Notes under the pieces: model-generated
The model's input: only the letters and a program-made list of their open reading frames with translations
Databases searched by the model: none
What the model was told of the DNA's origin: nothing
Assembly: GCA_025210475.1 (NCBI GenBank)
Contig: JAOARW010000022.1
Coordinates: 1-64,000 of the forward strand
Reading direction: 5' to 3'
Source of the DNA: Carboxylicivirga sp.
Lineage (GTDB): Bacteria; Bacteroidota; Bacteroidia; Bacteroidales; Marinilabiliaceae
Length of the DNA: 64,000 nt
Translations under genes and position numbers: made by a program
Shown: positions 1 to 64,000 of the stretch, one piece after another
Layout of the letters: every line of letters starts with the position of its first letter
Position numbering within the stretch: the stretch's first letter is position 1

Positions 1-80
1 CATGTCGCAAAGATCACACCTTAATTCATCTAAAATTCACAGAAAGCTTCTTGGTTATCAACATACAGCTGTGATTTTAT

Positions 81-596
81 TCACATTTCCTTCGATAAAA
101 GATGATTTTGAAAAAATTGGAGAACGTGAGTAGTTACCTTTATTGTATTAACCGAAATATCCAATTCGTCTGAAATTTCCTTGTTGCCCATGCCCAATAA
201 CGATAAGTTCATGATTTCTTTAGATTGGGGAGCCAATTGACTTATGGCTTTACGCAACATAATAAACACTTCCTGTTCTAATACATTATTTTCGAACCAA
301 ACAGGATTCTCCACTTTCATTTTCTTAATATAGTCATCTTCCACCCGTAAGTGTTTCAAATAATTCAGGCATTTGTTTCGTACAATACCGTATAGAAAAA
401 AACGGGCATCTTCTTCCTTTTTAATTTCAGTCCACTTTTCCCATACCACAACCATTGATTCCTGGCAAATATCTTCAGCTACATCTTCTGAATCAACAAA
501 GCGTTTGGCAAAAACGACCAAAGGAGGATACACTTCATTAAAAAAAGATTTAAAAGGTTTCTTGTCCTTAATAACTTCCCGGCTTTCAATTAACAT
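81..596 (-). CDS. ECF-type RNA polymerase sigma-70 factor
   Basis: A small extracytoplasmic-function sigma factor (171 aa from the chosen start) that would direct RNA polymerase to a limited promoter set. Region 2 is seen around residues 15-85, with the core DVAEDICQES followed by VVVWEKW. Region 4 is near the C-terminus, with the helix-turn-helix KEISDELDISVNTIK. A longer frame opens from a TTG at 641, but that TTG lies inside a perfect -7 promoter element, so the ATG at 596 is preferred. In Bacteroidota such factors usually pair with a FecR-type anti-sigma factor. None is visible here, although one could lie left of the window because the gene points that way. Target genes are unknown. Confidence 0.9.
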   Translation of the reverse strand: MLIESREVIKDKKPFKSFFNEVYPPLVVFAKRFVDSEDVAEDICQESMVVVWEKWTEIKKEEDARFFLYGIVRNKCLNYLKHLRVEDDYIKKMKVENPVWFENNVLEQEVFIMLRKAISQLAPQSKEIMNLSLLGMGNKEISDELDISVNTIKVTTHVLQFFQNHLLSKEM

Positions 597-638
597 AAAA
601 GCGAATTTGCAGAATTGGATATTGTTAAAATTACCTAA

Positions 639-646
639 CAAATATA
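639..646 (-). promoter_or_regulatory. Bacteroidota -7 promoter element of the sigma-factor gene
   Basis: On the minus strand this reads TATATTTG, a perfect match to the TAnnTTTG -7 consensus. It would start transcription near 630-632, leaving a leader of about 35 nt before the ATG at 596. No convincing -33 TTTG was found at the usual spacing. Confidence 0.5.
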
Positions 647-894
647 AAAAAAGTATTCGTCATCCTAAGCATTATTCAAACTTTTCGTCCCAATCATAAT
701 AACATTCAACATTCAGGTTATTTCCAAATTAAATCTTAATTTTTTGTGCTAATGATGTATATATTAATCGTATTTGGTTAATCATACTTTTTAAACCACC
801 CATCTTTTAAAGGTATGATATTAACACCTTTACACAATTCTTGCTAATGGCTTTCTTCTCATCAAATACCATGAAGCATCGGAGAATAAATTAT

Positions 895-2700
895 TTACTT
901 ATGACTTAAAGGAATATCAAAGGAAAAACACGAACCTTTTCCTGTTTGTGAACAAAGTGAAATTGAACCACCTAGCAATTCAACCAGTCCTTTGCAAATA
1001 GCTAAACCAATGCCGGTTCCTTTATAGCTTTTGCGACTTCGGTCGGCTTTAATTTGCCAATACGGCATAAAAATGTTCTTTTGTTGATCTGATGCAATTC
1101 CAATTCCATCATCTTTGACGTAAAATTCAAGTGATTGATCAACCAGCTTACAGCCCATTTCTATGCACCCCTGCTCACTATATTTAATCGCATTGGTCAG
1201 TAAATTATTCATAATCTGAATAATCCTTTTTTTATCTGAATGAATAAAAATACCTGAATTGAGCGAGTCTCCTTTCACAATCAATTCCAGGTTCTTTTCG
1301 GATGCCATGGGTTGAAAAAACTGAAGCAACTCATTAAACATTCTTCCTACCGAAAATAATTCCTTTTTTATTTCTTGCTCACCTGATTCGATTTTTGATA
1401 CCTCCAACACTTCATCAATTAAGTGAAGCAACTGATGTCCACTTTTCAAAATAATATCCAAGCCCTCTTCCCTCTCCTGAGGTTCGGGATGGCCATATTG
1501 TAACAATCCAGCAAAACTTACTATACCACTGATTGGTGTTCTAATTTCATGAGATAAATTAGCCAGAAAGGTAGATTTTAACAGATTATTTGCTTCCGCT
1601 TTTTCTTTGGCTTTATTAAAGGAATCGTTTACTTTTTCCAGTGATTCATTGGTCTTTTCAATCTCTTCATTTAAATGTGTCAATGATTCGTTTCTCTCCC
1701 GTAATGCATTTTCTTTTTCCTTCAGTTTTTCTTCCGCCTCTTTTCGTTGCCTGATTTGCATCCTTAAAGTCTGTGTTCTTTCCTTAATCTTTCGTCTTAA
1801 CTCATAGTTCCAAAACAAGTTAATTACAAAGAAAAATATGATTAGGAGAATTGCAGCAAAAATGATCCATCGAATAATTTGCCAACGCTCTTTTTGCCAT
1901 TCTGTTGCTACCCCAAACCATTTTCCATAAATTTCATCATACCTGCCATTTTCTTTAACTATTTCCAAGCCCCTGTTTAAGCGATTAACCAGTGCCGAAT
2001 CCCCTTCCTTAACAGGAAAACAGTATATATTTTGCCAAATGGCAGGCCCAACCACCTCTAAGTTATCAATCTTGTTTTTATTCATATGGTAGGTAATGAC
2101 ATATCTGGTATGAATACCACAATCCCCTTCTCCGGCAGATAAACGCCTAACAAACTCATCTGAACTATAAGTCAGAATAACATTCACATCCCATCCTTCA
2201 TTAATAATTTTTTCATAGGCAATATCACCTTTTTGAATGATCACATCTTTGCCACGTATGTCATTTAAGCTTTTAATAGAAGAGCCTTTTCTAACAAAAA
2301 GCGCGTGCGAATTAATTAAAATGGGATTGGTAAAATCCACCAATTTTTCCCTTTCAATCGAATTATTCATACCTGTCAAAGCATGCACACTGCCATCTTC
2401 TACTTCTTTTCGAATATCTAACCATAAACCAGATTCATACTCAAGCTCTAAGTCAACTTCCTCGGCTATCGCCTGTATTAAATCATTATCAAATCCATCG
2501 GGCTTTTCATTTTCATTCACAAACTCAAAAGGTGGATAATTTGATGTCGTCATTACACTAATGGTTCGACGTTCTGTTTCTTTTACACCCTCACTCTTGT
2601 CTATAAAAAAAAGTTTAACAATAAACCAACCAAGTATTAACGCCAGCGCTAATACAATGATCAGTCCGTTTCTTTTTTTATTGATGATGCTTAGTTTCAT
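895..2700 (-). CDS. Solute-binding-domain sensor histidine kinase (SBP_bac_3-HisKA-HATPase)
   Basis: A 601-aa membrane sensor kinase. An N-terminal membrane anchor (about residues 12-33) is followed by a periplasmic SBP_bac_3-like domain (about 45-265; YPPFEFVNENEKPDGFDNDL is the typical amino-acid-binding start). Then come a second membrane helix (about 275-297), a long charged coiled coil (300-375), a HisKA domain with the phospho-acceptor histidine near 384 in NLSHEIRTP, and an HATPase_c domain with GTGIGLAICKGLVELLGG. There is no receiver domain, so a separate response regulator is needed and none is in the window. It lies 36 bp downstream of a paralogous kinase, presumably in the same operon. 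The ligand cannot be predicted. Confidence 0.93.
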   Translation of the reverse strand: MKLSIINKKRNGLIIVLALALILGWFIVKLFFIDKSEGVKETERRTISVMTTSNYPPFEFVNENEKPDGFDNDLIQAIAEEVDLELEYESGLWLDIRKEVEDGSVHALTGMNNSIEREKLVDFTNPILINSHALFVRKGSSIKSLNDIRGKDVIIQKGDIAYEKIINEGWDVNVILTYSSDEFVRRLSAGEGDCGIHTRYVITYHMNKNKIDNLEVVGPAIWQNIYCFPVKEGDSALVNRLNRGLEIVKENGRYDEIYGKWFGVATEWQKERWQIIRWIIFAAILLIIFFFVINLFWNYELRRKIKERTQTLRMQIRQRKEAEEKLKEKENALRERNESLTHLNEEIEKTNESLEKVNDSFNKAKEKAEANNLLKSTFLANLSHEIRTPISGIVSFAGLLQYGHPEPQEREEGLDIILKSGHQLLHLIDEVLEVSKIESGEQEIKKELFSVGRMFNELLQFFQPMASEKNLELIVKGDSLNSGIFIHSDKKRIIQIMNNLLTNAIKYSEQGCIEMGCKLVDQSLEFYVKDDGIGIASDQQKNIFMPYWQIKADRSRKSYKGTGIGLAICKGLVELLGGSISLCSQTGKGSCFSFDIPLSHK

Positions 2701-2736
2701 TATTTATTGTTACAACCTAATAAATACACCTTTAAA

Positions 2737-4521
2737 CTATTGTATATGATTCAATCGAAATTCGAAACGTGTTCCTTCGCCTACAGCAGATTTTACAGAT
2801 AAGGTTCCTCCAAGAATTTCCACCAAACTTTTTGCAATAGACAAACCAAGACCAGTTCCACTTTTTTGCTGATTTAATTGTTCAACCTGTCCAAAGCGTT
2901 CAAAAATATAATTGTAAAATTTTTTTTCTATTCCAATGCCCGTATCCGAAACATAGAATTCAAAAGATCCATCTTGCTCTAAACAACCAATGTGTATTTC
3001 ACCCTGCTCTGTAAACTTGATTGAGTTTGACATTAAATGCTCATAAACACGCTTTATTTTTTCGTAATCAGAATTTATAAACAATTGATCACTTTGTTTA
3101 TCAACAATTAATTTGAGGCCTTTCCTTTCTGCTTTTGAGTTGTGGAATTGATGCAATTCTTCCAGAAGTTTGTCAATCAAGATCTTTTCCTTTACTGCAA
3201 GTAACTGTCCATTTTCTATTTTTGATATTTCCAGAATATCATCAATAATGTGCATCAATTGAAGTCCACTTTTTAATACAACACTGATATATTCATTTTG
3301 CTCTTCAGAACTCAGTTCGGTATGACGTAGCAACTCAGCAAATCCTACAACACCATTCATTGGCGTGCGAATCTCGTGCGACATGTTGGCTAAAAAGGCC
3401 GTTTTTAGTTGATCATTCCTCTCTGCATCCTGCTTGGCTATTTTCAGTTCAGTATTTATCCAGGATATTTCGTTATTATAGTTCGTGAGTTGCTCATTCA
3501 ATTGTCTATACTCTGCATTCCTCTCTTTCAGATCATTTTCATTTTTAAGCAGCTCTGATTCGATACGATTGTGCTCGTTTAGTTCTTTTTTTAATTCTGA
3601 AGTATGAGTTTCCACTTTTCGATGTAGTACGAATCCCCATAGCAAACTTGCTATTGCAAAAACCAGCAAAGGAATTCCAATCCAAAGCATTATCCACGAT
3701 ACTTTCTCCCATTGGTCTTCTTTCGTGATCACATATGGATCAAACCACTTATTATAAATTTTATCGTAAGTCCCGTTTTCCTTAATGATGGTTAAGCCAA
3801 CGTTAAGCTCACTTAATAAAGCCTGATTTCCTTTTTGAACAACCATTCCGTAGTTAAGTTTCCACTCTGGTTTTTCATTAATTACAATATTATCAAGATT
3901 ATACATCTCTTTGGTATAAGTTGCATGTACACGAGAAACAAAAGCTCCAAATCCTTCACCATTTGCTACTCTTTGAATCGCTTCTACAGAGGTAGTTACT
4001 GTATTAATTTGCTTACTGGGTAAATGTCTTTTCAAAATCATTTCACCAACATCACGTCGCATTGCAAACACCTCTTTATCTGTCAATTCGGAAAGATGCG
4101 AAATATTATCTCCTTCGCGAACAACAAACACATAGGAAGTAATGAAATGTGGAATGGAAAAATCCATTTTACTCTCTCGTTCAGCAGTACGAAACACGCC
4201 CATCAGTGCATCTGTATCACCATTATTGAACGATTCCACAACATTGGCCCATTCATCCATTTCAATTTGCACATTGATCCCCACGGCTTCAGCTACAGCC
4301 ATCGTCAACTCAATATCGAAGCCATCCGGTTCTCCTTGGTCATTTAAAAATTGAAAAGGAGGATAACCTGAATCTCCTTTAATTACAACCACAGTATCAG
4401 CGCCTTCATACAAGGCCGCTAATTGTGTTAAAGGATCAGTATGTTTATCTGTCGAATCTTGTCCGTTGGTTTGAGAAAAAACACAGAACAAGAAAATCAG
4501 ACTTAATTGTATTTGTCGCAT
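2737..4521 (-). CDS. Solute-binding-domain sensor histidine kinase, paralog
   Basis: A 594-aa kinase with the same architecture as its downstream neighbour. It has a cleavable-looking signal peptide (residues 1-20), an SBP_bac_3 domain (about 45-262; GYPPFQFLNDQGEPDGFDIE), one membrane helix (about 277-298), a coiled coil (300-372), HisKA with the histidine near 382 in NMSHEIRTPMNG, and HATPase_c with the G box SGTGLGLSIAKSLVEILGG. The sensor resembles the periplasmic domains of hybrid kinases that bind amino acids or other small polar solutes; that is family knowledge, not a ligand call. No receiver or output domain is fused. The tandem arrangement suggests gene duplication, with the two sensors diverging more than the kinase cores. 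Confidence 0.93.
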   Translation of the reverse strand: MRQIQLSLIFLFCVFSQTNGQDSTDKHTDPLTQLAALYEGADTVVVIKGDSGYPPFQFLNDQGEPDGFDIELTMAVAEAVGINVQIEMDEWANVVESFNNGDTDALMGVFRTAERESKMDFSIPHFITSYVFVVREGDNISHLSELTDKEVFAMRRDVGEMILKRHLPSKQINTVTTSVEAIQRVANGEGFGAFVSRVHATYTKEMYNLDNIVINEKPEWKLNYGMVVQKGNQALLSELNVGLTIIKENGTYDKIYNKWFDPYVITKEDQWEKVSWIMLWIGIPLLVFAIASLLWGFVLHRKVETHTSELKKELNEHNRIESELLKNENDLKERNAEYRQLNEQLTNYNNEISWINTELKIAKQDAERNDQLKTAFLANMSHEIRTPMNGVVGFAELLRHTELSSEEQNEYISVVLKSGLQLMHIIDDILEISKIENGQLLAVKEKILIDKLLEELHQFHNSKAERKGLKLIVDKQSDQLFINSDYEKIKRVYEHLMSNSIKFTEQGEIHIGCLEQDGSFEFYVSDTGIGIEKKFYNYIFERFGQVEQLNQQKSGTGLGLSIAKSLVEILGGTLSVKSAVGEGTRFEFRLNHIQ

Positions 4522-5131
4522 TTGTTTGGTTTCTCAATCAATAATAACCTCTTATCAAGATTATTAAAACAACCACAATTAACCCATGTCATATACGCAT
4601 GATATTTTCCAAATACTACTTTAAAAATCAGCCTTTGAAATTAAATTTTTAGTTGTTCGCCACAATGTAGTAAACTAAAATCCGATTATCAAAAATCTGT
4701 TTCAAATATGAAACACATTTTTATCAACACTAATAATTCTTACATCAACAATTTCTTACAATCATTCGGTTGACACTAATAAATCATCGTAGCCACAGTT
4801 TACCCGACCTTAGAAAATATACCCAATTAATTAACTGAAGAGAACATCAGTAAAAACTAAATTAACTCCAATTTCATCTCTGATTCAAAGCAGTACTTCG
4901 GTTACCCCGCAATATGCACTAGAAAATTCATTGCGTATTAAAACAGCTTCATCACAAAGCGTTTCAATAATTTATCTTAATTCACCATAGCGATGCTATG
5001 ATATATCTCAATACTCCTCTGTGCTTTTGCTTTTTCAATCCTTATTACAAAGATCAAATACATATCCGGGTAATCGAATGTTTAACTTATAATATTAAAT
5101 TATTAGCCTCAATGACAAACTAAAATATTAA
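4522..5131. other. Intergenic region without a recognisable gene
   Basis: About 600 bp of AT-rich sequence between the kinase pair and the dctM terminator. I see no open frame with coding character and no RNA gene. It should contain the promoter of the kinase operon near its left end, but no perfect TAnnTTTG element was found there. A short inverted repeat, CATAGC-gat-GCTATG, lies near 4987-5001 and is of doubtful meaning. Confidence 0.5.
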
Positions 5132-5167
5132 AGCCAACAATCCATATTTTAACAAGGATTGTTGGCT
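5132..5167 (-). terminator. Terminator of the TRAP transporter genes
   Basis: A perfect 12-bp inverted repeat (AGCCAACAATCC / GGATTGTTGGCT) with a 12-nt loop, 80 bp past the dctM stop. On the minus strand it is followed by TTAATATTTTAG, which is T-rich enough for an intrinsic terminator. Confidence 0.75.
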
Positions 5168-5246
5168 AATTAAGAGATGAATAAAGGACATTCCAGTCTA
5201 AAAGCAATACTTAATAAATATCCTTAGTGAATGGAATGTAAAACTA

Positions 5247-6707
5247 TCAGAATCCAAACAGGCCGGGCAACCACATGCTAACCTGCGGAATATAAGTAAC
5301 TATTAATAACACAACTATCATTGCCAAAAACATCGGCAACAATGGCTTTATAACCCGATCTATTTTAACATTTGCTACACTACAACCAATAAACAGAACC
5401 GAACCTACCGGAGGCGTACATAAGCCAACACTCAGGTTAAGCACCATGATAATTCCGAAGTGGGTTGGATCAACACCCATATTTGTTACAATTGGCAAAA
5501 AGATTGGTGTAAATATCAGCACTGCAGGGGTCATATCCATAAACACCCCCACAAAAAGCAGAATCATGTTAATGATGAGCAGTATAATAAAAGGATTATC
5601 ACTAATCCCGAGCAATCCGGCACTAACGTTTTGAGGAATGTTCTCGTAAGCCATAATCCATGATAAACCAATGCAGGTTGCCACCAACAACAATACGATA
5701 GCTGTTGTTTTTACGGATCCCAACAGTATATTAGGAAGATCTTTCAGGCTTATCTCTTTATAAAGCATCGATAATACCAAAGCATAAAACACCGCTACAG
5801 CAGAAGCTTCGGTAGCTGTAAAAACACCACCCACAATACCTCCAATAACTACAATCAGCAAGAACAAACTTGGTATGGCATCCCAAAGAATTTTCAAACC
5901 GCGTTTAACACCCTTAGACCGTTTAATAACCGTTCGTGCAATTAATCCGGCCAGCAATAAGCCGACGATTGACATGCCAACGGCAAACAGATTAGCTGAA
6001 TAGGTATTCAGTTCTTTAAAACCAATACCGACTGCAAACAAAGCACTTGCCCCTAGTAACACTTTTGTCACAGCCAATACAGCTGCTTTCATACCTTTAT
6101 TGTATTTTACCATTAAACCCATTGACAATAGCATAATGGCCATACCGGTAAGAATACCAGGTATGTATCCGGCCAGAAAAAGTGCTGTAATTGATACCCC
6201 ACCACTTGCCAACGAATAAACAATCAGGATATTACTTGGCGGAATAGATAAACCTGTTGTAGCCGATGAAATGTTAACAGCCGCACTAAAATGCTCGTCG
6301 TAACCATCTTTTTTCATTTCCGGTCCCATGATCGAACCGATAGCAGAAGCCGAGGCTGCAGCAGAACCCGATATAGCTCCAAAAAGCATATTGGCAAAAA
6401 CATTTACAAAAGCCAGTCCGGCCGGCCACTTACCAACTAATATTTTAGCCAGGTTAATAAGGCGCATGGCAATACCCCCCTGATTCATAATATTACCAGC
6501 CAGTATAAAAAATGGTATGGCCAGTAATGCAAAACTATCCAATCCGGTTGCCATACGTTGAGCATAGGTAGTAAATGCCGGCAGCGCATCAATGCTAACA
6601 AGCATGGTAAGTACGCCTGCAATTCCAATACTAAAAGCGATAGGTACACCTATTACCAGAAGAAATAAAAATGAAACAACCAATACGATAACTCCAATAA
6701 ACTCCAT
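5247..6707 (-). CDS. dctM: TRAP transporter large permease (DctM)
   Basis: The large integral-membrane subunit (486 aa) of a tripartite ATP-independent periplasmic transporter, which couples sodium import to solute uptake. The sequence is almost entirely hydrophobic, with about 12 or more predicted membrane helices. It carries family-typical stretches such as the N-terminal GVPIAFSIGIAGVLTML and AISGSAAASASAIGSIMGPEM. Its start codon overlaps the dctQ stop by one base, so the two are translationally coupled. The neighbouring glucuronate catabolic genes make a hexuronate the likely substrate. That is inference from context; permease sequence alone does not show specificity. Confidence 0.93.
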   Translation of the reverse strand: MEFIGVIVLVVSFLFLLVIGVPIAFSIGIAGVLTMLVSIDALPAFTTYAQRMATGLDSFALLAIPFFILAGNIMNQGGIAMRLINLAKILVGKWPAGLAFVNVFANMLFGAISGSAAASASAIGSIMGPEMKKDGYDEHFSAAVNISSATTGLSIPPSNILIVYSLASGGVSITALFLAGYIPGILTGMAIMLLSMGLMVKYNKGMKAAVLAVTKVLLGASALFAVGIGFKELNTYSANLFAVGMSIVGLLLAGLIARTVIKRSKGVKRGLKILWDAIPSLFLLIVVIGGIVGGVFTATEASAVAVFYALVLSMLYKEISLKDLPNILLGSVKTTAIVLLLVATCIGLSWIMAYENIPQNVSAGLLGISDNPFIILLIINMILLFVGVFMDMTPAVLIFTPIFLPIVTNMGVDPTHFGIIMVLNLSVGLCTPPVGSVLFIGCSVANVKIDRVIKPLLPMFLAMIVVLLIVTYIPQVSMWLPGLFGF

Positions 6708-7177
6708 TATTTAGCTCCTCCTTTTTCAAATATAAAATAAACAGAATAGTATAATATCAACAATCCACTTATGGGTAGAATCAGATACACATATCCCAGC
6801 GGTAAGTGTAAGGCTGCAGAACTCACGTTGAATTGGAAACGGGTTAATGAAAGCCATGTTCCGCCAACTACCATTACAAACAAAGCAAAAAGTGCGATGG
6901 AAATATTAATGATCAGATTCAATCTTTTTTGATTGGTCAAACTGGATTTTTGAATCAGTAAATCAATTGCCAGGTGTTGCTTCTGACCGGCCACATAAGC
7001 CGATCCCAGTACTCCAACCCAGATTAATAAGAAGCCAGCTAACTCATCGGTAAATGAACTGGGAGATGTTAATATATACCGGCTCATTACCTGCCAGAGT
7101 ACATCAATGACCAACAGTCCCATTAGACCTATTAGTATGTACTCCAATATTTTATCGATGTTTTGTTTTAATTTCAT
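6707..7177 (-). CDS. dctQ: TRAP transporter small permease (DctQ)
   Basis: The small membrane subunit (156 aa) of the same transporter, with four predicted helices (about residues 12-32, 46-64, 87-108 and 127-147). The motif DELAGFLLIWVGVLGSAYVA matches the conserved DctQ core. In this family it bridges the binding protein and DctM. It overlaps dctM by one base and lies 7 bp after dctP, a standard dctP-Q-M order. DctQ proteins diverge widely, so identification rests on topology, this motif and position. Confidence 0.9.
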   Translation of the reverse strand: MKLKQNIDKILEYILIGLMGLLVIDVLWQVMSRYILTSPSSFTDELAGFLLIWVGVLGSAYVAGQKQHLAIDLLIQKSSLTNQKRLNLIINISIALFALFVMVVGGTWLSLTRFQFNVSSAALHLPLGYVYLILPISGLLILYYSVYFIFEKGGAK

Positions 7178-7184
7178 ATGCTTC

Positions 7185-8165
7185 TTAGTTTGTATCCTTA
7201 ATACGTTGAATTAAATTGTATAATTCAGGCTGATCTTTATATGAATCCAACAAGTTCTGAACCTTATCGGCAAAAGCTTCTTTTTTCGGATATGAAACGG
7301 TTACTCCAGCCTTGGTAACTTCATCCAAAGCTTTCTTTTCGGCTTTGGCCCAAAGCTCGCGCTGCACCCCCACTGAGGCCTCTGCCGCTGCTTGTAACCA
7401 CGTTTGTTGTTGAGTCGTTAATTTATCCCACACAACAGTACTCATAATAAGCACATCCGGAACACGCGTATGCTCGTTTAAACAGTAATTTTTACAAACT
7501 TCGTAATGATGTGATGTATAGAAACTGGGAGGATTGTTTTCGGCACCATCCACAACACCACTCTGTAAAGCGGTGTATAGCTCACCCCAAGAGATTGGCG
7601 TAGGTGATCCCCCCATTGCTTTAACCATGTTCATAGCTGTCTGACTCTTCATAACCCGAACTTTTAATCCCTTCAGATCCTGAGGTGCATCAATCTTTTT
7701 ATCCAGAGTATAGAAACTACGGGCGCCGGCATCGTAAAAGCAAAGGCCTTTCAGGTTGTATTTGGTGGTCGAATTCAATAACTCCTGTCCGATTGGGCCA
7801 TCCAGTGTTTTAAAGGTATGTTCTCTGGATCGAAATACATATGGCAAACCCAAAACCTGGTAGTTATCAGTGAAGCTTTCCATTACAGCTGCCGAAACCT
7901 TGGTAATGGCCAAACTTCCTATCTGCAGTAATTCTACACATTGTTGCTCTCCACCTAACTGGCCACTGGGGTATATTTCCATTGTCATCTGGCCTTGTGA
8001 AATGGATTTTAACGTGTCGGCCATAAATACCATTGCTTGATGAACCGGGTGCGAAGGGTCCAATCCGTGTGCCAGTTTGATGGATTTGTGTTTACTATCA
8101 TCCTGACAGGCACTGAATACAAGCAATAAAAGAACCGGTATAAATAAAATTTTGGATCTAATCAT
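7185..8165 (-). CDS. dctP: TRAP transporter solute-binding lipoprotein (DctP), probably for hexuronates
   Basis: A periplasmic solute-binding protein (326 aa) that hands its ligand to DctQM. It starts with a lipoprotein signal (LLLVFSAC, lipid-anchored cysteine near residue 20). The mature part is a DctP family domain: KLAHGLDPSHPVHQAMVFM near its start, then GLKVRVMKSQTAMNMVKAMG and WGELYTALQSGVVDGAENNP. The last two hold the arginine and the region that bind ligand carboxylates in characterised DctP proteins. Related uronate-binding proteins commonly neighbour uxuA/uxuB, which supports glucuronate or a related uronate as ligand. A hairpin separates it from uxuA upstream, so its expression may be partly uncoupled. 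Confidence 0.9.
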   Translation of the reverse strand: MIRSKILFIPVLLLLVFSACQDDSKHKSIKLAHGLDPSHPVHQAMVFMADTLKSISQGQMTMEIYPSGQLGGEQQCVELLQIGSLAITKVSAAVMESFTDNYQVLGLPYVFRSREHTFKTLDGPIGQELLNSTTKYNLKGLCFYDAGARSFYTLDKKIDAPQDLKGLKVRVMKSQTAMNMVKAMGGSPTPISWGELYTALQSGVVDGAENNPPSFYTSHHYEVCKNYCLNEHTRVPDVLIMSTVVWDKLTTQQQTWLQAAAEASVGVQRELWAKAEKKALDEVTKAGVTVSYPKKEAFADKVQNLLDSYKDQPELYNLIQRIKDTN

Positions 8166-8245
8166 TGTATTAAAGTTTAATTCATTTTGAGTGTATCGGT
8201 TGTCATTGGGGCAAGATTGATTACCTGGTTAGTCGTGGAAATAAA

Positions 8246-8282
8246 AGTGACTGAAAACAAGCAATGCTTATTTCCAGTCACT
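8246..8282 (-). terminator. Long hairpin between uxuA and dctP, terminator or attenuator
   Basis: A 37-nt near-perfect palindrome running AGTGACTG...CAGTCACT. On the minus-strand RNA nearly all positions pair, two of them as G-U wobbles, and a U-rich CUUUUAUUU follows. It begins 5 nt after the uxuA stop. It probably ends or reduces transcription before dctP, or protects the 3' end of the upstream message. Confidence 0.65.
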
Positions 8283-8287
8283 CCAAA

Positions 8288-9472
8288 CTAATTAATCAAA
8301 CTATTTCGTATTCCCAGTTCCAGCCCTCGTATCTCGGCCAAACCTTTCATGCGGCCATACAAGGAATAACCAGGATTATTATCCTTACCAATATCGTCCA
8401 TCATCTGATTTCCATGATCCGGACGTACCGGAATAGAGAAATCTTTACGTCCTGCCTTCTTGCGGTTTTCTTCTTCTTCAACAATCGCCTTTAATACCTC
8501 ATAGATATTAACATCACCTTCGAACAGGTAATCTTCGCGGAAGTTGAAATCCACATCGCGCTTAACATTGCGCAAGTGGGCAAAGTTAATGCGGTGAGCC
8601 AATTCCTTAGCCATTACAGATAGATCGTTAAAATGACCTGCTCCCCATGATCCGGTGCATAAAGTCACTCCATTCGAAATGGAGTCAACCTTATTGATAA
8701 TGGTTTTGGCATCTTCAAGCGTACTCACTACTCGCGGTAAACCCAATAATCCCCATGGTGGATCATCCGGGTGAATGGCCATTCGAACACCTGCTTGCTC
8801 AGCAACCGGTATAATGGCATCCAAAAACTCTAACAAATGCTTACGCAGTGTGGCATCATCAATGTTTCTATATCCATCTAATACCGATTGGAATTGCTCC
8901 AGGGTATAGCTTTCTTCTGCACCGGGTAACCCCTTAATTACGGTATTTGTCAATGTTTCTTTGCCTTGCTCATCCAAACTGGCAAAGTATTCTTTGGCTT
9001 CAGTAACTGTTTTTTCGGTATAGTCATTTTCAGCTTCCGGACGCTTCAATATGTAAATATCAAAAGCTGCAAATACTTTTTGCTGATAAATTAAAGCCAA
9101 TGATCCATCATCGAAGGCAAAATTCAGATCGGTACGCGACCAATCCAATACCGGCATAAAATTGTAACAAATGGTTTCGATACCACATTTACCCAGATTA
9201 GCAATGGTCGTTTTATAGTTTTCAATGTATTCTTTCCAATTACCGCTCTGTTTCTTAATGTCTTCGTGAACCGGCACACTCTCTACCACCGACCAGCTTA
9301 AACCAGCAGCTTCAATCATGTTTTTTCGTTCCATAATATCGGCTTCCGTCCAAACCTGTCCGTTAGGAATCTGGTGAAGTGCTGTTACAATACCGGTAGC
9401 TCCGGTTTGCTTTATATCTTTAAGGGTAATACGATCATTGGGACCGTACCATCTCCAAGTTTGTTCAATCAT
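8288..9472 (-). CDS. uxuA: Mannonate dehydratase UxuA
   Basis: Dehydrates D-mannonate to 2-keto-3-deoxy-D-gluconate (KDG) in the cytosol, the third step of glucuronate breakdown. The 394-aa protein has the usual UxuA length and the characteristic start TWRWYGPNDRITLKDIKQTG. Metal-site signatures typical of the family are visible, including MAIHPDDPPWGLLGLPR and the later FAHLRNVKR and PVRPDHGNQMMDD. It follows the SDR uxuB gene by 84 bp and is the last catabolic gene before the hairpin that precedes the transporter. No unusual features were noted. Confidence 0.96.
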   Translation of the reverse strand: MIEQTWRWYGPNDRITLKDIKQTGATGIVTALHQIPNGQVWTEADIMERKNMIEAAGLSWSVVESVPVHEDIKKQSGNWKEYIENYKTTIANLGKCGIETICYNFMPVLDWSRTDLNFAFDDGSLALIYQQKVFAAFDIYILKRPEAENDYTEKTVTEAKEYFASLDEQGKETLTNTVIKGLPGAEESYTLEQFQSVLDGYRNIDDATLRKHLLEFLDAIIPVAEQAGVRMAIHPDDPPWGLLGLPRVVSTLEDAKTIINKVDSISNGVTLCTGSWGAGHFNDLSVMAKELAHRINFAHLRNVKRDVDFNFREDYLFEGDVNIYEVLKAIVEEEENRKKAGRKDFSIPVRPDHGNQMMDDIGKDNNPGYSLYGRMKGLAEIRGLELGIRNSLIN

Positions 9473-9556
9473 TTTTTTAGGTATTAAAGCTCTTTGCTAT
9501 TTTCAGTCAAATAACTTCTATTTGCATCCCATAGCCAGGGCCAATTATTAATCCTT

Positions 9557-10399
9557 TTATACACCGCTATAAGCACTGAATCCACCATCCACAGGCACTA
9601 CAACTCCCGTAATGAATTTTGCCCAATCGGACAATAAATAATTTACAGTACCACAAAGTTCTTCCGGCTCACCGTAGCGTTCCATCGGCGTATTGGTAAT
9701 GATCTTATTTCCACGAGGTGTGGCTTCACCAGTTTGTTCATCAATCAATAAGAAACGGTTCTGATTCGTCAATAAGAATCCCGGAGCTACAGCATTTACC
9801 CGAATGCCTGTTTTGGCAAAATGAACTGCTAACCACTGTGTGAAATTATTAATGGCCGCTTTAGCCGCTGAATAAGCAGGAATTTTTGTTAATGGTGTGT
9901 AAGAATTCATCGACGACACGTTAACAATGGCTCCTTCTTTTTTGTTCAGCATATCTTTGGCAAAAACCATCGATGGCAATAAAGTTCCCTGGAAATTCAA
10001 GGCAAAAACTTTATCAAAACCTTCCATCTGAAGACCAAAGAAAGTTTCTTCCAGACTATCCAGCTTATCTTCTGTTAAGAATTCAGCTTGTGTAGTTGCT
10101 GTGGCCGCATTTCCGCCGGCACCATTCAACAGGTAATCAACAGTTCCCAATTCTTTATGAATCACTTCCAAAGCTGCTTCAAGCGATTCTTTACTCAAAA
10201 CATTGGCGCTGATACCTACCGAAGCCACACCAAACTCATCTGCAATTTCCTGCGCTACTTTTTTAGCCGCTTCTTCGTTCAAATCAAGAATAGCCGTTTT
10301 AACACCATGCATGGCTAATCCTTTTGCCATGGTAGAGCACAAAACACCACCTCCACCAGTAACGACAGCTACCTTATCTTTTAAATTTAATTCGTTCAT
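9557..10399 (-). CDS. uxuB: D-mannonate oxidoreductase (fructuronate reductase), SDR type
   Basis: Reduces D-fructuronate to D-mannonate with a nicotinamide cofactor, between UxaC and UxuA. This is the short-chain dehydrogenase form (280 aa), not the long-chain polyol-dehydrogenase form of E. coli. The Rossmann glycine motif (VVTGGGGVLCSTMAKGLA) is at residues 13-30, NGAGG follows near residue 92, and the catalytic Ser and YSAAK pair sits around 160-180. It ends in GVVVPVDGGFSAYSGV, typical of this group. It sits between eda (47 bp upstream) and uxuA (84 bp downstream). The specific substrate is assigned from the gene neighbourhood; the SDR fold itself is certain. Confidence 0.9.
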   Translation of the reverse strand: MNELNLKDKVAVVTGGGGVLCSTMAKGLAMHGVKTAILDLNEEAAKKVAQEIADEFGVASVGISANVLSKESLEAALEVIHKELGTVDYLLNGAGGNAATATTQAEFLTEDKLDSLEETFFGLQMEGFDKVFALNFQGTLLPSMVFAKDMLNKKEGAIVNVSSMNSYTPLTKIPAYSAAKAAINNFTQWLAVHFAKTGIRVNAVAPGFLLTNQNRFLLIDEQTGEATPRGNKIITNTPMERYGEPEELCGTVNYLLSDWAKFITGVVVPVDGGFSAYSGV

Positions 10400-10446
10400 A
10401 TCGTAATATTTCTTTGTTTATCCCTATAATTCACTTCTGAATTTAT

Positions 10447-11115
10447 TTATCTCAAAGATTTAATGGTTTCAACCAACTCGCGAGCCTTTTCTTCCAAAGC
10501 TTCGTAGTTCTTGTTTGCCATTATCTCTTTTGGAAATAAATTAGATCCCATGCCCACGCATGTTACACCCGCAGCAAACCAAAGCTCAAGGTTTTCCTTA
10601 TCACAGGTAACGCCGCCTGTTGGCATAATATCAGTCCATGGCATTGGTGCTTTCACCGCTTTTACAAAGGATGGTCCTCCGACCTCAGAAGCCGGGAAAA
10701 CCTTTACCACCTCAGCGCCCAGTTCCTGCGCCTTACCAATTTCACTAATGGTTCCGCAACCAGGCGACCACATTACTTTACGGCGATTACAAATTTTCGC
10801 CATGTTTTCGTTCAATAAAGGAGATACGATAAAATTTGCCCCATTTTGAATGTATAAAGCAGTGGTTCCTTCCTCAACTACAGAGCCTGCTCCCAGGATC
10901 ATTCCCGGCAATTCGGCTAAAGCATACTTGTTAAGTTCGGCAAATAATTCATGGGCAAAATCGCCACGATTCACAAATTCGAAAACACGAATTCCGCCAT
11001 TGTAGCAAGCTTTTAGTACATTTTTACAAACTTCAATATCAGCATTGTAAAAAACAGGTACAACACCCGTTTCTTTCATTGCCTGATAAACTTCTATTCT
11101 GGTATATTTAGCCAT
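10447..11115 (-). CDS. eda: KDPG/KHG aldolase Eda
   Basis: Cleaves 2-keto-3-deoxy-6-phosphogluconate into pyruvate and glyceraldehyde 3-phosphate, the last step linking uronates to central metabolism. The 222-aa protein shows the class I aldolase barrel with the Schiff-base lysine in VVKVFPASEVGGPSFVKA, preceded by MWSPGCGTISE and followed by MPTGGVT, all family signatures. The length is normal. A 118-bp gap separates it from kdgK. No separate promoter consensus was seen there, so it is probably read from the kdgK promoter. Confidence 0.95.
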   Translation of the reverse strand: MAKYTRIEVYQAMKETGVVPVFYNADIEVCKNVLKACYNGGIRVFEFVNRGDFAHELFAELNKYALAELPGMILGAGSVVEEGTTALYIQNGANFIVSPLLNENMAKICNRRKVMWSPGCGTISEIGKAQELGAEVVKVFPASEVGGPSFVKAVKAPMPWTDIMPTGGVTCDKENLELWFAAGVTCVGMGSNLFPKEIMANKNYEALEEKARELVETIKSLR

Positions 11116-11233
11116 GTTCTTTAATTATCAATAGTACATACAAAAGTGCTATTCTTAATTTTGTTTTTTATAAAACCGCATCACTTCCTTCGTCTTATAC
11201 ATTTATTCTCAATTCCTTATCTCAATGCTATAT

Positions 11234-12271
11234 TTATCGACTAACGCGACCGGAAGCATCACCTCCCATGAGTTTTTCAACTTCTTCGACTGTAACCAAA
11301 TTATAATCGCCCTGAATTGTATGCTTTAAACAAGATGCCGCGGTTGCAAACTCAAGAGCCTTCTGGTCATCTCCTTCGTAAGTTAATAAACCATAGATTA
11401 AACCACCCATAAATGAATCGCCGCCACCTACTCGATCAACAATGTGAGTAATGTCGTAATCAGCTGCTTTAAAAAGAGTTTCTCCATCATACAATACGCC
11501 CGACCAGGTATTGTGGTTGGCATTGATTGAACCACGCAAAGTTGTGATAACCTTTTTAACACGTGGATATTCCTTCATTATTTGTTGCGATACACTGCGA
11601 TATGCTTCTGCTTCGACATGTCCGCTGGTTACATCCATTCCTTCCGGATGAATACCCAACACCATGGCCGCATCTTCTTCATTACCTAATACGATGTCAC
11701 ATCCGGCCACCAGTTCAGGCATTACTTCTGAAGCTTTCTTGCCATATTTCCACAGATTTTTACGGTAATTAAGATCGCATGAAACCATTACTCCCAATCG
11801 ATTCGCGGCCTTAATTGCTTCCAGACAAGCATCTGCTGCCCCCTGAGATACCGCCGGAGTGATACCCGTCCAGTGAAAATAGGCAGCATCTTTCAATACT
11901 TCATCCCAGTTAACCATACCTGGTTCGATGGTTGCAAAAGATGAAAAAGCCCGGTCATAAACCACCTTACTGGCACGTGCTACTGCTCCTGTTTCAAGAA
12001 AATAAATTCCTAAACGATCGCCACCGTATAAAATATTACTGGTATCTACACCGTATTTACGCAACTCCTTCATACAGGCATCGCCCATATCATTTTTAGG
12101 CAAACGTGTTACCAAAGAGGCATCGATACCATAGTTGGCCAGAGAGTAAGCTACATTGGCTTCCCCTCCGCCATAACACATATTTAAATTGTTTGCTTGT
12201 GAGAATCGCTGATAACCCGGCGTTGACAGGCGCAACATTATTTCTCCAAAAGTGACTACTTTTTTTGACAT
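11234..12271 (-). CDS. kdgK: 2-dehydro-3-deoxygluconokinase KdgK (PfkB family)
   Basis: Phosphorylates KDG to KDPG with ATP. A PfkB-family carbohydrate kinase: the N-terminal VVTFGEIMLRLSTPGYQRF and CYGGGEANVAYSLANYG hold the sugar-binding glycines. The C-terminal DRVGGGDSFMGGLIYGLL carries the catalytic aspartate and anion hole. The start is ambiguous. An ATG at 12343 would add 24 polar residues, whereas the ATG at 12271 gives a 345-aa protein whose start, MSKKVVTFGE, fits the family and is preferred. It is the first gene of the leftward glucuronate operon and is divergent from uxaC, sharing the palindromic promoter at 12389-12436. Confidence 0.93.
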   Translation of the reverse strand: MSKKVVTFGEIMLRLSTPGYQRFSQANNLNMCYGGGEANVAYSLANYGIDASLVTRLPKNDMGDACMKELRKYGVDTSNILYGGDRLGIYFLETGAVARASKVVYDRAFSSFATIEPGMVNWDEVLKDAAYFHWTGITPAVSQGAADACLEAIKAANRLGVMVSCDLNYRKNLWKYGKKASEVMPELVAGCDIVLGNEEDAAMVLGIHPEGMDVTSGHVEAEAYRSVSQQIMKEYPRVKKVITTLRGSINANHNTWSGVLYDGETLFKAADYDITHIVDRVGGGDSFMGGLIYGLLTYEGDDQKALEFATAASCLKHTIQGDYNLVTVEEVEKLMGGDASGRVSR

Positions 12272-12388
12272 ATCTGATCTAATTTGTTTCTCTGTTCTGG
12301 TTTTAAATTCATTTTGAATCACCCCCTGTCTTTCATCAATCATTTATTTTTCAGTCAGATGAGGATATTATTATTCAAATTACCAATG

Positions 12389-12436
12389 CAAATATAAGCA
12401 AAAGGTGTGTGCGCACACACTTTTTGCTTATATTTG
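12389..12436. promoter_or_regulatory. Divergent kdgK/uxaC promoter embedded in a 48-bp palindrome
   Basis: The two halves pair over 24 bp with a single mismatch (12404 against 12421). The centre is the perfect 16-mer GTGTGTGCGCACACAC (12405-12420). The outermost 8 bp on each side are TAnnTTTG -7 elements: TATATTTG on the plus strand at 12429-12436 for uxaC, and the same on the minus strand at 12389-12396 for kdgK. The predicted uxaC leader is only about 10 nt. The -33 regions of both promoters would fall in the central palindrome. A dimeric regulator bound there, plausibly the LacI protein at 13932, could block both promoters at once (inference). Confidence 0.75.
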
Positions 12437-12452
12437 TAAGAAAAGTAACACC

Positions 12453-13847
12453 ATGTTGATACACGACAACTTCTTATTATCCAATGATACCGCCCAAAAG
12501 CTCTATCATGAGTTTGCTAAAAATCTTCCAATAATTGATTACCATTGTCACCTTTCTCCGAAGCAAATTGCCGAAGATATTAATTTCGATAACATCACAC
12601 AGCCCTGGTTACACGGTGATCATTATAAATGGCGCGCCTTGCGTACCAATGGTATCGAGGAAAAATACATAACCGGTGATGCCAGCGATTGGGACAAATT
12701 CAGGCACTGGGCACAAACGGTTCCTTACACCTTGCGTAATCCTCTTTATCACTGGACGCACCTTGAACTCAACAAACCTTTTGGCATTAAAAAGCTTTTG
12801 AACCCAAACACGGCTAAAGAAATCTGGGATGAATGTAATGCAAAATTGCAGACACCTGAATTTTCGTGCAAAGGCATGATTCGACAGGCAAATGTTGAAA
12901 TAATCTGTACAACCGATGATCCTGTTGACACCCTAGAGTGGCATCGAATGATTAAAGACTCTGGTTTTGAAACCAAAGTACTGCCAACCTGGCGTGCCGA
13001 TAAAGCTTTAGGAATCGATACAGGTAAGTATTTTATCGACTATTTGGATAAATTAAGCAAGGCATCTGGCATTGAAATCACCAATTATGCCACCTTAATG
13101 GAGGCCTTGCAAAATCGACAGGATTTCTTTGAGCAGATGGGTTGTAAGCTATCGGACCATGGTTTGGATCGCTTCTATTGCGACGACTATACGCAAGACG
13201 AAATTGAAGCTATCTTTAACAAAGCCCTTAATAAAGAAGACCTAAGCAACAAGGAAATTTCGAAATACCGATCGGCTGTGTTATACAATTTGGCTGTGAT
13301 GGATCACAACAAAGGCTGGGCTCAGCAATTCCATGTGGGTGTTATTCGAAATAATAATACTAAAATGTTTAATCAAATCGGACCTGATACCGGCTTCGAT
13401 TCCATCGCCGATGACCTGGTCGCGAAAGATATGTCGAAGTTCTTTAACCGTCTCGCCACTGAAGATAAACTAACCAAAACTATTCTTTACAATCTGAATC
13501 CATCGCACAACGAAGTATATGCTACGATGATTGGCAATTTCCAGGATGGCAGCATCGCTGGCAAAATTCAATGGGGATCGGGTTGGTGGTTCCTCGATCA
13601 AAAAGATGGAATGGAAAAACAAATGAATGCCCTATCGAACCTTGGCTTGCTCAGCCGCTTTGTTGGTATGTTAACCGATTCGCGCAGTTTTCTGAGTTAT
13701 AGTCGCCACGAATATTTCAGACGCATACTCTGTAACTTACTGGGGCAGGATGTTGAAAATGGCCTTATCCCTAACGATATGGATCTATTGAAAGAATACG
13801 TTGAAGGCATATGTTATAAGAATGCCAAAAACTATCTCAATTTTTAA
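12453..13847 (+). CDS. uxaC: Glucuronate isomerase UxaC
   Basis: Interconverts D-glucuronate and D-fructuronate (and D-galacturonate and D-tagaturonate), the entry step of the pathway, in the cytosol. An amidohydrolase-fold enzyme: the metal ligands appear early in PIIDYHCHLSP, then EIICTTDDPVDTLEWH and the late GWWFLDQKDGMEKQM and SRSFLSYSRHEYFRR, all UxaC signatures. An in-frame ATG at 12405 lies inside the promoter palindrome, so the start is placed at 12453 (464 aa, normal length). It is transcribed away from the other catabolic genes and is followed by a hairpin and the LacI regulator. Confidence 0.96.
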   Translation: MLIHDNFLLSNDTAQKLYHEFAKNLPIIDYHCHLSPKQIAEDINFDNITQPWLHGDHYKWRALRTNGIEEKYITGDASDWDKFRHWAQTVPYTLRNPLYHWTHLELNKPFGIKKLLNPNTAKEIWDECNAKLQTPEFSCKGMIRQANVEIICTTDDPVDTLEWHRMIKDSGFETKVLPTWRADKALGIDTGKYFIDYLDKLSKASGIEITNYATLMEALQNRQDFFEQMGCKLSDHGLDRFYCDDYTQDEIEAIFNKALNKEDLSNKEISKYRSAVLYNLAVMDHNKGWAQQFHVGVIRNNNTKMFNQIGPDTGFDSIADDLVAKDMSKFFNRLATEDKLTKTILYNLNPSHNEVYATMIGNFQDGSIAGKIQWGSGWWFLDQKDGMEKQMNALSNLGLLSRFVGMLTDSRSFLSYSRHEYFRRILCNLLGQDVENGLIPNDMDLLKEYVEGICYKNAKNYLNF

Positions 13848-13890
13848 TAATGCACAATTTATAGTTTCTTTGGATTAATAATTGGTATGC

Positions 13891-13926
13891 AGAACGTCAG
13901 TAATTATGCTGGCGTTCTTATTTTAT
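13891..13926 (+). terminator. Terminator or attenuator between uxaC and the LacI gene
   Basis: A 10-bp stem, AGAACGTCAG / CTGGCGTTCT (one G-U pair), encloses an 8-nt loop at 13891-13918 and is followed directly by TATTTTATT. It ends just before the regulator ATG at 13932. Read-through of it would set how much regulator is made from the uxaC promoter. Confidence 0.65.
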
Positions 13927-13931
13927 TAAGC

Positions 13932-14984
13932 ATGAAAATCAGAATTGTTGACATTGCTAAGAAGGCAGAAGTTTCGGTAGGTACAGTGGACCGTTATATT
14001 CATAAACGTGGCAAAGTATCGAAAAAAGCAGCTGAAAAAATTCAATTGGCCATTAAAGAATTGGGCTACGAACCAGACATTATGGCGCGTAACCTGGCCC
14101 TAAAAAAAGAACATCGCATCGCTTGCGTTTTACCAAACCCTGAAGAAATAAAATACTGGGAGCGTCCCTATACAGGTATTGATAAAGCCATTTCGGAGTT
14201 ATCATCATTTAAGGTGCTGATTGATAAATTTTACTTCACCCCCCGAACCGATTCTTTTAAAGAAGTCTGCCAACAGGTGCTAAGCAAACAATACGATGGT
14301 GTGGTATATGTACCTATGTTTTTTGAAGAATCTAAAAGCTTTGCTCAGCAATTAAACGCTACAGAAACTCCATTTATCCACTTTAATATTCACCATAGCC
14401 AGGCGGAACCTTTGGCTTTTATCGGGCAACATGCCCATTCGGCCGGACAACTGGCGGCCAGCCTTTGCCAGATGACGCTTAAGACTGATCAGGAGATTCT
14501 GATTACCTACGTACTGAAAGAGCAACAGGAGTTCTCGCATCACGAAGAGCGCATTGATGGTTTTATGGATTTTAGATGGCACAACACCTCTAAACCCAAG
14601 ATTCACCACCTAACGCTGAAAATTGAAGAAACGGAGAAGAAACACGAAACAATATTGTTGGATTTTCTTGCTAACAATCCTAAGGTGCAGATTATTTTTG
14701 TGCCTAACTCACGTGCTTATCGAATCGCCAGCATCCTAAAAAAGAATCAAATTCTTGACAAGATGATTATTGGCTTTGATACATTGGAAGAAAATGTACA
14801 GTTTTTAAATGAGGGGATGATTGATGTGCTTATTGGCCAGCAATCAAAAGCGCAAGGTTATAACGCCGTGATGTTAATGTTTAATTACCTGTTCAAGAAA
14901 GAGGACATTACCGGCACCCACTACCTGCCAATTGATATTCTTAATCAGCAAAACATTGAATTTTACGAGGGCTTGCTTAAATAG
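13932..14984 (+). CDS. LacI-family transcriptional regulator, probable uronate-locus regulator
   Basis: A 350-aa sugar-responsive DNA-binding protein. The N-terminal helix-turn-helix is clear (IVDIAKKAEVSVGTVDRYIH, then AAEKIQLAIKELGYEPDIMA as hinge lead-in). It is followed by a periplasmic-binding-protein-like sensor from about residue 60 (HRIACVLPNPEE). A longer frame from 13887 would run through a terminator hairpin, so the ATG at 13932 is used. It directly follows uxaC. The nearby 12405-12420 palindrome, with a central CG step as in LacI-family operators, is its most likely site. The inducer is probably a uronate or KDG (inference); no biochemical specificity can be read. Confidence 0.9.
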   Translation: MKIRIVDIAKKAEVSVGTVDRYIHKRGKVSKKAAEKIQLAIKELGYEPDIMARNLALKKEHRIACVLPNPEEIKYWERPYTGIDKAISELSSFKVLIDKFYFTPRTDSFKEVCQQVLSKQYDGVVYVPMFFEESKSFAQQLNATETPFIHFNIHHSQAEPLAFIGQHAHSAGQLAASLCQMTLKTDQEILITYVLKEQQEFSHHEERIDGFMDFRWHNTSKPKIHHLTLKIEETEKKHETILLDFLANNPKVQIIFVPNSRAYRIASILKKNQILDKMIIGFDTLEENVQFLNEGMIDVLIGQQSKAQGYNAVMLMFNYLFKKEDITGTHYLPIDILNQQNIEFYEGLLK

Positions 14985-15048
14985 AGCAGTATAGTTAGTA
15001 ATGTTCTTAGTGCACCTTGCCTTTTACTATACGTTTTAAATTTAAGTT

Positions 15049-15306
15049 TACGAAAAATGTACAGCACAGACGTTATCGTCTGGTGTAACGACGAAATAAT
15101 TTGGTGCAGTGGACGAAAAACGTATAGCACAGACGAAAACGTATAGTTCCAAGGCGATGAAACGTGTTGTAATGGACGAAAAATGATTTGCATAGGCAAA
15201 ATCGTCTGGTGCCATGAAGGATAACTGAATTTGAAAGGAAATTCGTATACTACACCATACGAATTGTCGTAATGAAAGACAAAATCGTATAGTGCAAAAC
15301 GAATTA
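15049..15306. repeat. Degenerate 21-bp-period repeat array
   Basis: About 13 imperfect units, each beginning with a form of ACGAAAA and continuing to a form of CGTATAGTGCA, with starts spaced 19-22 bp apart (mean near 21). Examples: CGTCTGGTG occurs at 15077 and again exactly 126 bp later at 15203; CGTATAG occurs at 15121, 15140 and 15286. Some units form hairpins, for example AATTCGTAT / ATACGAATT at 15240-15265. Because the period is a multiple of three, the minus strand stays open with 7-residue pseudo-repeats, but I see no sign that it is a gene. The function is unknown. It fills the gap between the convergent LacI and GH2 genes. Confidence 0.7.
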
Positions 15307-15314
15307 AACACATC

Positions 15315-15338
15315 TGCAAAAGTTTGAAACCTTTTGCA
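15315..15338 (-). terminator. Candidate terminator after the last GH2 gene
   Basis: A perfect 8-bp stem TGCAAAAG / CTTTTGCA with an 8-nt loop, 42 bp after the GH2 stop. The tract after it on the minus strand (GATGTGTTTAATT) is only weakly T-rich, so this is tentative. Confidence 0.4.
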
Positions 15339-15379
15339 TGCTGCCAAATAGCATTATAAGGCAGGAATGATCCCGTTTA

Positions 15380-18571
<3,192 letters not shown>

Positions 18572-18626
18572 TCATTTTGGGTTATTTAAGCTTAATAATC
18601 CTCTCTTCACTATTAACCTTTCGATG

Positions 18627-20638
18627 TTATCTGCTATAAATCAGCTTCACTTCATCCATCAGCTTTTTACCACTTCTGGCCTGAATGATATTCTGTCCCG
18701 GCTTAAGCTCGACATCGAAATAAAAACGTCCGTAATCACCAGTTACTGCACCAAGTTTTTTACCATTAAGGTACAGTGTAACCGTTTTTTGATTGGAATA
18801 AACCTTTATTTTTTGATTGGCCTGACTGCGTTCTGTTAATCGACGTTCAGCAATGTAAAGCATCTGTTCTTTTGTGTTCCAGTTAGCCTTATAAAAATAA
18901 AAAGCATCCTTTTTATCTTTTCGATCAAAACTCACCAAGCCTTTATCGTTCTTGCCCTGCACTTCGCCTTCGCGACGGTGAGCTGCACCAAAATCAAACA
19001 TGCTCCAAATAAAGGTTCCCCACAAAAATGGACGTTGATCAATGGCCACCCAATGAGCTTCATGAAAATGCGTTTGCCATTTTTCTGGGTGCCAGTAACT
19101 ACCCGGGTTGGTTTTTACCAACTCTTCCATTTGATGATGATAGCTGGCTCCGGCACCGTATTCACTAACGCCAATTGGCATGTCAGGCAAGGCTGCATGC
19201 TGTTTATCGGCCCACTCACCAATACCACTTACATCGCCGCCATACCATCCGAAATATTTATTCCAGCATATTAAATCGGTGGCTGTGTTCAGTGCTTTAT
19301 CTGATTGATTACTGGCAGCCGTCGTTATTCGTGTGGGATCTTCCTGATGCGCCAATTTATTAAGTTCCTGTACATATTCAACCGGATTATCGCCCTGAAC
19401 CTTTAATTCGTTATAGAGCCCCCACATCACCACAGAAGGGTGATTCATATTTTGACGAATCAGTTCGATCAGCTGTTGTTTTCCGTTCTTTTTAAAACTT
19501 TCCTGATTAACGAAACCTTTATCGCGATAGCCTCCCGGACCCACAAACGGTATTTCGGCCCACACTAAAAACCCCTTCTTATCAAACAACTCGAACATAT
19601 AGGGATCCTGCGGATAATGGCTCATCCGATAAGCATTGGCTCCCATCTCTTCCATCAAAGCCACATCTTCGGCATGGTGGTGTTTGTAAAGGGCATTACC
19701 TATTTCAGGCCTGTCCTGATGACGACATACTCCACGTAATTGCACATGCTTGCCATTCAGGAAAAATCCCTTATCGGCATCAACATGGTAATAACGCAAA
19801 CCCAGACATTGCTTTACCCGATCGATGATTTTGCCACCTTTCTTTAGCTCCACCACCACCGAATATAAATACGGATCTTTCAGGCCATTCCACAAGTGCG
19901 GCTTGGCAATCTCGAATGGGATTTCCACTTCCGGGTTTTGCTGCTTACCTGAAAACGCATGCTCCTTACTAAGGATTGTCTTTCCATCTATATCCTGCAC
20001 CTGCAAAGTCAGCTTGTCAGCATTTTTTCCAAGCGTTTTGATTACCGTCTTAACACTGGCTTTTTCATCAGACACTTCTTCCTGGAATAAATACACGCCT
20101 TCTGATCCATAATCCAACAAGGAAATACAATCATTATCGGTCACATATAAATCCACATCGCGATAAATGCCTCCATAAAAATTAAAATCACCTACCAAGG
20201 GCATGATATCCAATTGCGGTGCATTATTTACGCGCACCCAAAGCGTGTTCTTCTCACCAACCTTCACAAAGTCGGTAATTTCGCAGGCAAAAGCTGTATA
20301 TCCACCTCTGTGCTCGCACACATGTTTGCCGTTAATAAAAACATTGGCAATGGTATTAACACCCAAAAAGCGAAGAAATAAACGTTTGTTTTGCCATTCC
20401 TTTTTTACTTCGAAACTGCGTTCGTAATTGCCAAGTCCCCGGTAATAATCCAGCTTGCCTCCAAGTGCATCCTTTGTATTCCAGGTATGGGCACATTTAC
20501 TGTTGTAAACACATTTTTGGCCACAACATATCCTGGTGTAAATTTCCAGCTTTTATTCAGGTTTATCTTTTGTCGTTGAGCAGAAACTGCCGTTACAACT
20601 AAATAACAAATGCTTAGCAGCAATAATCTTTTTATCAT
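18627..20638 (-). pseudogene. GH2 beta-glycosidase disrupted by a one-base frameshift
   Basis: The first part (20638 to about 20490) encodes a signal peptide (about 1-20) and the start of a GH2 sugar-binding domain up to VNVP. The frame then runs to a stop at 20405. Removing the shift, by restoring one C in the CCC run at 20489-20491, gives VPHTWNTKDALGG and a continuous 670-aa enzyme. It holds GGIYRDVDLY, the acid/base in MWGLYNELKVQ, the nucleophile in GVSEYGAGA and a C-terminal beta-sandwich. The barrel end contains GKNDKGLVSFDRK. Its N-x-K aligns with the carboxylate-binding motif of beta-glucuronidases, but similar wording also occurs in enzymes annotated as beta-galactosidases. This may be a true mutation or a homopolymer sequencing error. 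Confidence 0.85.
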
Positions 20639-20665
20639 TATTCCCTTATTAAAATCGATTTCAAA

Positions 20666-22249
20666 TTAACGCTTTACAAGCCCTTTGGGCTCCTGATGAT
20701 TCTCCGGATTAAACACATCGTAATAATAGATTTCATCTTTCTGATACATCTTCACCATCAAAGGTAAGCGTTCTTTAAAACTTGTGTAACTCTTTTTATT
20801 TTGATTGCACCAGGCCGCCTCAGCCATAGCCGACAAACGCGGAAACAACATATAATCCAAACGTTGATTGTTCTGGATATTTTCCGTCCAGACACAAGCC
20901 TGAATCCCTGCAACCAAATTACTGTCGGCCTCCTTTATTCCTTTCGGGAAATGATAAACCGATTCCACATCGCAAAAACCATCCCAGGTACGGCCATAAT
21001 GCTGTCTTTCATCCTGAATGAAATCAAAATACATAGGTAAACGCGGACACATCACTACCTTGTAGCCCTTTTGTACAGCTGATGTTAACAATTGGGGCTT
21101 ATCGTGTCGCCACCACATAACTAAAGAATTCTCCGGATCTAACCCGGCCTCAACCACTTCATCCCAGCCAATCACCTGACGATTCATTGTTTTAAGGGAA
21201 TCGGCCATTCGGCGAATAAAATATTCCTCAACGGCCTTGAGATTATCCAATTGCTTATTTTTCATTAAGGCCTGAATCGCTTTATCGTCTTTCCACTGAT
21301 GATTACCAAAATGCACCTCATCGCCTCCGAGATGAATGTATTTTGCAGGAAATAAATCTTTCACTTCCTGCAGAATGTTCGTGAGGTATTGGTATACCTC
21401 TTCCTTACCGGGATTAAAGGTAAAATCTGGATATTTTTCGGAGCCTCCACCACTAAACTCAGGATATGCCCTGTTGGCAGCACTGGCATGGCCAGGCATA
21501 TCGATCTCGGGAATCACTTCGATGTAACGTTCCTTCGCATAAGCTACTATTTCTGCAATTTCCTTTTGCGAATAGTATTGTGCTTTTGCCTCTGAATCGG
21601 AATGATTACCAATACCTCCAACCTTGCCTAATTTAGGATACTGCTTAATTTCAATACGCCATCCGGGTGAATCTGTCAGGTGCCAATGAAAGCGGTTTAA
21701 CTTATGAAGCGCCATGTAATCCAGAAGCTGTTTCACCTTTTCCTTACCAAAAAAGTGCCGCGATTCGTCCAACATCAAACCACGCCAGGCATAACGCGGC
21801 TCATCTTTGATTGTGCCTTTATGAATTTTGCTTAGATCATTATCCTGAGGGGAAAACAATAGCAGCTGAAGAACAGATTGTAAGCCATTGAAAATACCAT
21901 GTGGCGAAGAAGCCTGCACCTTAATTTCTTTGGAACTTATCCTTATCTGATACGTTTCATCATGGTTGTTTACTTCATCGTCCAATTCGAGGTATATACC
22001 AGGATATGAGCCTCCAGTTTTGACCTGAATCTTTTTTTCTGAGTAACTTTTTAATACGGCTTTAAAGTATTCCGCACTGGCCTTCAGCTGGTCTGAATTA
22101 TAAGCGACCGACAGCTTGTCCTCGAATTGAAAATAGCCCTGTTCAAGCCTACTTTCGTTTGGCTGTGGAATAATGGCATAAGCCTTATGCTGCGAAAAGC
22201 CCTTCAGAGACAAAAGAATAATTGAAAGTGTTAATATAAATCGTGTCAT
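20666..22249 (-). CDS. GH20 beta-N-acetylhexosaminidase, secreted
   Basis: Removes terminal beta-linked GlcNAc or GalNAc by substrate-assisted catalysis. The 527-aa protein has a signal peptide (about 1-19, KGFSQ), a GH20b N-terminal domain (about 25-145) and the GH20 barrel from about 150. The barrel contains NRFHWHLTDSPGWRIE, VIPEIDMPGHASAA and the catalytic Asp-Glu pair at about 310-311 in IHLGGDEVHFGN. It also has a late CVWTENIQ, the substrate-pocket tryptophan region. No extra binding module is present. It lies 12 bp after the upstream GH2 gene and 27 bp before the frameshifted GH2, so all are co-transcribed. Confidence 0.94.
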   Translation of the reverse strand: MTRFILTLSIILLSLKGFSQHKAYAIIPQPNESRLEQGYFQFEDKLSVAYNSDQLKASAEYFKAVLKSYSEKKIQVKTGGSYPGIYLELDDEVNNHDETYQIRISSKEIKVQASSPHGIFNGLQSVLQLLLFSPQDNDLSKIHKGTIKDEPRYAWRGLMLDESRHFFGKEKVKQLLDYMALHKLNRFHWHLTDSPGWRIEIKQYPKLGKVGGIGNHSDSEAKAQYYSQKEIAEIVAYAKERYIEVIPEIDMPGHASAANRAYPEFSGGGSEKYPDFTFNPGKEEVYQYLTNILQEVKDLFPAKYIHLGGDEVHFGNHQWKDDKAIQALMKNKQLDNLKAVEEYFIRRMADSLKTMNRQVIGWDEVVEAGLDPENSLVMWWRHDKPQLLTSAVQKGYKVVMCPRLPMYFDFIQDERQHYGRTWDGFCDVESVYHFPKGIKEADSNLVAGIQACVWTENIQNNQRLDYMLFPRLSAMAEAAWCNQNKKSYTSFKERLPLMVKMYQKDEIYYYDVFNPENHQEPKGLVKR

Positions 22250-22261
22250 TGTTAATCGCTA

Positions 22262-24964
22262 TTATTTTCGTCCTCCTTCAAATTCTTCCTGACCTCGCTC
22301 AATCTCCTTCAGTTTAATATCATTTAGCTCTTTTTCGAGTTTCAATATTCTTTTCTGTAGCTCGTCGTTCTTTAACTCATTATCAGTAATTGTACCTTGA
22401 CTAATGGCTTCTCTGCCTTCTTCCTGATAAATAAAATCATTATCGGATGGAAAGCTCTCAAAAGTGATTTCGCCACCTACAGGTGAATTAATACCCTGAT
22501 CAATAAGGGATGCTTTAATTGTTATTTTACCTGACTTTAAAGAAGACCGAACCAGGATTGGTGCAGTTCCCCATTCCAACTTTTTAGGATTTGACAAGAT
22601 TTCACTGTTGGAAATCAGTTCGCCTTCACCTTCAATCTCAAATCGAATATCTGATTTATTTAACCGCTTCACAATTCCATCCTGATCAACAACGGAGGCA
22701 ATCACACGTACGAAATCTGTTCCGTTAGCTTTTAATGGCAAGCCGTTATCTTCAACCGTAAGTTGGATTTTAGAAGGGCGTTTGGATGGCATGCGCTTAT
22801 AGCGGGCTACCACCTTACCGTCGATTAAACCTTCGGCAATAAAACTGGCCTGTTTTTGCTTTTTAGCACGATGTAGGTTTTTAACATCAATAAAATTGAA
22901 TACATCCTTAAATACCACCATCGGGTGTGGCATGGCTAAATCCAGGTCGGCCACCTTTTGCAATAATGTATCCTTTTCATATACAATCAAGCGCACCTCG
23001 TCGCAGTTAGTAAAAACGGTAACATCAGGCTCTGATATTGGTGACATCTCATGAGCAACAAAAATCATCGGAGCATTGCTTTCAGATACATCGCGCTGAC
23101 TCGCAAACAAGTGGTATGAATATTTTGGCTGGCGAAATACATCCGTTATGCCTCCGTAAAAAGTATCGGGATGATATCCTCGCTGATGATCAAAAGAATG
23201 CCACAAGGCGCCACCTATGTGCTGTGCCGGAGTATTGTACAAGGCTTCCCAGCTGGTGTAAACGTAATCGGGATTGGCGTAATGTTTGGCCTGCACCAAC
23301 TGCGCTCTTTCACCCCAGCCGCGCACCACACGACTTGGTGAATTATGCGAATTCCAGTCATCAACACAATCGCCCCATTCGCGGGTAAACACACATCGCT
23401 CTTCGCCAGAATAATCAAAGCCTAATTTCTGTCGATTGGCTTTGGTATTATTTTTTACATTACGATAGAACTCGCTTCTGAAAGGATGAGAATAAATAAC
23501 ATCAAAATGTTCCTGACCTTTGGCATGGGAATCACAAACGGTATAAGCCCCCTGGAAAGGATACTCTTCGTGAACAAGATTATGTACCTGCTTGGCAAAA
23601 TCATCGGGATACCAGGTTTCGTTTAATATTGGCTCCCACATGATGACGCAAGCATAATTACGATCTCGTCGAACCATGTTGCGCACATCTCTGAAAACTC
23701 GCTGTTTGAAAATTGGTTTATCGTTCCAAAACTGCCAGCCTGGCGTTGCAACGATGTAAAATAAGCCCAACTGATCGCACGCCTCCATAAAGGCCGGATC
23801 GACCGGATAATGAGCTGCACGAACAATATCACATCCGCCATCTTTCAATAGTTTGGCATCGCGCCATTGGGCATTATTCGAAAGGGCATTACCAACCACA
23901 GCATGATCCTGGTGACGATTGGCACCGATTAACTTGCCCGGATACGGTTTGTTATTTAAATAGAATCCATCTTTGCCCCGAAATTCAATTTTTCGGATGC
24001 CAACATAAGATGCCACACCATCCAGTTTTTGTCCTTTAGAATTACTTAACTGAACTTCCAAACGGTATAATTCGGGCGACCAGGGGGTCCATAATTCAGG
24101 ATCAGAAACCAATAATGTGGCACTCACCTGTTTCCCTTGATTGCCTTTTATACTGGCAAGCTGCTTGTACTCGGCTACCTTATTACCCTGCTTATCTTTA
24201 AGAGTCATCAGTACCGAAAGCTTTTGGCTGCGGCGTCCATCATTTTGCAAGTCCACTTTTGCCACAACAGTTGCCTGCTTCTCCGATAATTTTTCGATAT
24301 GTGTAAAAATACCACCGCCTGCTACTTTTGATGCATCGATTGCATTGCTTACGTAAACAGAATTAGTGGCTGTTAACCACACATCGCGATAGATGCCACC
24401 AAAATATGAAAAGTCAAGATTCTCCTGAGGTTTCCCGGGAGGATAATCGGGATCGTTGCTATTATCAACCCAAACTGCCAACACATTTTCAGCACCGGCC
24501 TTAACTTTTGCACTCAGGTTAACTGAAAATGGCAAGTAACCACCGTAATTTTCGCCTAATAATTCACCATTCAACCAAACTTTACATTTACCCATCACAC
24601 CTTCAAAATGCAAGCGCAATTGCTTTTCAACAATATTATCGGGGACGACAAAGTGTTTACGATACCAGGCCTCGCCCTGATAGTTGTTACTACCACTGGC
24701 CTCTTCAGAAATCAACTCAAGGCCATGGGGGCAATTAACTACCTGCCAATTCGAATCATCAAAATCTGATAATTGAGCGTCTTTAGCAGCTCCCTTAATA
24801 AATCGCCAGCCGATATTAAAATCAAACACCTCACGACCACTATCTTTCACTTCCCAGAAACCTGCTTTAGAAAATTCTGGTTGCTCATCTTTTGCTGCCT
24901 GCACCACAGTAGTAATTCCTAAAAAAATAATTAACAGGAATGGTAATAGCTTAATCCTCTTCAT
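22262..24964 (-). CDS. GH2 family beta-glycosidase with a C-terminal coiled-coil tail
   Basis: A 900-aa secreted GH2 enzyme (signal peptide about 1-23, VVQAA). The sugar-binding domain (KQLRLHFEGVMGKCKVWLNG, FGGIYRDVWL), immunoglobulin-like domain and TIM barrel are in order. The acid/base is in WEPILNETWYP and the nucleophile probably in FTREWGDCVDD. A beta-sandwich with VRVIASVVDQDG follows. The last roughly 38 residues are a charged, leucine-spaced helix (LQKRILKLEKELNDIKLKEI), unusual for GH2, that could mediate oligomerisation or surface attachment. The paralog at 30346-33204 shares the ILNET and TREWGD motifs but carries a discoidin-like module instead. Substrate is unknown; beta-galactoside or beta-glucuronide are both possible. 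Confidence 0.9.
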   Translation of the reverse strand: MKRIKLLPFLLIIFLGITTVVQAAKDEQPEFSKAGFWEVKDSGREVFDFNIGWRFIKGAAKDAQLSDFDDSNWQVVNCPHGLELISEEASGSNNYQGEAWYRKHFVVPDNIVEKQLRLHFEGVMGKCKVWLNGELLGENYGGYLPFSVNLSAKVKAGAENVLAVWVDNSNDPDYPPGKPQENLDFSYFGGIYRDVWLTATNSVYVSNAIDASKVAGGGIFTHIEKLSEKQATVVAKVDLQNDGRRSQKLSVLMTLKDKQGNKVAEYKQLASIKGNQGKQVSATLLVSDPELWTPWSPELYRLEVQLSNSKGQKLDGVASYVGIRKIEFRGKDGFYLNNKPYPGKLIGANRHQDHAVVGNALSNNAQWRDAKLLKDGGCDIVRAAHYPVDPAFMEACDQLGLFYIVATPGWQFWNDKPIFKQRVFRDVRNMVRRDRNYACVIMWEPILNETWYPDDFAKQVHNLVHEEYPFQGAYTVCDSHAKGQEHFDVIYSHPFRSEFYRNVKNNTKANRQKLGFDYSGEERCVFTREWGDCVDDWNSHNSPSRVVRGWGERAQLVQAKHYANPDYVYTSWEALYNTPAQHIGGALWHSFDHQRGYHPDTFYGGITDVFRQPKYSYHLFASQRDVSESNAPMIFVAHEMSPISEPDVTVFTNCDEVRLIVYEKDTLLQKVADLDLAMPHPMVVFKDVFNFIDVKNLHRAKKQKQASFIAEGLIDGKVVARYKRMPSKRPSKIQLTVEDNGLPLKANGTDFVRVIASVVDQDGIVKRLNKSDIRFEIEGEGELISNSEILSNPKKLEWGTAPILVRSSLKSGKITIKASLIDQGINSPVGGEITFESFPSDNDFIYQEEGREAISQGTITDNELKNDELQKRILKLEKELNDIKLKEIERGQEEFEGGRK

Positions 24965-24978
24965 TATCTATATTAATT

Positions 24979-26538
24979 TTAATTCAATGACTTTAGTGTT
25001 AATTCAAATACATTGTAGTGTAAGGATGGCAGTGACTCTGGTAGATCAATGTTTAACTGAACTTCATCCTGCATCCATTTAATATTTTCATTGCAACCTA
25101 ATAATCGACAGTTTGAAACTGACTCGCCAGTTGATGAAAAGTCCTTTAATGCTAAATTCTTATTAGGTAACAGATCTGGCACCATCACATAAACCTTATT
25201 CGCTTTTTTAGTATAGCGGATATTCTCATACCCATATGTTTTCCAAGGCTTGGTATCATAAATGGATTCACTGTTAATAGCCATCCAATCACCAATTTCC
25301 TTTAGTGTTACAACAGCCAGTGAATCATGAGTTCCCCGCGGTGACATAGGTATATTCATCAGCAAAACACCATTCTTCGACACCACATCAACCAACATGC
25401 TCAGTGCCTGTTTAGTGCGTTTCTCTTTGTATTGACCTTTGGCATAATGCCAACCTCCTAAGCCATATCCCCGCTCCCATACTTGTGGCATTATTACTTT
25501 GGGTGTGCCATGCTCATAATCATGAACCAGAGCGTTACGGTACTCTTCGGGTACACTTTTTATAGTGGTAACACACTCCAATTTACCGTCGTGATTATTC
25601 ATATAGGTATTGTAGAAGTGTGCAATAGCCGTTTTACCCATGTTTTTAAATGGTGTTTCCCTCAGGGAACGCTCAGCATTTGATGGGATGGTATCGGCAA
25701 AACGCACAAATTGACGCCAAACACCACCGTAGTGAGAATCCCAGTATAAATAGTCAATATCATATTTGGCAACCACATCCTTAAAACGCTTGTAAAATTT
25801 CAGCATAAATTCTTTGGTTGGTGGCGCACCATTGGTACCGGGTTCGTGCGGCGGGCTGTATAATTCATAAGGATCATAACCTTCCCACCATTGACCTTTA
25901 CCACTTTCTTTGTTAGCCGCAACCACATCGTATGGCTTATCTTTATATATACCAGCTGTATCAATCTGACGTCCGGTATCGAACCATCCCCAGGTATTTA
26001 TGGCATGCAGTGATGTTCCAAATCGCAATCCGTACTTATCTGCAGCTTTTTTCCATTCACCCAGCACATCTCTTTTGGGTCCTATATTTTTGCTGTTCCA
26101 TTCCTGATACTGGCTATCCCACATATCAAAATTACAATGGTGATTGCCCATGCCAACAAAGAAACGAGCACCTGCCCTTTTATAAAGTGCCATCATTGAA
26201 TCGGGTTGCCATTCTTCCAGCTTCCACTCGTTACAAACATCCTTGTAACCAAACTCACTGGGATGAGCATACTTTTTTAAGTGATGCTTATTTTGCCAAT
26301 GTCCCTGTGTATATAGATTACGAGCATACCAGTCGCCCGCTTCTGCTTCATCTTGCGGACTGGCATGTACCCATATTCCAAACTTTCCTTTACTATACCA
26401 TTCAGGAACTTCATAGTGCGCGGTTAGCGATTCCCAGGTAGGTTCAAACTTTCCTTGCTCGTATGTTAATGTTTCAGTGGATGGTTTGCATTGCCATAAA
26501 AGTAACGTAACAAACAACAGGCAGACTCTAATTTTCAT
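24979..26538 (-). CDS. GH29 alpha-L-fucosidase, lipoprotein
   Basis: Releases alpha-linked L-fucose by a retaining mechanism. From the ATG at 26538 the protein is 519 aa with a lipoprotein leader (LLFVTLLLWQC, cysteine near 17). GH29 signatures are WYSKGKFGIWVHASP near the start, GARFFVGMGNHHCNFDMWDS, and the probable nucleophile Asp in DIDYLYWDSHYGG. SKNGVLLMNIPMSPRG marks the C-terminal part of the barrel, followed by a beta-sandwich. An upstream ATG at 26565 would lie at the predicted transcription start downstream of the -7 box (26570-26577), so it is not preferred. It is the first gene of a five-gene glycosidase unit. Confidence 0.92.
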   Translation of the reverse strand: MKIRVCLLFVTLLLWQCKPSTETLTYEQGKFEPTWESLTAHYEVPEWYSKGKFGIWVHASPQDEAEAGDWYARNLYTQGHWQNKHHLKKYAHPSEFGYKDVCNEWKLEEWQPDSMMALYKRAGARFFVGMGNHHCNFDMWDSQYQEWNSKNIGPKRDVLGEWKKAADKYGLRFGTSLHAINTWGWFDTGRQIDTAGIYKDKPYDVVAANKESGKGQWWEGYDPYELYSPPHEPGTNGAPPTKEFMLKFYKRFKDVVAKYDIDYLYWDSHYGGVWRQFVRFADTIPSNAERSLRETPFKNMGKTAIAHFYNTYMNNHDGKLECVTTIKSVPEEYRNALVHDYEHGTPKVIMPQVWERGYGLGGWHYAKGQYKEKRTKQALSMLVDVVSKNGVLLMNIPMSPRGTHDSLAVVTLKEIGDWMAINSESIYDTKPWKTYGYENIRYTKKANKVYVMVPDLLPNKNLALKDFSSTGESVSNCRLLGCNENIKWMQDEVQLNIDLPESLPSLHYNVFELTLKSLN

Positions 26539-26569
26539 CTGTTTAAATTTATTTTCATTTGTCATAAAG

Positions 26570-26577
26570 CAAAACTA
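26570..26577 (-). promoter_or_regulatory. -7 promoter element of the GH29 unit
   Basis: It reads TAGTTTTG on the minus strand, a match to TAnnTTTG. It predicts a start of transcription near 26563 and a leader of about 25 nt to the ATG at 26538. No clear -33 box was seen. Confidence 0.45.
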
Positions 26578-26793
26578 CTTTAACACAATTCCATTCAGGT
26601 TTAAAAATCTTTTTATATGGTTGAAATATCTATCGCGCTTAAATGAGTTTAAATGTAAAATCATCACCATTTCATAAGTCCATCAAAGCTCATCTGTTAG
26701 AACACAATTAACTCTTCATCAATCAATAAGAATAACATGCATCATTTACCCTGCCCATTTGCAACAAATACCTATTTTGAGTATCAAAACCTT

Positions 26794-28839
26794 CTATTTT
26801 ATATACGTAAGTCCGGTTTCATCCAATAGGGTAAACGTAAACATCCAATAAGGATTAAATTTCGATTTCGGCACTTTAATAAATATTTTATTTTGACCTT
26901 TTCTTAATCGTATGATGGTTGGTTTTCGTGTATAAAATAGTTCTTCGGCACGCCATGGGATTTCATGATTATTCAATGTCTTCCACTCTTCATCGAACCT
27001 GCTGATTCTTTTATTCTGCCAATTGGGTCCTTCTACCTTTTCATCGTTTACCCAAACTGTTCCGCCACCCATATCGAACTCTCCATCATTGGCCACTCCC
27101 ACATAGTTTCTGCTGTTACGTGCCGGACAATCGAAACCGATCCAGACAGGAACCTCTCTATCCTGATCGCTGTTGATAAAAGCTAAGGCATAATAAACAT
27201 TTCCATTGTCCATTTTTTCAACATGACCACCTTTTTTGTATTCGTGATTAAGCATTATACTTGTGCCAATCGCTTGCTGCCATTTTAATGTTTGACCATT
27301 GTATCGGTATGATTTCCGGCTTTTATCTTTTAAAATATCATCACCATCATTATTGGAAAATGGTCCGATAATTTTCCAATATTTATCGGTTTGCGAGAAA
27401 TACTGAAATGGTTCATTCTTAAAGTACTTTTGCTTATGATTCATTAAAAAAGACTCATAGGCTTTAAAATACCTGTATGCATTGGTATTTCCGGCCGGCA
27501 CTCTAAGCTGATAATTCTCTGGTGCCGAAATAACATCCGCAGTCCAGGTCGTCCAGGCATATGTAATAAGCGATGGATACAGTGGATTTTGTGTTATAAT
27601 GTCATTTTCCCTTTTGATATTAACATCGGGCCACAAGCAGATGATCCCACCAATTGTATTGTTTCTTGTTTCTTTACCAATGGGCTTAAAAAATAACGAT
27701 GGAATATTTGTCATGGGTTCAACATTATTGATGTAGCTCTTATCGGAATCAATAACATCATAGCCATTTTCCTCTATCGGATCTTTACCTCCCCAAACTT
27801 GTCGAATAACTGATTTATCAGCTTGCAAACCAGGGTGCCAAATAATAGCCCTTCGACCATTCGCCTCTACATGATTCACCATCTTATCGACAAATTCCTT
27901 TGGATTATGCACATGCACCTCATCTGATCCTAAATGAATAAGCGGTGCCATTTCTATCGGAATTTCATTAAAAAACTCATTTAACAGCGCTTCCAGTACT
28001 AACATTCCTCTTTCGGATTCCATTTTAAAACCAAAAGTGCGCTGAAAGTACTCGCTATGTCCCGGCATATCCAACTCTGGAATTACATTTATCATGCGCT
28101 TATTTGCATAACGAATAAGCTCTCTGACTTCATCAAACGTATAATAAAATCCAGGATCACGAGTGCTTCTATGGTAGGTCGGATCATTAAGTTGAGGATA
28201 GATTTTGCTCTCCACTCTCCATGCCGGTCGGTCGGTTAAATGCCAATGAAAGGTATTCAATTTGTAATCGGCCATAATGTCCAGATGCTTTTTTATGGCC
28301 TTAATGCTTTGGAAATTACGCCCAACATCAATCATATACCCACGCACTGAAAACGCAGGTTGGTCCTGGATACTACAATGCTGAATAGAACAGATTTCAC
28401 CCTTTACCTCGATTAATTGACGAAGTGTTTTTAAGGCATAAAAAAATCCGTTATCAGATGATGCCCGAATACTTATTTTTTTCGCAATAACTTCCATGTG
28501 GTATTCTTCTTTCTTCAATTTTGAATCCTTGATAAATTCAATCTTCCAGAAAGATTTATTATTTAGCTCAATACCTACCTGGGTACATATTTGGTAAAGC
28601 TCATCTTTAATTATTTTAGAAACTTTATCATAATCTGCAAACCAAAGATTATGAATTACTTCATATTGCTTACCCCAAATGACACTTTGAGGATAGGGTA
28701 TTAATTTAACCGGTGATTTTTCAAGTTGATGAGCAGTGAATTTAGTTTTAAACTCTTCACTAATATTTTGTGAAACCATATTGCTAGTCAGCACCGCTAT
28801 AGCACAAACCAACAAACCCTTACAAACAATTTTCAGCAT
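26794..28839 (-). CDS. GH20-family beta-hexosaminidase, secreted, with extra C-terminal domain
   Basis: A 681-aa secreted GH20 enzyme (signal peptide about 1-23). A GH20b-like domain (45-150) precedes the barrel, with NTFHWHLTDRPAWRVES, VIPELDMPGHSEYF and the catalytic Asp-Glu at about 306-307 in IHLGSDEVHVHN. The barrel appears shorter than in the other GH20 here. It is followed by a roughly 190-residue region (about 490-681) with YWKIIGPFSNNDGDD and WIGFDCPARNSRNY, a beta-rich domain I do not recognise with certainty. It stands alone between two larger units, with paired LacI-type operator candidates upstream. It is more divergent than the GH20 at 20666 and may act on a different N-acetylhexosamine linkage. 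Confidence 0.88.
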   Translation of the reverse strand: MLKIVCKGLLVCAIAVLTSNMVSQNISEEFKTKFTAHQLEKSPVKLIPYPQSVIWGKQYEVIHNLWFADYDKVSKIIKDELYQICTQVGIELNNKSFWKIEFIKDSKLKKEEYHMEVIAKKISIRASSDNGFFYALKTLRQLIEVKGEICSIQHCSIQDQPAFSVRGYMIDVGRNFQSIKAIKKHLDIMADYKLNTFHWHLTDRPAWRVESKIYPQLNDPTYHRSTRDPGFYYTFDEVRELIRYANKRMINVIPELDMPGHSEYFQRTFGFKMESERGMLVLEALLNEFFNEIPIEMAPLIHLGSDEVHVHNPKEFVDKMVNHVEANGRRAIIWHPGLQADKSVIRQVWGGKDPIEENGYDVIDSDKSYINNVEPMTNIPSLFFKPIGKETRNNTIGGIICLWPDVNIKRENDIITQNPLYPSLITYAWTTWTADVISAPENYQLRVPAGNTNAYRYFKAYESFLMNHKQKYFKNEPFQYFSQTDKYWKIIGPFSNNDGDDILKDKSRKSYRYNGQTLKWQQAIGTSIMLNHEYKKGGHVEKMDNGNVYYALAFINSDQDREVPVWIGFDCPARNSRNYVGVANDGEFDMGGGTVWVNDEKVEGPNWQNKRISRFDEEWKTLNNHEIPWRAEELFYTRKPTIIRLRKGQNKIFIKVPKSKFNPYWMFTFTLLDETGLTYIK

Positions 28840-29034
28840 ACTTATTGTTTTTAAATTTACATCCGACTCTTTGAGAGCATCTTCCTCTTTAAGACACGAT
28901 GTGTTATCTAATTATTACTTTTTGAGTATGAATATTCTTTCCTGATATACATTACAAATCAGGTCGCTTTCTTGCGTTTATTTTAAAAGTAAGTAATACA
29001 TAGAAATAGTATCCATAGCATGCTTAAAAAACCT

Positions 29035-29073
29035 TTTCGGAAACGTTTTTATTTTTCAGAAACGTTTCCGAAA
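29035..29073. promoter_or_regulatory. Paired AAACGTTT operator-like sites
   Basis: A perfect 14-bp inverted repeat, TTTCGGAAACGTTT (29035-29048) and AAACGTTTCCGAAA (29060-29073), with an 11-bp spacer. Each arm contains the self-complementary AAACGTTT, with centres 19 bp apart. This is like two LacI-family operators more than a terminator, because no T-run follows. It lies about 200 bp upstream of the GH20 start at 28839. The rest of the 28840-29216 gap holds only the terminator at 29125-29172. Confidence 0.5.
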
Positions 29074-29124
29074 TAATTTCAAACCAAACACAAACCCTTC
29101 TCAAATTTTTAAATAATACGACAT

Positions 29125-29172
29125 AAAAAAAAGCAACCTGAACCAGTTAAACATTGGTTACAGATTGCTTTT
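29125..29172 (-). terminator. Intrinsic terminator of the GH2-phospholipase unit
   Basis: On the minus strand an interrupted stem, AAAAGCAA...TGGTT pairing with AACCA...TTGCTTTT, is followed by an 8-T run. It lies 45 bp past the stop at 29217. Confidence 0.8.
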
Positions 29173-29216
29173 ATCGCCTTCCTCAAGGCTATTTTATTAA
29201 ACTAAGTCTATCAAAC

Positions 29217-30275
29217 CTAATTCGATTTAATTAACTCATATGTACCATTGTCGAATTGCACTTTGTAGGTCGAAGGGAACAATTTAGATGTATGATAGTA
29301 GTCTGTTGAAATTACCTGTGCTCCCGATGCTTTTGCTTTCTCAAAGCGGGAATAATCATTGTTGCGTGCTTCAATTGTACCGGCATCTGAACGGGTACGC
29401 ACCATATAGCCTTTCTTCACCAATTGCTGAATTTTATCAAAATCGCGCACCGGATCATTTATGACCATAAAAGCCGCTTCAGGATTACCTTCTGGTAAAT
29501 TTACAAACAAACAGGCCTTTTCTAAACCAGGAAAATTATCAAGGTACCGATTGGTTTTCGTTTTACTTTCATCCAATACAAACATAAAGCGGTTTCGCAT
29601 TTCATCAAGTTGGGGCCATCCTTTACTCAAAACAGCCTCCTGGATATTCGCAAACTCACCGCGCACCAAATCTGGGGTAATCAATTGTTCCGGGCTAAAC
29701 ACGGCTCTGATTTCCTGATCGATACTTGCCAATGCTTCACTTGTAAACGGTAAAACCGGACGAAGTTGTTCTACCTGTTCATCTTTGGCATTAATGAGAA
29801 TAATAATTGGCATGTGACCAATATTATTTTGAGACCACTGCTTCATTGCTTCCAACTCATCCTTAAACAACAAGTTGTGACTTCTAAAATCAATATCCTG
29901 AATGTGAAAAACTTTCAATCCAGGCTGTTTTAAATTCTCCTCCTGATCAAAAGGTTTTGCCTGGCCTCCCATTTCCTCAATTACTTTTAGACCTTTGGGC
30001 TTACTGAAATGACCACCATGGGGATCGTAAAATACATCAATTTCAAAACTTCTTAGCCCCAATTTTAATTGCTCAACAATAGAAACATGGTCGTATTGTA
30101 ATGACAGTGCCTGAGCTGAGTCAACACTATAAACATATTTCCAAAGATCTTCTTCGATGGCAATTTTATAGGAATTATGACTGCCAATTAATTGAATTTC
30201 ATTCATCTTATTATGACTGCAGCTCATTAATAAGCAAGCCATTACCAATAATGGATATGTTATTGATTTAATCAT
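29217..30275 (-). CDS. Ca2+-dependent phosphoinositide phospholipase C-like lipoprotein
   Basis: A 352-aa lipoprotein (LLMSC, cysteine near 19) whose sequence matches the PI-PLC-C1 type of phosphodiesterase barrel. An early catalytic histidine lies in IQLIGSHNSYKI (about 33). It is followed by LGLRSFEIDVFYDPHGGHFS with its metal-type E-x-D, then KVFHIQDIDFRSH and later PIIILINAKDE. Members of this family cleave phosphodiester bonds of inositol phospholipids. Others in Bacteroidota are uncharacterised, so a different phosphodiester substrate is possible. It follows the GH2 gene at 30346 by 70 bp and precedes a strong terminator, so it belongs to the glycan operon. A phosphodiesterase among glycosidases is unusual (see findings). 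Confidence 0.82.
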   Translation of the reverse strand: MIKSITYPLLVMACLLMSCSHNKMNEIQLIGSHNSYKIAIEEDLWKYVYSVDSAQALSLQYDHVSIVEQLKLGLRSFEIDVFYDPHGGHFSKPKGLKVIEEMGGQAKPFDQEENLKQPGLKVFHIQDIDFRSHNLLFKDELEAMKQWSQNNIGHMPIIILINAKDEQVEQLRPVLPFTSEALASIDQEIRAVFSPEQLITPDLVRGEFANIQEAVLSKGWPQLDEMRNRFMFVLDESKTKTNRYLDNFPGLEKACLFVNLPEGNPEAAFMVINDPVRDFDKIQQLVKKGYMVRTRSDAGTIEARNNDYSRFEKAKASGAQVISTDYYHTSKLFPSTYKVQFDNGTYELIKSN

Positions 30276-30345
30276 CTTCTTTAAAATTTATGCATTCGAA
30301 CTTAAATGATCATTCTATATTACCGATTTGCCACTAAAACTAGTA

Positions 30346-33204
30346 TTATTTTGCAAATATACTGATCTCACGAATACCCATCAGGGCATTTCCCGGCTCA
30401 ACGGAATCCAGTTCAATTTTCACCCATTTGGTATTGTGTGATTCCCACTGTTCCAATTCAAAATTATGACCGGTTTGCGAATCTTTATACACTTCTTTCC
30501 ATTGTATTCCATCCGCTGAAGTAAGAATTCGAAACTGGTACCAGTTACTGTCTTTCTCCCAAACAATTAAACTCCCCGATAGTGACTCTGCCTTTTTCAG
30601 CTCTATAGTTATCCATTGTTTTTTATTATCCGCAGCAAACCACCAGCTCTCGTTATCACCATCATATAATTGATTGGGTGAATAACCTTCTTTCGTACTG
30701 CTAACCGATAAAGTAAAATCTTTTACCTTTTTAAGATTTGATGATTCCTTTGAACTTATTGCGGCTTCAACATTTCGGATCGATTTTGGCTCAGCCTTAT
30801 AAACAGAAGGCACTACTTTCTGATTTGAAGGTGTTGTTTGTACTTGCATTTCTGCACTGGCCAATCCATTACAGCTGGCCATTAACTCTACTGACCCCGG
30901 TCTGACAGTACTGCGCAACCAAATGGCCGCTACTCCACCTTCTAAGCTTACAGGGTTTGCTCCTACTAAACGTCCCTGCCCTTTAATACCTACATTTACT
31001 CTAACTTTAAAGTCGGGTACCAGGGTGCCATTTTTATCCACTGCTTTCACATAAATCATAGCCATATCGCTACCATCGGCCAGTAATTGATTTGTCAGAT
31101 GATCCATTTCTATGCTCAGTTGAGTAGCTTTACCAGGCGTTTTCACCTCATGTGTTGCCACTACTTCATCACCAATTATTCCTTCGGCAACGAGCATACC
31201 AGCTTCCCAAATAAGCTGCTTAAAAGTGAAAACAGGGTAATCCACATGATCCAGATTCTGATCTCCTCTACTTTCATTGTAATACTGATCAGCTTTCTGC
31301 TCAGCAATAACATGACCATTAAGACTTAACCTGACTTTTTCGCAGTTACTGTATACGTTAACATCTTTTATGGAGTTTTCGCGCCAATAAGAACCGATAA
31401 ACACCATGGGACCTGAATCCAAATTATTGAGCTTGATTTTTGGATTGCGTTGACTCTGAAGGAAATAATGACAGAACTTGGGATAACGATCTAGGCCCCA
31501 AACTCCACATCGGGCTATATTATTGGTTGCTCCACGGTTGTGGTCAAAACCAACCCATAATGCATAACCTGCCATATTGGGGTTAGCATTTACTCCATAC
31601 CAATCCCAATAACCGTCGCCATTCAAATCTTTTTGACGAGCCAAAGACTGATACACCATTGAATGTTCATCATCGCGGTTGGCCCAATCGCCCCAGGTGA
31701 ACCCTTCCTTATTTTTATGAATGCCGCAGTAGCGGTTATCATCGCCCCATTCACGCGTAAATGAAGGCAAACTAGCATCGGGCACTTTATAATTTACATC
31801 GTAAATACGATGCTCGGGATAATCGAAATCACATGCCACAAAGCAAGCCGGATATTCTTCTTTGCTTATCTCATGCGTTCGACGTGCATATTCGGCTGTA
31901 TAGCGTGTTTCATTCAGAATAGTTTCATATAATACTACAGAAGGATGATTGCGATCTCTTCTGATAAGATCACGCAGATCCTGATAACTATTCTCTTTAA
32001 ATGCCTCACTTTCTTTGTACCAATGCCAGCCCGGAATACAAGCGATTACAGTTAATCCATATTCATCACAGGCATCCATAAAAGCCGGATCGAGGGGATA
32101 ATGACCCGCACGAACATTGTTAAAACCAGCCTCGCGCAGTTTCTTTGCATCTAGGCGTTGTACACTTTCCGGCAAGGCATTGCCAACATAAATACCATCC
32201 TGATGACGATTGGCTCCATAAAGCAATAAACGTTTGCCATTAATATAAAACCCATCGGTTTTCCATTCAATTTGACGGATACCTATCTTCGTTCTAAGCT
32301 CATCAATAACTTTTCCCCTTTCCAGAATGGTGGTTACAAGTGTATAACGCTCCGGTGAGTTCGGATGCCATAAAGACGGATGCTCGATCGTTATTTTTTG
32401 AACAGTTTGCTTATCTGAATTAGCATTAACAATTTGCTGCTTACTTGTGTGTTGACTTACAATATTTCCATCCTTATCAATTACCCGCTGCTGAATCCAA
32501 CATTCTTTATCATCCCGGTGCTGATTGATAATGTGAGTCTTAACCTGAACTTCAGCCAGTTCATCACTAACATATGGATAGCTTACAAAAACACCTCCAC
32601 CTGCAACTTTATTGGCATTAACAGCATCACTGACACATAACTTATCTGAAATTATCATGTTAACACTTCGATAAATACCTCCCTGATAAGTCATATCCAA
32701 TCCCGTCAGGTTTTTTCCCGGTGGAATATCCGGATTATCCCTGTTATCGGCTCTAACCAACAACTCATTTATTGTATCATCAGTACTTATAAAATTAGTC
32801 ACATCAATGCTAAATGGTAAAAACCCTCCCACATGTTGTGTCAGTTTTTGACCATTCACCCACACATCGGCTTGTTGCATTACTGCCTCAAACTTGATTA
32901 TGATGCGCTTGCCTTGCCAATCCTTTTGTGATTTAAATTTCTTTTTGTACCAACATATTCCCTGCCAATGGGTCGAAAACTCTTTGGGTTCAACCCTTGG
33001 TGTATGAGGCAGGTGAACACCTTGCCATTCGATGGTCTGTGCTCCTTCAAGTGAAGGCGTATCCATACCATTGGAAACCTGTATTCCAAATTCCCAATCC
33101 TGGTTCATGTTTAGCACTTCCCGCTGTTTATTGTTATATGCACTTTGACACTGAATAAATATTAAAGCTATAAAGCATGTTATAGTGCTCATCAACTGTC
33201 TCAT
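30346..33204 (-). CDS. GH2 beta-glycosidase with C-terminal F5/8 (CBM32-like) domain
   Basis: A 952-aa secreted enzyme with a lipoprotein-like leader (CFIALIFIQC, cysteine near 19). The GH2 domains are in order: sugar-binding (IIIKFEAVMQQADVWVNGQK, YQGGIYRSVNM), immunoglobulin-like, and a barrel with acid/base in YETILNETRY and probable nucleophile in FTREWGDDNRY. An Ig-like module (IYVKAVDKNGTLVPDFKV) follows, and the last about 130 residues form a discoidin-type jelly roll (YDGDNESWWFAADNKKQWI to ALMGIREISIFAK). Such CBM32-like modules commonly bind galactose or N-acetylhexosamines. It is related to the 900-aa GH2 at 22262. It heads a two-gene unit with the phospholipase-like gene. Confidence 0.92.
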   Translation of the reverse strand: MRQLMSTITCFIALIFIQCQSAYNNKQREVLNMNQDWEFGIQVSNGMDTPSLEGAQTIEWQGVHLPHTPRVEPKEFSTHWQGICWYKKKFKSQKDWQGKRIIIKFEAVMQQADVWVNGQKLTQHVGGFLPFSIDVTNFISTDDTINELLVRADNRDNPDIPPGKNLTGLDMTYQGGIYRSVNMIISDKLCVSDAVNANKVAGGGVFVSYPYVSDELAEVQVKTHIINQHRDDKECWIQQRVIDKDGNIVSQHTSKQQIVNANSDKQTVQKITIEHPSLWHPNSPERYTLVTTILERGKVIDELRTKIGIRQIEWKTDGFYINGKRLLLYGANRHQDGIYVGNALPESVQRLDAKKLREAGFNNVRAGHYPLDPAFMDACDEYGLTVIACIPGWHWYKESEAFKENSYQDLRDLIRRDRNHPSVVLYETILNETRYTAEYARRTHEISKEEYPACFVACDFDYPEHRIYDVNYKVPDASLPSFTREWGDDNRYCGIHKNKEGFTWGDWANRDDEHSMVYQSLARQKDLNGDGYWDWYGVNANPNMAGYALWVGFDHNRGATNNIARCGVWGLDRYPKFCHYFLQSQRNPKIKLNNLDSGPMVFIGSYWRENSIKDVNVYSNCEKVRLSLNGHVIAEQKADQYYNESRGDQNLDHVDYPVFTFKQLIWEAGMLVAEGIIGDEVVATHEVKTPGKATQLSIEMDHLTNQLLADGSDMAMIYVKAVDKNGTLVPDFKVRVNVGIKGQGRLVGANPVSLEGGVAAIWLRSTVRPGSVELMASCNGLASAEMQVQTTPSNQKVVPSVYKAEPKSIRNVEAAISSKESSNLKKVKDFTLSVSSTKEGYSPNQLYDGDNESWWFAADNKKQWITIELKKAESLSGSLIVWEKDSNWYQFRILTSADGIQWKEVYKDSQTGHNFELEQWESHNTKWVKIELDSVEPGNALMGIREISIFAK

Positions 33205-33318
33205 TCGTCTCTTATTATTTGTAGTAAAAACTCATCTCTCTTAAATTCAGCATTTGATAAAATACTTCACCAATATCCTTAACAGAGAATAAGTTATAAT
33301 TTGAGAATTTCGTAAGCC

Positions 33319-33367
33319 AATGCCGTAATGTTATAACTACTTTTCCTGAGTAAAACATTACGGCATT
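33319..33367. promoter_or_regulatory. 14-bp inverted repeat upstream of the GH2 gene
   Basis: AATGCCGTAATGTT (33319-33332) and AACATTACGGCATT (33354-33367) are perfectly complementary across a 21-nt spacer. No T-run follows on either strand, so it may be an operator or an RNA structure rather than a terminator. It lies 115 bp upstream of the start at 33204. Confidence 0.4.
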
Positions 33368-33378
33368 AACTTTAAACA

Positions 33379-33405
33379 AGTCCCCTTCTATTATAAAAGG
33401 GGACT
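33379..33405 (-). terminator. Terminator of the GH2-GH36-GH2 unit
   Basis: The stem AGTCCCCTT / AAGGGGACT with a 9-nt loop lies 15 bp after the stop at 33420. On the minus strand it is followed by TGTTTAAAG, a weak T-tract, but the stem is GC-rich and well placed. Confidence 0.65.
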
Positions 33406-33419
33406 CTGTTAAATGAACT

Positions 33420-38815
<5,396 letters not shown>

Positions 38816-38833
38816 ATCAGCCTGAATAACAGT

Positions 38834-41266
38834 TTACTTTTTTGCCTTGAGCATTAGATTGGCTGTTTTTAAGCCCTTCCCACTTACATTAACCTTTATA
38901 TCACCAGCTTTCTCAGTTGATTTCACCAATATCACCAGCTTCCCATTAAACAGTTTCATATGTGGTTGATGAAACATTTCCAAGGACGTTGCATCGCCGT
39001 TACAAGCAGCACGGTATTCGCCGGCACCACTCACTTTAAATTTTAAAGCATTGGCGGCCTTAGGGCATAAATTACCTTGCCTGTCGTGCACAGAAACGGT
39101 GATATAAGAAATATCCTCACCATTGGCAGTTAGTTCTGTTCTATCAGCACTTAACTCTATTTGGTATGGTTTACCGGCGGTATGAATCTCCTTTTCGGCC
39201 AGTGGCTTGTTGTTTTCGTCCAAAGCAACAACCTTAATGGTACCGGGTTCATATTTTACATCCATCCAGCGTAATCGATAACGGTCCAGGCGCGAATTCT
39301 TATCCTTTTCTTTTACTCCCTGACTTTTACCATTCACAAAAAGCTCTGCACGATTATAGCTGGTATAAACAAATACCGGAGTTGTTTCTCCTTCTCGTCC
39401 TTTCCAATTCCAATGCGGCAAAATGTGTAAAGTCTCATCCTCTTCATTCCAGATGCTTCGGTACATGTAATACCGATCTTTCGGCAATCCGGCCAGGTCA
39501 CAAATACCAAAATAAGAACTTCTCGATGGCCAATAATCATCGTAAGGTGTTGGTTCGCCAAGATAATCAAATCCAGTCCACACAAACTGACCAATTACCC
39601 AAGGTTTATCTTCCTGCATGGCAAAATCTTCATCCGGAATATTGGACCAGTTACACGACTCCAAATCATATGACGAGCATTGCAAATCATCGTGTACGGT
39701 CATCTTCGCCTCTTCCACAGGAAACTTATAAACACCCCGCGAACTAATGGTCGATGCTGTTTCTGATCCCAATATCATCCCTTGCGGGAAACGCTCAAAA
39801 GCTTCTTCATATAGGTGTACGCGATAATTTAAGCCCGGAACATCTGTAATGGCACCAAAGCCTGTTGCCATAACTGCTTTCACCTGATCCATTCCAACCG
39901 TGACCGGACGAGTCGGATCTTCGCGATGAAAAATATCCTGCAGCCACTTGGCACGTTTTACCCCTTCAGTTCCCCACTGATCGGGTACTTCGTTACCTGA
40001 GCTCCACATAACAATACAAGGATGATTTCGTGTTGCTCTTACCAGGTTTACCACATCCTTTTCGGCCCACTCATTAAACCTCAGGTTATATCCGTTTTTA
40101 ATTTTCGCTTTTGCCCATTCGTCAAAGCTTTCGGCTAAAAATAAAAATCCCATTTCATCGCACAATTCCAATTGCTCGATGGAAGGCATGTTGTGAGATG
40201 AACGAATTGCATCACATCCCATATCTTTTAAAATCTGTAACTGACGACGCAAAGCCGAGCGGTTAATGGCGGCTCCCAATGGGCCTAAATCATGGTGTAA
40301 ACAAACACCTTTGAATTTTCTAACTTGTCCATTCAACGAAAAACCTACACCTGCTTCATATTTTACATCCCTCACTCCAAATCGGATGCTTTGCTCATCG
40401 ACCATTTCATGGCCTTTATACAATTGGCATTTCACATGATACAAATTAGGATTTTCGGGACTCCATAACGTTGGGTTGTTCAACGAAAGGTTCTGTTCCA
40501 TTAACTCTCCAAACTGCTCGGTACTTTCCTTTTTTGAAACAACTTGACCTTTTGTATCAATAATCGTTGAAACCAAACGCATATCGGATCCGGTAACTGC
40601 GGCCTTAATGTTGACCTGGGCAAGTTCATCTGATATAAATGGTGTTGTTACGAAAGTGCCCCATTTTTGAAAACACTCTTTATTTTTAATCTCAAGTGTT
40701 ACTTTACGATACAGACCTGCACCGGGATACCAGCGTGATGCAAACTCAGAGTTTTCCAACCTCACGGCCACCAGGTTTTTTCCTTCCATAACCTCCTCGG
40801 TAATATCAAAATAGAAATAACTGTAACCATATGGCCTGTTTCCAACTTTTTTACCATTAACAAAAACCTCGGCATTGCTCATGGCTCCATCGAACTGCAA
40901 TAAAACCTTTTGCTGATCGCTTAACTTTTCAAGATCAAAAGATTTGCGATACCAGCCTACGCCAATGTGAGGCAAAGCACCTGTTCTCCCGGTTTTTTCG
41001 GTAGCTTGCTTTTCCCCATTCTGAGTAATGGCCACCACTTGTTTATCGATCTCTTTGCTAAAAGGGCCATAAATCGCCCAATCATGCGGAACACTTACAT
41101 TCTCCCATTTTGAATCGTTATAGTTGAAGTGATGTGCTCCTTCAACATCTTCATTGATGAATTTCCAATCCTTGTTCAGCACCAAACTTGTTCGTTGACT
41201 AAAACAATTCATAGAAAAGATTATCGCCAGTGCGATTGTAGTAATAAACTTCATGGTTTGTTTCAA
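38834..41266 (-). CDS. GH2 beta-galactosidase-type enzyme with DUF4982/Ig-like C-terminus
   Basis: An 810-aa secreted GH2 (signal peptide about 5-23; the ATG four codons in is an equally good start). The sugar-binding domain contains SVPHDWAIYGPF and VGWYRKSFDLEK, with YPGAGLYRKVTLEI. The barrel has acid/base in MWSSGNEVPDQ and nucleophile in LGSETASTISS. After it come a DUF4982-like module (FVYTSYNRAELFVNGKSQG) and an Ig-like module (ANGEDISYITVSVHDRQGN), an arrangement common in Bacteroidota GH2 enzymes. It lacks the N-x-K barrel-end motif of glucuronidases, favouring a neutral sugar such as galactose. It heads the GH2-GH36-GH2 unit, with a -7 box 80 bp upstream. Confidence 0.93.
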   Translation of the reverse strand: MKQTMKFITTIALAIIFSMNCFSQRTSLVLNKDWKFINEDVEGAHHFNYNDSKWENVSVPHDWAIYGPFSKEIDKQVVAITQNGEKQATEKTGRTGALPHIGVGWYRKSFDLEKLSDQQKVLLQFDGAMSNAEVFVNGKKVGNRPYGYSYFYFDITEEVMEGKNLVAVRLENSEFASRWYPGAGLYRKVTLEIKNKECFQKWGTFVTTPFISDELAQVNIKAAVTGSDMRLVSTIIDTKGQVVSKKESTEQFGELMEQNLSLNNPTLWSPENPNLYHVKCQLYKGHEMVDEQSIRFGVRDVKYEAGVGFSLNGQVRKFKGVCLHHDLGPLGAAINRSALRRQLQILKDMGCDAIRSSHNMPSIEQLELCDEMGFLFLAESFDEWAKAKIKNGYNLRFNEWAEKDVVNLVRATRNHPCIVMWSSGNEVPDQWGTEGVKRAKWLQDIFHREDPTRPVTVGMDQVKAVMATGFGAITDVPGLNYRVHLYEEAFERFPQGMILGSETASTISSRGVYKFPVEEAKMTVHDDLQCSSYDLESCNWSNIPDEDFAMQEDKPWVIGQFVWTGFDYLGEPTPYDDYWPSRSSYFGICDLAGLPKDRYYMYRSIWNEEDETLHILPHWNWKGREGETTPVFVYTSYNRAELFVNGKSQGVKEKDKNSRLDRYRLRWMDVKYEPGTIKVVALDENNKPLAEKEIHTAGKPYQIELSADRTELTANGEDISYITVSVHDRQGNLCPKAANALKFKVSGAGEYRAACNGDATSLEMFHQPHMKLFNGKLVILVKSTEKAGDIKVNVSGKGLKTANLMLKAKK

Positions 41267-41345
41267 CTTTATATTTCTTACAATTCTTAAACTCTTAATT
41301 TTTGTCCTGAATTCATACTTTCCCGTATATTCCTTCAGATGTTAA

Positions 41346-41410
41346 CAAATCTATGGTTTAAGAATATGAAAGAGGTTTAAAATTCTTTCGAACAAGTTGA
41401 AAAATCTTTC
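41346..41410 (-). promoter_or_regulatory. Promoter region of the GH2-GH36-GH2 unit with direct repeats
   Basis: TAGATTTG on the minus strand at 41346-41353 matches the -7 consensus. About 30-57 bp upstream of it, TCTTTC occurs twice exactly 21 bp apart (41384-41389 and 41405-41410), within similar AAATTCTTTCGAA and AAATCTTTCAGAA contexts. This could be a tandem site for an AraC-like or hybrid two-component regulator, but the regulator is not in the window. Confidence 0.4.
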
Positions 41411-41463
41411 AGAAGTTAATTTTCAGTTAGATATCTTAAATTAAAAATCGCTTTACAAACGAC

Positions 41464-41494
41464 AAAAAAACAGATACCGAAACGATACCTGTTT
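41464..41494 (-). terminator. Intrinsic terminator of the second GH36 gene
   Basis: The minus-strand stem AAACAGGTATCG / CGGTATCTGTTT (12 bp with two G-U pairs, 3-nt loop) is followed by seven T. It lies about 30 bp past the stop at 41522. Confidence 0.85.
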
Positions 41495-41521
41495 TTAAAA
41501 AAATCATTAATTATAATTTTG

Positions 41522-43744
41522 TTAGTTTTCATCTATTAATGCAACTTCCTGCACCTCCAAAACAACACTTCTTTTTTGAGTACTCAATCCTGTGTTAATA
41601 CCAACCTTCATTAAAAAGTCGCCCAAATACACGGCCTCCTTTATTGACTTGCTTTCGTCAAACACATTGATTTCTCTTACACGATACTGTTTATCCGGAT
41701 CTAAGCCATCGAAGGTTACTGATTCAGTTGAGGTTTTTATCGCAAAACGATCATCTACTAAATAATCGAAAACAATCGCTTTGGATTTATCTTTCCTGAC
41801 ATACATCAATGCCGCATGACTGTTATTATAGGGATTAAGTAATCGGAATAAATCACCATGCCATACAATGTGCTTAAAATCGTTGTAATTGCTGATGGCT
41901 TTTTTGCAATACCTTAATTCATCCTTACTTAGTTTACTTGCTTCGATATCAAAACCAAGCTTCCCCATGCTACTCACATCAACTTTATATTTCAATGAAC
42001 AATCACTCCAATTCGTTACATGACTATCGGTAACAATGGATGGGAAGAAATAAGAGTAATTCCATTGCATGTAAACACGCTCAAGTGGATCTGTATCATC
42101 ACTTGGCCAGAATTCAGTGAAATACTTCAACAACTCATAATCACCGCGTCCGCCACCACCTGAGCAAAGCATCATGGGTACCTTCTCGTATTTCGTTCTT
42201 AACCTTTTTAGTACTTTATATAAGCCATGCACATAATCCACATACAAATGCGATTGGGGCATACCTTTATTCTCAAGGTATGGCGAATGCGCATTAAAAA
42301 TAACAGCATTGCAATCCCACTTTATAAACGCTAATTCAGGATTTTCGGTAAAATAACCATCGACTACATTATACACAAAATCCTGCACTTCGGGATTAGA
42401 CAGATCCAATACCAACTGATTACGAAAGTATATCTCGGGCCTTTGTGCTTGTTTAATTACCCAATCCGGGTGCTTTTCGTATAATTCACTTTTGGGATTA
42501 ACCATTTCAGGCTCTATCCAAATACCAAACTTCACACCAGCTTTAGTGGCTTCCTTCACCAGATAACCAATACCGTCCGGCAATTTCTTTTTGTTCTCCT
42601 GCCAATCACCCAAACCAGCAAAATCGTCGTTGCGAGGATATTTATTGGCAAACCAACCGTCATCCAACAAAAACAGATCTACTCCCAAATCTTTGGCATC
42701 CTTAAATAGCTCCACCAGCTTCTCCTGGTCGAAATCAAAATAGGTAGCTTCCCAATTGTTTAGTAGCGTTAAACGCTCCCCTTGTCCATCCAGAACCTGG
42801 TATTTTCGGGCCCAGTCGTGCAAATTACGGCTGGCCAAACCTGTTCCCTGGTGCGACACAGCGTATATTAACGATGGAGTTTTAAAAATTTCTCCCTTGG
42901 GAAGATGGTATTCCGAATTATAATCATTGACCCCCGAAATAAATCGAAGATTATCGTAAGCATCCTTCTCAAATTCCAACTTAAAATTACCACACCAGGC
43001 CAATTGTCCCAGCATCACACTGCCGTTATCTTCGGAGGCCGGTTGATCGAAAGACAGAATAAAGTTTGGTGACTTCAAGAGCATGGCACGAGTTCCCAGC
43101 TTCGATTCGATTGTTCTTAAATCCCGATCCAGCCTGATCTCCTTAGGCTGCATTTCTTTCGCCCATTCGTTATCAAATGATGTCAGGTAAAAATCCTTAT
43201 TGGTAAAATACATATTCGATGAACTGTATTTCTGAAGACGGATAGCCTTCTTTTCCTGATGCATAATTTCGACCCACTGCTCAATCACATCCTCTTTAAT
43301 AAACACCTTGTAAAATAAAGTAACTTGTACCGGATATACAGGATCTTTTAAAACGATGGATGTTAATTCAACATTTTCATCAAGTTTTTTAACACTATGA
43401 TTTTCATACACTAACTCCAATGAATGGTTACCATCAGAATGAACGATCTGGATGGCCGGTTCTGAGATATTCCATGTACCTGAAGGCGTATAAGCCCCAT
43501 TGCTTATACCAATATGGCGATCAGTAAAACGATACATTTTATAAACAGAAGCGTAATCGCGGTCTTGCGACAATGGTTCTCCGAAATAAATCATCCTAAG
43601 ACGATTCGAATCATCCGCTTGTAAAACCAGTGCATTATTCTCTGATATAATTGGGATAATGGTATTTTGTGCTTTCACTCCTAAGATTTGGGATACCAAA
43701 ATAATAGAGAGCAAAAAGACCGATTGCATTGCTTTATTCTTCAT
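41522..43744 (-). CDS. GH36 alpha-galactosidase, secreted, paralog
   Basis: A 740-aa enzyme closely similar to the GH36 at 36608 throughout. It has a signal peptide (about 1-25, GVKAQ), a beta-supersandwich, FLLDDGWFANK, GIWIEPEMVNPKSELY, the nucleophile in FIKWDCN and the acid/base in WPSDDTDP. It has an Asp where the paralog reads WPSDNTDP, just after the catalytic residue, and differs in the substrate-facing stretch after PQSH. It is alone between two terminators (43771-43814 and 41464-41494), so it should have its own promoter, although no perfect -7 box was found. Why two near copies are kept is unknown; different aglycone or chain-length preference is plausible. Confidence 0.94.
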   Translation of the reverse strand: MKNKAMQSVFLLSIILVSQILGVKAQNTIIPIISENNALVLQADDSNRLRMIYFGEPLSQDRDYASVYKMYRFTDRHIGISNGAYTPSGTWNISEPAIQIVHSDGNHSLELVYENHSVKKLDENVELTSIVLKDPVYPVQVTLFYKVFIKEDVIEQWVEIMHQEKKAIRLQKYSSSNMYFTNKDFYLTSFDNEWAKEMQPKEIRLDRDLRTIESKLGTRAMLLKSPNFILSFDQPASEDNGSVMLGQLAWCGNFKLEFEKDAYDNLRFISGVNDYNSEYHLPKGEIFKTPSLIYAVSHQGTGLASRNLHDWARKYQVLDGQGERLTLLNNWEATYFDFDQEKLVELFKDAKDLGVDLFLLDDGWFANKYPRNDDFAGLGDWQENKKKLPDGIGYLVKEATKAGVKFGIWIEPEMVNPKSELYEKHPDWVIKQAQRPEIYFRNQLVLDLSNPEVQDFVYNVVDGYFTENPELAFIKWDCNAVIFNAHSPYLENKGMPQSHLYVDYVHGLYKVLKRLRTKYEKVPMMLCSGGGGRGDYELLKYFTEFWPSDDTDPLERVYMQWNYSYFFPSIVTDSHVTNWSDCSLKYKVDVSSMGKLGFDIEASKLSKDELRYCKKAISNYNDFKHIVWHGDLFRLLNPYNNSHAALMYVRKDKSKAIVFDYLVDDRFAIKTSTESVTFDGLDPDKQYRVREINVFDESKSIKEAVYLGDFLMKVGINTGLSTQKRSVVLEVQEVALIDEN

Positions 43745-43770
43745 CTGCTTATGACTTCATATAAGTTCAA

Positions 43771-43814
43771 CAAAAGAACATTAATGACCCTTCATATTAG
43801 ATCACTAATGTTCT
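43771..43814 (-). terminator. Terminator of the GH43-GH31/GH43 unit
   Basis: A 13-bp stem (43775-43787 with 43802-43814, one G-U pair in the minus-strand RNA) with a 14-nt loop, followed by TTTTGTTG on the minus strand. It lies 57 bp after the stop at 43871. Confidence 0.65.
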
Positions 43815-43870
43815 ATTCTGATATTATTTTTTTACCCTTTATGTGTTTTTACGACAAAGGCATCATTCCC

Positions 43871-44914
43871 TTATTGCATTTCGTCAAACACCTCTAAACC
43901 CCAGGCATCTAGCCATTTTATTGAAATCAAATCATCAACAAAAATTATGGGTAACCATATGTATCTGCCTTTTATTGGCTGCTCAGGTCTCCAAATATCA
44001 AACATCGAAATATAACTATCTTCTTTCCCCTGTACCTCAATAATAAACGAAGATTGACCTCCATATGATTTATCAATACCTAGTTCATCAATCTTATTAT
44101 ATCCTGAACAGGGATTACCATGATAACACCATTTACCATATAATTTATCTGTCGTATAGTATCGAACAATATTGGGATTCCAGCCACTCGATCCAGAACT
44201 CAACATATGGTATTTACCATTCCTTTTTATTAGCGCTGGAGCTTCCGTATGTGGTTCAACTCCTTCGCAAATCTGATATTGACCTTCCGGCAAATAATAA
44301 TCTGCATTCATTTTGCCGATAACAAATGCTTTATCAGGTTTTCGAACAGTCAGGTGATAGAGGCTACCATCATCATCTTTAAACATGCTAAAATCACCTG
44401 ATCCATTTTTGGAACCACCTCCAAGAAATTTATGTTTATATACGAAAGGCCCAGTGGGTTTATCGGCTACTGCAACTCCAACATTGCTAGTCTCATAACC
44501 AACTCCTTTTAAATACAATTTGAAATAAGCAACAAATTGATTATTCTTTTGATTGTAAACAACTTTTGGCCTTTCAAGTATACATCCATAAGCCAAATCA
44601 CTTTCTGCATTTTCATAATCAACACTCAAAACCACCCCTTCATCTTTCCAATTAATCAGATCAGAAGATGAATAACAGTGAATACCACCATCTGCAAATT
44701 GAGCTTCAGACTTCCCTTTTAACTTGTGCTCTCCGTACCAATAATAAACTCCATCAAAGAAAATGGTTCCTCCTCCATGAGCATTAATTCTGTTATTGTT
44801 TGAATCCAACCATACCTTAGCTGGTTCAATGGCTGTTTTTTTCTGAGCTTCTATACTTAGAAGAGAACAAAACACCAATATAGTCAGGCCTATTGATCTA
44901 ATCATGTTTGCCAT
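43871..44914 (-). CDS. GH43-family beta-propeller glycosidase, secreted
   Basis: A 347-aa enzyme with a signal peptide (about 1-23; an ATG three codons in is also possible). The five-bladed propeller shows RINAHGGGTIFFDGVYYWYG near its start, GCILERPKVVYN, FSMFKDDDGSLYHL and HTEAPALIKRNGKYHMLSS, where the glutamate is the likely general acid. The AHGGG...YYWYGE opening is shared with GH43 subfamilies that include exo-beta-1,3-galactanases. That match is from memory of the motif, so a subfamily is not assigned. It is a paralog of the N-terminal half of the protein encoded 23 bp upstream. Confidence 0.87.
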   Translation of the reverse strand: MANMIRSIGLTILVFCSLLSIEAQKKTAIEPAKVWLDSNNNRINAHGGGTIFFDGVYYWYGEHKLKGKSEAQFADGGIHCYSSSDLINWKDEGVVLSVDYENAESDLAYGCILERPKVVYNQKNNQFVAYFKLYLKGVGYETSNVGVAVADKPTGPFVYKHKFLGGGSKNGSGDFSMFKDDDGSLYHLTVRKPDKAFVIGKMNADYYLPEGQYQICEGVEPHTEAPALIKRNGKYHMLSSGSSGWNPNIVRYYTTDKLYGKWCYHGNPCSGYNKIDELGIDKSYGGQSSFIIEVQGKEDSYISMFDIWRPEQPIKGRYIWLPIIFVDDLISIKWLDAWGLEVFDEMQ

Positions 44915-44937
44915 CCTAATACATTTTTTTTAACCAA

Positions 44938-47595
44938 CTATTGCTTCTCAAAATACAGTAATTCATCCAGTGCCACTTCGAAACTTCTCGCTTTTCCTCC
45001 GCGAATTACTTTTCCATTAGCTAATTTCCACTTTCCTTTGGGCAAGTGAACGTCCCGGCTGCTTGCTCCTTGTTTGACAATCGGAGCCACCAATATTTTT
45101 TCGCCCAACATAAATTGATCATGAATTTTTGCAAAGCCCTGCTGAGGATAGTTATATTCCATTGGGCGCATGATGGGCTCGCCTGTTTTTGCCGCTGTTT
45201 TTGCCAGTTCAAGGATGTAGTCCTTGTATTTCTGACGAATATCCACCGCTGCCTTAACTGCTTTTTGATGCTTTTCATCCAATATGCGCCAGGGCGCTGC
45301 CGAAAATTGCATCATTGGCATAAGCGCATGGCATTGTGCTGAACGTACCACCAACTCCTGATCAATAATAGCGCCATCGAGGAATGATTTGTATTGCCCA
45401 CCGCCTATCATATCGGGACATGAAAATGGATAACCCATAATACCTTCCACCAACATTTGCGGTATTAACCAATTTAGATGATGCCAACTGTGGTCTTTAT
45501 CGTGAAGACGTTCGGCCAATGGTTGTCCTCCCATTTTCCACATCGCACGGTATTCGTTTAATGGAAAATCAAGGCCAATCTCACCATACAGTTTTGAATG
45601 ATCGTTAGGTGATAAGCCTTTTAAATCAACATCGCCGGTATAAAAACGAGCGTCGCCGGCATCGAGCTTAAAACCATCAACACCATAATCGTCAACCAGG
45701 CCTTGTAACTCATCTTTGAACCACTTTTGTGCATCGGGATTGGAAAGATCGAGCAAAGCACTCACCCCATTCCACCAGCGAATCATAGCTGTTTGTCCGG
45801 ACTTATTCTTCAGGAAATAACCTTTACCTTCCAACTCACGGTAAACATCACAATCGGGACTTAGAAACGGACATACCCATAGCATTACCTTGTAACCCAT
45901 ATCGTGCAACTCATTCATCATGGCTTTGGGGTCATCAAAACGCCCCTCATGAAAATTCCATTTGCCGTAGTCTTCCTGCCAGTTGTCGTCAATCATCAAC
46001 ACGCCCGCAGGATAACCATTACGCTTTATGTCTTTGGCATATCTAAGAATATCATTCTGGTTCTGATCGTACATCAGCTCAATCCAGGTATTGTATTGCG
46101 GTGCAGTAAAAAGCAATTCATCCGGCATTTTGCCTGACGCAGGAAAATAATTATCACTGGCAAACTGAAAACCGGCTTTCAAACCTCCTTTGACCTGATC
46201 TTTTTTGATCTCATCGCGACTGGATACAATTAGCTTGTTAGGCGTATTTTCAACCCTCAAAGGCTCTTCACTCCACAGTATGTCGCCCTGGTCAGACAGG
46301 ATCAATGGCTGCACCTGGTTCCCATATCCCATGCCCCAGGTATCAAACTCAAGTTCTTCATCGAAAGGCATCTTGTGTCCTTGACCTATCAGTCCCATCC
46401 ACCAATTGCTGTTATCTTTTTTATCAATCTCGATCGTATGTGTGATCGTACCGTCCTTCTTTGAACTCACGCCTTCCAGTGTCCATTCACTTTTCCAGCT
46501 AAGAATAGGCTCGCCATTCTCAAATTCCAGAGGCAACCAAATGTAACGGCCGTCAATGGCATTCTCTGGCATCCATCGATCGCCCATGTAAATAAATTGC
46601 CCTTTTTGTGCATCAACCGGCAATACAAAAGTACTTTGGGAATGAAAAGTAAGATGGGCATCTTTACCACGACAAGGGTTACCTAGCTCGCGCCAGGGAC
46701 CAAAGGGTAAATCTGCCACAGCCGAACGCGCAGCATTAGGACGCCACCCCGTGCAATCCGAAGCAATGAGGTAATACTTTCCATTGCTTTTAAACATCGC
46801 AGGTGCCTCCATGTAACGGTTCGGAAATGCTCGCGCATATTTGCCGGAACACGATAGATAATCGTCACTCAATTGTGAGATATGCAAGGTACTGTTTTCC
46901 TCCGATGAATAAATGTGGTAAGCTTTACCATCGTCATCGACAAACAAATTCATATCGCGTGCCATCTGACCATTGGCAAAATCGCGTCCCAGAATATTTA
47001 AGCTATCAACATGAGCAGGAAGATCACCATAACCACCTCCATAATTTGCCTTTAATCCGTCCGTCGGGATTGTCTTGTGAAAGGCATGTACATTGATGGG
47101 CCAATGTCCCCGATTGATGCGCATGCTTTTGATAAAGGTAAAGGGACCTGTTGCTTTATCGGCAACCGCTACACCGGATCGAGCCGCATCATAGCCCATA
47201 CTTTTAAGTTCCAGATGGAACCACATCACATACTTGCCTGTTTTCTTATTAAAAATCACCTTGGGACGTTCCAGAATACAGCCTTTGGCTATATCGTGTT
47301 TCGGATCTGTTGTGTTTACCTTAAGCGCAATGCCTTCATCTTTCCAATTGTAGAGATCAGTAGATGAATAGCAATGGACACCTACTTCGGCTTTATTACC
47401 GGCCTTGCCCGCTACTTTATGCTCACCGTACCAATAATAGGTATTACCTATTTTAAGGATGCCTCCTCCATGGGCATTGATATGTTTCCCATTATTATCC
47501 TTCCAGATCTGACCGGGTTGAAAAGAATTATTTTGTGCTATTCCATTAAACCCTATTAATAGGAATAAACATAACTTCCAGATAGATTTCTTCAT
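44938..47595 (-). CDS. GH43-GH31 two-domain glycosidase fusion
   Basis: An 885-aa secreted protein (signal peptide about 1-20) with two catalytic domains. Residues about 28-370 are a GH43 propeller (HINAHGGGILKIGNTYYWYG, ARDMNLFVDDDGKAYH, and probable acid in RYMEAPAMFKSNGKYY near 263). Residues about 385-885 are a GH31 barrel with a short N-domain: MIDDNWQEDYGKWNFHEGRF, the nucleophile near 645 in DGFKLDAGD, and the acid/base near 728 in FSCPDMIGGG. GH31 members cleave alpha-glucosides, alpha-xylosides or alpha-galactosides. The fusion implies two adjacent linkages processed in one place. The GH43 half is a paralog of the following gene. A -7 box and palindrome lie upstream. Confidence 0.9.
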   Translation of the reverse strand: MKKSIWKLCLFLLIGFNGIAQNNSFQPGQIWKDNNGKHINAHGGGILKIGNTYYWYGEHKVAGKAGNKAEVGVHCYSSTDLYNWKDEGIALKVNTTDPKHDIAKGCILERPKVIFNKKTGKYVMWFHLELKSMGYDAARSGVAVADKATGPFTFIKSMRINRGHWPINVHAFHKTIPTDGLKANYGGGYGDLPAHVDSLNILGRDFANGQMARDMNLFVDDDGKAYHIYSSEENSTLHISQLSDDYLSCSGKYARAFPNRYMEAPAMFKSNGKYYLIASDCTGWRPNAARSAVADLPFGPWRELGNPCRGKDAHLTFHSQSTFVLPVDAQKGQFIYMGDRWMPENAIDGRYIWLPLEFENGEPILSWKSEWTLEGVSSKKDGTITHTIEIDKKDNSNWWMGLIGQGHKMPFDEELEFDTWGMGYGNQVQPLILSDQGDILWSEEPLRVENTPNKLIVSSRDEIKKDQVKGGLKAGFQFASDNYFPASGKMPDELLFTAPQYNTWIELMYDQNQNDILRYAKDIKRNGYPAGVLMIDDNWQEDYGKWNFHEGRFDDPKAMMNELHDMGYKVMLWVCPFLSPDCDVYRELEGKGYFLKNKSGQTAMIRWWNGVSALLDLSNPDAQKWFKDELQGLVDDYGVDGFKLDAGDARFYTGDVDLKGLSPNDHSKLYGEIGLDFPLNEYRAMWKMGGQPLAERLHDKDHSWHHLNWLIPQMLVEGIMGYPFSCPDMIGGGQYKSFLDGAIIDQELVVRSAQCHALMPMMQFSAAPWRILDEKHQKAVKAAVDIRQKYKDYILELAKTAAKTGEPIMRPMEYNYPQQGFAKIHDQFMLGEKILVAPIVKQGASSRDVHLPKGKWKLANGKVIRGGKARSFEVALDELLYFEKQ

Positions 47596-47633
47596 CTTCA
47601 GATTAACTTGTTACTATTGGTTTAAAAAATATT

Positions 47634-47676
47634 TAAATGGTTTCCGTAAACCATTTATTACACGTTTTCAAATGTA
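47634..47676 (-). promoter_or_regulatory. Promoter and operator-like palindrome of the GH43-GH31 unit
   Basis: TACATTTG on the minus strand (47669-47676) matches the -7 consensus and predicts a start near 47662. Immediately downstream, 47634-47657 holds a 10-bp inverted repeat, TAAATGGTTT / AAACCATTTA, around CCGT. That position suits a repressor site in the early leader. Confidence 0.45.
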
Positions 47677-47783
47677 TCAGCTTAATAGCCTCTGTAGGTT
47701 GAATATTAGGTCATATTGGTAGAATAATCTTTCTAAGAACAGAAAATCAGATCTGCCAAAGCTTTGCTTTAAATAAAATATAC

Positions 47784-47799
47784 CCAATAGATATATTGG
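47784..47799 (-). terminator. Candidate terminator after the FAD oxidoreductase gene
   Basis: A short stem CCAATA / TATTGG, followed on the minus strand by GTATATTTTATTT, 75 bp past the stop at 47874. Weak stem, moderate T-tract. Confidence 0.35.
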
Positions 47800-47873
47800 C
47801 CTAAGGTCATCTACTATTAGCAGTGATTTTGTAATTTCTTATTTTATCAAACAACACATATTTCATCATGATC

Positions 47874-50165
47874 CTACAAAGAAGTCACCATCAGCTTAAA
47901 AACAGAAACTGGTACGTTGCTGCACTTTTTAGCAAAAACTAACTTCAAAGCACTAGTGACAACAAGTCTCTCGAATTTAATTTCATTTATCGCCTGGTAA
48001 TTTCCACTGGTTTCAAACAGCAACTGATTATCTTCATTATAAATCTTATAATCCCCCACAACAAAAGGAATTTCTGACTCAGGGTGCTCCATTAAATTAC
48101 ACTCCAAGGCATGATCATAATCCGCATCGAAAAACAGTTTAACACCTGATATTTCCTGTGGTGAATCCCATTTAACAAATAGTTCAGGATTTGATTCATC
48201 CAAGTCGGCTATCCATGCATTAACACCCCCATTTGAGCTTGGGCGAATTTCGCCGTTTAAAACTTTCTCCGGATCAAAACACTGAATAGCAGGTTTAACA
48301 TGCAAGGCCAGATTTTTACCTGCCGGACGGCGTTCAGGTGTCCAAAATTCAAAGGTATCCAAGCCTAAATCTAAAGCCGGCTCTTGCTTTCCATAATTAG
48401 AAACTGCCTTATTAATTTTATTTTGAACCGTCATTATACCGGTGACGCGCTGTTCACTTAATGCCACCTCTACCTGATTGTTTTGCATAAAAGCCAGATA
48501 AACATATGTATCTGCTTCCAATTGAAAATCAGTGCCGATTTCAATCTCTTGCTCACCTTGTTTTAGTTCAAACTGAAGCTCCTGTAATTTTTTGTCTGGC
48601 GTATAATGTTTATTGGAACTTCCGGTCATAAATGCAACGGAAAGCTGCGCAGCCTCCTTAGCTCGTACTGTCACCTTAAAGCGATAATCAGTGGTAGCTG
48701 CCAAGGGGAGTAACTGTGCTGTGCTAAAATTTAACTTCTGCCACTCGCCATTAGCCACCATCTTTTCCAGTTTTAAGGTTGATGTGGCTGATAGCTGAGC
48801 CTGTGCGGTCAGATCCTTTTTATCCTTCCATTCCAATCGAGGAATACTTTGTCCAATTATATTGAGTTCTTGCTGTAGCTCACCAATATTTTCTTCGTTA
48901 CCTAATTCTCTGTTTGTATAAGCATTTTTCTGACAAAGAGCGGCTGCCATTCCTACAGCCTGTGCACCCAGTGCACACGTAAGCATCACCCGCGACGACC
49001 CAAAAGCCACATGAGAGGCACTTATAATGCGTCCGGCCAAAAACAGGTTATCAATATCTTTACTGTAAAAACAACGATACGGTATGGTGTAAACACCTTT
49101 ACTATGCCACTGTGAACAGGAATTATGCTTGCTATAGATACCATCCGCCGGGTGTAAGTCCATCGCCCAACCACCATAGGCCACTGCATCAAAATAATCA
49201 CGTTGTTCTACAATATCCTTTTGATTCAACATGTAGTCGCCTTCAAAGCGTCGGCTTTCGCGTTTACCAGGCACAGTGCCAACCCATTCGAGTGTTAAGT
49301 TTTCTGCCTCCGGATATTCACCGCTATTTTTGACATAATCCCAAATACCATATACCACTTTCCATAATTCCAGCTTTATATCTTCCGACTGATAAATGGT
49401 ATTTAAGCGTCCACCATATTCAACCCACCAAAGTTTACATCCATGCTGATTAAACTGATAGTTTTTGATACGTGGTAACTCAGATGCATTTTTAATGGCA
49501 AATGAAGGAGCTTTATAACTAACCGGTTTTCCGGTATCTTTTGTGTAGAAGTATAAAGAATGTCCCAACAAGTCGCCATAATCTTCAATATTAGGTGCAA
49601 ATCCTTCATCAAATTCATCAGCCTCTTCGGCTCCCATTCGAAATGATGCTCCAGCTAGAAACGAAACTATACCGTCGCCTGTGGCATCACAAAAGTAATT
49701 GGCATTAATCGTATAATGTATCGAATTCTGACTACAAAAAGCTCCAATACTTTTGATCTTCTTATCCCCATCTTTTTCTACTTCATAAACAGAAGTATTC
49801 AATAAAAGTGTAATATTTTCTTCCTCTAAAACCTTCTCTAAAAGAATTGTATCAAAAATAAGTGGATTACCTTCTGAATTACGTTTAAGATTTTCAAGAA
49901 GTATTTCATTAATTAAACCACTCTCTCGCGACCATCGGTTATTGTTGCCCATGTGCGATGTAGCACCCAAAGCCCACAAACGTACTTCACTCGATGCGTT
50001 ACCACCCAACACCGGCCGATCTTGAATCAATACAACTTTTAATCCCTGACGGGCTGCAACAATGGCTGCACATACACCCGACAAACCACCTCCTGCTACA
50101 GTCAGGTCAACCTTATAATGAATGATTTTATTTTGTCTCGACTTTTCTGTTCCTTCTTTAATCAT
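47874..50165 (-). CDS. FAD-dependent oxidoreductase with C-terminal jelly-roll domain
   Basis: A 763-aa protein of the FAD_oxidored type. The dinucleotide-binding motif is at about 20-48 (LTVAGGGLSGVCAAIVAARQ), followed by GGNASSEVRLWALGATSHMG, CDATGDGIVSFLAGASFRMG and NLFLAGRIISASHVAFGSSR. There is no signal peptide, so it appears cytosolic. After about residue 430 come a beta-rich domain and a discoidin-like jelly roll (about 610-760). That is odd for a cytosolic enzyme, since such modules usually bind extracellular glycans. It starts one base after the stop of the SSS symporter gene, so the pair looks like import followed by oxidation. The substrate is unknown; an imported sugar or uronate derivative is inferred. 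Confidence 0.85.
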   Translation of the reverse strand: MIKEGTEKSRQNKIIHYKVDLTVAGGGLSGVCAAIVAARQGLKVVLIQDRPVLGGNASSEVRLWALGATSHMGNNNRWSRESGLINEILLENLKRNSEGNPLIFDTILLEKVLEEENITLLLNTSVYEVEKDGDKKIKSIGAFCSQNSIHYTINANYFCDATGDGIVSFLAGASFRMGAEEADEFDEGFAPNIEDYGDLLGHSLYFYTKDTGKPVSYKAPSFAIKNASELPRIKNYQFNQHGCKLWWVEYGGRLNTIYQSEDIKLELWKVVYGIWDYVKNSGEYPEAENLTLEWVGTVPGKRESRRFEGDYMLNQKDIVEQRDYFDAVAYGGWAMDLHPADGIYSKHNSCSQWHSKGVYTIPYRCFYSKDIDNLFLAGRIISASHVAFGSSRVMLTCALGAQAVGMAAALCQKNAYTNRELGNEENIGELQQELNIIGQSIPRLEWKDKKDLTAQAQLSATSTLKLEKMVANGEWQKLNFSTAQLLPLAATTDYRFKVTVRAKEAAQLSVAFMTGSSNKHYTPDKKLQELQFELKQGEQEIEIGTDFQLEADTYVYLAFMQNNQVEVALSEQRVTGIMTVQNKINKAVSNYGKQEPALDLGLDTFEFWTPERRPAGKNLALHVKPAIQCFDPEKVLNGEIRPSSNGGVNAWIADLDESNPELFVKWDSPQEISGVKLFFDADYDHALECNLMEHPESEIPFVVGDYKIYNEDNQLLFETSGNYQAINEIKFERLVVTSALKLVFAKKCSNVPVSVFKLMVTSL

Positions 50166-50166
50166 C

Positions 50167-51816
50167 TTAATTGAATTTGAGTTTTATGTTAGGGTGAATT
50201 ATTAAAGAAAGTATTATCACCATTACTCCCACTGATAGCACCAGTTCCATGCTGCTGTCGGACAAGAGTCCCAAGACAGCAATCAATACACCTACAATGC
50301 CCAGTGTGATGGATAACACCTTTAATCCGTATTCATTTTGAGAAGATGTTTGTTCTTCAACAACTTCTTCAGAAAGCTTACTCTTGTAGTTTAAATAATC
50401 TTCTGAAATTGCATTTTTATATCGTGCATATATTTCGTAGGCCAATAACATACCTAATGGTAATAGTGCTCCCAGCAGCATTTCACTGGCACGACTTAAG
50501 GCAGCTCCCGTTACCGGTTCTGCTAAGAATTTTACACCCACATTTATAAAAAGACTAATGCTTGTAATCCAAAGGATGGATTTACCACTGTGATATTTCG
50601 AAAAGATAGCCCATATTGGTGGTCCGTATAAAGAACAACCGGTAACCGCTCCTACACTTAATACAACGTTTACAATGCCACCTGCTGCCGGCACAATTAA
50701 AGCAACTGCAATGGTAGCCAAACCAAATATTAAGGTCGAGAGCTTAGCCACTTTCATGGTTGAACCAATCGTAGCATTAGGTCTTAGTACCTTGTAAATA
50801 TCATTGGTAATGACCGATGCCGCCAAATTTAAAGTTGTATTAACAGAACTGGCTGTTGCGAAAATCATACCTCCCAACATGAGGCCAAGCATACCATTTG
50901 GTAAAACCTGTTTACAAGCCAGCAAATAAGCCCCTTCATTCTCCAGACCGCTAAGCTCAGGATTCATCACGCGATAAACCATCGGTGGAAGCATCCAGAT
51001 AAGTGGACTTAGTAAATATAACCAGGCAAAAGATAATCCAACCTTTTTGGCGGCTTTTACCGAACCAACACTTGTGTAACGCTGAACATAGGCCCAGTTG
51101 CCCCCTATAAATATTGTGTTATAAACAGCAAAGGCTATAATGAACCACAGACTGTATTCCCCGCCGGTAATGTTAAAGAAATCGCTCGGGGCCTTTTCAA
51201 CAAAAGAAGACAAACCTCCCACATTATCAACCGACAAAATGACAACTATTACTACGGCAGCCGTTAAAATCACAAACTGAAGCACATCGGTAATAATAAC
51301 AGCCCACAGACCACCCACAACGGTATACAATAAAATTAAAAGTCCAAGAACAATTACACAGGCTTCGATTGAAAAACCAGTTGATACATTAACAATTTTG
51401 GCAACCGGATATAAAAATGCCCCGGTATAGGCCAATGACAAAACCAGAATCAAATAGGTATAGAACTTTTGTGTGCGATCTCCTAAACGCTTACGCACAA
51501 ACTCAGCCGCGGTGAGGCTTTGTGTTCGTTTCCATCCCGGTGCAATATAATAAGCTACTATAAAACCTCCCAAACACATGGTTAGCTGAATGGTAACTGC
51601 TACAAATCCCAATTCATATGCAATCGATCCCCAAACAACAAATGTGCCGGCAGAGAAGAAACTCATAAATAATGACAAGCCACTTATTGACCAGGGCACC
51701 GCACCTCCGGCCGCAAAGTAAGACTTCATGTCTGATCCCCGCTTTCGGAACGACAACCCTGCCATGACTATTAAAATCGAAAACAATATTATTACTGAAT
51801 AATCAATAATCCCCAT
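50167..51816 (-). CDS. Sodium:solute symporter (SSS family)
   Basis: A 549-aa sodium-coupled importer with about 13-14 membrane helices. It has SSS signatures such as YFAAGGAVPWSISGLSLFMSFF early, TVVGGLWAVIITDVLQFVIL in the middle, and MIFATASSVNTTLNLAASVI, which carries sodium-site serines and threonines. A longer frame from 51891 overlaps the GH31 gene and adds 25 polar residues. The ATG at 51816 gives the canonical MGIIDYSVIILFSILIV start. It probably carries a mono- or oligosaccharide released by the operon across the inner membrane; homologs also move amino acids and other solutes. It is tightly linked to the FAD oxidoreductase gene. Confidence 0.92.
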   Translation of the reverse strand: MGIIDYSVIILFSILIVMAGLSFRKRGSDMKSYFAAGGAVPWSISGLSLFMSFFSAGTFVVWGSIAYELGFVAVTIQLTMCLGGFIVAYYIAPGWKRTQSLTAAEFVRKRLGDRTQKFYTYLILVLSLAYTGAFLYPVAKIVNVSTGFSIEACVIVLGLLILLYTVVGGLWAVIITDVLQFVILTAAVVIVVILSVDNVGGLSSFVEKAPSDFFNITGGEYSLWFIIAFAVYNTIFIGGNWAYVQRYTSVGSVKAAKKVGLSFAWLYLLSPLIWMLPPMVYRVMNPELSGLENEGAYLLACKQVLPNGMLGLMLGGMIFATASSVNTTLNLAASVITNDIYKVLRPNATIGSTMKVAKLSTLIFGLATIAVALIVPAAGGIVNVVLSVGAVTGCSLYGPPIWAIFSKYHSGKSILWITSISLFINVGVKFLAEPVTGAALSRASEMLLGALLPLGMLLAYEIYARYKNAISEDYLNYKSKLSEEVVEEQTSSQNEYGLKVLSITLGIVGVLIAVLGLLSDSSMELVLSVGVMVIILSLIIHPNIKLKFN

Positions 51817-51859
51817 CCCATTTAGTTTTAAATATACCTTAATATCTTTTCTACAATTA

Positions 51860-54049
51860 TTACTTAATCTGGTAACTATTTCCTTCAACAATTGGAAATT
51901 CTATAAATCCGTTACCTTTTTTGATTTGTATTTCTTTACCTGTTTTTACTTCTTTAACTGTTGCTTTATCCACTTGCTTGGCAGCTACTTCAAAGGTGTA
52001 TTTTTCACCTTCTTTTAGTGTATAGAAGTTTGAAATACCCTCGTTATTTACATCGTAAACACGAGCCAGTAATTGATCAGTATTGGCTTGTCTTAAGATG
52101 ACAATTCCTTTTCCTCCAACAAAGCATGGAACTTTCTCCAAAGGAAGTTCATAATCAGATAAAGTAACTGGACCTTCAAAGCGTTTACCAGTTTCCCAAT
52201 CATACCAAACTCCTTCGGGCAGGTAAATATCTTTTTTGCCTTCCTTATAATTTTTCAAGAGTGGTGTGGCCAAAACGGATTCTCCAATCATCCATTGAAA
52301 TTTATCCGATTCCACGGCTGCAGTATCATTCGAGAATGCAATACTTAATGGTGTTAAGGTATAAGGAAAGCCTGTTTCGTGAGTCATCATTCCGGCACTG
52401 TATAAGTATGGTACCAACTCATAATGAAAATCTACGGTTTTCTTAAAGGTCTTCTGCTCCCCGGCACTCCATTTCGATGGATAAGCTCCAACCGCCATTC
52501 CGGCAGTTAAGGATAATAACCACGAATGACGAATATTGGCATCAATAGCTTTTACATTATGCATATTGTGCACCCCACATACATCAGAATATACGTTTGG
52601 CATTCCGCTGGCAGCATATTGCAAATAATTGATTGTTGTTCGGCCTTTCATCGACTGAACGCCGGTATCGTTAATTCTAAGCAGGGTCCCTGGTGCAGAA
52701 AACTCACCACAACGTGCCATAACATGTCCCCCTTCATTGGCAATTGCCTCCATGGGTTTATTAAAAATTGACGTTTCTTCATCCAAATCCATCATGGTAT
52801 CTTCTTTAATACCATCTACTCCCCATTTACTGTAGTGTTTTTGATACCAGGCTGCTGCCCCGGGGATGTTTCCGTCCAATAAGTAACATGGTACAATTGG
52901 AAAAACTCCTGAAGTAATGGTTCTTACCTGCCCATTCTTATCTGTTAACAGATAACCTTTCTTAAAAGCTTCATCCGACAGGTCGTTTCCATAATAGGAC
53001 TTAACTTTCAGATTCTTATCACGTTTCTTTGTTTTGGGGTAAAAAGGTCCTCCCGAAGGAACAAAGTTTGTTCTTAAACCAATCATCCAATAGATATCGT
53101 TCCGATGCATCCAGTTTTTGAATTCTCCGGTATCCGGAAATTTTTTACCAAAACGGCCAAAACTAGTCGTGGTACCACCAACATCCCAAAAACCAGATCC
53201 GGTTACAGCCCATCGGATTGGGTATCCCTCTTTGTGAAATTTATCGAGGATATCCTTTACAGTAAATTGATTGGTATTCCAGCCCAAAGCATCCCACGAC
53301 TCCCAACCCAATTCAAACAAGCGGGATTTGGGTTTAATATCCTCATAACCATTCTGATTTCTGATCTTTTTATAGTTAGCGTAAATCTGTTTGCTATCAC
53401 CTACGAAGAAATAAAATGTTGATTTCCCTTCTCTTTCCGTATTTAATTGATAGGTATTCTCCGAAAGGGTAACGCTTTTCTTACCCCGATCAAAAAATAC
53501 ACCAGCAAAGCTATTTTTCGGGAAAATGGTGAAGGTACTTAACCAACGTTTTCCTCCTCCATTATTCTCAATCGTAAATTGCTTTTCTTCGGCACCCGCT
53601 AAATCAAAAGTTTTATTCCAGCCTCCGGCATCACCTAAACCGTGTGCAACGGGCATACCACCAAAACGTAATGAAACTTTATTTTCGCCTTCATTTCCTG
53701 GTTCTACCATAACAGTTGCAATACCATTTTCAAACGATATTTTGACTTTGGCCTGCCGGTTATTTGAAGTATTTGCCTCCAACACAATTACGCCATCATC
53801 ATTTGATAACACATTGGCGTTTGTTACAGGTCGATCGTTGATAAATAATCCAGAAACGGTATCACCCGGTACCATTATGCCCTGTTTCTTTTCCTCAAAC
53901 TGCAATTGCATGTTCCCGGTATTCACCGTCAGTGTATGTGAACCACTTTTTAATTGCAATCCTTTACTACCTGCATTTGTGCATGAATTGACAAGTGTGG
54001 AAATTGCCAAAAATGCTATAACTAAACCTTTATTTATCAATTTATTCAT
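51860..54049 (-). CDS. GH31-family alpha-glycosidase, lipoprotein
   Basis: A 729-aa lipoprotein (ISTLVNSC, cysteine near 23). An N-terminal beta-sandwich (30-235) is followed by the GH31 barrel with WESWDALGWNTNQF, FWDVGGTTTSFGRF, the nucleophile near 417 in GIKEDTMMD, the acid/base near 489 in NVYSDVCGVHN, and a C-terminal domain with LATPLLKNYKEG and YLPEGVWYDWETG. The group includes alpha-xylosidases, alpha-glucosidases and alpha-galactosidases. The nucleophile is preceded by KE rather than the KT/KL of better-known members, so specificity is left open. It lies between a sulfatase/propeller cluster and the symporter in the main operon. The other GH31 domain (44938-47595) is only distantly similar. 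Confidence 0.92.
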   Translation of the reverse strand: MNKLINKGLVIAFLAISTLVNSCTNAGSKGLQLKSGSHTLTVNTGNMQLQFEEKKQGIMVPGDTVSGLFINDRPVTNANVLSNDDGVIVLEANTSNNRQAKVKISFENGIATVMVEPGNEGENKVSLRFGGMPVAHGLGDAGGWNKTFDLAGAEEKQFTIENNGGGKRWLSTFTIFPKNSFAGVFFDRGKKSVTLSENTYQLNTEREGKSTFYFFVGDSKQIYANYKKIRNQNGYEDIKPKSRLFELGWESWDALGWNTNQFTVKDILDKFHKEGYPIRWAVTGSGFWDVGGTTTSFGRFGKKFPDTGEFKNWMHRNDIYWMIGLRTNFVPSGGPFYPKTKKRDKNLKVKSYYGNDLSDEAFKKGYLLTDKNGQVRTITSGVFPIVPCYLLDGNIPGAAAWYQKHYSKWGVDGIKEDTMMDLDEETSIFNKPMEAIANEGGHVMARCGEFSAPGTLLRINDTGVQSMKGRTTINYLQYAASGMPNVYSDVCGVHNMHNVKAIDANIRHSWLLSLTAGMAVGAYPSKWSAGEQKTFKKTVDFHYELVPYLYSAGMMTHETGFPYTLTPLSIAFSNDTAAVESDKFQWMIGESVLATPLLKNYKEGKKDIYLPEGVWYDWETGKRFEGPVTLSDYELPLEKVPCFVGGKGIVILRQANTDQLLARVYDVNNEGISNFYTLKEGEKYTFEVAAKQVDKATVKEVKTGKEIQIKKGNGFIEFPIVEGNSYQIK

Positions 54050-54051
54050 GG

Positions 54052-55158
54052 TTATCTTTCCTGATTAGTGTGAATCGTTTTAAGGGGAATATGAACATTA
54101 TAAGTTGGTTCTTGAAAAGGATTGTTTTCTGATACGGAACAGTATAACATGATTGGGCAACCATTTTCGAGTAAAATTTGTGGTCTCTCCAATTTCGTTA
54201 CTTTTTGTATTCCATCTTCCCAATTGATTTGTAATGTTGATGCAAGAGCCTGCTCGGCCTTCGCCCAATTTAATCCATCTTTAGAGGTAAAAAAGGCCAA
54301 TGATGTTCCACGCTTCGTGAAAGCTCCTTTCATATCTTTAACAATAGCATAGTAAGTATCCACCTTTTTATCGTACCAAATGGATGGATCTTCCGCTGGA
54401 AATTTCTGTCCTTCCTCGTAAAAGATACGTTGATTTAACTTTTTAAAAGGACCTGCAGGACTGTCAGCAATAGCTGCCAAATGCGAAACAGGACCACCAA
54501 ATGGTAAGGCATTCTTTTTTGCAACTGCCTTGTAAATCATCAGTATTTTTCCATCCTTCATTTGTGTTAGCGATGGATTACTAACCATCAATGCATCATG
54601 TGATTTTTCATCGTCAGATACATCAATCAGAGGTTTGTCGGAACGATGCCAGGGACCATTGGGATTATCGGCCCAGGCTAATCCAATTCTTTGATTGTTG
54701 CGATGGCTAAAGTTTAATTTGCGCATGGCTTCCCCATCGCCGGTTGTACCCATGTAGTAGAGATAATATTTGCCATCGAATTTATGAATGGTTGGATTGT
54801 GAGTGGTTAATCCATCCCAATAAACAGCATCACGTGCTGGTAATGTCACGTCGTGAAACTTAAACGGGCCCTCCGGCCGCTCAGCAATGGCATGAGCTAT
54901 TTCGGAATGTGTTACCCACGCTTCAAAACCATATTCTTCTTTCCACCTGGAGTAAAACATATGGTATTTACCATCGTCACCTTTCACCACAGATCCTCCC
55001 CAAACGTAATAACCATCTTCAGCTAACACTGAATTTCTTGAAACAGCTTGCATTAAAGTTGAGAAATCCTCGATGGGTTTTCTTTCTGTGACTTCATCAC
55101 AGGAGAAGCTTAACAGCATCCAACTTATAAATCCTATGGTTTTAAATAGTCTCATCAT
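54052..55158 (-). CDS. Five-bladed beta-propeller glycosidase, GH43/GH117-like
   Basis: A 368-aa lipoprotein (leader ending LLSFSC, cysteine near 20). The repeated pattern of DGKYHMFYSRW, HKFDGKYYLYYMGTT, DGKILMIYKAV and DTYYAIVKD marks a five-bladed propeller. Candidate acidic residues are in the first blade (YVWGGSV region), in THNPTIH and in PAEDPSIWYD. It is related to uncharacterised clan GH-J/GH-F-like proteins often seen in PULs of sulfated galactans and similar glycans, and I cannot assign a CAZy family from sequence. Its start overlaps the sulfatase stop by 17 bp and its end is 2 bp from the GH31 gene, so it is firmly in the operon. Confidence 0.75.
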   Translation of the reverse strand: MMRLFKTIGFISWMLLSFSCDEVTERKPIEDFSTLMQAVSRNSVLAEDGYYVWGGSVVKGDDGKYHMFYSRWKEEYGFEAWVTHSEIAHAIAERPEGPFKFHDVTLPARDAVYWDGLTTHNPTIHKFDGKYYLYYMGTTGDGEAMRKLNFSHRNNQRIGLAWADNPNGPWHRSDKPLIDVSDDEKSHDALMVSNPSLTQMKDGKILMIYKAVAKKNALPFGGPVSHLAAIADSPAGPFKKLNQRIFYEEGQKFPAEDPSIWYDKKVDTYYAIVKDMKGAFTKRGTSLAFFTSKDGLNWAKAEQALASTLQINWEDGIQKVTKLERPQILLENGCPIMLYCSVSENNPFQEPTYNVHIPLKTIHTNQER

Positions 55159-56584
55159 TAATTTCCTTTTGAATCCTTTGTTTAAGATTCTCTATTTTCT
55201 TCCTATTATTCTTTTCTGATTTGCTTTTATAATCTTCAAACGATTTCTCCAGCTCTGGTGAATTAGGCTGCATGCCATAATCAAGCGTTTCATTCTGCCA
55301 TTGCTTCAATTGTTCTCTCAGCTCCTTTAAAACCAAAGAATATTCGTTATTAGTTGCCAGATTAATTGTTTCAAAAGGATCTGATTCGATATCATATAAC
55401 TCCTCTTCAGGCATGATTGAAACCAGGTTTTTCTGAGCCTTTGTCAGCGTACCTTTTTTATCCAGCTCATTTAACACATGGTAAATTGGATGATTGGCTT
55501 TCCGATAATTTGTTGCCGCTTCATTAACAGATGTATTGTGAATATAATTTCGTATGTAACGGTATTTTTTTGTTCGAACACTTCTGGTTTTAAGATGCGT
55601 TCCACCAATACGATCGGATGCACTAAACACTGCTTCTCTGCCTTTAAAATCATCGTCAACAAAAGATTTACCTTGCATCCATTCAGGAACTTTAACACCT
55701 GCGAGTTCAAGAGTGGTGGCGCTTATATCTATAAAGCTCATTAATCGGTTGTCAACTGTGCCTTTCTTAAACAGCTCTTGTTTTGACTTTGCATTTCCAG
55801 CTGAGATAATGACCGGCACTTTTAAACCAGAATCGTAGGTAAACATTTTGGCTCTGGTCATTGGCCTGCCATGATCGGAAAAGAAACAAATCACAGTATT
55901 CTTATCAAGACCATGTTTTTTAATATCACTTAATGCCTTTGCTACTTTTTTATCTAGCACCTGAATACTTTCGTAATAAGCTGCAAAATCGTTTCGTACT
56001 ATCGGATGGTTGGGATAATAAGGAGGCACTTTAACCTGATCGGCGTTAACAGGTTTTTGTTTATCCCTGGCAAATCCCCGATGGGTGAGGCTAAAGTTAA
56101 CCACTGCAAAGAAGGGTTTTGACGGATCTATTTCTTCCCATTTTGATAAATCAAAATAAGCCACATCCGATTTAAAAGACCAATCCGTTTTTGCTGTACC
56201 ATACGAGCACTTGATATTTGCCGTTTGATAACCATTTTGACGCATCACTTCATTGAGTGGCAAAATACCTGCAGGCAGTTCATTCTTTAAATCTTCGCTG
56301 TAATAACGCATATGGTGGGCATTGATAGATGTTTGATACATGCCGGTAGCCAAAGCCGTTCTGCTAGGCGTGCAAACCGCTGCTGTTGTGAAAACATTAT
56401 TATACAACACTCCTTGACTTGCCAAGGAATCCAATGTTGGTGTATGTACGATGGAATTGCCGTTACATCCCAAATCGGGCGACATATCCTCACATAGCAA
56501 CCAAATTACATTGGCAGGTTCCGTCTTAGGTTGGCAAGCAAAAACCGTTGTTATAATGAATACAAATATCAATGCTCGTTTCAT
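55142..56584 (-). CDS. Sulfatase, formylglycine-dependent type I (S1 family)
   Basis: Removes sulfate esters from the glycan. A 480-aa lipoprotein (IITTVFAC, cysteine near 17). The activation motif CTPSR (Cys near 71), followed by TALATGMYQ, is converted to formylglycine by a maturase that is not in the window. Metal and active-site signatures are WLLCEDMSPDLGCNG, FFAVVNFSLTHRGF, CFFSDHGRP and the late SDRIGGTHLKTRSVRT. The C-terminal helix-rich tail (KSEKNNRKKIENLKQRI) is basic. It is the only sulfatase seen here and shows that the target carries sulfate. It overlaps the next gene by 17 bp. The subfamily is not assigned. Confidence 0.94.
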   Translation of the reverse strand: MKRALIFVFIITTVFACQPKTEPANVIWLLCEDMSPDLGCNGNSIVHTPTLDSLASQGVLYNNVFTTAAVCTPSRTALATGMYQTSINAHHMRYYSEDLKNELPAGILPLNEVMRQNGYQTANIKCSYGTAKTDWSFKSDVAYFDLSKWEEIDPSKPFFAVVNFSLTHRGFARDKQKPVNADQVKVPPYYPNHPIVRNDFAAYYESIQVLDKKVAKALSDIKKHGLDKNTVICFFSDHGRPMTRAKMFTYDSGLKVPVIISAGNAKSKQELFKKGTVDNRLMSFIDISATTLELAGVKVPEWMQGKSFVDDDFKGREAVFSASDRIGGTHLKTRSVRTKKYRYIRNYIHNTSVNEAATNYRKANHPIYHVLNELDKKGTLTKAQKNLVSIMPEEELYDIESDPFETINLATNNEYSLVLKELREQLKQWQNETLDYGMQPNSPELEKSFEDYKSKSEKNNRKKIENLKQRIQKEINDETI

Positions 56585-56596
56585 AGCTTCATTGTT

Positions 56597-57535
56597 TTAT
56601 TTGGTGTCGTTCCAATACAAAGGCGCCATTCTAAAATCATGCTCATCACCTGAAGAGCGGGACAAGTACCATTGTCCGTCATGATCCTGAATAATTTCGG
56701 CAGCATGCCATGGAAAAATACTTTTCACCAAATCTTTAACTTCCCATTTAAAAGGACATTTACTTTTGAAAAATTCCTGGGCTCCATGCGGCCAGGTGTT
56801 TCTGGCTGACAAAGTCAGATAATAATAATCCCCACGTTTCACCACAAATGGCGATTCAACTCCCGGGGATTCGGTATGTTCATCGAAACAGATTTTATAA
56901 TCTGACCAATTAAGCAAATCGTTGCTGGTAGTATAGCCAACCACCCAATGTTTGGCATCTTTCATCATGGTTACATACATAATCCATTGCTCATTCACCT
57001 CATCCCAAAACACCATTGGATCTTTATTCTTCAGATTAGGATTATCTTCACTACTCCATGCAAACAGTGGCTCTTCTGAGTAATGCTCCCAGGTATACAA
57101 ATCTTTGGAGATTGCCAGTCTTATCTCGCGCGGCACGCCAATATTGGTATAATACATGTAATAAAAATCCTCGTGTTTTATAATATGTGGCGCCCAAATT
57201 TCTTCATCTTTATAGGTAAACGGTTCATGCTTTTCCCATCCGCGTTGGGTTAGTGAATCGGCAGTCAGGTGGATAAACGATTTATTACCAGCTTCAATAC
57301 CGTACAAGTGCCATTTTTTATCATCCTCATTAAAAATGATGGCGTGATCATAGGCATAGGGCATTTTATATATCGTAAATTGCTCGCCAATGCTTATGCT
57401 ATCTTTTGAAGCATGTTCACTTTTTACTTGAGTTTGTTGCTTCTTATTCGTGTTTATGCAAGCCATGTGACTTAACAACAATACTAACAAGCAGCTCCAA
57501 AGGGCTGTGTTTAATTTTTTACTTCCTTTTTCCAT
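56597..57535 (-). CDS. Beta-propeller glycosidase, GH43/GH32-like
   Basis: About 312 aa from the ATG at 57535. An ATG at 57550 overlaps the previous gene by 8 bp and is also possible. A lipoprotein-type leader ends in LLLSHMAC. Propeller blades are visible: MPYAYDHAIIFNEDDKKWHLYG, EIWAPHIIKHEDFYYMYYTN, KDPMVFWDEVNEQWIMYVT and PGVESPFVVKRGDYYYLTLS. The first-blade Asp (YDHAII), the Asp in KDPMV and the Glu in GVESPF line up with the three acidic residues of GH43/GH32 active sites. The family could not be fixed and no substrate is proposed. It lies between the GH28-like gene and the sulfatase. Confidence 0.75.
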   Translation of the reverse strand: MEKGSKKLNTALWSCLLVLLLSHMACINTNKKQQTQVKSEHASKDSISIGEQFTIYKMPYAYDHAIIFNEDDKKWHLYGIEAGNKSFIHLTADSLTQRGWEKHEPFTYKDEEIWAPHIIKHEDFYYMYYTNIGVPREIRLAISKDLYTWEHYSEEPLFAWSSEDNPNLKNKDPMVFWDEVNEQWIMYVTMMKDAKHWVVGYTTSNDLLNWSDYKICFDEHTESPGVESPFVVKRGDYYYLTLSARNTWPHGAQEFFKSKCPFKWEVKDLVKSIFPWHAAEIIQDHDGQWYLSRSSGDEHDFRMAPLYWNDTK

Positions 57536-57542
57536 GCTGATT

Positions 57543-58898
57543 CTATTCAAAACTTATATTTTTCACAAATTCGTTTATGTGGATCATATCCAGATCCGAG
57601 ACTTTCTCTCCGCCGTTATAACAATCTTTGAACACCACATTTTTTATTAAATGTTTTTCATCATATCCTTCCAATACAATTCGACCTCCCATGGAAGTGA
57701 CGCCATCAAAGTATAAACCATCGATGTGGCCACGCTCGTCCCGGTAACCATTGCTATTACTATAGCCTGTTTTTTCGATACGAATTTCAATTGGACGTGA
57801 AGGTTTATGAATATAGAAATTTTCAAACCTTATGTTTTTAAAGGTCGCCCAATCTGAATGATCACTTCTAATACCTGCATTCACATGGGTTATGATTTCG
57901 ATATTTCGAAAAGTAATATCTTTAAACAAATCCGTTTCCATTGACGCTCCAACACGTAAACCATTTCCTGCGTGTTCATTATATATCAGGCAATCTTCGG
58001 CCATACAATTTTGCGTAGGTGGTTCGCCATTGGCCTTGGCATCCAAAGCATGCCAGCCAAATCCATCATCACCACATCCAATCCAGCAATTGGTGGCTCT
58101 AAAATTCGTAACGCCATCAATATCGATACCATCATTATTCTGTCCAAAACTCATCAGGTTCATGTGGTTAACATTCACACTATCGCACAAAAGATAGAGT
58201 GTTTGCCACCATTTTCCAGTTCGTATTCCTATCCCTTCAACCGTTATATTTTTCGAATTTCTGAATTCTAAACCACAAATTTTCTCCTTTTTACTGGTGT
58301 AACCGCGTGCATCTAGAATACCACGCCCTTTAATATTTACATTTTCAACACCATCGGCAAAAATTCGTCCTTTTACATAAGCGCCTTGCTCCAAGTAGAT
58401 ACACTGTCCGCTTCGAGGAACGATAATTCCGGCTTCATGCATTCCTTTTTTAAAATAGATAACATCATCACTATGCTCACACGGTATGCTCTTCTCAGAT
58501 GGTGTTTGAAACAAACACAAAGGTTTATTGGCATCCACTTTCAGCATCATCATCACCGGCTTATGCACAGCCAGAGCAACAAACCGGCCATTCACCTGAA
58601 TACTGTCCTGGTAACAATGTGGGAAAATCTCACAATCTTTTATCTCTTCCTGACATTCAACAATAATATTCGTTTGCCCATCCACATTAAATTGTGTTGT
58701 ATGAAATGTTTGATTTCCATAGCATTCTTCCTCACCAACAAATACCGGCTGCTTATTTATTGTTACTTTATATACATCACTCGGCTTAATATTTTCGTAA
58801 GCAATGTACTTATTGTATGATGTCTGTTTACAAGCTCCCGTAATGAAAGCCATCCCAAACACAAGAAATGCAAATGATATTTTATTTAGATTTAGCAT
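57543..58898 (-). CDS. GH28-like right-handed beta-helix glycosidase, lipoprotein
   Basis: A 451-aa lipoprotein (FITGAC, cysteine near 23). The central 190-430 region is a parallel beta-helix with GH28-like catalytic loops: FGQNNDGIDIDG (cf. NTDG), IGCGDDGFGW (the paired Asp), AGNGLRVGAS where classical GH28 has GHG, and RPIEIRIEK (cf. RIK). The acidic residues are retained, but the catalytic-site histidine of GHG is replaced by Asn, so the substrate or mechanism may differ from polygalacturonases. The N-terminal 150 residues resemble the beta-sandwich that precedes dextranase-type helices. It overlaps the upstream GH43 gene by 17 bp. Confidence 0.8.
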   Translation of the reverse strand: MLNLNKISFAFLVFGMAFITGACKQTSYNKYIAYENIKPSDVYKVTINKQPVFVGEEECYGNQTFHTTQFNVDGQTNIIVECQEEIKDCEIFPHCYQDSIQVNGRFVALAVHKPVMMMLKVDANKPLCLFQTPSEKSIPCEHSDDVIYFKKGMHEAGIIVPRSGQCIYLEQGAYVKGRIFADGVENVNIKGRGILDARGYTSKKEKICGLEFRNSKNITVEGIGIRTGKWWQTLYLLCDSVNVNHMNLMSFGQNNDGIDIDGVTNFRATNCWIGCGDDGFGWHALDAKANGEPPTQNCMAEDCLIYNEHAGNGLRVGASMETDLFKDITFRNIEIITHVNAGIRSDHSDWATFKNIRFENFYIHKPSRPIEIRIEKTGYSNSNGYRDERGHIDGLYFDGVTSMGGRIVLEGYDEKHLIKNVVFKDCYNGGEKVSDLDMIHINEFVKNISFE

Positions 58899-60015
58899 TA
58901 GCGGGGTTATATTGTATTGTTTGTAACTGATATGTTGGCACCTTTTTAATTATTTGTCCGGCCTCATTAAAATCCAAAGGATCAATGACCAAAAATGGGG
59001 TTGGATCATCTTTCTTTTGTCCATGACAAGAAAGCCAAAACCTTCCATCGGGGCCAATAAATACTTCATTATGCCCAACGGCATAAAATGGATTTTCGGG
59101 ACTGCCTTTATATTCAAAGCCTTTTTCTTTACAAAGATCTTTACTCGTGGCTCCATAGATAGGATTGTTATCTGCTTTTATCCATGGTCCGTTAATACTT
59201 TTGGAGGTAGCATAACCTATTTCATAGCCTCTTGTCCAACTCGAATAGAACAGATAATAGGTATCTTCTCGTTTAATCACATAGGCTCCTTCAAACCCTT
59301 GTGAATCCCACTCGTAATATTTTTTAATTAGTTTCTCATTTCTTCCATGGCGGAATATGGTTTTGATATTCCCTTCAGAATCGTACTCATAATCAACCTT
59401 TCCGGTCTTAATGGCTTCAAGTGGCTCACTTTTAAAAACACCATTGTCTAAATCAATTTCGGCCGAACCCATCCAAAAACTTCCGTCTTCATTAACCGAA
59501 TGCCAAAAAGCATATACTTTACCATCAGTATCTTCAAAAAGCGTCATATCATTGCCCCTTGCCAATGGTTTATCATTGGTAACAACCTGGTAGGGTCCTT
59601 CGATATGTTCAGCTACCGCATAACCAATGTGCTGCCAATCGTAACCAAGTTGTGTGTTTCGGCAGTTTAATAGGGCATAATATTTCCCTTTTATTTTGTG
59701 AATCTCCGGAGCCCAGAAGGCTTCATGATACCATTTATCTGCACCCGGATTCGTAATAATAAATTTAACAAATTGCCACTCTGTTAAATTTCTGGATCGA
59801 TACAATGGAATTCCCGGATGTTCCTCTTTTCCTAACCAATGTGGATATGAGGTGCCGGTTAAATACCACCAATCTCCATCGCGCAATACCTGACAGTCTC
59901 TTAAGCCCTTAGCATCAATCCCCTTAGATATAGGGTTCTGATATACAAAATCTTTCTTTGGTGGCTTGTTGCAAGCAAACAGCAAAGAAAGAACTATATA
60001 CAGGATCGGTTTCAT
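58882..60015 (-). CDS. GH43-family glycosidase, lipoprotein
   Basis: 377 aa from the ATG at 60015; the ATG at 60036 is seven codons earlier and less likely to begin a signal peptide. The leader VLSLLFAC gives a lipid-anchored cysteine near 15. GH43 propeller features are DAKGLRDCQVLRDGDWWYLT (probable base Asp), HEAFWAPEIHKIKGKYYALL, NDMTLFEDTDGKVYAFWHS (pKa-modulating Asp) and FEGAYVIKREDTYYLFYSSW (probable acid Glu). A late GSPENPFYAVGHNEVFIGPDG completes the barrel face. Arabinofuranosidase or xylosidase/galactosidase activities are typical of the family. It is the first gene after SusD, beyond an attenuator-like hairpin. Confidence 0.88.
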   Translation of the reverse strand: MKPILYIVLSLLFACNKPPKKDFVYQNPISKGIDAKGLRDCQVLRDGDWWYLTGTSYPHWLGKEEHPGIPLYRSRNLTEWQFVKFIITNPGADKWYHEAFWAPEIHKIKGKYYALLNCRNTQLGYDWQHIGYAVAEHIEGPYQVVTNDKPLARGNDMTLFEDTDGKVYAFWHSVNEDGSFWMGSAEIDLDNGVFKSEPLEAIKTGKVDYEYDSEGNIKTIFRHGRNEKLIKKYYEWDSQGFEGAYVIKREDTYYLFYSSWTRGYEIGYATSKSINGPWIKADNNPIYGATSKDLCKEKGFEYKGSPENPFYAVGHNEVFIGPDGRFWLSCHGQKKDDPTPFLVIDPLDFNEAGQIIKKVPTYQLQTIQYNPANAKSK

Positions 60016-60128
60016 TTGTTTACAATATGCTATCATACTTATTTAGAGTATCAAGGTAACACCATCTGTTTTTGCATCTATTTAAAGATACATGCTTGTT
60101 TTATATCTCAATCAATATCAATAGATAA

Positions 60129-60165
60129 AATGCATTGGATTGATAAAGGATCAACCCAATGCATT
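60129..60165 (-). terminator. Attenuator-like hairpin downstream of SusD
   Basis: On the minus-strand RNA a 16-bp stem (60129-60144 with 60150-60165, one G-U pair) with a 5-nt loop is followed by TTTTATCT. It lies between the SusD stop and the GH43 gene and would let susCD be expressed above the enzymes. Confidence 0.7.
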
Positions 60166-60177
60166 AAAATCTAATAT

Positions 60178-61959
60178 TTAGTAACCATCATTTTGTGTCA
60201 GTACAAAACCATTCGCTTCATATAAATCAATTTCCTCTTGTGGAATTGGAAGCAGGTAATCACGGGGAGCAGTAAAACCTCGTTCATGAGCATTTTGCCA
60301 GTTCCCATACAAACGCGCATCGTAACCTGTTGGATCAACAGCGCCATTTACCAACAAACTTCTCCAATCGTCGTATTGCGAGCGATCACTATAATGCGTT
60401 ACCCCATCATTGTCAATACTTGGAATGAAAGTATGACTGATCACATCCATTGGTCGACCAATTAAAGCTTCACCCCTTATATTCTCAAGTATCCCCCAGC
60501 GTAAACCATCGGTATAACGATGCCCTTCATTGGCCAATTCAATTCGTCTTTCAATTCGCAGAATCTTTCTCATACCTGTCTGATCAGATACTGATATCAT
60601 AGGATAACCCGGGCCATAGGCTCGTTCTCTTAACATATTCAGAGCATCGGCAGCAGCCTGAAGATCACCATTGCTTTCAATCTCAGCTTCAGCCTTAATC
60701 AGATAAACTTCAGCCAATCGTAATAGAATAAAGTCTATATAAGTTGTTTGACCTCCTGTTTGCATTACTTCCTCATCAACATACTTACGCCATAAATAAC
60801 CCGTTAAACAAGCTGGCCATGAAGCTGAACGACAGTTATTATTTTTAATTTCAGAAGCCGTACCAGTTCTATAGTCTATTGTAGTTAAACTATCACGATG
60901 CGATTTATATAAAATACCTCCCCATACATCACCGGGAATAACAACCGATGCACGTAAACGAGGATCACGATTCTCCCACGGCATAGTAGGATCATAAGCA
61001 GGATCTTGATCAATTGGTAACCCATTTATAGTTGGGTATGCATCAATTAAATTCTGAGTAGGTGCCGTTTGCGAGTACATTCCATAACGATAGCCCATTC
61101 TTAGATTAAAGCTGTTTCCTTTTTTCCATTCTTCATTAAATGGCTGACGCATTAAAATCTCACTAGATTTTTCACCTGCAATAGAAAATAATTCTCCATA
61201 ATTATCATGAAGTCCTATACCTTGATTGGCAGCGGCAACCAATGCATCATCAGTAGCGTCAATTGCCACATCATAACGTTTAGCAAAAAGAGCTACCCGA
61301 CCTTTTAGAGCATAAATGGTTGTTAAAGTCATGCGTTCTTGCATGCCTTGTAAATCAGGATTTATTAATGAAGCTGCTTCATCAAGGTCGGCCAGAATAT
61401 TTGTAATGATTTCTTCTTTAGAAGTACGTTCTACAAAACCTGCTGTTGGGGTAGTAGGGTTAAAATCGAGGTAAGGCACATCGCCGAAAAATTGAACTAA
61501 TCCATGATAGAAGAATGCACGCATAGCTAAAGCCTGCGCTTTGAAATCATTGAATTTATCTTCTGACATTGTTTCTCTTGCTCGATCCATATTACCAAGC
61601 ATGTTGTTTGTTCGGGCAATTGAACGATAGTAATTAGAATAAATTGTTCCAAAACCTGAACTCGGATCATGCTGACTATTACTTAGAGCACGTAAACCCG
61701 CCAATTCATCCGTAATACGGTATAAACCATTATCGGTCAACCATTGATCCATAACCAATGTTAGTGGTGTACCTTCCAACATTACTGCTTCTGAACGACC
61801 ATAAATTGCATTAATTGCTAATTGCAATTGACTTTCGTTGGCAAAGAATGTCACATCTGTTGGGTTGCCAAGTGGCTCAATATCGAGGTATTTCTCTTCA
61901 CAAGATACTGCTCCAAATAACAGATATAATCCTAATATATAATTTAAAATCTTCTTCAT
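60178..61959 (-). CDS. susD: SusD-like outer-membrane glycan-binding lipoprotein
   Basis: A surface lipoprotein (593 aa from the ATG at 61959) that captures oligosaccharides and lids the SusC pore. The leader LLFGAVSC puts the lipidated cysteine near 20, followed by EEKYLDIEP, the usual SusD start. Tetratricopeptide-like helices follow, for example GRSEAVMLEG, FNDFKAQALAMRAFFYHGLV and LTTIYALKGRVALFAKRYDV. The C-terminal region has RLAEVYLIKAEAEIE, RIERRIELANEGHRYTDGLR and ends PRDYLLPIPQEEIDLY, all family signatures. Ligand identity cannot be inferred because SusD sequences diverge. It is 76 bp downstream of SusC. A frame from 61980 adds seven residues and is less likely. Confidence 0.95.
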   Translation of the reverse strand: MKKILNYILGLYLLFGAVSCEEKYLDIEPLGNPTDVTFFANESQLQLAINAIYGRSEAVMLEGTPLTLVMDQWLTDNGLYRITDELAGLRALSNSQHDPSSGFGTIYSNYYRSIARTNNMLGNMDRARETMSEDKFNDFKAQALAMRAFFYHGLVQFFGDVPYLDFNPTTPTAGFVERTSKEEIITNILADLDEAASLINPDLQGMQERMTLTTIYALKGRVALFAKRYDVAIDATDDALVAAANQGIGLHDNYGELFSIAGEKSSEILMRQPFNEEWKKGNSFNLRMGYRYGMYSQTAPTQNLIDAYPTINGLPIDQDPAYDPTMPWENRDPRLRASVVIPGDVWGGILYKSHRDSLTTIDYRTGTASEIKNNNCRSASWPACLTGYLWRKYVDEEVMQTGGQTTYIDFILLRLAEVYLIKAEAEIESNGDLQAAADALNMLRERAYGPGYPMISVSDQTGMRKILRIERRIELANEGHRYTDGLRWGILENIRGEALIGRPMDVISHTFIPSIDNDGVTHYSDRSQYDDWRSLLVNGAVDPTGYDARLYGNWQNAHERGFTAPRDYLLPIPQEEIDLYEANGFVLTQNDGY

Positions 61960-62035
61960 CTGTTTAATTTTTACTTTCATTTATCAAGTTGATTCAAATC
62001 ATTTTTATTATATGATTCGCTTTAACTCGGTTTAT

Positions 62036-64000
62036 TTAAAATGATGCACTAACGCCAAAGGTGTATGACTTAACCAACGGATAATTACCTCCATTGGAAT
62101 TATTTGGCACAGTAGGATCAATACCTTGAGGCATTTTATCAAAAGTTAATAAGTTTTGACCGCTAACATAAAATCGAACATTTGACAATTGAACTTTGTC
62201 GGCAATTGTTTTAGGTACTGTATAACCAATGGTTAAGTTTCTCAATCTTAAATAACTCGCATCGTATACGTAAGTAGAGTTTGTTCGATAATTATTACTA
62301 GAAGTTCCGTTTCTAACCTTTGGATATCTGGCATTTGGGTTCTCTTCTGTCCATGCTTCATCAACCATCCACTGAGCTGCATTACCACCATTATATAACG
62401 GCCATACCAGATATTCTCTTAAATAAACTTCACGCCCACCTACACCAGCAAAGGCAGCCGATAAATCAAAGCCTTTGTATTCAGCATTAATATTAAACCC
62501 ATAGGTAAAGGATGGGAATGGGTTTCCTAGTATGACGCGATCATCGGCATCAACTACACCATCCGGTTGACCTGTTAATTCCCCATTTTCGTCGCGTCCA
62601 TTAATATCTGCATATTTTAAATCGCCCGGTATTAAAGTTCCAAACTGCTTTGGTGAATCTTCAATTTCCTGTTCGCTCTGAAAAATACCAATTGTTTGGT
62701 ATCCATATATACTACCAACTGCTTCACCAATTTGAGTTATTGAATTTCCATCTTTAATAAATTCAACTCCGTTTAAATCTGTCACTTCATTATTTAGTGT
62801 TGCAAAGTTTCCATCTATGGAATATTTAAGTTCACCTACAGATCCTCGGTATTGCAAAGTAAAATCAAGACCAGTATTTTTCATACTAAATACATTAGCG
62901 GTTGGGGCTCCTAGACCTGTTGTATATGGAATACGCTGTGCCCCTAACAAATCCTTCGTTTGCTTATTGTAATACTCAATCGAACCGCTCAATTGATTTT
63001 GAAATAATCCGAAATCAAAGCCTATGTTAGTAGTCTCTGCCTTTTCCCAACTAATAGCACGATTGGCTAGTGTTTGCTGAGCTGCACCTTGTTGAATCGC
63101 ATCATTAGCATAGTATGAACTTCCAATAGCAATTAAACTGGCATATGGAAATGTTGAACCGATGGATTGATTACCCAATTGTCCCCATGAACCGCGGAGT
63201 TTCAAACGTGTCAAAACATTATTGTTCGGAAAAAAACTTTCGTTATGCAAGTTCCAACCAGCACTGAACGAAGGAAAAACGCCCCAACGACTATCTTTAT
63301 GAAAACGAGATGATCCATCGCGTCTTATATTGGCTGTTATCAGGTATCTATTGTCAAAGCTATAGTTAACTCGTCCGAAATAAGAAACTAAACCATAATG
63401 GTTTTCAGTTCCTGAATTACTGTCATTTTCTTCACTTCCATTGTCAATAATTGGAAATTCTGGCACAACAAAGCCATAACGTGCAGCTCCAAATTTTTCT
63501 TCACGCCAGTAAATAGATTCAAATCCGCCCAAAATAGAAAAATCATGTTTGTTTACTTGCCTTGAATAATTGATAGTTGCTGAAAAATTATCAGTTGCAG
63601 ACTCGTAGTATGATTTATTTAACTGAGCTTCATTATTAGTTCCAAAACTCTTTATAATTGGAGAAGTCGATTCAGGTGCATCATATAATTCGTACTGTGG
63701 GGCCCAAGAGCTACCTTTAGATTTATACAGTTCAGGCGTGTAAACAGCTGTTAATTTCAGATTCTTTACGGGCTCTAACTCGACTTTCATTCTGGCTCTG
63801 AAATAATCACTGGTATTGTCGCTTAAACCTCCAAGTCTGACGAACGCAACCGGATTTCCGCCTGTTGGAGGCCAGTTCCAGTTACCATTTGAATATTGCA
63901 TGGCATATATTGGCAACTGACGGTAGGTATCTCTAAGTTGAGCACCTGATATCGGATTTACCTTATTATTTTGACGATAGTTAACATCTAAACTTACATT
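62036..64000 (-). CDS. susC: SusC-like TonB-dependent transporter, C-terminal part
   Basis: The outer-membrane barrel that imports glycan fragments with TonB energy. Only about the last 650 residues are present, and the frame remains open to the window edge, so the plug domain and start lie beyond 64000. Barrel strands and SusC signatures are seen: VNYRQNNKVNPISGAQL near the edge, KGSSWAPQYELYDAPES, RWGVFPSFSAGWNLHNESFF, LRGSWGQLGNQSIGSTFPYA, GDLKYADINGRDENGE, SFTYGFNINAEYKGFDLSAA and the terminal YPLVKSYTFGVSASF. It heads the operon with SusD. An internal TTG at 63916 is not a real start because coding continues upstream. Confidence 0.96.
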   Translation of the reverse strand, partial: NVSLDVNYRQNNKVNPISGAQLRDTYRQLPIYAMQYSNGNWNWPPTGGNPVAFVRLGGLSDNTSDYFRARMKVELEPVKNLKLTAVYTPELYKSKGSSWAPQYELYDAPESTSPIIKSFGTNNEAQLNKSYYESATDNFSATINYSRQVNKHDFSILGGFESIYWREEKFGAARYGFVVPEFPIIDNGSEENDSNSGTENHYGLVSYFGRVNYSFDNRYLITANIRRDGSSRFHKDSRWGVFPSFSAGWNLHNESFFPNNNVLTRLKLRGSWGQLGNQSIGSTFPYASLIAIGSSYYANDAIQQGAAQQTLANRAISWEKAETTNIGFDFGLFQNQLSGSIEYYNKQTKDLLGAQRIPYTTGLGAPTANVFSMKNTGLDFTLQYRGSVGELKYSIDGNFATLNNEVTDLNGVEFIKDGNSITQIGEAVGSIYGYQTIGIFQSEQEIEDSPKQFGTLIPGDLKYADINGRDENGELTGQPDGVVDADDRVILGNPFPSFTYGFNINAEYKGFDLSAAFAGVGGREVYLREYLVWPLYNGGNAAQWMVDEAWTEENPNARYPKVRNGTSSNNYRTNSTYVYDASYLRLRNLTIGYTVPKTIADKVQLSNVRFYVSGQNLLTFDKMPQGIDPTVPNNSNGGNYPLVKSYTFGVSASF

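Follow-up and report, generated by a model that had tools for sequence, protein, structure and literature searches.

We analyzed a stretch of 64,000 nucleotides from a Carboxylicivirga genome (hereafter, the window), in which a long palindrome separates two divergently transcribed sets of genes. The locus encodes the uronate pathway in two divergent units. On the minus strand, the left unit begins with kdgK (11234-12268, with the start codon taken at 12268), a 2-keto-3-deoxygluconate kinase-like gene that matched the Pfam PfkB model above its cut-off and no NCBIfam model at cut-off; its substrate is assigned from context. It is followed by eda (KDPG aldolase; 10447-11115; NCBIfam NF005499), a D-mannonate oxidoreductase gene of the uxuB type encoding an SDR protein (9557-10399; NF006132) and uxuA (mannonate dehydratase; 8288-9472; TIGR00695), all above the cut-offs of these models, and by TRAP transporter genes (5247-8165), for which the large permease and the DctP binding protein were found above cut-off and the small permease below. 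On the plus strand, the right unit consists of uxaC (uronate isomerase; 12453-13847; NF002794 above cut-off) and a gene for a LacI-family regulator (13932-14984) whose product presents the Pfam LacI and Peripla_BP_4 domains above cut-off. This protein, the predicted binder of the palindrome, was matched by LacI-family models of NCBIfam, none of them at cut-off, and by 3gbv, CcpA, PurR and LacI among PDB structures. The first-pass annotation of this DNA had described kdgK and uxaC as the two sides of a single switch. The divergent pair is confirmed, but the left unit is larger than kdgK, since eda, uxuB, uxuA and the TRAP genes follow it on the same strand.

Inspection by eye of the intergenic sequences of the right unit revealed a terminator-like hairpin (GAACGTCAG...CTGGCGTTCTTATTTT) at 13890-13925, between uxaC and the LacI gene. 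Hairpins of varying sequence are also present at the matching place in four relatives (G003, G005, G010 and G013), and perhaps this element sets the level of LacI through partial read-through. Past the LacI gene, positions 15050-15300 contain many short degenerate repeats with words resembling ACGTATAG and GACGAAAA, also seen by eye.

The palindrome spans 48 bp (12389-12436) and has no loop. Its two arms of 24 bp (12389-12412 and 12413-12436) are 96% complementary, and the sole mismatch opposes G12404 to T12421. At the center lies the perfect 16-bp palindrome GTGTGTGCGCACACAC (12405-12420), with CG at its midpoint (12412-12413), which we predict to be the core of a LacI-family operator. Spacers of 8 bp connect this core to an outward-pointing box at each end: the left spacer (12397-12404) mirrors the right one (12421-12428) at 7/8 positions. 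An inverted repeat of 24 bp with one mismatch, a perfect center and outward boxes at its ends had been proposed before, and the coordinates and the palindrome scan confirmed each of these elements.

We evaluated how unusual such a palindrome is by scoring loopless palindromes with +1 for a match and -3 for a mismatch. The palindrome reached a score of 20, and the runner-up in the 64-kb window a score of 9; the best score in 20 windows simulated with a first-order Markov model was 11. Part of the same genome, sampled as 20 segments of 20 kb on three contigs (400,000 bases in total), gave best scores of 18, found once, and then 14. The palindrome with a score of 18 contains long A and T tracts and appears terminator-like by eye. 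Other sites sharing the core scored higher still: the one at uxaB in the window's genome reached 24, and one in a relative reached 26. An unrelated palindrome in genome G326, with arms of 24 bp, also outscored the palindrome of the window with a score of 24 (across all the loci collected, 980,243 redundant bases). Long loopless palindromes are therefore rare, yet not unique to the uronate system.

The outer boxes are both candidate promoter elements. The predicted -7 box of uxaC, TATATTTG, is located at 12429-12436 on the plus strand, and the predicted -7 box of kdgK is the same word on the minus strand at 12389-12396, where the top strand reads CAAATATA. Both fit the consensus TAnnTTTG, point outward, lie 17-24 bp from the center of the palindrome and are separated by 32 bp; TATATTTG occurs five times in the 64-kb window, both strands together. 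A sigma-70 promoter scan returned no match, as expected in Bacteroidota. As described in PMC7366714, the sigma-ABfr promoters of this phylum carry TAnnTTTG at -7 and TTTG near -33, and the -33 motif is reported there as likewise not identified in Flavobacterium johnsoniae. The predicted promoters of the window agree with this description for both of their -7 boxes but lack the consensus TTTG at -33, a position where the operator half-site presents TGTG instead. If transcription initiates 5-7 bp past each box, the two starts would lie about 60 bp apart; both -33 regions would then fall inside the core, and two polymerases would exclude each other. The earlier proposal that the operator contains shared -33 regions agrees with their predicted positions. 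The implied leader of uxaC would be only ~10 nt long, which counts against the model.

Several properties of the core are those of LacI-family operators. The motifs of this family are described mostly as even palindromes of 16-22 bp with a central CG, and more than 75% of the sites as lying 140 to 30 bp upstream of the start codon (PMC4052901). The core of the window is a perfect even palindrome of 16 bp with a central CG, and a LacI gene is both linked to it and co-occurs with it in other genomes. Its center is located 40 bp before the ATG of uxaC, in the usual range, and 144 bp before the ATG of kdgK, just outside this range. The earlier view of a LacI-type operator between divergent promoters is supported by the even palindrome, the central CG, the outward boxes, the pair of uronate genes and the adjoining LacI gene, and we infer that the neighboring LacI protein binds the palindrome.

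We then examined the recurrence of the core. No second match to GTGTGTGCGCACACAC with up to 3 mismatches was found within the 64-kb window. In the 7.4-Mb genome, the exact core is found in two places: the window and a site upstream of uxaB-uxaA-uxaC on another contig (C8). One further place presents one mismatch and another presents two. With up to 3 mismatches, the core was found in 12 places relative to 7 for the reversed control, so the places with three mismatches say little and only the best four are usable. In the C8 operon, the product of uxaB carries Pfam domains of the mannitol dehydrogenase type and that of uxaA those of the altronate hydrolase type. The uxaC gene of this operon is a second copy in the genome, and its protein is 81% identical to that of the window. 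Across the 19.5 kb that include this operon, we saw no LacI gene when considering open reading frames of 150 aa or more.

Orthologs of the LacI protein (64-65% identity) were found in 4/13 other genomes of the genus (G003, G005, G010 and G013), each adjoining uxaC. The helix-turn-helix and hinge sequences (GTVDR... and ARNLALKK) are nearly invariant across the five orthologs. We searched for the core with a strand-aware scan of the upstream sequences of 8 uxaC and 14 kdgK entries of the genus, and non-genus uxaC loci were scanned whole. The core was located within 500 bp of the kdgK start in four of the five genomes with the ortholog (G000, that of the window, as well as G003, G005 and G013); in G013 it differs by two changes, which mirror each other. 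Upstream of uxaB, the core was found in G000 and G005, in G003 with two extra bases, and in G010, where it spans a contig break. None of the six ortholog-free genomes of the genus in which kdgK copies were checked (G001, G002, G004, G006, G007 and G009) presented the core within 500 bp, and it was also absent at three more kdgK copies of LacI-bearing genomes (G003 C85, G010 C79 and G010 C59). This comparison covered 14 kdgK copies with a collected locus, setting aside copies without one (including G003 C11, G003 C72 and G007 C1, 72-74% identical), the copies of G011 that are cut by contig ends, and any copy whose identity does not exceed about 50%. The genome of G008 possesses no kdgK copy. 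The first-pass annotation had named a search for the 16-mer in relatives as a test that could overturn its reading, and the core was recovered at kdgK, uxaB or uxaC in 4/4 of the genus relatives with the ortholog. Upstream of another LacI-family match in G010 (C59; L094, near position 1410), we also observed a near-palindrome of 40 bp made of two inverted CAAACGTTTG motifs.

Across wider groups the core is rare: with up to one mismatch, it was present in 6/71 genomes of the family, and an exact 14-mer of it in 10/393 genomes of the order and 6/395 of the phylum. A scan of the GTDB set for TGTGCGCACA flanked on both sides by TAnnTTTG, which may leave out the records of the window's own genome, retrieved three stretches: Carboxylicivirga marina (G005), a Bacteroidales MAG (G013) and Aestuariivivens sediminicola. 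The last of these sites stands between relatives of uxuB and LacI; it proves little on its own because about one match is expected by chance (a hand estimate that assumes an even base composition).

The operator might instead belong to a regulator other than the neighboring LacI protein. In the window's own genome, weaker places of the core are found ~20-60 bp from the starts of genes for a GFO/IDH/MocA oxidoreductase and a sulfatase (C54 and C50), with asymmetric arms, so that the core may serve further genes or a second regulator, and all the LacI-family NCBIfam models remained under their cut-offs for the LacI protein. Against this, the ortholog and the site co-occur within the genus, and in other families the core adjoins LacI genes of only ~31-33% identity. 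We therefore regard another regulator as quite improbable. Taken together, the comparison supports the prediction that the core is a LacI-type operator, and we consider an operator combined with two promoters to be probable.

We further analyzed the symmetry of the arms across the sites carrying the core. To do so, the two arms were compared at 31 core sites over positions 12-24 from the center, which lie beyond the reported length of LacI motifs; two sites of G375:C9, the one-mismatch sites of G068, G035 and uxaC of G054, and the uxaB site of G003 (core TGTGCGCGCACA) were left out. Four sites presented 13/13 matches between arms: the window, C8, G013 and G010. One site beside a LacI gene (G234) presented 11/13, and the remaining 26 sites presented 1-7/13. 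As a control, left arms were compared with the right arms of other sites: these 930 pairs presented 4.1 matches on average and 12 at most, with 11 or more in five pairs and 13 in none. Besides the window, the sites at uxaB on C8, at uxaC/kdgK in G013 and at uxaB in G010, the last two in a second and a third species, have arms that pair without any mismatch for 24 bp or more. The palindrome of G010 is read across a contig break, where the end of C79 (...GTGTGTGC) meets the start of C72 six bases before the center; the joining of these two contigs at the palindrome is our inference.

Fortuitous likeness of AT-rich promoter arms around an ordinary operator is a conceivable origin of these matches, and 26/31 core sites do fall within the range of the cross-site control. 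However, four sites with 13/13 matches contrast with 0/930 cross-site pairs, and the genome and Markov controls argue in the same direction. Near-perfect symmetry that is repeated with differing letters contradicts chance similarity of the arms, which we consider extremely improbable.

The letters of the arms indeed differ between the symmetric sites. Between C8 and G010, the spacers carry different letters at positions 15, 16 and 17 from the center, and between C8 and G013 at positions 7, 9, 15 and 16; these differences are mirrored by necessity, because each of the compared sites is itself perfect. On either side of the core, the spacer of the window has one base fewer than in the perfect sites. 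Outside the palindrome, the flanks of C8 and G010 and those of the window and G013 aligned no better than shuffled sequences: the observed matches were reached by 21, 60, 57 and 60 of 60 shuffles in the four comparisons. The left and right sequences of both C8 and G010 mismatch at position 25.

The symmetry had previously been viewed as the result of two divergent promoters sharing one operator, and other sites of the genus do not fit this view. At C8 and G010, the outer arms enter hybrid two-component genes that differ from each other (32% identical) and point in the same direction as uxaB, so the outer arm serves no divergent gene at either of these symmetric sites. Conversely, C. marina possesses both boxes and the core between divergent genes, yet its spacers are asymmetric, with arm symmetry of 6/13, and the sites of G003 are one-sided or devoid of boxes. 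Full symmetry is therefore not required. At the uxaB relative of G077, the perfect run is 16. In G234, the mirrored stretch contains only a partial box, which is aimed into the operator; this perfect palindrome of 42 bp (L055, near position 1572), built on the same core with its box pointing inward, precedes a LacI gene of another family. In the uxaC tree, the non-symmetric G003 and G005 form a late pair (support 100/99) within the symmetric ones, the base of the tree being not resolved, a placement that fits a single gain and a single loss of symmetry. The symmetric sites are few in number and related to each other.

The boxes themselves follow the genes. The genus comprises five two-armed sites (the window, C8, G013, G005 and G010), at which the boxes begin 17 or 18 bp from the center. 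Among them, the boxes facing a gene read TATATTTG in 8/8 cases, and those facing no divergent gene read TATATTTA in 2/2 cases. This contrast, though small, is what a promoter working on one side only would give.

Selection alone could account for the symmetry if divergent promoters needed equal strength and spacing, or if LacI made contacts well beyond 22 bp, with mirrored changes chosen arm after arm. The exact conservation of TATATTTG in the boxes that face genes is consistent with this explanation, as is the presence of LacI orthologs in all three genus genomes with symmetric sites. It does not explain, however, why two sites are symmetric when their outer arm faces no divergent gene, nor why C. 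marina presents asymmetric spacers with the identical gene logic. Moreover, the spacer letters differ between sites and thus do not indicate sequence-specific contacts, and the length of 16-22 bp described for most LacI-family motifs (PMC4052901) is also unfavorable to contacts reaching further. We regard selection alone as unlikely.

Alternatively, the selected property could be a nucleic-acid structure, either a cruciform that depends on supercoiling or a hairpin in the RNA that would terminate transcription in both directions or serve as an insulator. This is a serious rival because it predicts the identical pattern of symmetry. The predicted RNA folds reach -28.1, -25.1 and -34.7 kcal/mol at three sites (z < -9), as those of any palindrome would, and the palindrome of the window gives 4 terminator-like matches (a GC stem with a T run behind it), on both strands, relative to 0.0 in shuffles. 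The palindrome at uxaB also stands after a hybrid sensor-kinase gene transcribed in the same direction. In contrast, no neighboring gene is transcribed into the palindrome at uxaC/kdgK; the Aestuariivivens site has no terminator-like match, and that of C. marina has 1, which is some sign of a terminator but lies on one strand. On balance, selection for structure also appears unlikely.

The interpretation that we favor, with moderate confidence, combines these observations: the palindrome would be a LacI operator between back-to-back promoters, one bound dimer would silence both units, and the symmetry would be kept by mutation templated by the palindrome itself. In this mechanism, LacI bound to the core as a dimer would shut off the promoters of both uxaC-lacI and kdgK-eda-uxuB-uxuA-TRAP, and would presumably be released by an intermediate of the uronate pathway. 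At replication, a fork may stall at the hairpin formed by the operator, and the polymerase may copy one arm onto the other, such that a one-way repressed promoter would acquire or keep its mirror image. Selection would then retain the boxes where genes need promoters. The persistence of symmetry without conservation of sequence suggests that the arms evolve in concert, for which templated mutation is the best explanation. The single mismatch of the window, which is not mirrored, counts against this model, as do the left-right differences of C8 and G010 at position 25 and the asymmetric spacers of C. marina. Taken separately, templating as the source of the arm symmetry stands somewhat short of an even chance. 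More tentative still is the broader proposition that the operator acts as a mutational mirror, with template switching repeatedly copying the promoter across and thereby creating and maintaining two-way promoters under one repressor.

Parts of this model have known counterparts. UxaR, UxuR and KdgR are LacI-family proteins predicted to act as local regulators of glucuronate and galacturonate genes in Bacteroides (PMC3878776, PMC4052901). They resemble the LacI protein of the window in family, pathway and phylum; this likeness is one of description, and the passages of these reports that describe them mention no symmetric promoter arms. The switch of the window is thus a further example of known LacI regulation of uronate genes. 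Bidirectional promoters of E. coli share one -10 element, and their starts lie mostly 18, but also 10 or 23 bp apart (PMC12825309). They have in common with the window a pseudo-symmetric DNA on which the polymerase could load in either direction, and in the window the spacing of the boxes suggests that one orientation may exclude the other. The site of the window differs by its two -7 boxes, 32 bp apart around a repressor core, and by near-perfect symmetry over 48 bp; it possesses no shared -10 element and is not a bidirectional promoter in the sense of Warman. Finally, template-switch mutation at quasipalindromes is described in E. coli, from reporters and a thyA hotspot, as perfecting imperfect inverted repeats (PMC7202029). 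The sites studied here likewise present complementary arms whose sequence differs between relatives (G010 being read over the contig break and the window retaining one mismatch). Such perfecting of repeats is what we propose here, and the relevant passages of that work do not present the process as a source of promoters at operators. Among the matches listed in a search of one open-access library, no title or opening of an abstract described fusions of promoter and operator whose symmetry is maintained by template switching.

The unusual part of this system is a repressor core with near-perfectly mirrored promoter arms, in which symmetry persists rather than sequence. Operators and promoters are commonly viewed as the outcome of selection on binding. 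A symmetry that outlasts changes of its letters, even where no divergent gene benefits from it, suggests that regulatory palindromes are subject to a mutational force. Perfect palindromic operators may also break assemblies, as two contigs of G010 (C79 and C72) stop at the palindrome center, and such operators may go under-reported in genomes sequenced with short reads. If the templating model is true, it would offer a simple path from a one-way to a two-way repressed promoter, and operators could seed divergent gene pairs whose promoters are kept identical by copying that resembles gene conversion.
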